Shown: positions 1 through 47,728 of the stretch, in pieces
Numbering within the stretch: position 1 is the stretch's first letter
Layout of the letters: every line of letters begins with the position of its first letter
Assembly (NCBI GenBank): GCA_944326705.1
Contig: CALVEY010000016.1
Coordinates: 1 to 47,728, forward strand
Reading direction: 5' to 3'
From: an uncultured Mucispirillum sp.
Lineage (GTDB): Bacteria > Chrysiogenota > Deferribacteres > Deferribacterales > Mucispirillaceae
Length of the DNA: 47,728 bases
Notes under the pieces: model-generated
Told to the model about the DNA's origin: nothing
What the model saw: only the letters and a program-made list of their open reading frames with translations
The model's database searches: none
Program-made: the position numbers and the translations under genes

Positions 1-51
1 CTATTGAAGATTTCTTATGCAAATACGATAGATTTGTGTATCTTTGACTGA
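1..51 (+). other. Possible 3' tail of an upstream gene
   Basis: Two frames are open from the left edge, ending at stops at 45-47 and 49-51. Either could be the last codons of a gene beginning outside the window, but 15 codons are too few to identify it. The remaining bases to 124 are AT-rich and contain no gene. Confidence 0.2.
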
Positions 52-89
52 TAACTAAAAAAATGGGGGTGAAGCAGTTTTAAAATCTA

Positions 90-118
90 TTGATATTAAA
101 CAAAAAAAAGTGTAGTAT
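90..118 (+). promoter_or_regulatory. Weak promoter candidate for the mla cluster
   Basis: TTGATA (90-95) and TAGTAT (113-118) are separated by 17 bases. This would start transcription at about the ATG at 125. No Shine-Dalgarno sequence precedes that ATG, so a leaderless message is possible. The -10 matches the consensus at only four of six positions. Confidence 0.3.
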
Positions 119-124
119 ATTACT

Positions 125-907
125 ATGTATAAACTATTATATAAAATAGGCTCAAATGTTATAGCTATTGGCAGTTTTTTTAAAGGTCATAGTCTTTTCT
201 GCTTACAGGTTTCATCAAAGGGTATTTTTAGTAAATATTCTTATTCTCCTGCAGTGCAGATGGCTGTATTAAAGCAAATATATTTTTCAGGCTTTGAGCT
301 TATTGTTTTTATGACTATTACGGCTCTGCTTTTAGGAATGACTTTAGTTGGTACTATTACAAAAGTGCTTATTGCTCTTGATGCTGCACCAAATATTGGT
401 CCAATATTAACTACTGTTATTATACGCATTACAGGGCCTTTAATAAGCGGTATACTTATTATATTAAGAACATCTACAACTTTGCTTGTTGATGTAGGCA
501 TGATGAAGTTTAACAGGGAAATAAAGGCGTTAGAAGCTATGAATATTGACCCTTATATATATTTATATTTTCCGCGGGTACTTGCAAGTGTAGTATCTAT
601 GGTAGTTCTTTCTATATATTTTTCTACCCTTGCTATTATTGGCGGCTATACATTATTAAGCTTCCAGTCAAATACTTCCCTCGACTATGTTTTAAGCCAG
701 ATTGTTTCTACTATCTCTATGTCAGATGTAGCAACTTTTAGTTTTAAAACAATATTAATAGGGTTTATTGCAGCATCTATCCCTATATATATAGCACAGA
801 AAATGCAGAACTCACAAACTGCCCTTATTCAAGGAATGATGAGTGCGATGATTGGTATATTTTTTACCTTTATTATCATCATTATAGTAGGGGAAGTTTT
901 TATATGA
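125..907 (+). CDS. mlaE: MlaE-family ABC transporter permease
   Basis: Inner-membrane permease of the Mla/Ttg2-type phospholipid transporter. The 260-residue length is normal for the family, and several hydrophobic segments are seen (about residues 55-85, 90-120, 150-180, 205-255). The family signature is present around residues 133-155 (EIKALEAMNIDPY followed by PRVLA). The ATG at 125 gives a full-length protein but has no clear ribosome binding site. It is the first gene of a tightly overlapping set: its stop overlaps the next start as ATGA, and an MCE protein lies two genes on. In the family the permease works with an MlaF ATPase and an MlaD ring to move lipids between inner and outer membranes. 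Direction of transport cannot be read from sequence. Confidence 0.9.
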   Translation: MYKLLYKIGSNVIAIGSFFKGHSLFCLQVSSKGIFSKYSYSPAVQMAVLKQIYFSGFELIVFMTITALLLGMTLVGTITKVLIALDAAPNIGPILTTVIIRITGPLISGILIILRTSTTLLVDVGMMKFNREIKALEAMNIDPYIYLYFPRVLASVVSMVVLSIYFSTLAIIGGYTLLSFQSNTSLDYVLSQIVSTISMSDVATFSFKTILIGFIAASIPIYIAQKMQNSQTALIQGMMSAMIGIFFTFIIIIIVGEVFI

Positions 908-1419
908 TAAATAAAAACCTTGTAACACTAAAGGCTAACTATTTAGCTGATACAATGCAAAGTGAGTTAATGAAAAAAACTATATGGAGTAATGTAAGTA
1001 TAGTGTCTTATAATATTCCATTAATAGCTACACTTTCTATATGCGAAAATATTTCACTGCCTTTGCAGTATTTTGAAAATGTAAAACGCAGCGATGCTGA
1101 AAGTATAGTTTTAAATATGCTTAAAAAATACAATATGGCTCATGCTATGTATTATAAGCCTAAAAAATTAAATGAATTTGAGCTTTTGATAGTAAAATAT
1201 CTGCGGGCATCTATTAGAAAGCCTGCACATATATTTTTCTTTCTGCCACATAGAATGCTTTTAACTGATGACTACTCGCCTTTTATACACTTTATAAAAG
1301 ATGTTGATGGTGCAGAAGTTACAGTGGTAGAAAATTATAGATACTTAGATGAATATAAAAACTTAGATTTTAAGGAGATACCATATAACTCATGGCAGAC
1401 CCTCGTTTTAAAAATTTAG
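904..1419 (+). CDS. Degenerate MlaF-like protein without ATPase motifs
   Basis: This 171-residue protein occupies the place of the MlaF ATPase. Residues 34-54 (ending IATLSICENISLPL) resemble the Q-loop region of ABC ATPases, where TVxENVxxPL is common. Residues 88-115 (KKLNEFELLIVKYLRA, then KPAHIFFFLP) align by eye with the segment that normally holds LSGG, RxxxARAL and Walker B DEP. Walker A is absent, the signature reads LNEFE, and the Walker B acid is gone. MlaF proteins are about 250-270 residues, so the N-terminal nucleotide-binding part is missing. A good Shine-Dalgarno (AGGGGAAG) and intact overlaps with both neighbours argue against a dead gene. Likely a pseudo-ATPase or adaptor; the relationship to MlaF is inferred from motif order and position. 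Confidence 0.6.
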   Translation: MINKNLVTLKANYLADTMQSELMKKTIWSNVSIVSYNIPLIATLSICENISLPLQYFENVKRSDAESIVLNMLKKYNMAHAMYYKPKKLNEFELLIVKYLRASIRKPAHIFFFLPHRMLLTDDYSPFIHFIKDVDGAEVTVVENYRYLDEYKNLDFKEIPYNSWQTLVLKI

Positions 1420-2408
1420 AAATAAAAGTAGGACTTTTTGTTGTTATTGCTGTTGTTATAATTATAGCTCTTGTTATTGCTATAGGAATAAGCCGCGATA
1501 TTTTTACAACAAAAGTTTATATAGATGTATATACAGATACTGGTGAAAACCTGGCAAAAGGTATGCCTGTAAAATATGCAGGTTTCCAAATAGCACGCGT
1601 TAATGATTTGGCTTTGCAGGATGACGGCAGAGTTATTATGCAGATAGGTATACCTACAAAATATGTTAAATGGATTAGGCAGGATTCTGTATTTTCATTA
1701 AGCCTGCAGAATATTATAGGCAGCAGTTACATTGATGTAAAAACAAATCTGCAGAGTGAAGCACCAAATATTGAAACTGGCAGTATTTTCAGCCTTAAAA
1801 GAGACCAGGGGCTGCAGGGTATCTTAGAACAGGTAACGCCTGTTGTTGCTGATTTAAGAGAAATAGTTGCAAGTGTTAATACTATCTTAATCAGGTTTGC
1901 AGATAAAGACGGCGACTTTAATAAACTTATGCGCGGTCTTGGCTCTCTTGGCTCTGATATTGCAAATAAGGAAGGCTCTCTTGGTTATCTTCGCTCTGAT
2001 GTTGTGCAGAATGAAATCCAAAACTTTTTACAGGATTTAAGAAGTTTCAGCGAGTCAGCTGTGCGTATGGCCCATAATGTAGAAAGCGGAAGTGTTACAT
2101 TAAAACGCTCATTAGAAATATTTGATGAACATTCTGAGCCTATCGCAGTAGGCACAAGTGAAGTAGTAAGTGAAGTGCAGAATATGGTGCGTATTATTGC
2201 CCCTATTGTAGCAAGGCTTGACCAGATAGCTGCAAACTTAGAGCGTGCCTCACAAAATGCTGCAGACGGCACAGAAAACTTAGATGAATTAAGAAGCGAA
2301 ATACAATCTATTGTTGAAAGTGGTAACGAATTAATATTAAAAATACAAAACACATGGCCAATAAGTATAGGCAATGAAAAAACACCGGAGAAAGTTCCTT
2401 TAAAATGA
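1392..2408 (+). CDS. mlaD: MlaD-family MCE-domain protein
   Basis: Periplasmic substrate-binding subunit of the Mla-type transporter, 338 residues. Residues 12-33 form one transmembrane anchor. The MCE domain follows at about 41-118, with TDTGENLAKGMPVKYAGF and the IGSSYIDV strand typical of the fold. Beyond residue 190 it is helical and rich in Q, E, S and N, as in MCE proteins whose C-terminal helices form a tube or needle. It is longer than E. coli MlaD (183 residues). The start lies 28 bases inside the preceding gene, implying translational coupling; an AGGAG about 14 bases upstream is rather distant. Confidence 0.9.
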   Translation: MADPRFKNLEIKVGLFVVIAVVIIIALVIAIGISRDIFTTKVYIDVYTDTGENLAKGMPVKYAGFQIARVNDLALQDDGRVIMQIGIPTKYVKWIRQDSVFSLSLQNIIGSSYIDVKTNLQSEAPNIETGSIFSLKRDQGLQGILEQVTPVVADLREIVASVNTILIRFADKDGDFNKLMRGLGSLGSDIANKEGSLGYLRSDVVQNEIQNFLQDLRSFSESAVRMAHNVESGSVTLKRSLEIFDEHSEPIAVGTSEVVSEVQNMVRIIAPIVARLDQIAANLERASQNAADGTENLDELRSEIQSIVESGNELILKIQNTWPISIGNEKTPEKVPLK

Positions 2409-3097
2409 TAAATAAATTTAAAATAATGCTGGCTGTATGTTTATGTATTATAATTACAGCCTGCTCCAGCAAAACAGAAAGAAATGATATGATGCTTGGT
2501 ATGACTTTAGTGGAAAGAGCTGTAGACTATCAGCTGCAGGGCAGAGAGCGTATGGCATCATATACTTATAACCGTGCAGTTGCAAAGTTTAGAGATATGG
2601 GTAATTTCTGTAATATGGCACGCACTGCTATAGTTATAGTTACGGCAGACCCTGAAGAAAGCCTGCCTCTTTTAGAAGATGCAAGGGCTTTTGCTGCACT
2701 TGGTAAATGTCAGGAAGAATTAAATATAGTAAACTTTTTAAGCCATAATGATTATGATATAAAAACACTACCATCTCCTTATAACACTATGGCTAAATTT
2801 TATAAAACAGGTGATATTGGTTACTTATTAAAAATAGCAAACAGCTCTTCATCAAGCGAAAGAATAAAAAGCTATGCTTTTAGACAGTCAGCAAACCATA
2901 TTGTAGATAAAGACCCGGAATATGCAATTGAACTTATTGATAAAGCAGCTGTCATAGACAGTAAAAAAACATGGACATTAAATCTTGTAAAAGATGAAAA
3001 AATACGCTTAAACGCATTAAGAAGCATGGGGCTTCCTGATGATTTAGCAGTCCAACGACTAAAAATATTGGAACAGGCACTTAATGAGAAGTATTAA
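2405..3097 (+). CDS. Lipoprotein with TPR-like helices in the mla cluster
   Basis: A 230-residue predicted lipoprotein. The N-terminus has a lysine-containing head, a hydrophobic stretch and a lipobox ending ITAC, with Cys at residue 20. The rest is alpha-helical with repeated amphipathic segments (for example RAVDYQLQGRERMASYTYNR and DPEYAIELIDKA) that resemble tetratricopeptide repeats. It overlaps mlaD by four bases (ATGA) and the next gene by 14, so it is in the same transcript. A periplasmic accessory role in lipid transport, in the place of MlaC or an auxiliary lipoprotein, is inferred from position only. Confidence 0.7.
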   Translation: MINKFKIMLAVCLCIIITACSSKTERNDMMLGMTLVERAVDYQLQGRERMASYTYNRAVAKFRDMGNFCNMARTAIVIVTADPEESLPLLEDARAFAALGKCQEELNIVNFLSHNDYDIKTLPSPYNTMAKFYKTGDIGYLLKIANSSSSSERIKSYAFRQSANHIVDKDPEYAIELIDKAAVIDSKKTWTLNLVKDEKIRLNALRSMGLPDDLAVQRLKILEQALNEKY

Positions 3098-4019
3098 AAT
3101 ATTATCAGCAGTTATTTTATTATTTATGACTATTTCCTGTGCTGGCGGAGAATACAGCACTGAGTATGAGAACTGGTTTGGTTATTATTCCAGATATAAA
3201 GGCCAGACTAACATGGCATACTATAACGGGTATACTGATGCAGAAGTAATGGCAAAAAAAGTAGTAGAAGGAATAAATACAGCGAAAAAATTATATAATA
3301 CAAGTATCAGCGCATTGATTCCTGCTATTTTTTTAGATGATGAAACATATGCAAATTTAAATACTAATCACGATAATTTATCTACCTGTCCTGCAAGCAC
3401 AGGATATAGGGCATATAATGCACAACGCTTAAGAGATATTGCAAATTCTGATAACTATACATTTGAATGTTTTATAAACTATTTTAACTACTGTTTAAAT
3501 GATTTTACAAGCACAACTCCAAGAAAAGTTACAGTAGACTATCAAAATACAGCATCAAAACAAAGGATATGGGCAAACTATAAAGGTATAGACGGCTCAA
3601 AGCGTATTAATTATGAGCTTGAAGCAAAAGATATAAATGTTCAAATAAATGAAAGCACTGGCTCTGATAATATGACAATATTTGGGCTTGTAATAAAAGA
3701 TGCCACTTACAGCACAGATAACATTACTGCAGAAGACCCATTTGTAGCTAAAACCATTACATTAAGGCTTGATATGCCTAAAGATGAAACAAACTACAGG
3801 TTTGATTTTTACAGTGATAACGGCACATTAAATTTCTATCATTATCAATACGGCTATGTTACTGTTGATATTTCAGAATTTATCAACAGCACAAGACCAA
3901 TAGACAATAGAACAAAAATCACTATGGTTTATAATGAAAACAGAAAATGCACATTTTCTCAGGAAGAGTTTGGCAACTCCAACTGGTTTAACTGTGATGA
4001 TTACCCAGATTATCCGTAA
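3084..4019 (+). CDS. Lipoprotein of unknown function ending the mla cluster
   Basis: A 311-residue predicted lipoprotein with lipobox TISC (Cys at residue 19). The mature part is rich in Tyr, Asn, Asp and Thr, with alternating strands after residue 140, so a secreted beta-rich domain is likely. I recognise no family. Six Cys residues follow the lipid-attachment site (for example ECFINYFNYC and WFNCDDYPDYP) and could form disulfides. It overlaps the previous gene by 14 bases and ends only two bases before the convergent gene at 4022, with no visible terminator between them. Confidence 0.65.
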   Translation: MRSIKILSAVILLFMTISCAGGEYSTEYENWFGYYSRYKGQTNMAYYNGYTDAEVMAKKVVEGINTAKKLYNTSISALIPAIFLDDETYANLNTNHDNLSTCPASTGYRAYNAQRLRDIANSDNYTFECFINYFNYCLNDFTSTTPRKVTVDYQNTASKQRIWANYKGIDGSKRINYELEAKDINVQINESTGSDNMTIFGLVIKDATYSTDNITAEDPFVAKTITLRLDMPKDETNYRFDFYSDNGTLNFYHYQYGYVTVDISEFINSTRPIDNRTKITMVYNENRKCTFSQEEFGNSNWFNCDDYPDYP

Positions 4020-4021
4020 AA

Positions 4022-4996
4022 TTAAAGACTTTTTTCTTTATTAAGCCTATATTTTATATAGTGATATACAGTGCTTATTAATGCAAAGGGCAGAAGATGT
4101 ATATATAAAGGCAGTACAGATTTAAAGCCGTCAGAAATATCATACATTCCTTTTGATATAACATTCATCATCTCTTTCTGTGCTGCAAAATATATATTAG
4201 CTGTTTTTATTGCCGCAAGCCCTTCTATATAATAAGCTCTGCCCATAACTTTATAGCCTTTCATATAAAGCATTAACCATAAAGGAATATACGCCATTTC
4301 AGGAAAAAATGGAGCTTTATATATTATATATGCTTTATTATTTTTTCCTTTTGGCAGGTTTTTATAAAGCTTATACATAAAATTCATATTTAATGATGCG
4401 TATTTTACATCAGTATAAATTACAATATTATTTTCTGCTTTTTCTATATTATCTAATACTGTAATCTCACCTTTTATATCATAAAGCCCTTCTTTTAATG
4501 CTGATAAAATCTGCTTTCCTGTTTCATCATTATTTTCAGCAATAAATGACCAGTTAAGAGATTCTTCTGCTTTTATAAACAGCCCTTTTATATGAAGCAG
4601 CATATTTAAAAAGCATACTGCAATAACTGCATAATCTATTAACGATGTATATGATACATAAGTTAAATATGACCAGAAAACAATATAAACATAAGAAAAA
4701 ATTGCTGCTGGAAGCCTGCCTGCTCTATAAGCCATAATTAAAAGAATATTTGTAAGCGGTATTAAATATAATGCAAAAATATTATCAGTGATAAAAGATA
4801 ATATTAATACAGGTAAAAATATAGCAAAAACTTCAATAACTGCAGCCCAAAAACCAAGGGAAGCAAAAAGAGCAATACTTGCAAGCAGCATAAAAAGTGC
4901 AGCAGGAATATTATACCCTTTAGATGTTACATAAAATATAATTGCAAATAAAAACCATAATTTAATAATTCTTCTACATTCTGCACACAGCTGCAT
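4022..4996 (-). CDS. Multi-pass membrane protein with a soluble C-terminal domain
   Basis: A 324-residue protein whose first ~140 residues contain about five or six hydrophobic helices. A soluble alpha/beta-like segment follows (about 150-285), then another hydrophobic stretch near 298-312. Within the soluble part, NIVIYTDVKYASLNMNF, KAYIIYKAPFFPEMAYIPLW and MKGYKVMGRAYYIEG resemble the strand-loop pattern of the flavodoxin-like domain in some ferredoxin/flavodoxin proteins (phosphate loop, then GY-VVG). The phosphate-binding loop is not convincing. The ATG at 4996 is preceded by AGAGGT at suitable spacing. It is transcribed away from the next gene. Function unknown. Confidence 0.6.
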   Translation of the reverse strand: MQLCAECRRIIKLWFLFAIIFYVTSKGYNIPAALFMLLASIALFASLGFWAAVIEVFAIFLPVLILSFITDNIFALYLIPLTNILLIMAYRAGRLPAAIFSYVYIVFWSYLTYVSYTSLIDYAVIAVCFLNMLLHIKGLFIKAEESLNWSFIAENNDETGKQILSALKEGLYDIKGEITVLDNIEKAENNIVIYTDVKYASLNMNFMYKLYKNLPKGKNNKAYIIYKAPFFPEMAYIPLWLMLYMKGYKVMGRAYYIEGLAAIKTANIYFAAQKEMMNVISKGMYDISDGFKSVLPLYIHLLPFALISTVYHYIKYRLNKEKSL

Positions 4997-5141
4997 ATCT
5001 CATACCTCTTGACTATATATATAGTATAGAATAAAATTAAACAATGCAAAAAATATATATTTTAAATATTTTTAATTTTTTTTATTAAATATTATAATTT
5101 TATATTGATTTTTTTAGTAGGTATGGTAGAGTAAATAAGTT

Positions 5142-5948
5142 ATGAAAAGAATAATAGTTTGTATCCAAAATAAAGATTTTTTAGAACAAATAGAATCTTT
5201 TTGTCAGGAAGAAAAGATTGCCATTCACACTGTATCTTCTCCAGAAGAGCTTGATGGCGAGCCATTTATTGTTATTATTACTGATAATAAAGATTTAGCA
5301 GAAGCATTTGCCACAGCAGGCAAAACATGCGTTATTACAAATGATAAAATGCTTAACAATGTATACTGCTTAAAGGAAAGCTTTAACCATACTCATCTGC
5401 GTCTTTTAGTGGATATTATTTTTCATGGCGCTTTACTTACAAACTATTACCCTTCTCTTATGCCTTATGTTTTCCATAAAGAATATACAATCTCAAATGA
5501 TTTCTTTAATATAGACAGGCTTGTATATGCTATGACAGCAGAATTTGTTCTGTTTTTCAAATTTTCTGAGCTTGAGAAAATGCGTGTAGGTATATCTGAG
5601 ATGCTTACAAACTCTATTGAACATGGCAACTTAGAGATTACTGCAGATGAAAAATTTAAAGCTACAGAAGAAGGTACTTATTATGACCTTTTAAATGAAA
5701 GGCTCAGCAATAAAGAATTAGCAGAAAGAACTACTCATATTAATATTGATTTAAGAGATAATACATTAACTGTTACTATCACAGACCAGGGAAAAGGCTT
5801 TGATACTACAAAACTTCCAGACCCTACAGATACAGAACATCTTTTAAAACTTCATGGAAGGGGTATATTTATTACAAGAATGTATTTTTCTGAAATTAAA
5901 TACAACAAAAAAGGCAACGAAGTTACACTTATCAAAAGACTATCATAA
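5142..5948 (+). CDS. RsbW-like GHKL ATPase with N-terminal receiver-like domain
   Basis: 268 residues in two parts. Residues 1-75 look like a degenerate receiver domain (RIIVCIQNKDFLEQI, FIVIITDNKD). Residues 115-268 form a GHKL ATPase of the anti-sigma kinase kind. The N-box is EMLTNSIEHGN (Asn157), the G1 box DQGKGFD (215-221) and the G2 box HGRGI (238-242). No HisKA helix is present, so it is not an ordinary sensor kinase. In this family such proteins bind or phosphorylate anti-anti-sigma or partner-switching proteins. The stand-alone position gives no partner. The Shine-Dalgarno is weak. Confidence 0.8.
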   Translation: MKRIIVCIQNKDFLEQIESFCQEEKIAIHTVSSPEELDGEPFIVIITDNKDLAEAFATAGKTCVITNDKMLNNVYCLKESFNHTHLRLLVDIIFHGALLTNYYPSLMPYVFHKEYTISNDFFNIDRLVYAMTAEFVLFFKFSELEKMRVGISEMLTNSIEHGNLEITADEKFKATEEGTYYDLLNERLSNKELAERTTHINIDLRDNTLTVTITDQGKGFDTTKLPDPTDTEHLLKLHGRGIFITRMYFSEIKYNKKGNEVTLIKRLS

Positions 5949-6037
5949 TTTTAACAGCTTAAATTCATTAAAAACTATTTAAAATCACTAAAATCAAAGC
6001 ATATTATAATAATTACCTTAATAATTTATAGGCAGCT

Positions 6038-6496
6038 TTAATGTATTTCCCTTAATTTTTCAAAAGTAATAATCTGCTCCCTTTTTGTATTATTTTCTTT
6101 TTTACAAACGCTGTATCCCATACTTTCATAAAAAGCTATATTTTTAGGCATAGTATCAGGAGTTTGTATTTCACAGCGAATACCAGAATATAAATGCTCC
6201 ACAGCAAAAACAAGTTTTCTGCCTATTCCTTTATTACGCCTTTCTTTTTTTACCATAACAGCCATAATAGATACTGTATGGTTATTTTCCTTTGCACATA
6301 TAAGCCCTGATATAGAGCCGTCATCATCTACAGCTTTTAAAAAATCATACTTTTCAAAACAGGCTTTTAAATCATCAAGTGATGTAACTTGATTAAAATA
6401 ATCAAGCCCTGTTAAAAGTGGTTCTTCTTTGAACACACATTCCTGTAATGAAAATATACTTTCTAAATCATTATTATCCACATTTGTAATTATCAT
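6038..6496 (-). CDS. GNAT-family N-acetyltransferase
   Basis: A 152-residue single-domain GNAT protein. The acetyl-CoA pyrophosphate-binding motif A is VKKERRNKGIGRKLV (RxxGIG), preceded by the strand MAVMV. Motif B near the C-terminus is NIAFYESMGYSV, the usual end of the fold. Such enzymes move an acetyl group from acetyl-CoA to an amine on a small molecule or protein; the substrate cannot be told. It is a single gene converging on the preceding gene across an 89-base gap with no clear terminator. Confidence 0.85.
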   Translation of the reverse strand: MIITNVDNNDLESIFSLQECVFKEEPLLTGLDYFNQVTSLDDLKACFEKYDFLKAVDDDGSISGLICAKENNHTVSIMAVMVKKERRNKGIGRKLVFAVEHLYSGIRCEIQTPDTMPKNIAFYESMGYSVCKKENNTKREQIITFEKLREIH

Positions 6497-6665
6497 AATA
6501 TACCGCCAGAATTTTAATACATATATTGTAGCAACTTTTTTAAATATGAAAAGAGTTTTTTATAAATTTATATGAATTTGTAAAAAAGATTATTATGCTT
6601 AATTTTATTATTTCATTTTTCTTAAATAATATTATAATAACAGTATATAAAACTGGAGTAATTTT

Positions 6666-7535
6666 ATGAATGAATTTTCTATTAACACATTTGACTCTCT
6701 TAAATTAAGTATGGCTTCTGCAGAAATCAGCAGCCCAAAAGCAGTGGTGCAGATTGTGCACGGATTAAAAGAACATAAAAGAAGATATTATAACTTTGCA
6801 GAATATCTTAAAAATAACGGTTATGCTGTATTTATGTCTGATAACAGGGGGCATGGCTATTCTGTAAATAATGAATACCCATTAGGATATATGGCAGATA
6901 TTCATTTACTTGTAAAAGACCAGTATGAAATCACAAAATATATTAAATCAAAATATGATAATATTCCAGTATATATGGCTGGGCACTCTTACGGCTCTAT
7001 GATAGCAAGAACTTATCTGCAAAACTATGATGCTGAAATTACAAAGCTTGTTTTAAGCGGCACTGTTGCTTATAATAATTTTGTAAATATAGGACTTATC
7101 CTTGGCAAAATAATAAATACTATAAGAGGAGAAAAAGGCGGCAGTATCATTTTACAAACTTTTGCAGATAATGATGATACTTCCTGGGTATGCTCAAACC
7201 CTGAAACTATGGCGCAGTATAAATCAGACCCTTTCTGCACAGGATATAAGTATATGAATATATCAATTTATAATATATTTAAAGGAATGAAAGAGCTGCA
7301 TAATATAAATGCATATAAATGCCAAAATCCAGAGCTTAAAATATTAAGTATAAGTGGAGAAAAAGACCCAGTAACAAAAGGCACAAAAGGTATTGCTGAT
7401 AGTATATTATCTCTTAAAAAAGCAGGCTATAAAAACATAGAAAACATAGTATATAAAGATATGCTCCATGAAGTGCTTAATGAAGTAAACAAAGAGCAGG
7501 TTTATAAAGATGTGCTTGATTTTTTAGAAAAATAA
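6666..7535 (+). CDS. Alpha/beta hydrolase, monoacylglycerol lipase-like
   Basis: A 289-residue serine hydrolase of the Hydrolase_4 / lysophospholipase group. Visible elements are the oxyanion strand VVQIVHGLKEHKRRY (27-41), DNRGHGYS (59-66) and the nucleophile elbow GHSYG with Ser108. The other likely triad residues are Asp234 (SGEKDP) and His268 (DMLHEV). A lid-like region spans about 130-205. There is no signal peptide, so it should act in the cytoplasm on a glyceride or related ester. It is a lone gene, followed by a strong hairpin. Confidence 0.85.
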   Translation: MNEFSINTFDSLKLSMASAEISSPKAVVQIVHGLKEHKRRYYNFAEYLKNNGYAVFMSDNRGHGYSVNNEYPLGYMADIHLLVKDQYEITKYIKSKYDNIPVYMAGHSYGSMIARTYLQNYDAEITKLVLSGTVAYNNFVNIGLILGKIINTIRGEKGGSIILQTFADNDDTSWVCSNPETMAQYKSDPFCTGYKYMNISIYNIFKGMKELHNINAYKCQNPELKILSISGEKDPVTKGTKGIADSILSLKKAGYKNIENIVYKDMLHEVLNEVNKEQVYKDVLDFLEK

Positions 7536-7545
7536 TAAAATTATT

Positions 7546-7582
7546 ATATTACAGGGAATATTTTATTTATTCTCTGTAATAT
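7546..7582 (+). terminator. Hairpin terminator after the hydrolase gene
   Basis: Arms 7546-7560 and 7568-7582 pair over 15 bp with one G-U, around a 7-base loop. No U-run follows, so termination efficiency is uncertain. Confidence 0.6.
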
Positions 7583-7849
7583 ATTGATAATACAAACTTA
7601 ATATTTATTATAATATGTCATAACTTATAATTTTCAACATATTTTCATTTAATTTTGCAAAATATCTTACATTTATCCAGTTTTTTATAAAAAATCAGTA
7701 ATTTTATATAAATTTTTACCCATATATTATATAAAAATCACTTTCATACCTATTTTGTATGTAATAAAAATTATATATATCAATAGCATATAAAAACTAT
7801 TATAATTTTGCTTTATTTCAAAAAAAATCTATTTTTATATAAAAAACTA
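7583..7849. other. AT-rich gap with no gene
   Basis: About 270 bases of very AT-rich DNA before the polyamine promoter. I see no open frame, hairpin or repeat of note here. Confidence 0.5.
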
Positions 7850-7878
7850 TTGACATTAAAAATGAAGTATGATAAATG
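7850..7878 (+). promoter_or_regulatory. Sigma70-type promoter of the polyamine operon or leader RNA
   Basis: A perfect -35 TTGACA lies at 7850-7855. The -10 is either GATAAA (7871-7876, 15-base spacer) or TAAATG (7873-7878, 17-base spacer). Transcription would begin near 7885, giving a leader of about 320 nt before speD. Confidence 0.55.
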
Positions 7879-7912
7879 CATGCTTTAAGTTTTAGTATTA
7901 TTAAATATACAG

Positions 7913-8099
7913 AAAACTTACCTGACCATTCTAATAATTATTTTAGAATTATGGCCATACGGACAGCCAGGTCAACTGCCGAATACTTTGATTGAGTTAA
8001 AAGCTCAAATTTTATGAGTTGGTTACTTTACAACCATGCGTGTATTTAACACAAACTTGTGAAACGGTCAATTATTTGAGAGTAGTAAGAGTAAGTTTT
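7913..8099 (+). ncRNA. Structured leader RNA upstream of speD, unknown class
   Basis: AAAACTTAC (7913-7921) pairs perfectly with GTAAGTTTT (8091-8099) and closes a 187-nt domain. Inside are a 7-bp hairpin ATTCTAA/TTAGAAT (7928-7949), a hairpin CGGACAG/CTGCCG (7960-7981) with loop CCAGGTCAA, TTGAG/CTCAA (7992-8008), TGGTT/AACCA (8020-8036) and GTGT/ACAC (8040-8052). The bases TGACC (7923-7927) can pair with GGTCA either in the second loop (7970-7974), making a pseudoknot, or at 8066-8070. A terminator-like hairpin follows at 8122. This arrangement fits a riboswitch or attenuator for polyamine genes, or an independent small RNA. It matches no riboswitch consensus I know. Confidence 0.5.
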
Positions 8100-8121
8100 T
8101 GCTGTATAGACTCTTGTTTGT

Positions 8122-8144
8122 AGTGCATTGTCTTGTGCACTTTT
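8122..8144 (+). terminator. Terminator or attenuator between leader RNA and speD
   Basis: AGTGCA (8122-8127) and TGCACT (8136-8141) form a 6-bp stem with an 8-base loop. The run TTTT (8141-8144) overlaps the last stem base. It lies 60 bases before the speD start. Confidence 0.5.
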
Positions 8145-8203
8145 ATCCCCTTTTCATTTCTTATTGTGTTAGATATCCGTAAGTATACTGGGAGATATGC
8201 TAC

Positions 8204-9016
8204 ATGGAAGACAAAATAAAACTTTACGGCTTTAATAACCTTACTAAAACATTAAGCTTTAATATTTATGATGTATGCTATGCAAAAAGCCAGAGAGAGC
8301 AGAAAGATTATATTGCATATATTGATGAGCAGTATAATTCAGAAAGGCTTACAAACATATTATGTAAAGTTACAGATATAATTGGAGCACATGTTTTAAA
8401 TGTATCTAAGCAGGATTATGACCCACAGGGTGCTTCTGTTACAATCCTTATTACTGAAGAAAAATTAGATGACCATTTAGTTGATAAATCATGCAACAGG
8501 GGAACTTATCTTCTTGCTGACAGGGAAACTGTGCTTGCTCACCTTGATAAAAGCCATGTTACAGTGCATACATATCCAGAATATCATCCAGATAATGCAA
8601 TATCTACATTTAGAGTAGATATTGATGTTTCTACATGCGGCGAAATTTCTCCACTTAATGCTCTTGATTTTTTAATTGGCAGCTTTGATTCTGATATTAT
8701 TACAATAGATTATCGTGTCCGCGGTTTTACACGCGATTTATCTGGCAAGAAATGTTATATTGACCATAATATTACATCTATTCAAGATTATATAGATGAT
8801 GCTACATTAACTAAATATGATGCAATAGATGTAAATGTGTATCAGTCAAATATATTCCACACTAAAATGCTTATAAAAGAAATAGAGCTTCAAAACTATC
8901 TTTTTAAAACAGATGTGTATGAGCTGCCACCTAAAAAGCGTTTAGAAATAACAGACAGCCTTCGCAAAGAAATGATAGAAATATTCAGCGGCACAAATAT
9001 ATATAACGAGAAATAA
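8204..9016 (+). CDS. speD: S-adenosylmethionine decarboxylase proenzyme
   Basis: Cytoplasmic pyruvoyl enzyme that decarboxylates S-adenosylmethionine to supply aminopropyl groups for spermidine. At 270 residues it matches the E. coli-type (class 1) SpeD. Residues 112-128 ([17 protein letters not shown]) contain the self-cleavage site between Lys116 and Ser117; Ser117 becomes the pyruvoyl group. The C-terminal [10 protein letters not shown] and [13 protein letters not shown] blocks are also typical. GGGAG nine bases before the ATG is the ribosome binding site. It is the first gene of the operon, two bases from the next start, and follows a structured leader with a terminator-like hairpin, suggesting control by attenuation. 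Confidence 0.95.
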
Positions 9017-9017
9017 T

Positions 9018-10463
9018 ATGCAGCAGAATATTGCACCTATATATGAAGCCTTACTTAATCATAAGAAAAAACGGGTAGTTCCTTTTGATGTGCCTGGACA
9101 TAAAGGCGGCAGGGGCACTCCCCTTTTAACAGAGTTTTTAGGTCAGGACTGCTTAAAAGTAGATGTTAACTCTATGAAGCCTCTTGATAACCTGTGCCAC
9201 CCTGTATCTGTTATATTAGAAGCAGAAAGATTAGCAGCAGATGCTTTTGGTGCGGCACATGCTTTTTTTATGGTAGGCGGCACAACTTCTTCTGTTCAGG
9301 CTATGATTATGACTGCCTGTAAATCAGGCGATAAGATAATACTTCCTAGAAATGTGCATAGAAGTGTTATTAATGCTCTTGTGGTGTGCGGTGCAGAGCC
9401 TGTATATGTTAACCCCGGCTTAAATAAAAGGCTTGGTATACCCCTTGGTATGTCAAAAGAAGATGTGGAGAAAGCTGTTAAGGCTCACCCTGAAGCAAAA
9501 GCTGTGCTTGTTAATAACCCTACATATTATGGAATATGCTCAGATATTTCTGAAATTGTGCGTATTGCCCATAATGCAGGTATGCTTGTATTAGCAGATG
9601 AAGCTCACGGCACACATTTTTATTTTGGTGATAATCTTCCTATGCCTGCAATCAAAGCAGGGGCAGATATGGCAGCAGTCAGTATGCATAAAACTGGCGG
9701 CTCACTAACCCAAAGTTCATTTTTATTAATTGGGGAAAATGTAAACCAAGGATATACAAGGCAGATTATAAACCTTACGCAGACTACAAGCGGCTCATAT
9801 CTTTTAATGAGTTCTCTTGATATTGCCAGAATGAACCTTGCATTAAATGGTAAAGAAATATTTAAAAAAACACTTGATTTAGCAGAGTATGCAAGAAATG
9901 AAATAAATAAAATAGGCGGCTATTATGCCTTTGGCAGAGAGCTTATAAATAATGATACAATATACGACTTTGACGGCACAAAACTTTCAGTTCATACTCT
10001 AGATATTGGTCTTGCTGGTATTGAAGTATATGACATTTTAAGAGATGAATATGAAATACAAATAGAGTTTGGCGATTTAGGCAACCTGCTTGCAATTATC
10101 AGTGCAGGGGATAGAGCCTTTGAAATAGAAAGACTTATATCATCACTTTCTGAAATAAAAAGACTATATGCACGCGAAAAAACTGGTATGTTTGACCATG
10201 AATATATTAATCCTGAAGTAGTGATTACTCCCCAAAAAGCCTTTTACAGCGATAAAAAATCTGTGCCTGTAAAAGAAAGCGAGAGATTAATATGCGGCGA
10301 ATTTATTATGAGTTATCCACCTGGTATTCCAATACTTGCACCAGGGGAGAGAATAACAAAAGAAATTATTGAATATATTATATATTCAAAAGAAAAAGGC
10401 TGCTCTTTAACAGGAACAGAAGATAAAAATGCAGAAAATATTAATGTATTAAAGGAGATATAA
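9018..10463 (+). CDS. Orn/Lys/Arg decarboxylase, probably arginine decarboxylase
   Basis: A PLP-dependent fold-I basic amino acid decarboxylase of 481 residues, the short form like Bacillus SpeA/YaaO without the N-terminal wing domain. Visible are the phosphate-binding VGGTTSSVQAM (86-96), DEAHGTH (194-200) and the Schiff-base lysine in SMHKTGG (Lys225). A smaller C-terminal domain begins after about residue 385. Substrate choice is inferred: the operon also encodes agmatinase, which makes sense if this enzyme turns arginine into agmatine. Lysine or ornithine cannot be excluded. It starts two bases after speD and ends one base before the speE start. Confidence 0.9.
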   Translation: MQQNIAPIYEALLNHKKKRVVPFDVPGHKGGRGTPLLTEFLGQDCLKVDVNSMKPLDNLCHPVSVILEAERLAADAFGAAHAFFMVGGTTSSVQAMIMTACKSGDKIILPRNVHRSVINALVVCGAEPVYVNPGLNKRLGIPLGMSKEDVEKAVKAHPEAKAVLVNNPTYYGICSDISEIVRIAHNAGMLVLADEAHGTHFYFGDNLPMPAIKAGADMAAVSMHKTGGSLTQSSFLLIGENVNQGYTRQIINLTQTTSGSYLLMSSLDIARMNLALNGKEIFKKTLDLAEYARNEINKIGGYYAFGRELINNDTIYDFDGTKLSVHTLDIGLAGIEVYDILRDEYEIQIEFGDLGNLLAIISAGDRAFEIERLISSLSEIKRLYAREKTGMFDHEYINPEVVITPQKAFYSDKKSVPVKESERLICGEFIMSYPPGIPILAPGERITKEIIEYIIYSKEKGCSLTGTEDKNAENINVLKEI

Positions 10464-10464
10464 A

Positions 10465-11319
10465 ATGGAATTATGGTATACAGAAGAACATTCTGAAAAT
10501 GTAAGATTTTCTATAAAAGTAGAAGAACAGTTATATTCAGCACAAAGCCCATTTCAAAGAATTGATGTATTTCAATCTAAAGAATTTGGCAGATTTTTCA
10601 CGCTTGACGGTCTTATGATGGTAACAGAAAAAGATGAGTTTATATACCATGATATGATTACTCATGTAGCTATGGCAACTAACCCAAATATTAAAAAAGT
10701 GCTTGTTATTGGTGCAGGTGACGGCGGCACTGTTAGAGAGCTTACAAGGTATTCAACTATTGAGCATATAGATATGGTAGAAATAGATAAAATGGTAGTA
10801 GATGCATGTATTAAATATCTTCCACAGACTGCATGTAAATTGAATGATGAAAGAGTAAGCCTTATTTTTGAAGACGGATTAAAATTTGTCCGCACAAAAG
10901 TTCAGGAATACGACTTAATTATAGTAGATTCTACTGACCCTTTTGGTCCTGGTGAAGGTCTTTTTACAAAAGAATTTTATGGCAACTGCTTTAACGCATT
11001 AAAAGAAGACGGCATACTTGTAAACCAGCATGAAACACCATACTATGACAGCTATGCAAAATCTATGCAGAGAGCACATAAAAGAATAAAAGAGTTTTTC
11101 CCTGTATGCAGAGTTTATCAGGCCCATATCCCTACTTATCCATCTGGGCACTGGCTTTTTGGCTTTGCTTCTAAAAAATATGACCCTGTAAAAGATTTAG
11201 ATGCTGATAAATGGAATAAATTAGGGCTTAAAACAAAATATTATAATACAGATATTCATACTGGTGCTTTTGCCCTTCCTAACTATGTTATTGATTTATT
11301 AAAGGCAAGCCATGAATAA
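10465..11319 (+). CDS. speE: Spermidine synthase
   Basis: Polyamine aminopropyltransferase of 284 residues, making spermidine from putrescine and decarboxylated S-adenosylmethionine. The N-terminal beta part precedes a Rossmann domain with VIGAGDGGTVREL (81-93), the family's GGGDG motif in a GAGDGG form. MVEID (104-108) and DLIIVDSTDPFGPGEGLF follow. AAAGGAGAT precedes the ATG. The end overlaps the agmatinase start by eight bases, so translation is probably coupled. Confidence 0.95.
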   Translation: MELWYTEEHSENVRFSIKVEEQLYSAQSPFQRIDVFQSKEFGRFFTLDGLMMVTEKDEFIYHDMITHVAMATNPNIKKVLVIGAGDGGTVRELTRYSTIEHIDMVEIDKMVVDACIKYLPQTACKLNDERVSLIFEDGLKFVRTKVQEYDLIIVDSTDPFGPGEGLFTKEFYGNCFNALKEDGILVNQHETPYYDSYAKSMQRAHKRIKEFFPVCRVYQAHIPTYPSGHWLFGFASKKYDPVKDLDADKWNKLGLKTKYYNTDIHTGAFALPNYVIDLLKASHE

Positions 11320-12163
11320 AAATATACATACATTTATCGGCTGTGATAATGAATATGATGAAAGCCAGATTGTAATATTTGGAGCACCATTTGACGGCAC
11401 TACAAGCTACCGCCCAGGCACTCGTTTTGCAGCTGCTGCTATGCGTAATGAAAGCACAGGTATAGAAACATACAGCCCGTATCAAGATAGAGATTTAGAA
11501 GATTATAATATTTTTGACGGCGGCGATTTAGAGTTTGTTTTTGGAAACCCTGCTAAAAATATTGCAATAATTAAAGAATATACAGCAGAGCTTTTAAAAG
11601 ATAATAAAATACCTGCCATGATAGGCGGCGAACATTTAGTTACACTTGGAGCAGTGCAGGCTGTTGCTGAAAAATATAATGATTTGCATATTATCCATTT
11701 TGATGCCCATGCAGATTTAAGAGATGATTATTTAGGCGAAAAATTATCTCATGCAACAGTGCTTCATAGAGTATGGGATATTGTTGGCGATAATAAAATA
11801 TTCCAGTTTGGTATAAGAAGCGGAGAAAAGGGAGAATTTGAGTTTGCAAAAAATCATACTTATATGAATAAGTTTGATATGAAAACTTTAGATGAAGTTA
11901 TTGCAAAACTTAAAAACAAGCCTGTCTATATTACTATAGATTTAGATGTGTTAGACAGCTCTGTATTTCCAGGCACAGGCACTCCAGAAGCAGGCGGCAT
12001 CACATTTAAAGAGTTAATAAATGCAATTATGCTTTTTCAAAATCTGGAAAATATAGTTGCTTTTGATATTAATGAGCTTTCACCTATGCTTGATGCAAGC
12101 GGAGCATCAACAGCCTGTGCATGCAAAGTATTAAGAGAAATGCTGCTTGCAGTTTCAAAATAA
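11312..12163 (+). CDS. speB: Agmatinase, ureohydrolase family
   Basis: Manganese-dependent ureohydrolase of 283 residues, expected to split agmatine into putrescine and urea. The metal ligands are all present: GGEH (His108), HFDAHADLRDD (Asp131, His133, Asp135) and ITIDLDVLD (Asp210, Asp212), followed by the PGTGTPEAGG loop. With the upstream decarboxylase this gives the arginine-agmatine-putrescine route, and SpeD/SpeE then make spermidine. It is the last gene of the operon. The hairpin right after its stop is one of two copies flanking an inserted-looking segment. Confidence 0.92.
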   Translation: MNKNIHTFIGCDNEYDESQIVIFGAPFDGTTSYRPGTRFAAAAMRNESTGIETYSPYQDRDLEDYNIFDGGDLEFVFGNPAKNIAIIKEYTAELLKDNKIPAMIGGEHLVTLGAVQAVAEKYNDLHIIHFDAHADLRDDYLGEKLSHATVLHRVWDIVGDNKIFQFGIRSGEKGEFEFAKNHTYMNKFDMKTLDEVIAKLKNKPVYITIDLDVLDSSVFPGTGTPEAGGITFKELINAIMLFQNLENIVAFDINELSPMLDASGASTACACKVLREMLLAVSK

Positions 12164-12190
12164 ATTAAGCCCTTTAATAAGGGCTTAATT
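12163..12190 (+). terminator. Terminator hairpin after speB, copy 1
   Basis: A perfect 12-bp stem (12163-12174 with 12179-12190) around loop TAAT. No U-run follows. The 21 bases 12170-12190 recur exactly at 12385-12405. Confidence 0.7.
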
Positions 12191-12384
12191 CATTTTGTCG
12201 AAAAAATACATTTTTTCGCCAGCCTTTTGCCAGCCTAATAATGCTTTATGCATTTTATTAGGCTACAAGGGTAACTAAACTTGGATACACGCTCCAAGTT
12301 TAGTTAAACAAATTAATTTTTAATGCAGATAATATTTCTTATTATAAGTTTAAAATAATCAATAACTTTTTTGACAGTCTAAAA
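12191..12384. repeat. Hairpin-rich island between duplicated terminators, element 1
   Basis: This 194-base non-coding segment sits between two exact 21-base copies of the terminator hairpin. It contains three palindromes. CGAAAAAA/TTTTTTCG lies at 12199-12218. AGCCTAATAA at 12232-12241 pairs with TTATTAGGCT at 12255-12264. A perfect 13-bp stem joins 12273-12285 to 12293-12305 (AACTAAACTTGGA). The right end, read in reverse, is TTTTAGACTGTCAAAAAAG and closely matches the left end of the second island at 42399. It looks like a small insertion or MITE-like element that duplicated its target. Confidence 0.45.
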
Positions 12385-12405
12385 CCCTTTAATAAGGGCT
12401 TAATT
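12385..12405 (-). terminator. Terminator hairpin after nikE, copy 2
   Basis: Second copy of the 21-base terminator sequence. Read on the minus strand it forms AGCCCTT/AAGGGTT followed by TTTT, suitable for ending the nik operon. Confidence 0.6.
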
Positions 12406-13160
12406 TATACTATCATCATATTTTTAAAGCTGTCACTAGGGTTATTTATCCCCTGCTCTATAAAAAATCTGTCTTTTATTATACCGTTTTCTAAAAATAT
12501 AATATCATCGCACAGTTTTAGTATTATTCTTATATCATGAGATATTACAAGATATGAAAGCTTATATTTTTCCTTTAATTCTTCTAACAGTTTAATAATT
12601 TCTGCCTGTATTATCATATCAAGACTGCTTAATGCTTCATCAAGTATTAAAAGTTTAGGCTGCACAGATAATGCTCTTGCAATAGCCACTCTCTGCTGCT
12701 CGCCGCCGCTTAAGTGAGTAATATTCTTATACATTTTATCTTCGCTGAGCTTTACTGCAGAAAGCAGATTAAGAACAATATCTTTTATTTCATCTTTTGT
12801 ATAATTATAATAATTTTCAATGGGTTCTTTTATCACATCATATACAGTAAACTGTGGATTCATAGAGCTTTGGGGGTCTTGAAACACTACCTGCATATCT
12901 TTATATACATTTTTTAATTCATTATATTTTAAGCTGTGTATATCTTTACCCATAAATGTAACAGTGCCTTCTGTTGCTTTTTCAAGGCCTAATATTATAC
13001 GCATAAGTGTGCTTTTACCTGCTCCATTTCTGCCTGCAAATCCCATACTTCTGCCCTGCTTTAAGTGAAAGGATATATTTTCAAGCACTTTTATACTTTC
13101 TTTTTTTGAAAACCAGCTGTTATCATTATATATTTTAGTAATATTCTCACATTTCAGCAT
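12405..13160 (-). CDS. nikE: Nickel ABC transporter ATP-binding protein NikE
   Basis: The second ATPase of the importer, 251 residues. It has Walker A GRNGAGKST (43-51), Q-loop VVFQDPQSSMNP, signature LSGGEQQR and Walker B LLILDEALSSLD, then the switch histidine in SHDIR. It is of the Opp/Dpp/Nik peptide-nickel class, and the name rests on the clear NikA in the same operon. It overlaps nikD by 14 bases and is the last gene before the terminator. Confidence 0.88.
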   Translation of the reverse strand: MLKCENITKIYNDNSWFSKKESIKVLENISFHLKQGRSMGFAGRNGAGKSTLMRIILGLEKATEGTVTFMGKDIHSLKYNELKNVYKDMQVVFQDPQSSMNPQFTVYDVIKEPIENYYNYTKDEIKDIVLNLLSAVKLSEDKMYKNITHLSGGEQQRVAIARALSVQPKLLILDEALSSLDMIIQAEIIKLLEELKEKYKLSYLVISHDIRIILKLCDDIIFLENGIIKDRFFIEQGINNPSDSFKNMMIV

Positions 13161-13938
13161 AATTTTCTCCTAAGTCAATATTCCACTTATTAGTATAAAG
13201 CCTGTTATTTGCAGCAATCAGCTCTTTTGTATATTTATGGCGGTTTTCTGCTAACAGCTCATTTTTATTAAAAATATCTACAAGTCTGCCCTTATCCATA
13301 ACTGCAATTTTATCTGCACAGCTTTTTGCAACTGCAAGATTATGGGTTATCATAAGCACTGCTTTATTTTCCTGCTTTAATTTTAATATTAAATCAATAA
13401 TTTCTTTCTGACCTGTAATATCTAAATCAGATGTTGGCTCATCTGCTATAATAATTTTGCTGTCAAGAGATAATGCTATTGTAATCATTACCCTTTGAAG
13501 CATACCGCCTGATAACTGAAATGGATATGAATTTAAAATATCATGCGGGTTTTTAAGCTCCACTTTTTCTAGTTCTGCACATACTTTATCAATAGAATAT
13601 TCTTTATTATTAGACAGCAATATATCTTTAAACTGAGCGCCTATTGTAAAAACGCTGTCAAAACATGAAGCTGGCGACTGCATAATCATACTTATAAATG
13701 AGCCCCGCATATTTTCATCAAATGGCTTATCATCATATAATATAGTGCCTGAAGTCTGCATAACATTTAAGGGCAGCATATTTAAAATAGAGAGAGCTGT
13801 CATAGTTTTACCAGAGCCAGACTGACCTAAAAGACACACAATTTCCCCTTCATTTATATCAAAAGATATGTTATGAAGTATCTGATACTTATTAGTGCCA
13901 GCTGATAAATCATTAATACTTATTAACTTTTTACACAT
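13147..13938 (-). CDS. nikD: Nickel ABC transporter ATP-binding protein NikD
   Basis: First ATPase, 263 residues. Walker A is GQSGSGKTM (about 38-46), the Q-loop is SMIMQSPASCFDSVFTIG, the signature LSGGMLQR and Walker B IIIADEPTSDLD. The C-terminal extension of the peptide-nickel ATPase class (RLVDIFNKNEL onward) is shorter than in OppD. It overlaps nikC by 16 bases and nikE by 14, so the operon is translationally coupled. Confidence 0.88.
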   Translation of the reverse strand: MCKKLISINDLSAGTNKYQILHNISFDINEGEIVCLLGQSGSGKTMTALSILNMLPLNVMQTSGTILYDDKPFDENMRGSFISMIMQSPASCFDSVFTIGAQFKDILLSNNKEYSIDKVCAELEKVELKNPHDILNSYPFQLSGGMLQRVMITIALSLDSKIIIADEPTSDLDITGQKEIIDLILKLKQENKAVLMITHNLAVAKSCADKIAVMDKGRLVDIFNKNELLAENRHKYTKELIAANNRLYTNKWNIDLGENYAEM

Positions 13939-14771
13939 AATTCACTCTCGCTGCTGCTAAATTCTTTTGTTTCATACCTATCTCTTAACTTTTCGCCTAT
14001 ACTGTTAAACACTGCAACTGTAATAAATATGCAGATACCGGGATAAATCATTAATTCAGGGTGCTCTCTAATATATGGTGCTGCATCATTTATCATAACG
14101 CCCCATTCTGCTGTTGGTGCCTGCACTCCAAGTCCTAAAAAACTAAGCCCTGCCACATGAAGCATCATATGCCCTAAATCTAATGTGGCTAAAATTATAA
14201 CTTGAGATAATACCTTTGGCATAATATGCTTTAAGACAATTTTAAGCCTTGATGAACCAGAACATTTTGCAGCTGTAACATAGTTTTTCTGTTTTGTTTC
14301 AAGTACTATACTTCGGACAATACGAGCATACCATGCCCAGTGAGTTAAGGCTATTGCAATGATTACATTTATTAGTCCAACACCTAATACACCTATAAAA
14401 AATAGGGCAAGTATAAATGTAGGAAATGTAAGAAATACATCGCATATTCTCATTAATATGCTGTCAAAAAGTCCACCGCGAAAGCCTGCTATACTTCCTA
14501 CTATTAAAGAAAGAAAAAGCACTAATAATATAGTTGCTAAAACACTTATTAAAGACATTCTTGTACCGTATATTATTCTTGAAAATACATCTCTGCCTAA
14601 ATGGTCAGTCCCTAAAATATGGCTGGAAGTAACAGGTGCAAATTTATTTGTTAAATCTACATCATATGGGTTATATGGAGCAATTAACGGAGCAAATAAT
14701 GCACTTAATATAATAATGGCAAGTAATGAAAAAAGTATAATTAATCCTTTGTCTTTCATGTTATGCTCCAT
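13923..14771 (-). CDS. nikC: Nickel ABC transporter permease NikC
   Basis: Inner-membrane permease of the DppC/OppC type, 282 residues. A first helix (8-29) is followed by the typical linker APYNPYDVDLTNKFAP and GTDHLGRDVFSRI. About five more helices follow, with the EAA-type loop AAKCSGSSRLKIVLKHIMP contacting the ATPases. It overlaps nikB by 11 bases and nikD by 16. Confidence 0.88.
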   Translation of the reverse strand: MEHNMKDKGLIILFSLLAIIILSALFAPLIAPYNPYDVDLTNKFAPVTSSHILGTDHLGRDVFSRIIYGTRMSLISVLATILLVLFLSLIVGSIAGFRGGLFDSILMRICDVFLTFPTFILALFFIGVLGVGLINVIIAIALTHWAWYARIVRSIVLETKQKNYVTAAKCSGSSRLKIVLKHIMPKVLSQVIILATLDLGHMMLHVAGLSFLGLGVQAPTAEWGVMINDAAPYIREHPELMIYPGICIFITVAVFNSIGEKLRDRYETKEFSSSESELCVKS

Positions 14772-15693
14772 ATTTTATTTTAGGGTTTAAATAAACATAT
14801 ATTATATCTATAATTAAGTTTACTATTATAAATACACCAGTCATTAGTATCATAAAGCACTGTATAACTGGATAGTCATGGTTAGTGATAGATGAAACAA
14901 CATATCTTCCAACTCCAGGCAGAGCAAAAAGCACTTCCACCACAACTGCCCCGCCTATTAACTCACCAAAATGCATACCAAGGGAAGTAATCACAGGAAG
15001 CATTGAATTTTTAAGCACATATTTTCCCATAACAGTATTTTTATGCACGCCATTTACTTTTAAATACCATACAGAGCGGTTATTAATATGCTCTAAAAAG
15101 CTTGTTCTTGTAATACGGGTATTAATAGCGCTTGACATTAAGCCAAGAGTTAAAATAGGCATAATCCAGCTGGAAATGCCCTCTAACCCAAAAGGCGGCA
15201 GAATATTTAATTTTAATGCAAATAAATATATAAGCAGAAATCCAAACCAAAAACTAGGGGTAGATACGCCAATAAATGAGAAAAATTTTATTAATTTATC
15301 TGCCAGACTGTCTTTTTTAACTGCTCCTAAAATACCCAGCGGTATACTTACAATTATGACTACTATCATAGCTAAAAATGTAACTTTTAATGTAGTAGGA
15401 AAATAATACATTAAATCGCCAAAAGCATCTCGTTTAGTCATATAAGACATTCCAAAATCAAGCTGCACTGCACCTTTAAGCCATAAAGCATATTGAGTAA
15501 AAAATGGCTTATCAAGCCCTAGTTCTGCCCTTGTAACTGCTAGAGCTTCTTCTGTTGGCGGTATTCTTGAATTAAGCAGGTATGCCTGTGCTGGGTCAAC
15601 TGGTCCAAGTCTAAGCACAGTAAACACAATAAATGATACTGCAAACATCACAGGTATAATAAGCAGAAGTCGTTTTACAATATATTTAATCAT
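14761..15693 (-). CDS. nikB: Nickel ABC transporter permease NikB
   Basis: Inner-membrane permease of the DppB/OppB type, 310 residues with six predicted helices. It begins YIVKRLLLIIPVMFAVSFIVF, the family's N-terminal helix, and has a long periplasmic loop (about 32-95). The conserved cytoplasmic loop contains LKVNGVHKNTVMGKYVLKN and the end GVGRYVVSSITNHDYPVIQ is typical. It overlaps nikA by eight bases at its start and nikC by 11 bases at its end. Confidence 0.88.
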   Translation of the reverse strand: MIKYIVKRLLLIIPVMFAVSFIVFTVLRLGPVDPAQAYLLNSRIPPTEEALAVTRAELGLDKPFFTQYALWLKGAVQLDFGMSYMTKRDAFGDLMYYFPTTLKVTFLAMIVVIIVSIPLGILGAVKKDSLADKLIKFFSFIGVSTPSFWFGFLLIYLFALKLNILPPFGLEGISSWIMPILTLGLMSSAINTRITRTSFLEHINNRSVWYLKVNGVHKNTVMGKYVLKNSMLPVITSLGMHFGELIGGAVVVEVLFALPGVGRYVVSSITNHDYPVIQCFMILMTGVFIIVNLIIDIIYVYLNPKIKYGA

Positions 15694-17242
15694 TATAAGG
15701 CTCCAGAGTATGCAGCATAAATTCTGTTACCATATTACCAAACTGGAAGTTTTTCACTCTGTCTTTTCTTACAAGTGCTAAATCCAGCTCGTAGCTGATA
15801 GGAAGATATACTGCTTCATTATGGAAAATATTAAGTATTTCTTTATATTTTTCTGTAATATTTGTATTATTATCTGATATGATTAATTGGCTTATCATAT
15901 TATCAATATCTGCTTTTTCTTTCAGTCCCCTTTGTGCCTGATAATCTGCATGAGATGGTTTTCTCATACTTCCTGCAAAAGTGCCAGGGTCAAAAGGCGG
16001 TCCCCATGTTTTATTAAATATCATATCAAAGCTGCCGTTTGCCTGTAAGCTGTAAAAAATAGTGCTTTCTTCAGCTACTAAATTAAGCTTAATTCCTGCC
16101 TGCATTAAATCAGCCTGAATAATTTCTGCCATAGCTTTTTGTTTTGGGTCTATTCCTATATAGTGCATATCTATAGATAATACTTGACCGTCTTTTTCTC
16201 TATATAGGCCTTTTTTCTTCCAGCCTGCATTTTCTAATATTTCATTTGCTTTTTTAATGTTATATTCATAAGGAATAATGCCAGCATTACAGTATTCAAG
16301 CTCTGGATTAAATATCTGCTCTGCCTTTATTTCCTGATTAAGTAAAATATATTTTATAATATTATCTTTATTTACTGCCATCATAACGGCTTTTCTAACA
16401 TTTACATCTTTTGTATTATTCCTTGCAGTATTTAGTGCAACCATATTTGTTACTCTTGGCTCAGATTTATAAGCTGCAATATCTTTATTTTTAGACAGAC
16501 GGACAAAATTTTCAATAGTAAAGCTGCCCTCCCCTAAAAGCATATCTATTTTACCAGTTTCTAAAGCAATTATTCTGCTGTTTGCATCAGGCAGCACTAA
16601 AACTTTTACATATTTATATTTTGGCTTTTGTCCCCAGTAGTATTCATTTCTTTCAAAGATATCATATTCCCCAAGTTTTGTTTCTATAAGCTTCCAAGGT
16701 CCTGAACCAATAGGTGCTTTTATACCTTTGCTTGTATCTTTATTATCTAAAAAGCCATTTGGAGCAAGTATTCTAAAAGGACGGGCAACACTTAATTCTT
16801 TTAAAGTAAGGTTATAAGGTTTTGAAAGTTTAAGTATAAATGTTTTATCATCTTTTGCAGAAAAACTTTCTATCATGCTGACTAATGCTATCCAGCTGTG
16901 GCGTGCTTTATTCTGCATAACTGCATTAAAATTCATTACTACTGCATAAGCTGTCACAGGACTTCCGTCAGAAAATTTTGCATTACGCAGTTTAAATGTA
17001 TAAGTTAATCCGTCATCACTTATGCTCCAGCTTTCTGCCAGAGCGCCCTCCATACCATCTGGTGTATAGCGCACAAGGCTGTCATATACCATAGTTTGTG
17101 CATACATTTGGTTTGGATTATATAAATGCGGGTTTAATGGTCCAGCATTTACTGGATATGCTATTGTTAATGTGCTGTCATCTTGAGCATAAACTGTTGT
17201 GGATAATAAGAAAATAAAGAAAATGATTATAAACTTCTTCAT
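15686..17242 (-). CDS. nikA: Periplasmic nickel-binding protein NikA
   Basis: Extracytoplasmic solute-binding protein, about 518 residues with a signal peptide (about 1-19, ending VYA). It resembles E. coli NikA closely from memory: VNAGPLNPHLYNPNQM near the N-terminus, ARPFRILAP, GIKAPIGSGPWKL, then KTWGPPFDPGTFAGSMR and PSHADYQAQRGL. This is nearer NikA than DppA or OppA. NikA binds a nickel-chelator complex in the periplasm and delivers it to NikBC. I chose the second ATG (17242) because GAGGT lies at better spacing. It is the first gene of the operon behind a NikR-like operator. Confidence 0.9.
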   Translation of the reverse strand: MKKFIIIFFIFLLSTTVYAQDDSTLTIAYPVNAGPLNPHLYNPNQMYAQTMVYDSLVRYTPDGMEGALAESWSISDDGLTYTFKLRNAKFSDGSPVTAYAVVMNFNAVMQNKARHSWIALVSMIESFSAKDDKTFILKLSKPYNLTLKELSVARPFRILAPNGFLDNKDTSKGIKAPIGSGPWKLIETKLGEYDIFERNEYYWGQKPKYKYVKVLVLPDANSRIIALETGKIDMLLGEGSFTIENFVRLSKNKDIAAYKSEPRVTNMVALNTARNNTKDVNVRKAVMMAVNKDNIIKYILLNQEIKAEQIFNPELEYCNAGIIPYEYNIKKANEILENAGWKKKGLYREKDGQVLSIDMHYIGIDPKQKAMAEIIQADLMQAGIKLNLVAEESTIFYSLQANGSFDMIFNKTWGPPFDPGTFAGSMRKPSHADYQAQRGLKEKADIDNMISQLIISDNNTNITEKYKEILNIFHNEAVYLPISYELDLALVRKDRVKNFQFGNMVTEFMLHTLEPYND

Positions 17243-17258
17243 CATATACCTCTTTATT

Positions 17259-17286
17259 GTGTTACGATTTATGAAATTTATAACAC
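17259..17286. promoter_or_regulatory. NikR-type operator upstream of nikA
   Basis: GTGTTAC (17259-17265) and ATAACAC (17280-17286) form an inverted repeat with a 14-base spacer; the outer pairing extends to TGTGTTA/TAACACA. As I recall, NikR sites in deltaproteobacteria read GTGTTAC-N13/14-GTAACAC, one base different. It lies 17-44 bases upstream of the nikA start, suitable for repression by nickel-loaded NikR. No nikR gene is in the window. Confidence 0.65.
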
Positions 17287-17387
17287 ACTAAATATATTTA
17301 TGCAATATAATTTTTACTCTGGGTACCCCATTTTTTACAGCTTATTTTAATAACATATTTTATCGCAATTTAGTCGCATATATTCTT

Positions 17388-17413
17388 CGCCTTATAAATA
17401 GGCTCAGAAATGG
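17388..17413. repeat. Dispersed palindromic repeat, copy 1
   Basis: The stretch TTCGCCTTATAAATAGGCTC followed by AGAA is a small stem (GCCT/AGGC) with conserved flanks. The same pattern, TTCGCCTAC-N4-GTAGGCTC followed by TGAATGAC, occurs at 42937-42964. It is probably a dispersed REP-like element. Confidence 0.35.
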
Positions 17414-17435
17414 AAGTAATATAGAGTTTTTTACA

Positions 17436-17855
17436 TTATTCTTCTAGTATGTTTATATCTACAATATCATCAATATAGATTTTTGTATTATCAATTATAA
17501 TCACTCTATTATAAGTATCAATTTTTTTGATACTGCCTGTTACTTTTACAAACCTACCGCCGCTTTTTTTCTCATCTTCTATAAAATATTTTACATATAT
17601 CTTATTGACTGTATTTATATTATATAAGATATTCTGCAGGATATAATTAATCCTTTCTTTTGCTTCATCATCAAGGCTTAAATATGTTTCTGTAAGTCTT
17701 TCTGTTTCTTTCACTGCATCATTATGCCCTGGCAGAGCAGAAAATGGTGCAAACTGGGCAGCTCTGTTTAATATATTCATAGGTGCATGGATATTAGATA
17801 CTCTGCGCGGCATATTTATAATATCCCCATAATATTTATAACTGTCATTATCCAT
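17436..17855 (-). CDS. YolD-like protein, partner of Y-family polymerase
   Basis: A 139-residue protein with the YolD-like layout. An N-terminal helix (NMPRRVSNIHAPMNILNRAAQFAPFSALPGHNDA) is followed by a helical TERLTETYLSLDDEAKERIN segment and a C-terminal SH3-like beta part (GRFVKVTGSIKKIDTYNRVI, IYIDDIVDI). In Firmicutes YolD proteins sit beside Y-family polymerases and are thought to act as UmuD-like accessories. Here its start touches the stop of the polymerase gene (shared base 17855). Confidence 0.75.
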   Translation of the reverse strand: MDNDSYKYYGDIINMPRRVSNIHAPMNILNRAAQFAPFSALPGHNDAVKETERLTETYLSLDDEAKERINYILQNILYNINTVNKIYVKYFIEDEKKSGGRFVKVTGSIKKIDTYNRVIIIDNTKIYIDDIVDINILEE

Positions 17856-19357
17856 TAGGCTCTATGCCCTCCTATTTGATTATTCCTGTCTATTGTAGTA
17901 GCACCATCAAAAAGGTTCATACCCTTGATTACTGCATTTTTACCAAACCGCTTTTTTATATCTATTAAAGCTTTCTGCATATCCTTTTCTTTCAGCCTGC
18001 TTTTATCATCAGTTTTTGTATCTTCTTCTAAAAAATCTAATATTGTTAATGGTTTATGGGATGCATAATATGTATTTTCAGCAATTACATGGTTAAATGC
18101 AACACTTAATCTTCTAACCCATAAGTTTTTATCAGCAATGCTGTCATAAAGGGAAGATACTGCTGTAACTATATCTTTTGTAGATGATGTATAACTTTCT
18201 AAATTAATAGTGCCGTGAGCACTTTTAGGCTTAATTCTGCCATAGCTGTCTATTTTTAATGCTCCCCTGTATTCTTTCATATCATCTCTTGATAAGTTTT
18301 CTACATCATATCCAACAGTTAAAACTATCTGGTTTGTAACAAGCCCTTTTTCCACTAAATCAAGGGATAAAATATCTGCCATTTCTTTTACTGCTATGCG
18401 GGCTTTTTCCCATGTATATGGGCTGTGTAATACCTGTGCTGAGCCTATGCTTTTACTTTCAGGCTTATATGCTTTAATGTGTGATATAGTGCATGGCTCA
18501 TATCCCCAGGCATGGTCTATTAAAAGTTCTGCATTTACACCAAAAAGTTTATAAAGCAGCTCTTCATTATGTAAATCATTATGACTGATAGAGCATCTGG
18601 CAATATCTCCCATAGTATATATACCGTATTTTTCAAGTTTTTCTGCATACCCTTTGCCTACACGCCAGAAATCTGTTATAGGCCTATGCGCCCACAGCTT
18701 ATGGCGGTAAAGCATTTCATCAAGATATGCTATACGGACACCGTCCTCATCAGGCATTGTAAATTTTGCCATTATATCAAGTGCCACTTTTGCAAGATAT
18801 AAGTTTGTGCCGATACCTGCTGTAGCTGTAATACCTGTTTTTTTATAAATATCCTGCACTATCATTTTTGCAAGACTGTAAGGAGTGATATTATATACTT
18901 TTAAATAGCTTGTAATATCCATAAACACTTCATCTATGGAATAAACATGTATATCTTCAGGGGCAATATATTTTAAATATATTTCATAAACTAATGTGCT
19001 GTATTTTATATAATGAGCCATTCTTGGCGGTGCTGCTATAAAAGCAAGTGCCAGGCTTGGGTTATGCTGCAGCTCTGTAATATTATATGATTTACCAGTA
19101 AACTGTTTAAATGGTGAACGAATAAGCCTTTCTTTATTAATATTTTTAACCTGCTGCAAAACTTCAAAAAGCCGTGGTCTGCCAGATATACCAAAGGATT
19201 TTAATGCGGGAGTAACTGCTAAGCATATAGTTTTTTCACTGCGTGATTTATCTGCCACTACAAGATTAGTAGTAATAGGGTTAAGCCCTAAATCAACACA
19301 TTCCACAGAAGCATAAAAAGATTTTAAGTCTATACATAAATATATACTTTCTGCCAC
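17855..19357 (-). CDS. Y-family DNA polymerase, UvrX/UmuC-like
   Basis: Translesion polymerase of about 500 residues. The palm has YLCIDLKSFYASVE, with the first catalytic Asp about ten residues in, and YSIDEVFMDIT with the second Asp-Glu pair. The thumb helix-hairpin-helix region includes RPITDFWRVGKGYAEKLEKYGI, and the little-finger domain follows to about residue 430. It is nearer the UvrX/YqjW and ImpB/MucB group than DinB, as the YolD partner also suggests. A GTG at 19357 is the preferred start: GGAG lies six bases upstream. A TTG at 19369 is the alternative. Confidence 0.88.
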   Translation of the reverse strand: MAESIYLCIDLKSFYASVECVDLGLNPITTNLVVADKSRSEKTICLAVTPALKSFGISGRPRLFEVLQQVKNINKERLIRSPFKQFTGKSYNITELQHNPSLALAFIAAPPRMAHYIKYSTLVYEIYLKYIAPEDIHVYSIDEVFMDITSYLKVYNITPYSLAKMIVQDIYKKTGITATAGIGTNLYLAKVALDIMAKFTMPDEDGVRIAYLDEMLYRHKLWAHRPITDFWRVGKGYAEKLEKYGIYTMGDIARCSISHNDLHNEELLYKLFGVNAELLIDHAWGYEPCTISHIKAYKPESKSIGSAQVLHSPYTWEKARIAVKEMADILSLDLVEKGLVTNQIVLTVGYDVENLSRDDMKEYRGALKIDSYGRIKPKSAHGTINLESYTSSTKDIVTAVSSLYDSIADKNLWVRRLSVAFNHVIAENTYYASHKPLTILDFLEEDTKTDDKSRLKEKDMQKALIDIKKRFGKNAVIKGMNLFDGATTIDRNNQIGGHRA

Positions 19358-19383
19358 AGCTTTCTCCAATAAATAAAATTATC

Positions 19384-19395
19384 GAACAAATGTAT
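19384..19395. promoter_or_regulatory. Possible LexA (Cheo-type) box before the polymerase gene
   Basis: CGAAC-AAAT-GTATT upstream of the polymerase resembles the Gram-positive-type SOS box CGAAC-N4-GTTCG, matching six of eight core positions. Translesion polymerases are often SOS-controlled, but the match is imperfect and the LexA motif of this lineage is unknown to me. Confidence 0.25.
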
Positions 19396-19488
19396 TATAT
19401 ATAATTTTTAGAAAAAAGAAAAGCAGAAAATAAAATAAGATAAAAGAATATAATTTATGAATAAGTTAGATAAAAAGAATATAAAAAA

Positions 19489-19508
19489 GGCTGCTTTTAC
19501 TGGCAGCC
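19489..19508 (-). terminator. Terminator overlapping the end of a lipoprotein gene
   Basis: GGCTGC (19489-19494) and GCAGCC (19503-19508) form a 6-bp stem on the minus strand, followed by TTTTTT. The TAA stop of the lipoprotein gene lies in the 8-base loop. Confidence 0.75.
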
Positions 19509-20039
19509 ACTACCTATAAAATCTAAAGTAACATTACCAAAATAACCTGAAAATGTGTTATTCAAAACAGTATTACTTCCATTACCATTATACTCACTTG
19601 CAACCATTTCTATTTCAAGGCTGTATGTGCCATCAGTCAATCCTGCAGCTCTTGCATCACTTTGTGTAAGTGCAATTTCTGATGTAAGAGTGTTATTATA
19701 TTTAATATTTTGTGGAAGAGGAGTAATATCTATTGGAATATCATTAAAATAAAGCCTTGCTCTAACAAAACGAAGCTCACTGTCTCTTATAATAGAATCT
19801 ACATCACTGGTGCCATAATGCCCACTTGATTTAATAGTATATTGTATAACGCCACTACCATTAATAAAATTTATACATGCAGGTGGAAGTGTATATATAT
19901 TTGTGCCATTAGTTACACTGTCAATTTTAACTGATGCTGTAGTAAAATTAAAAACACCATTAACCTGGTCTGATGATTCCTTTTCTAAGGCACAAGACAT
20001 AATAAAAAATGGTATAATTAATGCTGCTAAATATTTCAT
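19497..20039 (-). CDS. Small lipoprotein of unknown function
   Basis: A 180-residue predicted lipoprotein. The signal peptide ends with lipobox IMSC (Cys16). The mature part is Asn/Thr/Ser-rich and looks beta-stranded (for example SELRFVRARLYFNDIPIDI and GTYSLEIEMVASEYN). It has only two more Cys, one of them next to last. I recognise no family. It is a single gene with its own terminator overlapping the last codons. A five-copy TATAAAA tandem repeat lies about 130 bases upstream and might affect its promoter. Confidence 0.6.
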   Translation of the reverse strand: MKYLAALIIPFFIMSCALEKESSDQVNGVFNFTTASVKIDSVTNGTNIYTLPPACINFINGSGVIQYTIKSSGHYGTSDVDSIIRDSELRFVRARLYFNDIPIDITPLPQNIKYNNTLTSEIALTQSDARAAGLTDGTYSLEIEMVASEYNGNGSNTVLNNTFSGYFGNVTLDFIGSGCQ

Positions 20040-20170
20040 ATTTTAACTCCTTATAATCTATTATGATAACATAAAATAAAATTAGTTCGCAAGAAAAATT
20101 ATAAATATATGAAATTAGAACTTCACAAACTTATCTACTTACTATTCTCTATTCTAAACTGCACAAAAAA

Positions 20171-20205
20171 TATAAAATATAAAATATAAAATATAAAATA
20201 TAAAA
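20171..20205. repeat. Tandem repeat, five copies of TATAAAA
   Basis: Five perfect 7-base units in the spacer upstream of the lipoprotein gene and downstream of the cytochrome gene. The other bases between 20040 and 20280 are AT-rich and hold no gene. Confidence 0.85.
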
Positions 20206-20280
20206 TATTTTGTTGTGATGAATTTTATAAAAAGAAGATATGTTTATATATATGATTATTTACTAAAAAAGATATAAAAA

Positions 20281-20305
20281 AAACTGCCACATAATGTGGC
20301 AGTTT
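20281..20305 (-). terminator. Terminator of the reductase module
   Basis: A perfect 11-bp stem (20281-20291 with 20295-20305) with loop TAA, followed on the minus strand by a T-run (A-run at 20275-20283 on +). It lies 27 bases after the cytochrome stop. Confidence 0.9.
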
Positions 20306-20331
20306 AATATTTTATTTAGCTTTTTTCTCTT

Positions 20332-20835
20332 TTACTTCATTGTATGCAGTGCACCAGCTTTTGTCATTGGTCTTGTTTTATGACATACTATACAGTTTTT
20401 AGCTGGTGTATTGCTCCAGTTGCCTACAGGGATTACACAGCTTGTGCCGCAGTGTGAGCCTGGGTCTGTCTGCACGCCTGATGCAAAGTTAGCTCTTGCG
20501 TGGCTCATTGGATATGCTGTTTCATGACATGAATCACAGAAATCCTGTTTGTGGCATGTCTGACATGTTGTCCTGTTCCACCTTGCTTCTAACCCATGTG
20601 TTTTATTCACAAAGGTTACTGTGTGGCTTCTTGGGGCTGTATCTTCATGACATGCTATACATTCACTTCTTTCTTCATGGCACATTAAGCATTCACTCAT
20701 ATTAGTTTTTGCTGCCTGACCATGCTGTTTTTCCCATGTGCTGTTGTGAGTGGACGGCTTTGTGCTGTCTACTGCTAGTGTTACACTAGCTATAAGTAAA
20801 GAGAATAAGCCGATTATTAATAATTTCATTTTCAT
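20332..20835 (-). CDS. Periplasmic pentahaem cytochrome c
   Basis: A 167-residue exported c-type cytochrome with a signal peptide (about 1-21). Five CxxCH haem sites start at Cys49, 59, 91, 100 and 148. A sixth pair, HCGTSC (128-133), has no following His and may be structural. Small multihaem cytochromes such as NrfB shuttle electrons in the periplasm. Here it closes an operon with a molybdenum reductase, Fe-S subunit, chaperone and outer-membrane barrel, so it probably feeds electrons to that reductase. GGGGGAAG precedes the ATG. Confidence 0.88.
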   Translation of the reverse strand: MKMKLLIIGLFSLLIASVTLAVDSTKPSTHNSTWEKQHGQAAKTNMSECLMCHEERSECIACHEDTAPRSHTVTFVNKTHGLEARWNRTTCQTCHKQDFCDSCHETAYPMSHARANFASGVQTDPGSHCGTSCVIPVGNWSNTPAKNCIVCHKTRPMTKAGALHTMK

Positions 20836-20847
20836 AACTTCTTCCCC

Positions 20848-22386
20848 CTACCAGATAAAGTTTGCCCAGATACTTACTGTATGAATATCTGGCTGTAAGT
20901 CTGCACTTTTAAAAAGGTCTGCATATTCATAAGTATAATCAAGCTGTAATACACACCAGTCTACTGGACGATACATTGCGCCAATGTATGCCATTGTTGT
21001 GTTTTCGTTTCTTTCGCTTAAATTCAGCACTTCTTCTCCATACTGTGGGTATGATTTTATTGGGCTGTTTCTATACTGGTAATTCTGAACATTCACACCT
21101 ACCCAGCCTTCTATTCTGTCTGTAAATACCTGAGTCATTCTAAAACCACCCATTACTTTAGAGTTGCTGTCCTGTCTTTTGTATTCTGCCACATCATACC
21201 AGTCTACTATTAAGCTTAAGTAGTTGTTTTTATGGATTAAGCCTACTAAGTCTACATTACCAAATACTCTTTGGTAGTCTCTGTCTCCGTAAGCTTCGCT
21301 GAAGTTAAATCTTGTTTCCCAGCCTACTCCTACTATTACATAATCAGTGATGCCTTGTGTCAGCATTACGCCACCCATTACATATTCACTTGAGCCGCCT
21401 AACATATCTTCATACATGGATACATATGGGTTGATATCACCTGTATTTTTATCATACTGGCCTGCAATGTATGCTGATACACCTGTGCGGCTTGCATCTA
21501 TATTGGCATCTAAACCTGCTTCATAAAGCATGGCTTTACCTACTATTGCGCCTTCAAGATATATATTTGATGATATTATATCTGGAAAGTTTAAGTTCTG
21601 GTCTATTCTGCCTTTGGCAACATGTGTATTAAAATCGCCGCCATCTTCATGCATAAAGTAGTTGTATTCTGCTCTGATTTTTGTACCGCTTACTGCTATT
21701 GGCACTTCTAATGCTGCACCTACTACAGATGTTTTTAAGTTGCTGTAATAGCTCACTGGAAGACCGCCGTATACATCAAGTTTAAAGTAGTCGCATGTAT
21801 CAAAATGAAGGCTGCCCCCGTCTATTTTATACATATCTAAGTTGTTTAAGTAGATTCTGCCTGCTGCTATATCTGTGTATGGCACTACTTTTTTAAACTC
21901 TACATTGGCTTGATATATTCTAAAGTTGCCGTCATAGTGTCCGTTTAAGCGGGTATATTCATCATATTTTCTTGATGTATATAAACCGTCATAAAACTGA
22001 TTATAACTGCTTCCCTGCTGGCTTGCTGATATGCCGTCCATTGTGCTGCCGCCAATACTTGGAAGGCTGTCATAAGCGCCTCGCATATTTAAGTTTACAT
22101 TCACTGTCCCCTGGCCAAGTTTTGCATCACTTAATCTAAGCCTTGCATATTGATATATTGACCAGTCTTCATCTTCGCCAAATTTCATTGTGGCTCTTGT
22201 TGTTAACCCTATTTTTAGTATCCCAGAATCACCAAAATCTAAGCCGTTTAAGCTCGCTTTGATACCGTTAGCGTTTACATGCTTACTCCATGAGTCTGGT
22301 GTAACATAGGCATCGCCAACATAGGCAAAAGCTGGAAGGGATAAAGCTAACAAACATGTTAATGTATTTAACATCAGCCTTTTCAT
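20848..22386 (-). CDS. Outer-membrane beta-barrel protein of the reductase module
   Basis: About 512 residues. A signal peptide (about 1-21, ending AFA) is followed by many alternating amphipathic strands and a C-terminal aromatic ending (SIWANFIW) typical of outer-membrane barrels. No CxxC is seen near the mature N-terminus, so it is not a plain MtrB homologue. It lies between the chaperone and cytochrome genes with gaps of 12 and 29 bases. A porin, or a sheath for electron transfer across the outer membrane, is inferred from context. I chose the second ATG (22386) because AGGAG is eight bases away. Confidence 0.7.
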   Translation of the reverse strand: MKRLMLNTLTCLLALSLPAFAYVGDAYVTPDSWSKHVNANGIKASLNGLDFGDSGILKIGLTTRATMKFGEDEDWSIYQYARLRLSDAKLGQGTVNVNLNMRGAYDSLPSIGGSTMDGISASQQGSSYNQFYDGLYTSRKYDEYTRLNGHYDGNFRIYQANVEFKKVVPYTDIAAGRIYLNNLDMYKIDGGSLHFDTCDYFKLDVYGGLPVSYYSNLKTSVVGAALEVPIAVSGTKIRAEYNYFMHEDGGDFNTHVAKGRIDQNLNFPDIISSNIYLEGAIVGKAMLYEAGLDANIDASRTGVSAYIAGQYDKNTGDINPYVSMYEDMLGGSSEYVMGGVMLTQGITDYVIVGVGWETRFNFSEAYGDRDYQRVFGNVDLVGLIHKNNYLSLIVDWYDVAEYKRQDSNSKVMGGFRMTQVFTDRIEGWVGVNVQNYQYRNSPIKSYPQYGEEVLNLSERNENTTMAYIGAMYRPVDWCVLQLDYTYEYADLFKSADLQPDIHTVSIWANFIW

Positions 22387-22415
22387 AGGCATAACTCCTT
22401 TTGTTTGATATTAAC

Positions 22416-23102
22416 TTAAGATAAACTTTCCTTTACCATTTCAAAATCATCTTTAAGAAAGCCTATCATAAAATAGCATACAGGTGCATAGAAACTTACA
22501 CTTTCAGCAAAGCCGATAACTGCTTTACTAAACATTTCCACCCATTTTAAAAGGTGCTCATCTAAAAACATTTTTTGTAAATGCAGCAGGCTGTTTACCT
22601 GTTCCATATCGCCTTTTACTATATTTTGTGCAATACCTTTTGAAAGGTATGACATAAACATAAGCTCGTAAGATATATGGTCCACCGGCTCATTTGAAGT
22701 GTGTTTCATGTCAAAATTACAGGATTTATATATATAAAATACTTTTCCTGTTTCTTCCTGCATGGTTAAGTGTGAAGGAGATAAATATGTAGATTCTGAC
22801 ACAGGTACTGAATCCCCTAAACAGAAAAGCCTTGTATAATCATGAAGAAGTTTGTCATCAAACTGCTTTTTTTCTTCCTCACTTAATGCATTCCTGCTTT
22901 TAATAAAATCCTGCACTGCTTTTAAGCCATCTTTCATCATTTTATCAGCACTATCTTCTAATTCAAATGATGAAAAAACTGCCTCAACATTTGCGAAAAG
23001 CTCATCTGCAGGCATATTTAAAAAGATATTAGAAAGCGTAGCATAGATAACTTCTCTGCCCTTGTGCATATCTACATCTATATTTTCTATTCCTGAATTC
23101 AT
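22416..23102 (-). CDS. TorD/DmsD-family molybdoenzyme chaperone
   Basis: An all-helical cytoplasmic chaperone of 228 residues. It carries the TorD-family signature EPVDHISYELMFMSYL (about 138-153), preceded by LHDYTRLFCLGDSVPVSESTYL. Such proteins bind the twin-arginine signal of a molybdoenzyme and help insert the cofactor before export. Its client is probably the reductase two genes upstream. A strong hairpin between the Fe-S gene and this one could lower its transcription relative to the reductase. Confidence 0.85.
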   Translation of the reverse strand: MNSGIENIDVDMHKGREVIYATLSNIFLNMPADELFANVEAVFSSFELEDSADKMMKDGLKAVQDFIKSRNALSEEEKKQFDDKLLHDYTRLFCLGDSVPVSESTYLSPSHLTMQEETGKVFYIYKSCNFDMKHTSNEPVDHISYELMFMSYLSKGIAQNIVKGDMEQVNSLLHLQKMFLDEHLLKWVEMFSKAVIGFAESVSFYAPVCYFMIGFLKDDFEMVKESLS

Positions 23103-23118
23103 TATATCCCCATTTCAT

Positions 23119-23142
23119 AAAAAGGGGCATACGCCCCTTTTT
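23119..23142 (-). terminator. Intra-operon terminator between Fe-S subunit and chaperone
   Basis: AAAAAGGGGC (23119-23128) pairs with GCCCCTTTTT (23133-23142) around loop ATAC, with T-rich flank on both strands. It would at least partly stop minus-strand transcription after the reductase genes. Confidence 0.75.
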
Positions 23143-23174
23143 ATATTATTCCTTACTATTGATTTTATTAAATC

Positions 23175-23792
23175 TTAAACCAATTTAGTAATATTTACAC
23201 TGATACGTTTTTTAATTAAGAAAGATGGTTTTGTATCAGTAGTAGTTGTAGTATTTTCTGAATAAGCATATGGAAAATCTGCTTTATTCAAACGAACTGC
23301 ATCAGGATATTTTCTTTGCAGGTCATCAATATCACCATAGTCTAATGCTCTTACTGGGCAAGCTGATACACATACAGGTGAATTGCCATCTTCAATTCTT
23401 TCCCAGCAGTATTTACATTTTTGCATAGGGTGGTCAACAACCCAGTTTTCGCCTTGTTTTGGTTCTTGTAAGTCATCAGCAATATGAGGTGCTGCAAAAG
23501 GACAAGCAGTAATACAGGCTTTTAATGCCTGACATTTATTTCTATCTACGATAACTATACCTTTATCTGTTTTTGTAATAGCATTAGCAGCACATGCTGT
23601 CATACATGCTGGTTCTTCACAATGGTTACAGCTCATAGTTAAGTTTTCAAAAACTGAGTTACCAGTTTCATAGTTTTGTTGTTTTCTCCAACGGACAGGA
23701 CCAGGGTTTACTTGGTTCCAGTCTTTGCATGATACTGAGCAAGCATTGCAGCCTATACATCTTGATTGGTCAAAATAAAATCCTAATTGCAT
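23175..23792 (-). CDS. dmsB: DmsB-like four-cluster ferredoxin subunit
   Basis: Electron-transfer subunit of 205 residues with four Fe-S binding sites. Cluster sites use Cys12/15/18/22, Cys55/58/63/67, a third site from Cys87, and Cys126/129/141/145. The third site reads CQALKACITAC, so the second Cys of the usual CxxCxxCxxxC is Leu90. This loss suggests a [3Fe-4S] cluster, as in NarH where Trp replaces the Cys. No export signal is present; it would travel with the Tat-exported large subunit. The gene follows the large subunit by 15 bases. Confidence 0.88.
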   Translation of the reverse strand: MQLGFYFDQSRCIGCNACSVSCKDWNQVNPGPVRWRKQQNYETGNSVFENLTMSCNHCEEPACMTACAANAITKTDKGIVIVDRNKCQALKACITACPFAAPHIADDLQEPKQGENWVVDHPMQKCKYCWERIEDGNSPVCVSACPVRALDYGDIDDLQRKYPDAVRLNKADFPYAYSENTTTTTDTKPSFLIKKRISVNITKLV

Positions 23793-23807
23793 GATTAAGT
23801 CCTCCCA

Positions 23808-26800
23808 TTATACTCTTTCAATTTTTACCATAGCAGATTGTGCTGCATTACCATGGTCATATCTTGATGGGCGAGAAGCCATAATTGTGTTACAGTTACC
23901 GCCAACATCGACAGTTTGTCCGTTAATTGTGCGTGGGTCATACCAGCAGCCTTGGTGTAAACCAACATAGCCTTTAACGCAGCGAGCTGTTTTTCTGATT
24001 GTGCAGTAAACTGCTCCAACATTGTTGTAAACTTTTACTAAATCGCCATCATTAAATTCAGCAAAATCTTCATCGTTTACCCAGATATCTGCATAACTTG
24101 CTCTGTTTTCTGCACCTGCAACTGGCTGTCCATCGTCACCAATAAGTGAGTTAAGAGCTGGGAATGTTATATTATCGCCATTAGAAACTGCATAAGCACC
24201 GCTGTCATTACCAGAGTATAATGCACCGCCTTTTGTTCTGTGAGTAAGCTCTCTCAAGAATGGGTTTTCTGCTTGAGATGAGTGAGCACGGAAACGGTCG
24301 TGTGTAGTAGTAAGTAAGAAGTAACCATTTTCTCTTGTAAGCTCACTTCTATCAACACCATAAGCTTCAGCAAAATAGTCTTGATAATCATAATACATAA
24401 TGATTGGATATACTATTGGGTCGCCATCTATATCAATATTTTTTTGACCTCTTTCTGGTGCAGGTAAGTGACCATGCCATTTGCTGTAAGCATTTTCATA
24501 GCACCATACAAGCTGTGGCATATATACCATAAAACGATAAGCTGTTTTATAGCATTCATCAGGTTTAGAGTAAGCATCTGAACCAAATCCATAGTGATTA
24601 CCTGCTGTTGCACAGTCAATATAATAACCTGCTGCCTCTTTAACAAAAGCAGTATCTTTATTACCTGCTAAATAAGATTCAAGGTTAGTTCTTAAAGTGC
24701 TTTTTGTAAATTCTTCATAAGTTGTATTGTATTCTGGTGTAATAAATGGTTTTTCAAGGAATTCTTCCCAAGTTTTGTTACCATAAGGACCTACACCTGC
24801 AGCAGATTTTGTTTCAAATGCTTTCATTACAACATCTTTAAATGTAGTATTTGCATCGCCGCCTGTAAATTTAGCAACATCGCCACCACATGCAGCAATA
24901 AAATCTCTTGCGAAATCCCATGTAGATTTAGATTCACCAGGGCCAGGGATAACATCATCAATATATAAGTTAGTACCACCAGACTCATCTAAATATTTAA
25001 AGTCTTCCTGTTCCCAAGTAGTTTTTGCTGGTAATACATAGTCAGAATATCTTGCACTTGGTGACATAAAGTTATCAAAAGTAACAAGGCAGAAAGAATC
25101 TGCTTCACTTTCTACATTAAAACCATTTGCATGACCAAAGCTTGGTAAATATTCATACATTTTTGCTAAGTCAGAGCAGTTAGGGTGCTGGTTAACTGGT
25201 ATATTACCACCAGTATTTAAGATAAAGCGGAAGCCTGCATAAGTTGCACCAGTACCGCTAGTTCTTCCATCATAGTCATAGTAAGTGCCGCCATCATCAC
25301 CAGTATATGTTTGCAATGAACCCAGTCGATAAGATTCATTTCTGTTAACAAGAGCTTTAACACCACCATCATCTAAATATGCATGGCCTGTTGCAGTCCT
25401 TTTTTCACCACCTTCTTCATAATCCCAGTCAGCAATATTCTCTGGACGATAGCCATTAGTATAAAGTTCATTACCAAAAGCTGCTTTAATAGCATTGTGC
25501 CATTGAGCAACAGATGGTTGTGGATGTGCTCTCATTGCAGCAACTTCTCCCCATTTAACATTTGCTTGAATTTCAGTATCAGTTAACTGGTTTTTATTAG
25601 CTGTTCTCGCAGGGTTAATACCTTGGTTCATAAAACCGCCGCCTTTATAACCCCATACTTTAGTAAGGATACATAAAGTTTGGATAGCCATAATACCTGT
25701 AACACCTTCAGCCTGCTTTTGTAAACCGCCTGCCCATTCATTCCATATTCTTCTGTCTGAATTTAAATAAACTTCTGCAAGTTCTCTAATTTTATCAGCT
25801 GGAACACCTGTAATTTTAGATGCCCATTCTGGGTCTTTTGCTTCAGCAAAATGAGATTTATATGCAAAAGATGGAGTAGCTGATGCAGAAGTATATGAAC
25901 ATACAGCTTTATTTCTTGGAGTAGCTGCACCAAATTGTGTAGCTGTATAGTTAGAATTGCCATATGTAGCTTGTACTAATCTGTCATCTTTGTTTCCTAA
26001 AATGTAAGCTGATAATGACTTACCATCTGGCACTTTTTCTATTTTAATAGAACCATCTGATGGGTTAGTTAAGCTGATTGTGCCATCAGTTGTATTTAAA
26101 TAATACTCTGGAGAATCAAAGAAACCATAAACCATAGTGTCTATATAGTCTAAATCAAGATATCCTTGACCTTTATGAATTGTTCCGTCTGTATCTACTG
26201 TTTTAGTAATCATGTGGTGAAGCATACCTAATACTAATGCAGTATCAGTATAAGGTTTGATTTGTATCCATTCATCTGCCTGAGCAATACCGATTTCTGA
26301 AAATTCTGGTCCAATAAACCAAACTTTACCGCCTCTTGCTCTCATTTCTTCCATACTTTTTACCCATGGGTAAGAAAGTGGGTTATGAGTAGTTGGTGTG
26401 TTTGCACCCCAAAGAATAATATCAGTATTATGGTAAGCGATAGTATCAGTTGATGGTTTTATACAAATATCACCAAGATTAAAACCATTCCATGCTAAGC
26501 CATACCAGCCGCCTGCATAAGATACTTGGTGGAAAGAATAGTCTGAAGTATAGCCAGTAGCACCACCTAATAAGCGAAGTGCTGGAGATACATCATCATT
26601 AGATTTAAATACGCCACTATAACTTGCTGACTGATAAGCAGAGTAAATATTACCGCATGCATAAATTGCATGAACTGTTTCTTGACCATATTTATTTTGA
26701 ATAGCATTTTTTCTTGAAGCTATTTCTCTTAAAGCCTGGCTCCATGAAATTCTTTCAAAGCCTGTAACATCACCACGTTTTTTAGTTTGTTTAAGTGGGT

Positions 26801-27242
26801 ATTTTAAACGTCCTGGGTGATATAATCTGCCTTTATAAGCACGGCATCTTGCACATGCTCTAAATTGTGGAGCATTACGGTGCTGAACATCTATTGGTTT
26901 ACTTGAGCTTTCAACACCATTACCAGTATAATCACTTTCATCTGTAAGAAAACGAACGATACGGCGGTCTGGTGTAACCTGTGCTTTAATAATACAACGA
27001 CCACCGCAGTTGTGAGCTGATGTACCATAACGATATGTTGGAGTTTCTGTATAATATAAGTCATCTGATGTGATGCCGTCAACGGTAACAGTCCCCCCCC
27101 CATAGATAATGTCTGAACCGCTGTCTTTTGAACAGCCATAAACTGATGCCATAGCACCAAGGGCAACTGCACCCTTCATAAAGGAACGTCTAGAAACAGA
27201 CTTTTCTTGTAATGTTTTTAAAACATCATTCTCTTTTCCCAT
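23808..27242 (-). CDS. dmsA: Tat-exported DMSO-reductase-family molybdoenzyme, lipoprotein-like
   Basis: Catalytic subunit of 1144 residues, longer than E. coli DmsA (about 800). The Tat signal SRRSFMKG (17-24) is followed by a hydrophobic stretch and VYGC (Cys37), a possible lipobox. The Fe-S motif uses Cys79 and Cys83 (CGGRC) with Cys130 or Cys133 (CARC). Ser236 in TSDYSFHQ sits where DmsA has its molybdenum ligand Ser. WGANTPTTHNPLSYPW and the C-terminal molybdopterin-binding domain are present. DMSO, TMAO or another oxyanion may be the substrate; sequence alone does not say. GGAGG five bases before the ATG at 27242 favours it over 27254. Nine consecutive G encode residues 48-50, just after the lipobox. 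Confidence 0.85.
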   Translation of the reverse strand: MGKENDVLKTLQEKSVSRRSFMKGAVALGAMASVYGCSKDSGSDIIYGGGTVTVDGITSDDLYYTETPTYRYGTSAHNCGGRCIIKAQVTPDRRIVRFLTDESDYTGNGVESSSKPIDVQHRNAPQFRACARCRAYKGRLYHPGRLKYPLKQTKKRGDVTGFERISWSQALREIASRKNAIQNKYGQETVHAIYACGNIYSAYQSASYSGVFKSNDDVSPALRLLGGATGYTSDYSFHQVSYAGGWYGLAWNGFNLGDICIKPSTDTIAYHNTDIILWGANTPTTHNPLSYPWVKSMEEMRARGGKVWFIGPEFSEIGIAQADEWIQIKPYTDTALVLGMLHHMITKTVDTDGTIHKGQGYLDLDYIDTMVYGFFDSPEYYLNTTDGTISLTNPSDGSIKIEKVPDGKSLSAYILGNKDDRLVQATYGNSNYTATQFGAATPRNKAVCSYTSASATPSFAYKSHFAEAKDPEWASKITGVPADKIRELAEVYLNSDRRIWNEWAGGLQKQAEGVTGIMAIQTLCILTKVWGYKGGGFMNQGINPARTANKNQLTDTEIQANVKWGEVAAMRAHPQPSVAQWHNAIKAAFGNELYTNGYRPENIADWDYEEGGEKRTATGHAYLDDGGVKALVNRNESYRLGSLQTYTGDDGGTYYDYDGRTSGTGATYAGFRFILNTGGNIPVNQHPNCSDLAKMYEYLPSFGHANGFNVESEADSFCLVTFDNFMSPSARYSDYVLPAKTTWEQEDFKYLDESGGTNLYIDDVIPGPGESKSTWDFARDFIAACGGDVAKFTGGDANTTFKDVVMKAFETKSAAGVGPYGNKTWEEFLEKPFITPEYNTTYEEFTKSTLRTNLESYLAGNKDTAFVKEAAGYYIDCATAGNHYGFGSDAYSKPDECYKTAYRFMVYMPQLVWCYENAYSKWHGHLPAPERGQKNIDIDGDPIVYPIIMYYDYQDYFAEAYGVDRSELTRENGYFLLTTTHDRFRAHSSQAENPFLRELTHRTKGGALYSGNDSGAYAVSNGDNITFPALNSLIGDDGQPVAGAENRASYADIWVNDEDFAEFNDGDLVKVYNNVGAVYCTIRKTARCVKGYVGLHQGCWYDPRTINGQTVDVGGNCNTIMASRPSRYDHGNAAQSAMVKIERV
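27093..27101. repeat. Homopolymer C9 (G9 in the coding strand) in dmsA
   Basis: Nine consecutive C on the plus strand form three Gly codons early in the reductase gene. In AT-rich DNA such a run stands out and is prone to slippage. Confidence 0.9.
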
Positions 27243-27254
27243 GATATCCTCCAT

Positions 27255-27944
27255 TAAATTATTTGCTATTTAATATATACAGGCACTAGGAATTAAATGC
27301 AAGAATATTTTATGTATAAATAATGGATATATAACATATTTACTAAATTTGTTAATATTTAATAATATTTTAATTATATAATATATAAATACATTAAAAT
27401 ATATTATAACACATATTTTATACCTTTTTTGTCTTTTTTTAAAAAATATGCTGTAACACTGTATAAATGAGATATTTCTATAAATCTGCTTAAAATATTT
27501 CATTTCTATAAAATTTATATTTTTATATGCAACACCGTTATATTTTATAATATATTTAATAACTTGTATATTAAATTAGTAGATTTTATATATTTAATAA
27601 TATAACAACTTTTTATTCATATATTTTATTCTGTAATACCAATAAATAATAAATATTTAGTTAACTATAACAAAATCTACATATATATTATCATATATCT
27701 TTTAAATTATTATAGACACTATTAAAATCAAAATATTATATAATAAACAAAAAATTAATCATACTAAACCTTTAAAAATAAGCTTATTTTTTAATGTCTA
27801 TATAATATGTAGAGATTTATCAATACAATACAGATAACACATAAAAATAATATGCAGAATATTTTATTAAAATTAATCTATTAACCTTGTAATATAAAAA
27901 TATATATGTTATCTTAATATTATACTTTGATTTGAGGGGGTAAT
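27255..27944. other. Long AT-rich divergent intergenic region
   Basis: About 690 bases between the divergent reductase and glycogen synthase genes. It should hold both promoters, but I see no convincing FNR-type palindrome, hairpin or RNA. A 77-codon open frame at 27270-27503 is low-complexity (Ile, Tyr, Lys) and looks spurious. Confidence 0.6.
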
Positions 27945-29405
27945 ATGAGTAATATTAAAGTTTTATTTGTTGCAAGTGAAATAGAGCCTTATGCAAAAAC
28001 AGGCGGTCTGGCAGATGTTTCTTCTGCACTGCCAAAAGCATTAGCAGGTAAAGGGATTGATGTAAAATCCGTTATGCCCCTTTACTCTAAAGTAAACAGA
28101 GAAAAATATAAACTTAAAAAAGTAATGGATATGGCATGCGTCCACATGGGCAACTGTGAAGAGTGGTACAGCGTATATCATACAAATGAGCCTTATGGCA
28201 ACGATGTATATTTTATAGAATTTAATAAATATTTTGACAGACCAGGCATTTATCATGAAAGCACTGGGGAATATTCTGATAACCCATATAGATACGCTTT
28301 CTTCTGCCGTGCTGCTATGCAGCTTGCAAAAGATTTAAACTTTCAGCCAGATATAATACACACTAATGACTGGCAGACTGGCTTTATACCATATTATCTT
28401 AAATGCGGTGAAGATGCTTTTTTCTGGGGCACTCGCTCAGTTATTACTATTCATAATATTGGCTATCAAGGCAACTTTGATACAAGTGTGCTTGACTATG
28501 CAAAAATATACCCACAGGATTTTAATGCTGGTGCGTTTGAATCTTTTGGCAGGTTAAACATATTAAAAGGCGGTATCGCTTTTGCTGATAAAATAACAAC
28601 AGTAAGCCCTACTTATGCTCATGAGATAATGGGTCCTATTGGCTCTGGCGGTCTTCATGACCTGCTGCGAAGCCGTTCTGCTGATTTATGCGGTATATTA
28701 AATGGTATTGATACAAAAGTATGGAACCCTGCAACTGATAAGCTAATACCAAAACAATATGATATAAAAACATATAAAGCTGGCAAAAAAGCAAATAAAA
28801 AAGCACTGCAGAAAATGTTTGATTTAAATGATGCACCAAATGTGCCGCTTTTTGGCTTTATTGGCAGGTTTGCTGCACAAAAAGGGCTTGGACTTTTAGC
28901 AGGAGCAGTTGAAAGAGCTGTTAACTCTATGGTATGCCAGGTTGTTATATTAGGCTCTGGCGATGAAGATGCTCAGTGGTATTTTGGCGGACTGCCTGCA
29001 AGATATCCTGGCAGAATCGGTGCATACATTGGCTATGATGAAGCACGCTCTCATTTAATAGAAGCAGGATGCGATTTCTTCCTTATGCCTTCCCTATATG
29101 AACCATGCGGTTTAAACCAGCTTTACAGTCAGGTATATGGCACACTGCCTGTTGTGCGTGCAACTGGCGGTCTTGATGATACTATTGACCAGTATGATGA
29201 ATATAACGGCACAGGCACAGGGTTTAAATTTTATGATATTGACCCACAGGCTCTTTATAACACTATGGGCTGGGCTGTATCTACTTACTTTGACAGACCA
29301 AAACATATGGATAATATGATAAAACAGGCTATGGCAAAAGATTATTCATGGTCTATTCCAGCAGATTTATATATAGGTATATATAAAGAGCTTTCTGGTA
29401 AATAA
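27945..29405 (+). CDS. glgA: Glycogen synthase, ADP-glucose type
   Basis: GT5-family glucosyltransferase of 486 residues that extends alpha-1,4-glucan with ADP-glucose in the cytoplasm. The N-terminal KxGGL loop is YAKTGGLADV (Lys18). HTNDWQTGF and the hinge TVSPTYAHEI follow. The C-terminal half has GFIGRFAAQKGLGLL and the catalytic EPCGLNQLY with the ATGGLDDTI loop. Length is standard. A Shine-Dalgarno GAGGGGG precedes the ATG. No other glycogen gene is in the window. A good terminator follows. Confidence 0.95.
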   Translation: MSNIKVLFVASEIEPYAKTGGLADVSSALPKALAGKGIDVKSVMPLYSKVNREKYKLKKVMDMACVHMGNCEEWYSVYHTNEPYGNDVYFIEFNKYFDRPGIYHESTGEYSDNPYRYAFFCRAAMQLAKDLNFQPDIIHTNDWQTGFIPYYLKCGEDAFFWGTRSVITIHNIGYQGNFDTSVLDYAKIYPQDFNAGAFESFGRLNILKGGIAFADKITTVSPTYAHEIMGPIGSGGLHDLLRSRSADLCGILNGIDTKVWNPATDKLIPKQYDIKTYKAGKKANKKALQKMFDLNDAPNVPLFGFIGRFAAQKGLGLLAGAVERAVNSMVCQVVILGSGDEDAQWYFGGLPARYPGRIGAYIGYDEARSHLIEAGCDFFLMPSLYEPCGLNQLYSQVYGTLPVVRATGGLDDTIDQYDEYNGTGTGFKFYDIDPQALYNTMGWAVSTYFDRPKHMDNMIKQAMAKDYSWSIPADLYIGIYKELSGK

Positions 29406-29415
29406 GTTTAAAATT

Positions 29416-29443
29416 CCCTGCTTATAATATTAAGCAGGGTTTT
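29416..29443 (+). terminator. Terminator after glgA
   Basis: CCCTGCTTA (29416-29424) pairs with TAAGCAGGG (29431-29439) over nine bp, followed by TTTTATT. Confidence 0.9.
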
Positions 29444-29472
29444 ATTATATGTAGTATATGGAGTAAATGCTT

Positions 29473-31884
29473 ATGCTCTTTAAAAGCAATGGCAAATTTG
29501 TAGATGATGTAACTGACAGTTTTAACAGGTTTGGACTGCAGACAAAACTATCAGAAAAAGGGGTATCAAAAAACACTCAGAAATTTGAAATGTATGATAC
29601 TATCCATGATTCTGGCTATGTTGCTGTAGCAGTTGATAAGCCTTTTGGCAAAAATGCTGCAAAAGAATGGAATAACTTAATAGAAAAAGACCTTATCCCT
29701 ACCCTTATAAATGAAAATAATGCTAATACTAATCCAGCATCAGCCTTAATTGTGCCATCAAAAGATATAGATATGGTTGAACAGCTTTTAAAGAAAAAAG
29801 GGCTATCTCCTACTGTATATCAGCTTTTTCCTGGCTATGTGGTTGCAGGAATAAGCAAAAAAGACACTTCTAAAATAGTAAACGAATATCTAGAAAAGCA
29901 AAAAGAAAAAGACAAAGAGCAGGAAAAAGAAAATAATAAAAAGGCAGAAGAAAAACAGCCTGAGATGCCCCCTGCTGCACCAAAAGATATAAAAAAAGAA
30001 GAACTGCCCCATAAAGAAACGCCTAAAAAAGAGATAGAAGCAAAACAGAAAGAAGATATGCTTGCAAGCCTTTCTAATATGAAAGAAACTAAAGGCGGAA
30101 GTCCAGATATAAAATACAGCAAAAAAGAACCTGTAAAGGAAACTAAAAAAGATACTGCAAAAAATACAACACCTAAAAAGCCGTTATCTGCAGCTAAAAA
30201 GCTGGCAGCAGCTGCACTTTTAGGTACAACTTTAGGGCTTGGAGCACTTAGTGCACCTGATATTAAAGATAAAATAGATAACTATATGATGAGCCCGGAA
30301 GAAAAAACAGAAAGAAAAGTATTAGATAATGCAGCAAAAAAATACTTTGAAAATATAAAAAACGGCTTTCCAGAAGACGATGAACTTTTAAAAATAATAG
30401 CAGAAAATCCGCAGCTTGCTTCAGAATATATTAACGAACTTGCAAATACTCCTGTGCAGACTTATGCTTTAAAAAATAAATCAGCTGACCCTAATATGTT
30501 AAGGGAAAAAGCATCATCAGATGATGAAGCAGTCCGTGCTGCTGTTGCAGAAAACCCAAACACTCCGCCAGATATTTTAGAACATCTTGCAAAAGATAAA
30601 TCAAATAATGTGCTTAAATCACTTGCTAAAAACCCTTCTATTTCTAAAGATATGATGGAAGATTTAAGCAACTATTCAGGGCTTCACAATGATATGCTTG
30701 AAAACCCTGCAATTACACCAGAAATTATGCGTAAAATATCTGCAGGCAAAAACAGAGACTGCGATTTTAATAAAAAATATATGTCTAACCCATGTTTATC
30801 TATTGATGAAATACTTTATAATATAAATAATCCAGATGAATGTGTGCGTATGGGGCTTGCTGCAAACCCAAAAACTCCGCCAGAAGCTGTTGCTGCATTA
30901 TCTGAAGATAAAAATCCACTTGTAAAAAATGCAGCATATAAACACCCAAATCTGTCACAGGAAAAATTAAATAAACTTTTCCCAGAAAGGTGGGTGCCAG
31001 AACCTGATAATATAATAAAAGAAGCAGAAAGAATGGCGGCTCTTGAAAACCCTAATATCAGCCCTGAGATTAAAGAAAAAGCAATACTTATGGCACCAGA
31101 AAAATATGCAAAAGCAGTCGCTGCAAATAAAAATGCAGGTCCTGGTATGATTAATAAGCTAAAAAATATGGCTCAAGGTAAAAAAGGACTGGAAACTTTA
31201 ATCCATTCAGCAAATGATATAAAAAATAACCCTGAAAAACTAGCAGATATTAAAAGCCAGATGGATAATAATAAAGAAACTGTAGATAAACCTGTTAGAA
31301 GAATGATGAATAAAGAGTTTGTGGATAATGTATATGACCCGTATAAGTTAATAGAAGATATGAGAAAAATACCTTCTAAAAAGAAAAAGTATAATATTAA
31401 AAAAGATAATACAGGCGCCCAGAATAATAATGCTGAAAATTTGGCAGGGTATGAAAATATAGTACCTGATATTGATGCTCCGCCTACAATATTAGATAAA
31501 TTTGGCAATGCTCCAGAATATTTTGCATCTAAGCCACTGCCCCCATTAAATAAAGGGGATATTTCCTATAACCCAGATGCAGAAAGAGCTGCCCTTAAAA
31601 CTGCTGATGATATTATTACAGACCTTATGAGTGATGTGCTGCCGGATATAGAAAAATCTATTAAAACAAGCTTATTTACACCGCGAAATAATAAGGCTGA
31701 AAGCAGTGGAAGTGGCATAACAGGTAATGCAAATGGTGGAAATGGTGGTGCAAGTGGTGTGCCAACTTTAGCTGATGCAGTAAGTAATAAATCTAATATA
31801 GAAAATAAATACTTAACAGGCAGGCAGCATGATATGTATGAAAACGCCTGTAAAAAGATTGACGGATTACACAAGATGTTTTAA
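29473..31884 (+). CDS. Large protein with LRV-type repeats and charged linker
   Basis: 803 residues in clear blocks (numbering from 29473). Residues 1-138 form a folded alpha/beta domain I do not recognise. Residues 139-238 are a Lys/Glu/Pro-rich linker. A hydrophobic stretch follows at about 244-261 (LAAAALLGTTLGLGALSA). Helical repeats occupy about 338-505, with the leucine-rich-repeat-variant pattern NPNTPPDILEHLAKD, NPKTPPEAVAALSEDKN and HPNLSQEKLNKL; related units continue to about 580. A low-complexity tail has Gly/Asn/Ser near 740-760. GGAG lies nine bases from the second ATG (29473) but only three from the first, so I use the second. No signal peptide. A scaffold or secreted-effector role is possible but unsupported. 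Confidence 0.7.
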   Translation: MLFKSNGKFVDDVTDSFNRFGLQTKLSEKGVSKNTQKFEMYDTIHDSGYVAVAVDKPFGKNAAKEWNNLIEKDLIPTLINENNANTNPASALIVPSKDIDMVEQLLKKKGLSPTVYQLFPGYVVAGISKKDTSKIVNEYLEKQKEKDKEQEKENNKKAEEKQPEMPPAAPKDIKKEELPHKETPKKEIEAKQKEDMLASLSNMKETKGGSPDIKYSKKEPVKETKKDTAKNTTPKKPLSAAKKLAAAALLGTTLGLGALSAPDIKDKIDNYMMSPEEKTERKVLDNAAKKYFENIKNGFPEDDELLKIIAENPQLASEYINELANTPVQTYALKNKSADPNMLREKASSDDEAVRAAVAENPNTPPDILEHLAKDKSNNVLKSLAKNPSISKDMMEDLSNYSGLHNDMLENPAITPEIMRKISAGKNRDCDFNKKYMSNPCLSIDEILYNINNPDECVRMGLAANPKTPPEAVAALSEDKNPLVKNAAYKHPNLSQEKLNKLFPERWVPEPDNIIKEAERMAALENPNISPEIKEKAILMAPEKYAKAVAANKNAGPGMINKLKNMAQGKKGLETLIHSANDIKNNPEKLADIKSQMDNNKETVDKPVRRMMNKEFVDNVYDPYKLIEDMRKIPSKKKKYNIKKDNTGAQNNNAENLAGYENIVPDIDAPPTILDKFGNAPEYFASKPLPPLNKGDISYNPDAERAALKTADDIITDLMSDVLPDIEKSIKTSLFTPRNNKAESSGSGITGNANGGNGGASGVPTLADAVSNKSNIENKYLTGRQHDMYENACKKIDGLHKMF

Positions 31885-32093
31885 TATAAGCTATAGTTTA
31901 TAATACCAGCTTAAATTATTACAGCTTTTAAATACTGGATTATTTTTACTTTGCAGGCTCAGTGTGACATAAAGTTTATAATTTTTATAATATAATAACA
32001 CTCTATGCCTGTTGTATATTCTGAGCAAAGGAAAAAATCTTAACTGTTAAACACTATATATTTACGGAGCGATAGGGTAACCTAAAATAAATT

Positions 32094-32654
32094 ATGAATA
32101 AAAAAGATATTAATACAAAGCAGTCATTTATAAACCTGATTGCAAAAACAATGCGTTCTATGGAGCTGAAAATTTTAGTAAGTGGTATAGATTACAGCTC
32201 ACCGCTGCCTCATCTTGTGGCAGTTTATCCTGATAAAGAAAAATATTATCTTATAGAGCCTATAAGTATGGAATGTTTCAGCGAAGAAAGCCCACGGCTT
32301 TATAAACAGGATGAACATAAAGAAGTCAGACAGTATTGCTGTCGTCTTTTTAAAGATGATTGTGCAAAAGCTGCTGCAGTTGCCTCTATATTATGTGATA
32401 TGGCTGCAGGTATTGAGATGTTTACATATAAACTTGTAGGAACTTATGAGCTTATATCTATGGCAAAATATGCCTGCCTTGCTGTGCCATGCTCTATGGA
32501 AGATAAAACACGGGAAGCGCTTGATTATTTAAAGCTGGAATACAGACCATTAAATGTACTTGATAAGTTTACATTAATATTAATAGATAAAGTGCAGACT
32601 GCAAAACTGCCAGAAATTAAAAAGTTTATTAAATTTATTTTAAATAATAAATAA
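32094..32654 (+). CDS. Hypothetical protein, 186 residues
   Basis: I do not recognise this protein. It appears soluble and mixed alpha/beta, with a hydrophobic helix around CAKAAAVASILCDMAAGIEM and eight Cys residues, two of them adjacent (YCCRLF). There is no signal peptide. About 210 non-coding bases separate it from the LRV gene. Its stop directly abuts the stop of the convergent gene at 32655, leaving no room for a terminator. Confidence 0.55.
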   Translation: MNKKDINTKQSFINLIAKTMRSMELKILVSGIDYSSPLPHLVAVYPDKEKYYLIEPISMECFSEESPRLYKQDEHKEVRQYCCRLFKDDCAKAAAVASILCDMAAGIEMFTYKLVGTYELISMAKYACLAVPCSMEDKTREALDYLKLEYRPLNVLDKFTLILIDKVQTAKLPEIKKFIKFILNNK

Positions 32655-34424
32655 TTACTCTAAACTAACAGGCTTTTCCTGCATATAGTTTTCAAAATCA
32701 CTAGCATAGTATTTTTTAAGCTCTTCCTGCAAATACTCTTTTCCTTTTTCTGCTAGAGTTTTATTATCCATTACCAAATGTATAAAATGCTGTCCTGCTG
32801 GAGTTACCCATGTATCTACTGTAAATATTTTACTGTCTAAGCTGTTTACTGCTTTTGCAGCAGCCTGCCATAAAACTCTTTTTTTACCTTCTATATTATC
32901 AACTGCAGATATTTCTTTTTCACGGACTAAATTTCCTAAAGCCTGCCTTACAATATTATTTTTAAGCTGAGATTTTGCAGCAAGTAGTGCTTCCTGCTCA
33001 GTATTGCCGTTTCCTACTGCATTGTTTTTAGGAAGATTTTTTCTATTTGCTACCCAGCTTGGAATTTTTGTCGCCATTAAATCTTCAATATCTTTAACTT
33101 TTGGAGCATCTGGAGATGATATTTCATCTGGTTTGTTTGGCTCTATTGTATTATCATCTATACCTACACCTGCCACCTGCCCCACTTCTTTTACTTTAGG
33201 CTCATAAAGGCTGCCTTCTTTAAAAGAAAACTGCGGGATACTAACTTGAGCAGGCTCAGCAATCTTTGGTGCAGGCACATCATATATTTCATCAACTTCA
33301 TCTATCTGCACATTTCCAATATCCATACTTGCAGGGCTGTATACCCCTGCAACCATTGCAGCTATCGGAGCACAGACTTTATCTCTATTATATTCCTGTT
33401 TTTCTAAACTAGAACCAGCAGCCGCTGCTATAAATGATGCTGAAATATTCGTGCCGTATAGTGCTTCTGGTGGATAAAAATTAACAACACCAAGGCTGTC
33501 TACTGCTATTGTACCTACATGAATATTTTGTTTTAAATCATATATTTTTATAAAATTTAAGCCGCTGAAAGCTGCAAAGTTTGCACCATCGCTTTTTATT
33601 ATGCCGCCATTTGCGCCATCAAGAGCAATAACAGGACGCATAGCAGGATAATCATATACAGTAAAGCCTAAATCAGTCATTACTTCAAGTCTGCTTGAAA
33701 AATTTTCTATAAATACAGATAAGATTTTACCATTTAATATTTTTTCCATAGTAAAATCATCTTTTGATATGCTGTATAATCCATTATTAGATGAAGCTAA
33801 AAATTTACCTGTCTTTTCATCAAATATCATAGATGTTACAGGGTTTGAAAGAGTAACATTTTTCTGTAGTTTGCCAGAAAATGTCCATACTGAAAGCCTG
33901 CCGTTTCTTTCTGCAACATATAAAAGGTTTGATTCTATATCTGGATAAACAGCAGCTATGCCGCCAGAAAATTCTTTTGAATAAAGCTTAACAAGCCCTT
34001 CTTTTTTAAACTGATAAAGCCCAACAGTTATGCCGTCACTAGCTGCAATAAACTGCCCCATATCTGACTGGCTTATAAGATATACATTTCTTAAAAAATC
34101 ATCAAAGGACTGAACAAGTTTACCATCCTGCATATTATATACATATAACTTACTGCCACCTGCAACTGCATAAGCTGAAATATATTCAGACACTATCATA
34201 TGCCTGATACTTTTATCTACAGAAAAACTTGATTCCTGCTGACAGTTTCTAAGGTTAACCTGTATAATCTTTTTATCCTTATTTACATCAGCTAAAATAT
34301 TTAAAGATGCAGCAAGGGAAATAAATTCTCCGCTTAATATACGGCTTGCAGCAAAAGAAGTATTATAAAGTAAGAAAAAAAGTAATACACTACTTATTAT
34401 TTTTAATATATTTTTCAAAAACAT
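32655..34424 (-). CDS. Exported beta-propeller protein with LPP20-like C-terminus
   Basis: About 589 residues. A signal peptide (MFLKNILKIISSVLLFF, ending SFAAS) precedes a region of repeating four-strand units, about 40-330 (for example LYVAERNGRLSVWTFSG), resembling a WD40/YVTN propeller. A Pro/Glu/Asp-rich linker follows. The C-terminal ~140 residues (IPSWVANRKNLPKNNAVG, then EQEALLAAKSQLKNNI) resemble the LPP20 lipoprotein domain. The frame is open to an ATG at 34469, but the ATG at 34424 starts directly at the signal peptide and reduces overlap with the upstream gene to 35 bases. Likely a periplasmic or envelope protein; function unknown. Confidence 0.65.
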   Translation of the reverse strand: MFLKNILKIISSVLLFFLLYNTSFAASRILSGEFISLAASLNILADVNKDKKIIQVNLRNCQQESSFSVDKSIRHMIVSEYISAYAVAGGSKLYVYNMQDGKLVQSFDDFLRNVYLISQSDMGQFIAASDGITVGLYQFKKEGLVKLYSKEFSGGIAAVYPDIESNLLYVAERNGRLSVWTFSGKLQKNVTLSNPVTSMIFDEKTGKFLASSNNGLYSISKDDFTMEKILNGKILSVFIENFSSRLEVMTDLGFTVYDYPAMRPVIALDGANGGIIKSDGANFAAFSGLNFIKIYDLKQNIHVGTIAVDSLGVVNFYPPEALYGTNISASFIAAAAGSSLEKQEYNRDKVCAPIAAMVAGVYSPASMDIGNVQIDEVDEIYDVPAPKIAEPAQVSIPQFSFKEGSLYEPKVKEVGQVAGVGIDDNTIEPNKPDEISSPDAPKVKDIEDLMATKIPSWVANRKNLPKNNAVGNGNTEQEALLAAKSQLKNNIVRQALGNLVREKEISAVDNIEGKKRVLWQAAAKAVNSLDSKIFTVDTWVTPAGQHFIHLVMDNKTLAEKGKEYLQEELKKYYASDFENYMQEKPVSLE

Positions 34425-34938
34425 TCTTAAAACCAGTAAATTCATGGCCTGATGCAGTATCTGCACCAAACTCTGTATACGCTTTTACACCTTTATAAAA
34501 GTAAGGTTTTGTTAAAACATTATGGTTTATAAGGGGGTCATCTGTTACCCATACAGAAATATTTTCTTTATTATAATGCTCGTATGTATATAAAGAAAGT
34601 TTTTGAGCAATCACAACAGCAGAAACTGGTACATCATCTGTAACTTTTGGCACTATTACCATAGGCACTAATGCAGGGTTTAAAAGTATAGATTTACAGT
34701 TTGCTTTTGTGGCAACATAAAGAGCATATAAACCACCAAGCGAGCTGCCTACAATACATACTTCTTCACGGCTGGCGCTGATTTCTTCTATCAGATTATC
34801 AAATAAATCTGATACTTCTTCAACTGATACATTAAAATCTGGCGCAGATACATTTTCTGCCCCTAATATTTCACGCATTGCTTCTGCTTTGCAGGCACTT
34901 GGTGAACTGCCATATCCATGAAAATAGTAGTATTTCAT
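34390..34938 (-). CDS. YqiA-like esterase, UPF0227 family
   Basis: A small alpha/beta hydrolase of about 182 residues. It begins MKYYYFHGYGSSP, the family's usual start with the oxyanion HG motif. The nucleophile elbow is VGSSLGGLYA and SILLNPALVP follows. A His near the C-terminus (SGHEFTGF) completes the likely triad. YqiA of E. coli is an esterase with preference for longer acyl chains. I use the ATG at 34938, as AGGTG sits six bases upstream; a GTG at 34947 is possible. It follows the M20 gene and overlaps the propeller gene. Confidence 0.8.
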   Translation of the reverse strand: MKYYYFHGYGSSPSACKAEAMREILGAENVSAPDFNVSVEEVSDLFDNLIEEISASREEVCIVGSSLGGLYALYVATKANCKSILLNPALVPMVIVPKVTDDVPVSAVVIAQKLSLYTYEHYNKENISVWVTDDPLINHNVLTKPYFYKGVKAYTEFGADTASGHEFTGFKNVFEKYIKNNK

Positions 34939-34947
34939 ATAACACAC

Positions 34948-36177
34948 CTACTTAGCTAAATTTTTTAATGTCTGGTATAAAAGTACAGCACCCTGCTCTA
35001 TATCTTCTTTTAATATTTCTTCATTCTGATGATGACTTACACCACTGTCATTTTTTACAAATATCATTCCACATTCAGTGATTTCTGCCATATTCATTGC
35101 ATCATGACCTGCGCCGCTGATTGTATGCATATAAGGCATATTTAATTCTTTACATGATTTTTCTATAATATCAGAAACATAATTGTTTAACATACATGGC
35201 TTTTCTGAAGATAATAACTCTATTTCGCATGATGCTTTATACCTAAGAGCAATTTTTGAAGATTCTGCCCTTATTAAACCAAAAAGTTCATCAATAGTTT
35301 TACTGTTTATGCCCCTTATATCAATATACATAACAGCAGTACCAGGCACAACATTCATAACTGACGGAAAAATATCCATCTTGCCAACAGTTGCTATAGC
35401 ATTTCTTTCATCATAAGCAAGTGATAAGTTGCGCACAGCAAGCACAAGTTCGCTGGCAATAACAAGAGCATCTTTTCTATAACGCATAGCGGTTGAGCCA
35501 GAATGTGCTGCTTCTCCATGAATAGTAACTTTTACCCTTAATGGTGCAGCAATGCCGTCTACCACTGCTACTGGTTTATCTTCATATTTCATTGTTTTGC
35601 TTTGGTCTATATGCAGCTCAACAAAAGCCTTATACCTGTCTTTTTCTACAACACTTTTATTAATGTCATAAAAATTATACCCTGCTTCTTTCATAGCTTC
35701 CACAAGAGAAATACCGTTATTATCAACGCTTTGCTCCCACTGCACAAAATTATCAAGCTTTCCTGCCATAATTTTGCTGCCCATAGTAGCATGGCCAAAA
35801 CGGCTTGATTCTTCTGCCTGAAAGACGATTAATTCTAAGGGGTGACTTATTGGAATATTTTCTTCTTTTATAGTTTTAATAGCAGCTAAACTTGAGATAA
35901 CACCTAATAAGCCGTCATATTTACCGCCGTTTGGAACAGTATCAATATGGGAGCCTGTACCTATTATCTGCCCTTCAGCACCAGTTGGTTTATATAACGC
36001 AAACATATTGCCAAAAGTATCTTCTCTATAGTCTAATCCTATATCATCTATAAGTTTTTTAAGATATGCCCTTGCTTTTAAATCATCTTCTGAAAAAGCA
36101 AGCCGTGTAACACCATTAACTGTCATACCTATCTGGCTGATATTATTTATTTCTTCTAAAATCCATGCTGTATTCAT
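34948..36177 (-). CDS. M20-family amidohydrolase (carbamoylase / allantoate hydrolase type)
   Basis: Binuclear-metal hydrolase of 409 residues in the AllC / N-carbamoyl-L-amino-acid hydrolase branch. Ligand motifs are GSHIDTVPNGGKYDG (His77, Asp88), FQAEESSRFG (Glu122/123), ELHIDQS and, at the end, SGAGHDAMNMA and VSHHQNEEI. The dimerisation domain lies in the middle (about 210-320). Such enzymes release ammonia from N-carbamoyl amino acids, allantoate or ureidoglycolate; the substrate is not clear. It starts directly after the larB stop. Neighbours do not suggest a purine-degradation cluster. Confidence 0.85.
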   Translation of the reverse strand: MNTAWILEEINNISQIGMTVNGVTRLAFSEDDLKARAYLKKLIDDIGLDYREDTFGNMFALYKPTGAEGQIIGTGSHIDTVPNGGKYDGLLGVISSLAAIKTIKEENIPISHPLELIVFQAEESSRFGHATMGSKIMAGKLDNFVQWEQSVDNNGISLVEAMKEAGYNFYDINKSVVEKDRYKAFVELHIDQSKTMKYEDKPVAVVDGIAAPLRVKVTIHGEAAHSGSTAMRYRKDALVIASELVLAVRNLSLAYDERNAIATVGKMDIFPSVMNVVPGTAVMYIDIRGINSKTIDELFGLIRAESSKIALRYKASCEIELLSSEKPCMLNNYVSDIIEKSCKELNMPYMHTISGAGHDAMNMAEITECGMIFVKNDSGVSHHQNEEILKEDIEQGAVLLYQTLKNLAK

Positions 36178-36864
36178 TTATTCAACTCTTCCTTTTACTG
36201 CAAGCATATTTATTAAATGAGCCTGATTTGCAGCGCCAAAGCCGTTATCAATATTTACTACACTAACTCCAGATGCACAGGAATTAAGCATTCCAAGCAG
36301 GGCTGCAATACCACCAAGATTTGCCCCATAGCCTACAGATGTAGGAACTGCAATAACAGGAACAGCCACAAGTCCTGCAATAACAGAAGGCAGCGCTCCT
36401 TCCATACCTGCAACAGCTATAATACAGTTTGAGCTTCTAAGAATATCCACATTATCCATAAGCCTGTGGATACCTGCAACACCTACATCGTAAAGCCTTA
36501 CTGCCTTACTGCCATATGCTTCTAAAATAACTGCAGCTTCTTCTGCAACTGGAATATCTGATGTGCCGCCTGTTGCAATACATACCTGCCCTTTCAGCTC
36601 TTTTTTTGAGTTATTATAGATAACGATTTTTGCTGTTTCAATATATTCTGCTTCAGGCACAAGAGCAGTAATTGCCTCTGCCATTTCTTTTGATGCACGA
36701 GTGCATACTGCCGCATTACCGTTTTCTTTAATACGCTTAAAGATAACTGCTGCCTGCTCGCATGTTTTGCCGGCACCAAATATAACTTCTGGATAGCCCT
36801 GCCTTTTCTGCCTGTCATGGTCAATTTTAGCAAAGCCTATATCTTCATAACCTTTATTATTCAT
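36178..36864 (-). CDS. larB: Nickel-pincer cofactor biosynthesis protein LarB
   Basis: About 228 residues, a PurE-like carboxylase. In the Lar pathway LarB carboxylates and hydrolyses nicotinic acid adenine dinucleotide, the first step to the nickel-pincer nucleotide. Seen are IDHDRQKRQGYPEVIFGAGKT, CIATGGTSDIPVAEEAA, DVGVAGIHRL and GMEGALPSVIAGLVAVPVIA with VGYGANLGGIAALLGML. The frame is open to 36984, but the conserved part starts at the ATG at 36864; the earlier codons give an odd hydrophobic extension. larC, larE and larA are not in the window. Together with nikABCDE it points to nickel use. Confidence 0.9.
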   Translation of the reverse strand: MNNKGYEDIGFAKIDHDRQKRQGYPEVIFGAGKTCEQAAVIFKRIKENGNAAVCTRASKEMAEAITALVPEAEYIETAKIVIYNNSKKELKGQVCIATGGTSDIPVAEEAAVILEAYGSKAVRLYDVGVAGIHRLMDNVDILRSSNCIIAVAGMEGALPSVIAGLVAVPVIAVPTSVGYGANLGGIAALLGMLNSCASGVSVVNIDNGFGAANQAHLINMLAVKGRVE

Positions 36865-37014
36865 ACAATATAAATATATTGTATTACCAAAAAAGGCAAT
36901 AAAATATTTAAAAAAAATATTTTTCTTACACTTTATAAAAACTCTTTTATTATTTGTAAAAGTATGGTAGTATATATATCTCATAGAACGGAATTAGGGG
37001 AGTACCTCAAAATC

Positions 37015-38247
37015 ATGGAGCAAAAGGAAAAAAAGACTAAAATCCTTGTTGTTGATGATGACCCAGTTATTCGTGGTCTTATTAAGTCTATCTTTATGAA
37101 CAGCGAATTTGACATTAATGAAGCTGACAGTGGAGAAATGGCTCTTGAAATACTGCCAAACATTATGCCGGATATAATACTTCTTGATATTATTATGAGC
37201 GGCATGGACGGCTTTGAAGTTTTAAAAGCTATTAGAAGTGATGAAAGGCTTAAATATATCCGCATTATTCTGCTTTCTTCTAAAAGTGATATAAACGAAA
37301 GATTAAAAGGTTATGGTCTTGGCACAGATGACTATATGACAAAACCTTTTGTTGGAAATGAGCTGCTTGCAAAAGTGAATGTATTTGCTAAGTTAAAACA
37401 TTCCGAAGAGCGCAACTTGTCATTAACAGAACTGGTTGAAAGTGAAATAAAAAAACGCATGGAAAGAGAAAAATTAATTCAAGACCAGGAAAGGCTTATT
37501 TCTATGAGTGATATGATTATATCTATTGCTCACTATTGGAGGCAGCCTTTAAATGCTCTTGGTATTACTGTGCAGGATATATATGATGCTTATACTCATA
37601 ACGAACTGACAGAAGACTATCTTAAAGAAAGTGTTGACCAGTCTATGCGTCATATTACTTTTATGTCTAACATAATAGACTCTTTCCAAAGTATAATTGA
37701 TGCAGAAAATGATAATGTTTCTGAAACTGTGCATATTCCAGCACTTCTTCGTGAAGCATTAATATCTATTAAAGATATGCTTGACCTTTCTAATGTTAAA
37801 TGCACTATTAATGGTATAGATTATCTTAAATATGCAGATATTTCTACTATTGATTTAATTACAGAGTCAGAGCCTGCTGCATTAAGGCAGATTGTTACCA
37901 AAATAGTTATTACAGTAAACCATCTTATACAAAACTATCAAAAAATGTGTGTTGATGATAAATTTCACGGGCTTATTAAAATTAAACTCTACACTACTTC
38001 TGATAAAATAATACTTCAAGTGCAGGGAAATGGTGTGCAGTTAAATGATAACGAAATATCCCATTTCTTTGAGCCATATTATGCTCTTGGAGAAAATAGA
38101 TTTTCTAATGAAGGCTTAGGATTATTTTTTACAAAAATGCTTGTAGAACAGCACTGTAATGGGGAGCTTTTTATTAAAAAAGAAAATGATTTAAGTATTT
38201 TCCAACTTGAACTTCCTTACTCCCCCCCCCATCAGCAAATAGCATGA
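37015..38247 (+). CDS. Response-regulator / histidine-kinase hybrid
   Basis: 410 residues. A receiver domain (about 8-125) has DDD (14-16), the phospho-acceptor Asp58 (LLDIIMSGMDG) and Lys110 (MTKPF). A coiled coil (about 128-165) leads to a dimerisation helix with SIAHYWRQPLNAL (His173). The ATPase domain has a weak N-box (RQIVTKIVITVNHL, without the usual Asn pair), a G-box VQGNGVQL and GLGLFFTKMLVEQ. No sensor or membrane segment is present, so input must come through the receiver. I use the ATG at 37015, where AGGGGAG is about 12 bases upstream, rather than 36964. Nine C near the end encode part of the last codons. Confidence 0.85.
   Translation: MEQKEKKTKILVVDDDPVIRGLIKSIFMNSEFDINEADSGEMALEILPNIMPDIILLDIIMSGMDGFEVLKAIRSDERLKYIRIILLSSKSDINERLKGYGLGTDDYMTKPFVGNELLAKVNVFAKLKHSEERNLSLTELVESEIKKRMEREKLIQDQERLISMSDMIISIAHYWRQPLNALGITVQDIYDAYTHNELTEDYLKESVDQSMRHITFMSNIIDSFQSIIDAENDNVSETVHIPALLREALISIKDMLDLSNVKCTINGIDYLKYADISTIDLITESEPAALRQIVTKIVITVNHLIQNYQKMCVDDKFHGLIKIKLYTTSDKIILQVQGNGVQLNDNEISHFFEPYYALGENRFSNEGLGLFFTKMLVEQHCNGELFIKKENDLSIFQLELPYSPPHQQIA
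38222..38230. repeat. Homopolymer C9 at the 3' end of the kinase gene
   Basis: Nine consecutive C, six codons before the stop. A one-base slip would change or extend only the C-terminal tail. Confidence 0.9.
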
Positions 38248-38272
38248 TAATATAAACTATTAAACATAAAAT

Positions 38273-38304
38273 AAAGCCCTGATACAAAAAAATATCAGGG
38301 CTTT
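38273..38304. terminator. Bidirectional terminator between kinase and hemerythrin genes
   Basis: A perfect 12-bp stem (38273-38284 with 38293-38304), A-rich on one side and TTTTT on the other, serving both convergent transcripts. Confidence 0.9.
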
Positions 38305-38328
38305 TTCACAAGTTTTTAGTAAATAAAA

Positions 38329-38829
38329 TTAAAGGTATTTCTTTTCGTATTCTATTACTTCAATATCTAACCTGTCCATTACTTCTTTTGGAAGATTTTT
38401 TACCCCAAAATGATAAACCACATTATCTTCTTTATAAGCATGGCGGCGAAGTAAATCGCAGTATGATAAAGCATAACATAAAATATCAAGCTTATTTTCA
38501 TCTGTTGGATTTTTTTCATAAGCTTGAACAGCCTTTTCTAAAGATGACACATTATATCTTGCTGCATCATGCTCTATAAGCATACCATATTTTATAATGT
38601 TTTCTGCCCTTACCCCAATATGCTCAACCATAGCTTTAAATAAAAGCTCTTCTTCTTTTTGGTGGTGGCGTTCATCTGCATAAGTTTTTATAAAATTAAC
38701 TGCATTATAAAACTCTGCTGTGTCTATTTTATCATATTTCATAAAATCAAGACACATACCGCGAAGTTTTTCTACAAATTTTAATATTTCTTTATGTTCA
38801 TGCATTAATATTTCTATTATTTTACTCAT
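38329..38829 (-). CDS. Hemerythrin-like HHE-domain protein
   Basis: A 166-residue four-helix protein. Di-iron ligands are suggested by MHEHKEI (residues 9-15), DERHHQKEEELLF and IEHDAARY, with the final RRHAYKEDNVVY. Hemerythrin-like proteins bind O2, NO or iron, or help repair Fe-S centres. The gene is two bases from the preceding gene and third in the hcp operon, which supports a role in nitrosative or oxidative stress. Confidence 0.85.
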   Translation of the reverse strand: MSKIIEILMHEHKEILKFVEKLRGMCLDFMKYDKIDTAEFYNAVNFIKTYADERHHQKEEELLFKAMVEHIGVRAENIIKYGMLIEHDAARYNVSSLEKAVQAYEKNPTDENKLDILCYALSYCDLLRRHAYKEDNVVYHFGVKNLPKEVMDRLDIEVIEYEKKYL

Positions 38830-38831
38830 TG

Positions 38832-39449
38832 CTACACTTCCATAATCCTGAATGTATTTTCAGAAAGCCTTGCATAGTCTATATTAAAACTGCCTGCAAA
38901 AAAGCCCTGAAGCCATTTATCTCTTAATGTTAAAAATATCTGGCTGTTTAATCCTTCTGATTCATAAAATGGAGTATGCACCTGCATATTAATACTCCAT
39001 ACGATTTCTGAGCCGTCATTACTTTCAACAGTAATACCACCATCGCATGGCATACCGTCAAGCAGGCACATATTTACAGCATTGAAAAGCTCTTCTGCAA
39101 CAATAATATCTGCATAATCAAGCCTTGAAGCTGCCCCATTTGAATAAAATATTTCAGATACTTTATCTATTAAAGAGCTGTCTTTTTCTAATATGAGTTT
39201 TAAGGCAAAAGCCATTCTGCTTTCTGCTATGCTTACCTGATTATTAAGCCAGTTATGAATAGCACTTTCATCAATAACAGTTTCAAGCGGCGCAGTTTCA
39301 TTTTCTCCGCATTTTTCTTTTAACTGCTCTGCTATACCGTTTACCCAGTGATTTTCTTCACTTGCATTGATTATTTCATTTAATAATTCATTCTGCCTTT
39401 GTATTTTATTATAAAGCATAAAATGGACCGGCCCTAAAAAAGCACTCAT
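38832..39449 (-). CDS. Unknown protein between hcp and hemerythrin genes
   Basis: 205 residues, mostly helical, soluble. It begins MSAFLGPVHFMLYNKIQRQNE, and I believe similar N-termini occur in uncharacterised proteins of anaerobes, though I cannot check this. It contains two Cys close together (CLLDGMPCDG), plus His and Trp. The operon position, 11 bases after hcp and two before the hemerythrin gene, suggests work with them. No catalytic motif recognised. Confidence 0.6.
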   Translation of the reverse strand: MSAFLGPVHFMLYNKIQRQNELLNEIINASEENHWVNGIAEQLKEKCGENETAPLETVIDESAIHNWLNNQVSIAESRMAFALKLILEKDSSLIDKVSEIFYSNGAASRLDYADIIVAEELFNAVNMCLLDGMPCDGGITVESNDGSEIVWSINMQVHTPFYESEGLNSQIFLTLRDKWLQGFFAGSFNIDYARLSENTFRIMEV

Positions 39450-39460
39450 TAATTTACCTC

Positions 39461-41293
39461 TTATTTATTTAATTTGTTTAATACTTCATCAACTGATACA
39501 TTATGTACATCACATGCGTCCTGCAGTGATTCTGCCTGAGATGCTGGGCAGCCTAAGCACATCATGCCCATTTCTTTAAATACTGCTTCTGCTGCTGGAC
39601 TTGCTTTTAATATATCACTGATAATCATATCTTTTGTGATTTTGCCGTTACTTTCTGCACTGTCACCAAAAAACATTTTCATATCTTCATCTACTGATGA
39701 TATACCACCTATACCAAAATTTTCAACAAGAACTTTTGTAACATTTGGTGATAAAAATGCAGGCAGAGTTGGTCCTAAGTGAATATTTTTAACACCTAAA
39801 TGCAGAAGTGCAAGTAAAACTATTGCAGCTTTCTGCTCATACCATGCAATATTATAAATAATAGGCAGTTTATTTATATCATCAAGATTAAATACTTCTT
39901 TTAATTTTAATGCAATTAAAGCTAAAGAATATGAATCATTACACTGACCTGCATCTAAAACTCTAGGAATGCCACCAATATTACCAAGATTTAATTTGTT
40001 GTATCTGTATTTTGCACATCCTGCTGTTAATATAACTGTATCTTTTGGAAGTTTTTCTGCAAACTCTGTATAATAAGAACGGCTTTTCTGTCTGCCGTCA
40101 CAGCCTGCCATAACTACAAACTTTTTAACAGCACCACTTTTAACAGCTTCTACAACTTTATCTGCTAATGCTAACACTTGATTATGAGCAAAACCGCCAA
40201 TAATTTTACCAGTTTCAATTTCTTTTGGACTGTCGCATTTTTTAGCATGCTCTATAATAATACTGAAATCTTTTTCTTCGCCAATTTTACCAGGAATATG
40301 TGTGCAGCCTGCAAAACCAACAGCGCCTGTTGTATATACTCTTGCTTTATAACTTTCTTTTGGCGGCACAAGGCAGTTAGTTGTTAAAAGCACAGGGCCG
40401 TTAAAGTTTTCAAAATCTTCTTTCTGGTTATACCATGCTGTGCCATAGTTGCCTGCGAAGTGGCTGTATTTTTTAAATGCTGGATAATAATGGGCAGGAA
40501 GCATTTCTGAATGAGTGTATACATCAACACCAGTGCCTTCTGTCTGTTTTAAAAGCATTTCTAAATCTCTTAAATCATGGCCAGAAATTAATATTGCAGG
40601 ATTTTTTCTTACACCAATATTAACTTCTGTAATCTCTGGATTGCCGTAAGCTTTTGTATTTGCTCCGTCAAGTAAAGCCATTGCATCAACGCCGTATTTA
40701 CCTGTTTCTAAAGTTAATGCAATTAATTCATCTACTGATTTATCACTTAATGTATCAGCAAGGGCAGATTGTAAAAATATATCAATATCTTCATTTTCTG
40801 CTAAAAGCACATTTGCATGGTGCAGATAGGCAGCTAAGCCTTTTAATCCAAAAGTGATTAATGCTTTTAAGCTTCTAATATCTTCGTTTTCTATTGATAA
40901 AAAGCCAACTGTTTTTGCTGCTTCATCATAATTTTCTCTAACTGTTTCATATTTTGCACTTTCGCTTAATGATGATGTATCTTTTAACTGAGAAATTATT
41001 TCCTTTTTAACTTTAAATGTATTATCAATACTGTTTTTTATTGCTTCATCATCAAAATTAGCATTTGTAATAGTAATAAAAAGGTTTTCGCTTACAAGGT
41101 GATTTATTTCTTTTGATATTTTAATGCCTTCTTTTCTTGCTGCTCTTAATACTTCTGAAAGAGCTTTTGTTGCAAAAACAAGTAAATCCTGCAAATTAGA
41201 TGTTACATTAGTTTTACCGCATACACCATTTATAGTGCAGCCTTTATTTCCTGCAGTTTCCTGACACTGATAGCAGAACATTTTAGTTTCCAT
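39461..41293 (-). CDS. hcp: Hybrid cluster protein with C-terminal DUF1858-like domain
   Basis: Hcp (prismane), 610 residues. The N-terminal Fe-S motif is [15 protein letters not shown] with CGK following. The hybrid-cluster Cys lie in [26 protein letters not shown] and [10 protein letters not shown]. Hcp acts as an NO reductase or protein S-nitrosylase in the cytoplasm; the hydroxylamine reductase name is older. The usual length is about 550 residues. The extra ~60 C-terminal residues ([20 protein letters not shown], then [16 protein letters not shown]) match the DUF1858 / Hcp-associated redox-disulfide domain, normally a separate protein. GGAGG precedes the ATG at 41293, so I prefer it over 41320. 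Confidence 0.93.
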
Positions 41294-41313
41294 GTAATCC
41301 TCCAAAATTATAT

Positions 41314-41330
41314 AAGACAATTTTTGTCTT
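41314..41330. promoter_or_regulatory. Palindromic operator candidate upstream of hcp
   Basis: AAGACAA-TTT-TTGTCTT is a perfect 7-3-7 palindrome 21-37 bases upstream of the hcp start. A nitrosative-stress regulator of the HcpR/NsrR/DNR kind would be expected there, but the half-site does not clearly match a consensus I know. Confidence 0.5.
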
Positions 41331-41450
41331 TTAAATAGATACTATATTTTTTAAGATAAAAAAATGACATAAATCAAGAATTGCAAAAAAAATGAAAAAT
41401 TTAAATAAAAGGTGGGGAAATCTTCCCCATATATATATTTTTTTTATATA

Positions 41451-41741
41451 CTATTTATCTGTAATATAACCATCATTTACATAACTTTCTTGAGAAAGGC
41501 TTTCTACAAGACTTTCCACTTTATCAAGAGCATCATATATTGCAGCATTATCCTGAATAGAAAAATCATCGTTTGCAAGTTCAGTATTATCCATCATAAT
41601 TTTTAATTCTTCCACAGAACGCTGCAGTGATAATAAATTACCCTGTGCTTTTGCCATAAGCTCTACAGCATCTAAAAGAGTATCAAACTCATCTGATTCT
41701 AAAATAGTATATGCATCTGTGTTAGTATCTTTTGTTTCCAT
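41451..41741 (-). CDS. Small acidic hypothetical protein
   Basis: 96 residues from the ATG at 41741, chosen for its GGGGAGAT Shine-Dalgarno; the frame is open to 41780. It is strongly acidic and helical, with heptad-like spacing in LLDAVELMAKAQGNLLSLQRSVEELKIMM given in two runs as LLDAVELMAKAQGNLL and SLQRSVEELKIMM. A coiled coil is likely. No family recognised, and no signal peptide. Confidence 0.6.
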   Translation of the reverse strand: METKDTNTDAYTILESDEFDTLLDAVELMAKAQGNLLSLQRSVEELKIMMDNTELANDDFSIQDNAAIYDALDKVESLVESLSQESYVNDGYITDK

Positions 41742-41800
41742 AATATCTCCCCGTAATAAAAACATTATACTATACCACAAGCAAAATTAATGCCATAATA

Positions 41801-42214
41801 CTAATTATCTTTTAAAATTAAGTTATTAACAATATATACTGCCGATTCTATGCAGCCATCGCAGCTTTTTAATATGTGACCAGTTTCAAGCCCTTTTATA
41901 TCTTTACAGTACATTGAGCCAACTAAATCTGCAAACTCATTATTTATCTGAGATACAAGCCTGTATGTTTTTGTTTTAGTGCGGACTGCTGCATCCTTTC
42001 CGCCACTGTTATGTATACCTGCAATGATAACTGCTGCAGATAATGCACCACAAATACCCTGCAGATTACCCATACCAGCACCAAAACCTTCACTTATTTT
42101 AAATAAACTATCTTCATCAATATTTAATTTTTCTGCAAAAGCAAGACAAACTGACTGGCAGCAGTTATTACCTTGATTATGCAGCTGCAATGCTTTTTCT
42201 GTATATTTATCCAT
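41801..42214 (-). CDS. C_GCAxxG_C_C family redox protein
   Basis: 137 residues with the Cys pattern that names the family: NNCCQSVCLAF (Cys18, 19, 23), GICGALSAA (Cys55) and, near the end, CDGCIESA. A further Cys in SMYCKDIKG is also typical. The conserved motif GCAxxG reads GICGALSA here. Family members are often next to redox or metal proteins; biochemical function is unknown. Upstream gene spacing suggests independent transcription. Confidence 0.82.
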   Translation of the reverse strand: MDKYTEKALQLHNQGNNCCQSVCLAFAEKLNIDEDSLFKISEGFGAGMGNLQGICGALSAAVIIAGIHNSGGKDAAVRTKTKTYRLVSQINNEFADLVGSMYCKDIKGLETGHILKSCDGCIESAVYIVNNLILKDN

Positions 42215-42375
42215 CTTTTTACTAATTCCTTTTTAAATACTGCTATCTTATAACACTATAAACATATTTTTTCAACAAAAAACATACAAATTTTATTCCA
42301 AAAACTTATAAATCAAACAAAATACCTTAATTTTTAACGATAAATATACTAGAAAATACTTGTTTATAAAAAAAA

Positions 42376-42400
42376 CCTGTAAATTTTACTTTACAGGCTT
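42376..42400 (-). terminator. Distal copy of the symporter terminator hairpin
   Basis: CCTGTAAA (42376-42383) pairs with TTTACAGG (42390-42397). On the minus strand eight T follow (A-run 42368-42375). The 25 bases recur exactly at 43096-43120. Confidence 0.75.
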
Positions 42401-43095
42401 TAGACTGTAGAAAAAGTAATTTTTTGACAATCTCTATTAATATACATATTGTATTAATAAAAATCATCATTACAATTTGATAAACAATTAAATAAAGTGA
42501 TATATAATTATATTATTATTATTTTACCATATTATAAACTATCGAACCTGTGCAAATCTCATATATCAATCTTTCGTTATTTTATTACTTATGCTCCAAT
42601 TCCTTAAACATTCGCTGTTTTTTCTCGTGCAGCAACTGCAACTCGCTATCGCTCAGACAATCAGCTTGCTAACCGTTCCAAAAAAACAGCTCATAAGAAA
42701 TTAAGTCGCAAAGATAATAAAATAACTAGGGCAGCTCATAAATAAGGAATTATTTATTATTAATATATTTATATTGAAAGTATCAGTGAATAAAACTATA
42801 TAAGGTAAGACTTGTATCTTATAAAATGTAGGTGCAGGATGCACCGTCGCTTGCGAAAGCAATGAGGGGTTTCCCCGAAATTGTGTGGTTTAAAAAATAC
42901 ACGGATGTATTTTTTAATAAAAGTTTAATTAGATTCTTCGCCTACTATCGTAGGCTCTGAATGACAGTTTACCTGAGATTATTTATATTTTTACATATAT
43001 TATCAAGTAATTATAGCATTTTCTAATAAAAAAATAGGATACCCCTAGATATATTAATAGCAATTGTTAGAAAACTTATTTTTAGACAGTATAAG
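42401..43095. repeat. 695-bp non-coding island between duplicated terminators, element 2
   Basis: This segment separates two exact 25-base copies of a terminator hairpin. Its left end, TTTAGACTGT-AG-AAAAAGT, matches the reversed right end of element 1 at 20 of 23 positions. Its right end read in reverse, ATACTGTCTAAAAATAAG, is an imperfect inverted copy. Inside is a 12-bp inverted repeat (42576-42587 with 42715-42726). Five compact hairpins then lie in a row: GGTGCA/TGCACC (42831), GCTT-GCGA-AAGC (42849), GGGG/CCCC (42866), AAAAAATACA/TGTATTTTTT (42892) and GCCTAC/GTAGGC (42940). I see no complete gene. Confidence 0.45.
42937..42964. repeat. Dispersed palindromic repeat, copy 2
   Basis: TTCGCCTAC-TATC-GTAGGCTC followed by TGAATGAC, related to the sequence at 17388. 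A weaker trace, AGGCTCAGTGTGACA, is at 31955. Confidence 0.4.
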
Positions 43096-43120
43096 CCTGT
43101 AAATTTTACTTTACAGGCTT
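43093..43120 (-). terminator. Proximal terminator hairpin after the symporter gene
   Basis: A perfect 11-bp stem (AAGCCTGTAAA with TTTACAGGCTT) around a 6-base loop. On the minus strand no T-run follows, unlike the copy at 42376. Confidence 0.7.
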
Positions 43121-43142
43121 AAAAATATATAAAATAAAAATA

Positions 43143-44582
43143 TTATTTTACAGAGTCAGCGTCGCTTCCGTCCCACTGAGTGATTGCATCGCTTTCTATT
43201 TCAGGAATATCACCTTTTATATATACAGGTATTTTTTCCTGATTCCATTGGTTTATATAATTTTTTAATAATGCTACAACAGGTTTATAAAGTATAACAA
43301 GCACTACAATGTTGATTAATGCCATAAAGCCCATTAAAAAGTCACCTAAGTTCCATATTGTAGTAAGGTTTGCAATAGAACCGCCTAAAACAAGCATTAA
43401 TGTCATTAAAACTACTATATAATATGATACTTTATTATCTTTAATAGCAGTTACACCTGTTTGAATATAGAAAAAGTTACCTAATATAGAGCTGAATGCA
43501 AATAATATTACACATAAAGTAATAAATAATGAACCAAACTGACCAAAGTGAGTATTCATTGCATACTGCATAAGGTTAATACCTTTTAATTCGCCTATTT
43601 TAGCCATAGCTTCTGGAGAAAGTAAAAGAATAAAACCAGAAACTGAGCAGATAATTAATGTATCAGTAAATACTGAAAACATTTGAATAAAGCCTTGACG
43701 AGCTGGGTGAGTAGTTGTAGCTGCAGCCGCTGCGTGTGGAGCACCACCCATACCTGCTTCGTTTGAGAAAAGACCTCTTCTTAAACCAGTTGCCATTGTC
43801 TGACCTATAGCACCGCCAAATGCAGCTTCCGGCATAAATGCCTGAGTAATAATCACATAAAACATATGTGGAACCATTGTAATATTCATTATCACAACTA
43901 CTAAGCCAAATAATATAAAAGGAATAGCCATAACAGGTACAATATATATACATGCTTTAATAACTGCTGTTCTGCCTGGGCTTAATAAGATAAATGCTGT
44001 AATAATTGATAAAACAATACCTGTAATGCTAGGGTCTAAATCATAAGATGCTAATGCTCCAGCAATAGTATTAGCCTGAACACCGTTAAAGGCTGTATAA
44101 GTTAATATCATAATTGCTGCAAATATAACTGATAATACAGGAAGTTTTAATTTACTGCGGATATAAAAAGATGCACCGCCTACATACTGACCAAGAGAAT
44201 TTTTTTCCTTATAAAGCTGTGCAAGAGTTGCTTCTGCAAATGCTAGTGCAGAACCAAATAATGCCATTACCCACATCCAGAATAATGCACCAGGACCACC
44301 TACAGAGATTGCCACCATAATACCTGCCATATTACCTGTACCAACACGGCTTGCTGTACTGATTGCATAACTTGCAAAGCCTGATGTGCCACCTCCATGA
44401 TGTTTTGCAAATAATAAACTGCCTGCATGAAACATATACTTAAATTGTGAGCCTTTAAGTAAAATTGTAAATAATATTGCTACAACAATAAATACATAGA
44501 ATACTATATTAGAAAACAGTATTTCTGTGCCTGTTGTAAGGAACTTATCAATAGATGCTATTAATGTTGACTGTGCTTCCAT
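43143..44582 (-). CDS. Alanine/glycine:cation symporter (AGCS family)
   Basis: Sodium- or proton-coupled amino acid importer of about 479 residues with roughly ten hydrophobic helices. Family blocks are SRVGTGNMAGIMVAISVGGPGALFWMW, here as SRVGTGNMAGIMVAI and GGPGALFWMW, then AFAEATLAQLYK and GLRRGLFSNEAGMGGAPHAAA. These are typical of AlsT/AgcS proteins that carry alanine, glycine or glutamine. GGAGG lies five bases before the ATG at 44582, so the 12 codons upstream are excluded. It is a single gene. Its terminator appears twice, 0.7 kb apart. Confidence 0.92.
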   Translation of the reverse strand: MEAQSTLIASIDKFLTTGTEILFSNIVFYVFIVVAILFTILLKGSQFKYMFHAGSLLFAKHHGGGTSGFASYAISTASRVGTGNMAGIMVAISVGGPGALFWMWVMALFGSALAFAEATLAQLYKEKNSLGQYVGGASFYIRSKLKLPVLSVIFAAIMILTYTAFNGVQANTIAGALASYDLDPSITGIVLSIITAFILLSPGRTAVIKACIYIVPVMAIPFILFGLVVVIMNITMVPHMFYVIITQAFMPEAAFGGAIGQTMATGLRRGLFSNEAGMGGAPHAAAAATTTHPARQGFIQMFSVFTDTLIICSVSGFILLLSPEAMAKIGELKGINLMQYAMNTHFGQFGSLFITLCVILFAFSSILGNFFYIQTGVTAIKDNKVSYYIVVLMTLMLVLGGSIANLTTIWNLGDFLMGFMALINIVVLVILYKPVVALLKNYINQWNQEKIPVYIKGDIPEIESDAITQWDGSDADSVK

Positions 44583-44675
44583 CTTTCCTCCAATTAAAAT
44601 GATAAAAATAGAATACATAATTTTTTATAACTTTGTCAAATAAAATCGGCAAAAATTATAAGAAAAAATTAATAT

Positions 44676-45941
44676 TTAAGGATTGTTTTTATCTTTTTTT
44701 AATAAATTAAGAAGAAGTGTAAATGGTAAAAATATGCTGGATAATTTTATAAAAAATAACTCTCTTGTATCTTTAAAAAATAAGTCAATTAAGAAAAATG
44801 ATATAAATGAGGAAACAACAACAGCAATACTAAAGCCCTTTAAATAATAAAAACTGCCTAAAATACAGCTTAAAAATATTATAAGTATAAAAGATAAAGC
44901 ACTTCTTACTAATAAGTGCTTTACTTTATTTTCAAGTATAAAACATTTGCTTGATATTACATAAAAAGAAATAAACGGAACAGACCATATAGTTAAAGCT
45001 AGAACTATACTTGACTGAATATATTTTTCCCCATAAAGAATTTTTATAATAAATGGGGATAACAAGGCAGCAAAAAATGCCATTAAAATAAAAGGAATTG
45101 TTGTAACATAAAAAAGTGTTTTTATTCTTTTATTATATTCTTCTTCGCTTATCTGCTTAGCTTTTACCACTGCAGGATAAAAAGCAGTCATTAAAACAGC
45201 AGGCACTAAATACCATATTTCAGTAAGCCTTGCAGCAGCACTATAAATCCCTGATGCATAATCAGAATACATACTGCTGATAATAATAACAGTAACTTTT
45301 TGATAAAATGTATAAAAAAGCACTGCCGCAAATAAAGGAACTGCACTTTTTAATATATATTTTATATATGATATATCTATATGCCAGCCTGAAACAGTAT
45401 ATTTTTTATACTTATACATTAAAATAACAGTTAAATAAAGCACAGCATAATCAATAAATACTGCAAATGCAAAATATGTAACAGGTGCCTTAAATATTAT
45501 TAATATTATTTTTAATAAAGATGATAGGGTATAGCTTATCATTCTTGCAATGGATGTATATTTTGCCTGAGCATTTATTAAAAAAATACATGAAAAAACT
45601 GATAATGGCTGAAATAAAACAGCACCTGTTATTATTAATACAGAATAAAGTTTTTCACCACTGTAATTTATAAGAAAATATATAAATATAATACCATATA
45701 CTAAAAATGCAGCAGCAGATTTAACAAAAAGTGCTGAGCCTTGAATACTGCCCTGCCTTTCTTCATACTGCAGCATATCCTTCATAATAATATCATCAAT
45801 ACCAAGGGATACTATAATCACTAAAACAGTATATACAGCCGTTGCAAAAGCAATAATACCATACATTTCAGGGCCTAAATATCTTGCAACAGCAATACCC
45901 ACAATTAATGATGCTGTTAAAGAAAAAATATAATCTCCCAT
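44676..45941 (-). CDS. Wzx-like polysaccharide flippase, N-terminus uncertain
   Basis: MOP-superfamily oligosaccharide flippase, 421 residues from the ATG at 45941, with about 12 hydrophobic helices. It begins MGDYIFSLTASLIVGIAVARYLGPEMYGIIAF, written here as SLIVGIAVARYLGPEMYG, the family's first conserved block. Usual family members have about 10-15 more residues before it. Upstream codons continue in frame (NNGLKKYLSNFSWQ) to a stop at 46044 with no ATG, GTG or TTG. So the true start may be ATT or ATA, or a slip in the T8 tract at 46019-46026 may have disturbed a GTG start. Such proteins move lipid-linked sugar units across the inner membrane. Confidence 0.8.
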   Translation of the reverse strand: MGDYIFSLTASLIVGIAVARYLGPEMYGIIAFATAVYTVLVIIVSLGIDDIIMKDMLQYEERQGSIQGSALFVKSAAAFLVYGIIFIYFLINYSGEKLYSVLIITGAVLFQPLSVFSCIFLINAQAKYTSIARMISYTLSSLLKIILIIFKAPVTYFAFAVFIDYAVLYLTVILMYKYKKYTVSGWHIDISYIKYILKSAVPLFAAVLFYTFYQKVTVIIISSMYSDYASGIYSAAARLTEIWYLVPAVLMTAFYPAVVKAKQISEEEYNKRIKTLFYVTTIPFILMAFFAALLSPFIIKILYGEKYIQSSIVLALTIWSVPFISFYVISSKCFILENKVKHLLVRSALSFILIIFLSCILGSFYYLKGFSIAVVVSSFISFFLIDLFFKDTRELFFIKLSSIFLPFTLLLNLLKKDKNNP

Positions 45942-46136
45942 CTGCCATGAAAAATTAGAAAGATATTTTTTTAACCCATTATTTGATAATCCAGACTGTA
46001 AAGATATATAATTTAGTATTTTTTTTATAATGCACCTAAAAAATTAATATTTTTTAATAATTTTACATTTTATACTATTGAAAAGCAAGCTAATATATGA
46101 TAATCTAAAATATTGATGAAAAATATGAGGTGAATT

Positions 46137-47270
46137 ATGAGCAGGCAGATTCCGTTTGCAGATTTAAAATCACAATATAATGCTTATAAAGCAGAATTAG
46201 ATAAAGCAGTTCTTGATGTTATGGGCTCATCTATGTATATTATGGGGCCAGAAGTAGAAAAATTAGAAAAAAACTTAGCAGCTTATGTTGGCGCTCGTCA
46301 TGCATTAAGCGTATCTTCCGGCACTGATGCTCTTTTACTTGCTCTTATGTCTTACGGCATAAAAGCAGGCGATGAAGTTATCACTACACCATTTACATTT
46401 ATCGCAACAGCAGAAGTTATTGCATTAGTTGGTGCTAAACCTGTTTTTGCAGATATTGATGAAACAACATATAATCTTGATGTTGAAAAAGTAAAACCAC
46501 TTATTAATGAAAGAACAAAAGCTATTATCCCTGTATCACTATACGGGCTTCCTGCTGATATGGATAAATTTGCTGAGCTTACAAAAGGCACTAATATTAA
46601 ACTTATTGAAGATGCCTGCCAAAGCTTTGGTGCTACAGATAAAGGCAAACACAGCTGTAACTATAACAGTATGGGCTGCACAAGCTTCTTCCCATCTAAA
46701 CCACTTGGCTGCTATGGTGATGGCGGTGCTGTATTTACTAATGATGATAGTGAAGCAGAAATACTTGCAAACCTTAGAAACCATGGACAGATTGCAAGAT
46801 ATAAACATAAATATATTGGTATAAATGGAAGACTTGATGCTATGCAGGCAGCAGTTCTTAATGTAAAACTTGCTCACTTTAAAGAAGAAATAGCCACAAG
46901 AATAAAAATAGGCAATGATTATACAGAAAAAATTAAAGCAGCCTACAAAGGTGATGCATCAGATATAATCACTCCATATATACCTGATGGCAAAGTAAGT
47001 GTATATGCACAGTATTCTGTAATAGTAAAAAATAGAGAAGAAGTTGCTAAAAAACTTAACGAGCAGGGTATTCCTACTGCTATCCACTACCCTATTCCTT
47101 TACACATGCAGGAATGTTATGCAGGCTGCGGATTTAAAGAGGGAGATTTACCAGTAAGCGAAAAAGTTTCAAAAGAAATTATGAGCCTTCCAATGAGTGC
47201 ATTTTTAAAAGCTGATGATCAGGATTATATTGTAGAAGCTTTATGCAAAGCAGTTCAAGAAACAAAATAA
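46137..47270 (+). CDS. DegT/DnrJ/EryC1-type sugar aminotransferase
   Basis: PLP-dependent aminotransferase of 377 residues acting on nucleotide-linked keto sugars. Visible are SSGTDALLLAL (60-70), the stacking region TPFTFIATAEVI, EDACQSFGA (158-166) and the Schiff-base lysine in FFPSKPLGCYGDGGA (Lys188). It most resembles the WbpE/WlbC-like group, from memory, that aminates UDP-3-keto sugars. The divergent flippase next door fits surface-polysaccharide or glycan synthesis. GAGGTG precedes the ATG. A terminator follows. Confidence 0.9.
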   Translation: MSRQIPFADLKSQYNAYKAELDKAVLDVMGSSMYIMGPEVEKLEKNLAAYVGARHALSVSSGTDALLLALMSYGIKAGDEVITTPFTFIATAEVIALVGAKPVFADIDETTYNLDVEKVKPLINERTKAIIPVSLYGLPADMDKFAELTKGTNIKLIEDACQSFGATDKGKHSCNYNSMGCTSFFPSKPLGCYGDGGAVFTNDDSEAEILANLRNHGQIARYKHKYIGINGRLDAMQAAVLNVKLAHFKEEIATRIKIGNDYTEKIKAAYKGDASDIITPYIPDGKVSVYAQYSVIVKNREEVAKKLNEQGIPTAIHYPIPLHMQECYAGCGFKEGDLPVSEKVSKEIMSLPMSAFLKADDQDYIVEALCKAVQETK

Positions 47271-47303
47271 CTTAAATAGACTAAGATTTATAATTATTAT
47301 ATA

Positions 47304-47337
47304 AGAGCAGGTGTTTAATATATCTGCTCTTTTTTTA
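47304..47337 (+). terminator. Terminator after the aminotransferase gene
   Basis: AGAGCAG (47304-47310) pairs with CTGCTCT (47324-47330), followed by a run of T to 47337. Confidence 0.85.
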
Positions 47338-47651
47338 TTTATAATGTATTTTTATTAAAATTTTCTACCTTCATATTTCATAAAATACGTACATATTAAA
47401 TTATAATATTGAAGTTAATATTATTATGATTTAATTAAAAATCTACTTAATATAATAGCTATAAAATGTTTTATTAAATAAAATATTTAAATAAATCATA
47501 TGTAGGAAAATTAAAATTCTTTACTTTTTATGTTTTTTTATATCGACTATAAAAAAAATCAAAAAAATTTGCTTTATTTGTTTGTATTTATAAAAGTATA
47601 AAAAAGACTATTAAGATACTCTGCTGTCATTTTTTGTAACCTTTTTGAATA
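47338..47651. other. AT-rich gap before the insertion sequence
   Basis: About 310 bases of AT-rich DNA with no gene, hairpin or repeat that I can support. Confidence 0.5.
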
Positions 47652-47728
47652 TGAACTTACCCAAAAAAGTTAGACAAAGCCATATAAGGAGATTATATGG
47701 TAAGAAAATACAGTTATGAGTTTAAAAA
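47652..47728 (+). mobile_element. Left end of an IS3-family (IS150-like) insertion sequence
   Basis: The inverted-repeat end begins TG and contains ACCCAAAAAAGTTAGACA (47659-47676), close to the IS150-group end. A Shine-Dalgarno AAGGAG and the first transposase gene follow. The element continues beyond the window. Confidence 0.8.
47697..47728 (+). CDS. IS3-family transposase OrfA, 5' fragment
   Basis: Only the first ten codons are in the window: MVRKYSYEFK. This matches the usual start of IS3/IS150 OrfA helix-turn-helix proteins (KYSxEFK). AAGGAG precedes the ATG by eight bases. The window ends inside the gene, so integrity cannot be judged. Confidence 0.7.
   Translation, partial: MVRKYSYEFK

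Follow-up and report, generated by a model that had tools for sequence, protein, structure and literature searches.

A conserved leader RNA of polyamine operons in at least four bacterial phyla, a candidate polyamine riboswitch upstream of speD

Introduction

Within the window, i.e., the whole stretch of 47,728 nucleotides analysed here from an uncultured Mucispirillum sp., a gap of 670 bases lies ahead of a four-gene operon on the forward strand. Named with NCBIfam, these genes are in order (i) speD, encoding an S-adenosylmethionine (SAM) decarboxylase of the E. coli type (8204-9016; TIGR03331, 434 bits, cut-off 256), (ii) a gene of the Orn/Lys/Arg decarboxylase family labelled Cad (9018-10463; best NCBIfam match LdcC with 106 bits, below cut-off), which is probably speA, (iii) speE, encoding spermidine synthase (10465-11319; TIGR00417, 322 bits, cut-off 250), and (iv) speB, encoding agmatinase (11312-12163; TIGR01230, 279 bits, cut-off 174), all on the forward strand. 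The polyamine operon is adjoined by a minus-strand ABC transporter cluster (12405-17245), which is nickel/peptide-like (best NCBIfam match NikE, below cut-off).

Polyamines have long been expected as riboswitch ligands. The proven polyamine riboswitch is a single class, namely the SAM-I-variant spermidine riboswitch, whose 13 members come from a handful of Gram-positive genera (Salvail et al., 2023; PMC10853860). A first-pass annotation of the window, made from the letters only, had proposed that the gap holds the metabolite-sensing leader of the polyamine operon, and the reading is followed up here through the layout of the leader, its homologues, its structure, the genes it precedes and its putative expression platforms.

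Results

Promoter and leader layout

Upstream of speD, a promoter at 7850-7878 (forward strand) is composed of a -35 box TTGACA (7850-7855), a 17-nt spacer ending with TGn and a -10 box TAAATG (7873-7878); in the alignment of the window's genus, TTGACA and TGnTAAA are kept in 7/7 members. On account of this conserved promoter, the transcript is predicted to start near 7885, which agrees with the start at about 7885 put forward in the first-pass annotation. The ribosome-binding site of speD is GGGAGA at 8190-8195, recognised from the sequence and the genus alignment. In between, the leader 7885-8203 folds better than shuffled sequences (z -2.4, with 2/200 shuffles equally good), and there is a real folded leader at 7885-8203, i.e., the 5' leader of the speD-decarboxylase-speE-speB mRNA. 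Across the genus, a 5' segment is perfectly conserved (AAGTTTTAGTATTAT, within 7886-7920); the upstream TAAGTTTT (7886-7893) can pair with the 5' strand of helix P1 described below, as in the alternative hairpin of the minimum free energy fold, and in the genus this modelled pairing is a possible early-forming competitor of P1.

A match to an Rfam small RNA

A part of the leader, 7923-7982 on the forward strand, matches RF02440 (SpF59_sRNA, also called ldcC RNA) with 66.5 bits against a gathering cut-off of 37.2 (E 6.9e-10), and the match spans model positions 1-54 of 54, which makes it a member of the family. RF02440 is the single Rfam RNA in the whole window: a cmscan of 7851-8250 at E up to 1 returned this family and no second one, and at Rfam gathering scores 17 relatives likewise returned RF02440 alone. 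With its 54 positions, the model corresponds to about a quarter of a conserved RNA of ~200 nt. Conservation indeed runs well past it, to ~8114 in window terms; over its 3' part (7988-8113), the window RNA shares 83% identity with copies from Bacillus or Paenibacillus.

The RNA from which RF02440 derives is F59, identical to SN20 and srn235, located between SP0915 and SP0916 of Streptococcus pneumoniae (PMC2887815; PMC3395615); it also goes by the names F59, srn235 and M7 (PMC3395615; PMC12323649), and the F59/SN20/srn235 "sRNA" was listed as affecting lung fitness (PMC4387999). As in the window, where the same RNA is found, the pneumococcal copy lies upstream of a decarboxylase gene, SP0916. 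Two differences separate the window from the entry as it stands: RF02440 is typed "Gene; sRNA" and names no ligand, whereas the window RNA is read here as an mRNA leader, and most Bacillota copies of the family possess a hairpin P3 and a terminator, both of which the window copy lacks. Read from the alignments, the RF02440 entry is a truncated piece of a polyamine-operon leader. The first-pass annotation had held that a known Rfam match to something else would speak against its idea; formally such a match occurred, to an "sRNA", and it leaves the idea uncontradicted since the entry is a piece of that very leader. The Rfam alias "ldcC RNA" suggests earlier recognition as a leader by others. The main text of the pneumococcal transcriptome papers does not discuss the RNA, and a literature search of limited coverage returned no description of the "ldcC RNA"/SpF59 leader as a riboswitch.

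Distribution of the RNA

To find homologues, 84,980 species genomes were scanned with a degenerate pattern of 21 bases, which required a 16-base core and TGCCG and used no gene information; at least 118 loci were obtained. In addition, the RF02440 covariance model was run on genome samples, of which 18/398 in Bacillota, 7/121 in Synergistota and 7/198 in Spirochaetota were positive, the sample loci including a few repeats of earlier species. With the exception of L139 and L141, the copies recovered with this model differ from the 16-base core at 0-2 positions. Altogether, at least 140 copies were found, in gut, rumen and soil bacteria, and conservation of the RNA extends over Bacillota, Synergistota, Spirochaetota and the genus of the window, i.e., at least four phyla. 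No exact match to the pattern was present in viral contigs and no BLAST match in phage records, while plasmid records gave one match, on a 2.7-Mb Paenibacillus replicon.

In the window's own phylum, the RNA occurs in the window's genus only, in 7/10 species. There it is found together with speD in 7 species, both being undetected in 3, and among the tested genomes of the phylum speD is found solely where the RNA is present. In a SpeD tree, the genus groups with Synergistota and part of Spirochaetota (95/94 support). From this grouping together with the co-occurrence of the RNA and speD, operon and leader seem to move jointly between phyla, and in the genus the speD operon (8204-12163) with its leader looks horizontally acquired.

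Structure and covariation

The conserved leader RNA, a candidate aptamer domain with helices P1-P7, extends over 7907-8114 on the forward strand, as delimited by cross-phylum conservation and structure counts. For a structure of 58 pairs, defined on a single Paenibacillus copy, pairing was counted in 64 sequences. Standard pairs occupy 88.4% of cells versus 82.7% in shuffled alignments, both partners have changed in 36 pairs versus 20.5, and covariation scores 0.213 versus 0.128; on all five measures 0/500 shuffles reach the observed values. Covariation in the leaders of relatives, which the first-pass annotation had named as a check, is thus found, in the helices of a conserved, aptamer-like core. 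In a slid control, moving the partner by 1-3 columns brought pairing down to 32-43%. The best supported helices are P2, P2a, P3, P5 and P6a, while P6, P4 and P7 are 93-97% paired with little variation. RNAalifold, run on the first alignment, recovered only a minority of the helices.

The domain is closed by P1, whose 5' strand (7907-7921) holds AAAACTTAC at 7913-7921 and pairs with a 3' strand at 8091-8107. The perfect 9-bp stem noticed at the outset, 7913-7921 with 8091-8099, is indeed fully complementary and forms part of this longer helix. On the MAFFT alignment P1 is 47% paired column-wise; the flanks misalign there and P1 was therefore judged by duplex energy, the strands giving -14.7 kcal/mol within versus -11.8 between sequences (p=9e-13, 113 homologues).

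Next to P1, helix P2 is formed by TGACC (7923-7927) and GGTCA (7970-7974), with 99% of cells paired and the strongest covariation of the alignment (closing pair UA 32, GC 19, CG 6). The first-pass annotation had seen in this pairing a pseudoknot; the pairing is real, being complete in 56/59 sequences outside the genus, but the helix is nested. Its proposed competitor, the same TGACC with GGTCA at 8066-8070, is complete in just 23/59 sequences. P2 encloses hairpin P2a (7928-7949; 7928-7934 with 7943-7949), with both sides changed in 5/5 counted pairs. The most conserved segment is GGCCATACGGACAGCC...TGCCGA (7953-7982), invariant in alignment A1, in part by construction, since most rows had been retrieved with a pattern that demanded its first 16 bases and TGCCG. 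This segment is likely part of the putative ligand site. A hairpin P3 is present in nearly all other copies and absent (7983-7987) in 7/7 members of the window's genus.

P4 (7988-8071; 7988-7992 with 8067-8071, 93-96% paired) closes a domain holding P5 and P6. Hairpin P5 (7993-8007; 7993-7997 with 8003-8007) has both-side changes in 5/5 pairs and is complete in 48/56 sequences; its 3' side includes the CTCA (8004-8007) to which an alternative downstream partner, TGAG at 8015-8018, had been ascribed, a pairing found in 1/57 sequences. P6 (8013-8061; 8013-8020 with 8054-8061) is 97% paired and contains P6a (8021-8024 with 8032-8035, 93% paired) and P6b (8040-8043 with 8049-8052, 56% paired where the alignment is poor). 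Lastly, P7 (8079-8114) pairs AGAGT at 8079-8083 with ACTCT at 8110-8114 in 95% of cells with little variation; as it crosses P1, P7 is either a pseudoknot or an alternative pairing. The sequences quoted in the first-pass annotation were all found where it placed them.

Association with polyamine genes

Among the matches listed, nearly all from the scan by sequence only, the first downstream gene belongs to the polyamine set in 118 of the 119 testable loci, i.e., those with at least 450 bases downstream. In the remaining one (L020), the first residues of a decarboxylase are readable and the stored DNA then ends inside the gene. The genes following the RNA are speD, the Orn/Lys/Arg decarboxylase gene, carboxynorspermidine synthase with nspC, and potABCD, the first gene among the listed loci being SpeD in 43 cases, the decarboxylase (Cad) in 38, carboxynorspermidine synthase in 21 and PotA in 16. 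While nspC, which comes after carboxynorspermidine synthase, and PotA score above NCBIfam cut-offs, carboxynorspermidine synthase reaches 418 bits to its NCBIfam family, under the strict cut-off of 800. The covariance-model samples gave the same result, the same polyamine genes coming next in 17/17 additional loci of Bacillota and in every testable locus of Synergistota and Spirochaetota. The RNA thus lies in cis, in many lineages, ahead of genes that share a single metabolic theme.

Terminator and antiterminator in three phyla

Between the RNA and the gene, an intrinsic terminator is present in 77/118 listed loci versus 0 in shuffled sequence. Its 5' arm can base-pair with the P6 3' strand, the energy being -9.7 kcal/mol, against -5.2 kcal/mol when the arm is shuffled (p=3e-13); tested within versus between sequences, this antiterminator gets weak support (p=0.024), as there is little variation in the aptamer strand. 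Where it does vary, the arm follows: CTTGTA in place of CTTGTG in the aptamer goes with T in place of C at the partner base of the arm (Fisher p=0.0014), and the pairing AACTTG:CAAGTT of Bacillota copies is replaced on both sides, by GTACTTG:CAAGTAC, in Synergistota and Spirochaetota. A mutually exclusive expression platform is therefore found in copies from Bacillota, Synergistota and Spirochaetota.

As deduced from these pairings, with P6 open its 3' strand would form the antiterminator and the genes would be ON, while with P6 formed the terminator would be free and the genes OFF. Ligand binding would lock P6, making its 3' strand unavailable to the 5' arm of the terminator, and transcription would stop; by stabilising the aptamer, the ligand would have the genes repressed by their own end product. 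The exchange between terminator and P6 is fitting for such a ligand-triggered OFF switch.

Some copies depart from this organisation. In one Ruminococcaceae metagenome-assembled genome (MAG; L017:4401-4640), most of P6-P7 is missing between core and terminator, by deletion or assembly error. Four Clostridiales/Ruminococcaceae MAGs (L107, L123, L047 and L074) carry a shorter form of the RNA that lacks a terminator, and their start codon lies ~235 nt away from the core; this subgroup possibly represents another translational platform.

A different platform in the window's genus

No terminator was found in the window copy by terminator scan or genus alignment, and the Bacillota-type terminator is absent in the genus. 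The hairpin at 8122-8144 ahead of speD, to which the first-pass annotation had attributed a terminator-like role, is not conserved as such: the scan does not call it, its sequence is not kept in the genus and one member (L002) lacks the U-run. Instead, a switching strand TTGTGTTAGATATCC at 8164-8178 (forward strand) is complementary to the aptamer arm 8040-8054, and the duplex is better than expected from shuffles in 7/7 genus members (z -2.6 to -4.6, at most 9/500 shuffles equally good). This is a repeated complementarity, not classical covariation, because the aptamer side is identical and the downstream side differs. In most members, 20-24 nt separate the switching strand from the start codon.

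In the genus, the aptamer arm 8040-8054 would thus compete for 8164-8178 just ahead of the ribosome-binding site, and from this position control is probably translational. This step is proposed tentatively, since a hairpin blocking the ribosome-binding site is significant in two members only (L005 and L006) and not in the window, where it gives z -0.1 versus shuffles. For the window copy, the mutually exclusive structure supported is accordingly the competing helix, not the ribosome-site hairpin.

Discussion

The conserved structure, the exclusive link with polyamine genes and the competing pairings documented above by sequence comparison point to a riboswitch. With a probability of roughly 0.78, we infer that this aptamer-like RNA of ~200 nt directly binds a polyamine, spermidine being the leading candidate, and shuts the operon down when this compound is abundant. 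The first-pass annotation's metabolite-sensing leader thereby gains strong support, from the gene association, the covariation and the switchable platforms of relatives, while most of the structural features it had cited (pseudoknot, both alternative pairings and terminator) do not hold. As for the ligand, three routes are served by the downstream genes, namely SAM decarboxylase with spermidine synthase, the carboxyspermidine route to spermidine, and import by PotABCD; a polyamine, mainly spermidine, is favoured because these unrelated gene sets share polyamines only. The list of ligands proposed at first retains its polyamines, with putrescine possible, and loses SAM, arginine and agmatine, which are unlikely as they are not common to all three gene sets, the RNA being also found before carboxynorspermidine-pathway and potABCD genes.

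The evidence bearing on the ligand and on the nature of the leader has to be set against other explanations. A riboswitch for a ligand other than spermidine, i.e., putrescine, agmatine, cadaverine, SAM, decarboxylated SAM or methylthioadenosine, is unlikely: several of these compounds are made or used by the window operon, and systems of the potABCD type import putrescine as well as spermidine, but the leaders before carboxynorspermidine synthase/decarboxylase and potABCD genes involve neither SAM derivatives nor agmatine, and spermidine is the common product or cargo. Leaders bound by proteins are sometimes large and conserved too, and the present one could in principle be read by a polyamine-responsive RNA-binding protein or a ribosomal factor in place of a metabolite; such a protein would however need to be common to four phyla and to genera having the RNA at one operon only, and long invariant unpaired stretches with mutually exclusive helices are typical of aptamers, which makes this explanation very improbable.

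There is slightly less to be said still for a trans-acting small RNA merely encoded before polyamine genes. It would agree with the Rfam type "Gene; sRNA" and with the pneumococcal data, where the homologue SN20 upstream of SP0916 (F59/srn235/M7 in PMC3395615 and PMC12323649) appeared on tiling arrays as a discrete transcript of 318 nt, with both a promoter and a terminator predicted for it (PMC2887815). A discrete transcript, though, is just what would be expected of an attenuated leader ending at its terminator; a trans-acting RNA need not stay by polyamine genes, as every testable copy does in four phyla and in the same orientation, nor does it account for a 3' part competing with the gene's own terminator. 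Hardly credible at all is a translated leader peptide, as in the odc1 or speF leaders: a 39-codon ATG frame does cross the element (7876-7995), but the spacers between conserved blocks are spread over the three frames (46/42/37, 50/38/29 and 53/32/26), and the odc1 motif itself, a hairpin of alphaproteobacteria, carries an upstream open reading frame of 11 codons (uORF; PMC8632094).

The putative spermidine-responsive leader can also be compared with known systems. Like the window RNA, the SAM-I-variant spermidine riboswitch is found before polyamine biosynthesis genes and is OFF with spermidine by an exchange of terminator and antiterminator, as predicted here; it differs in sequence, helices and length, and the window RNA is present in four phyla. 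An identity of the two was rejected, no SAM-I (RF00162-like) match being obtained at E up to 1. The odc1 motif (Brewer et al., 2021; PMC8632094) is likewise the leader RNA of a polyamine gene, though a single long alphaproteobacterial hairpin with a pseudoknot and a conserved uORF, whereas the window RNA has no conserved uORF; an identity with the odc1 uORF element was discarded, as the reading frame across the window RNA is not conserved. The speF RNA motif, also a putative cis-acting element before a polyamine gene, is alphaproteobacterial, and no metabolite binding was detected for it (PMC11477304); the window RNA has no Rfam match to it. A lead concerning "C. difficile speF" proved unrelated to the window RNA.

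A fragment of this RNA family was known before; the RNA in full length, its exclusive polyamine context in four phyla, the antiterminator pairing and the probably different output in the window's genus come from the present comparison. On the whole, the comparison leans towards a second, unrelated and much more widespread class of spermidine/polyamine riboswitch, hidden in Rfam, distributed over at least four phyla before three unrelated gene sets, and with an output that would have moved from termination to translation in the genus. If so, the pneumococcal F59/SN20/srn235 "sRNA" would be re-annotated as an mRNA leader. Even ahead of any experiment, the gene contexts narrow the choice of ligand, and a class of at least 140 copies would make the control of polyamines in bacteria directly testable.
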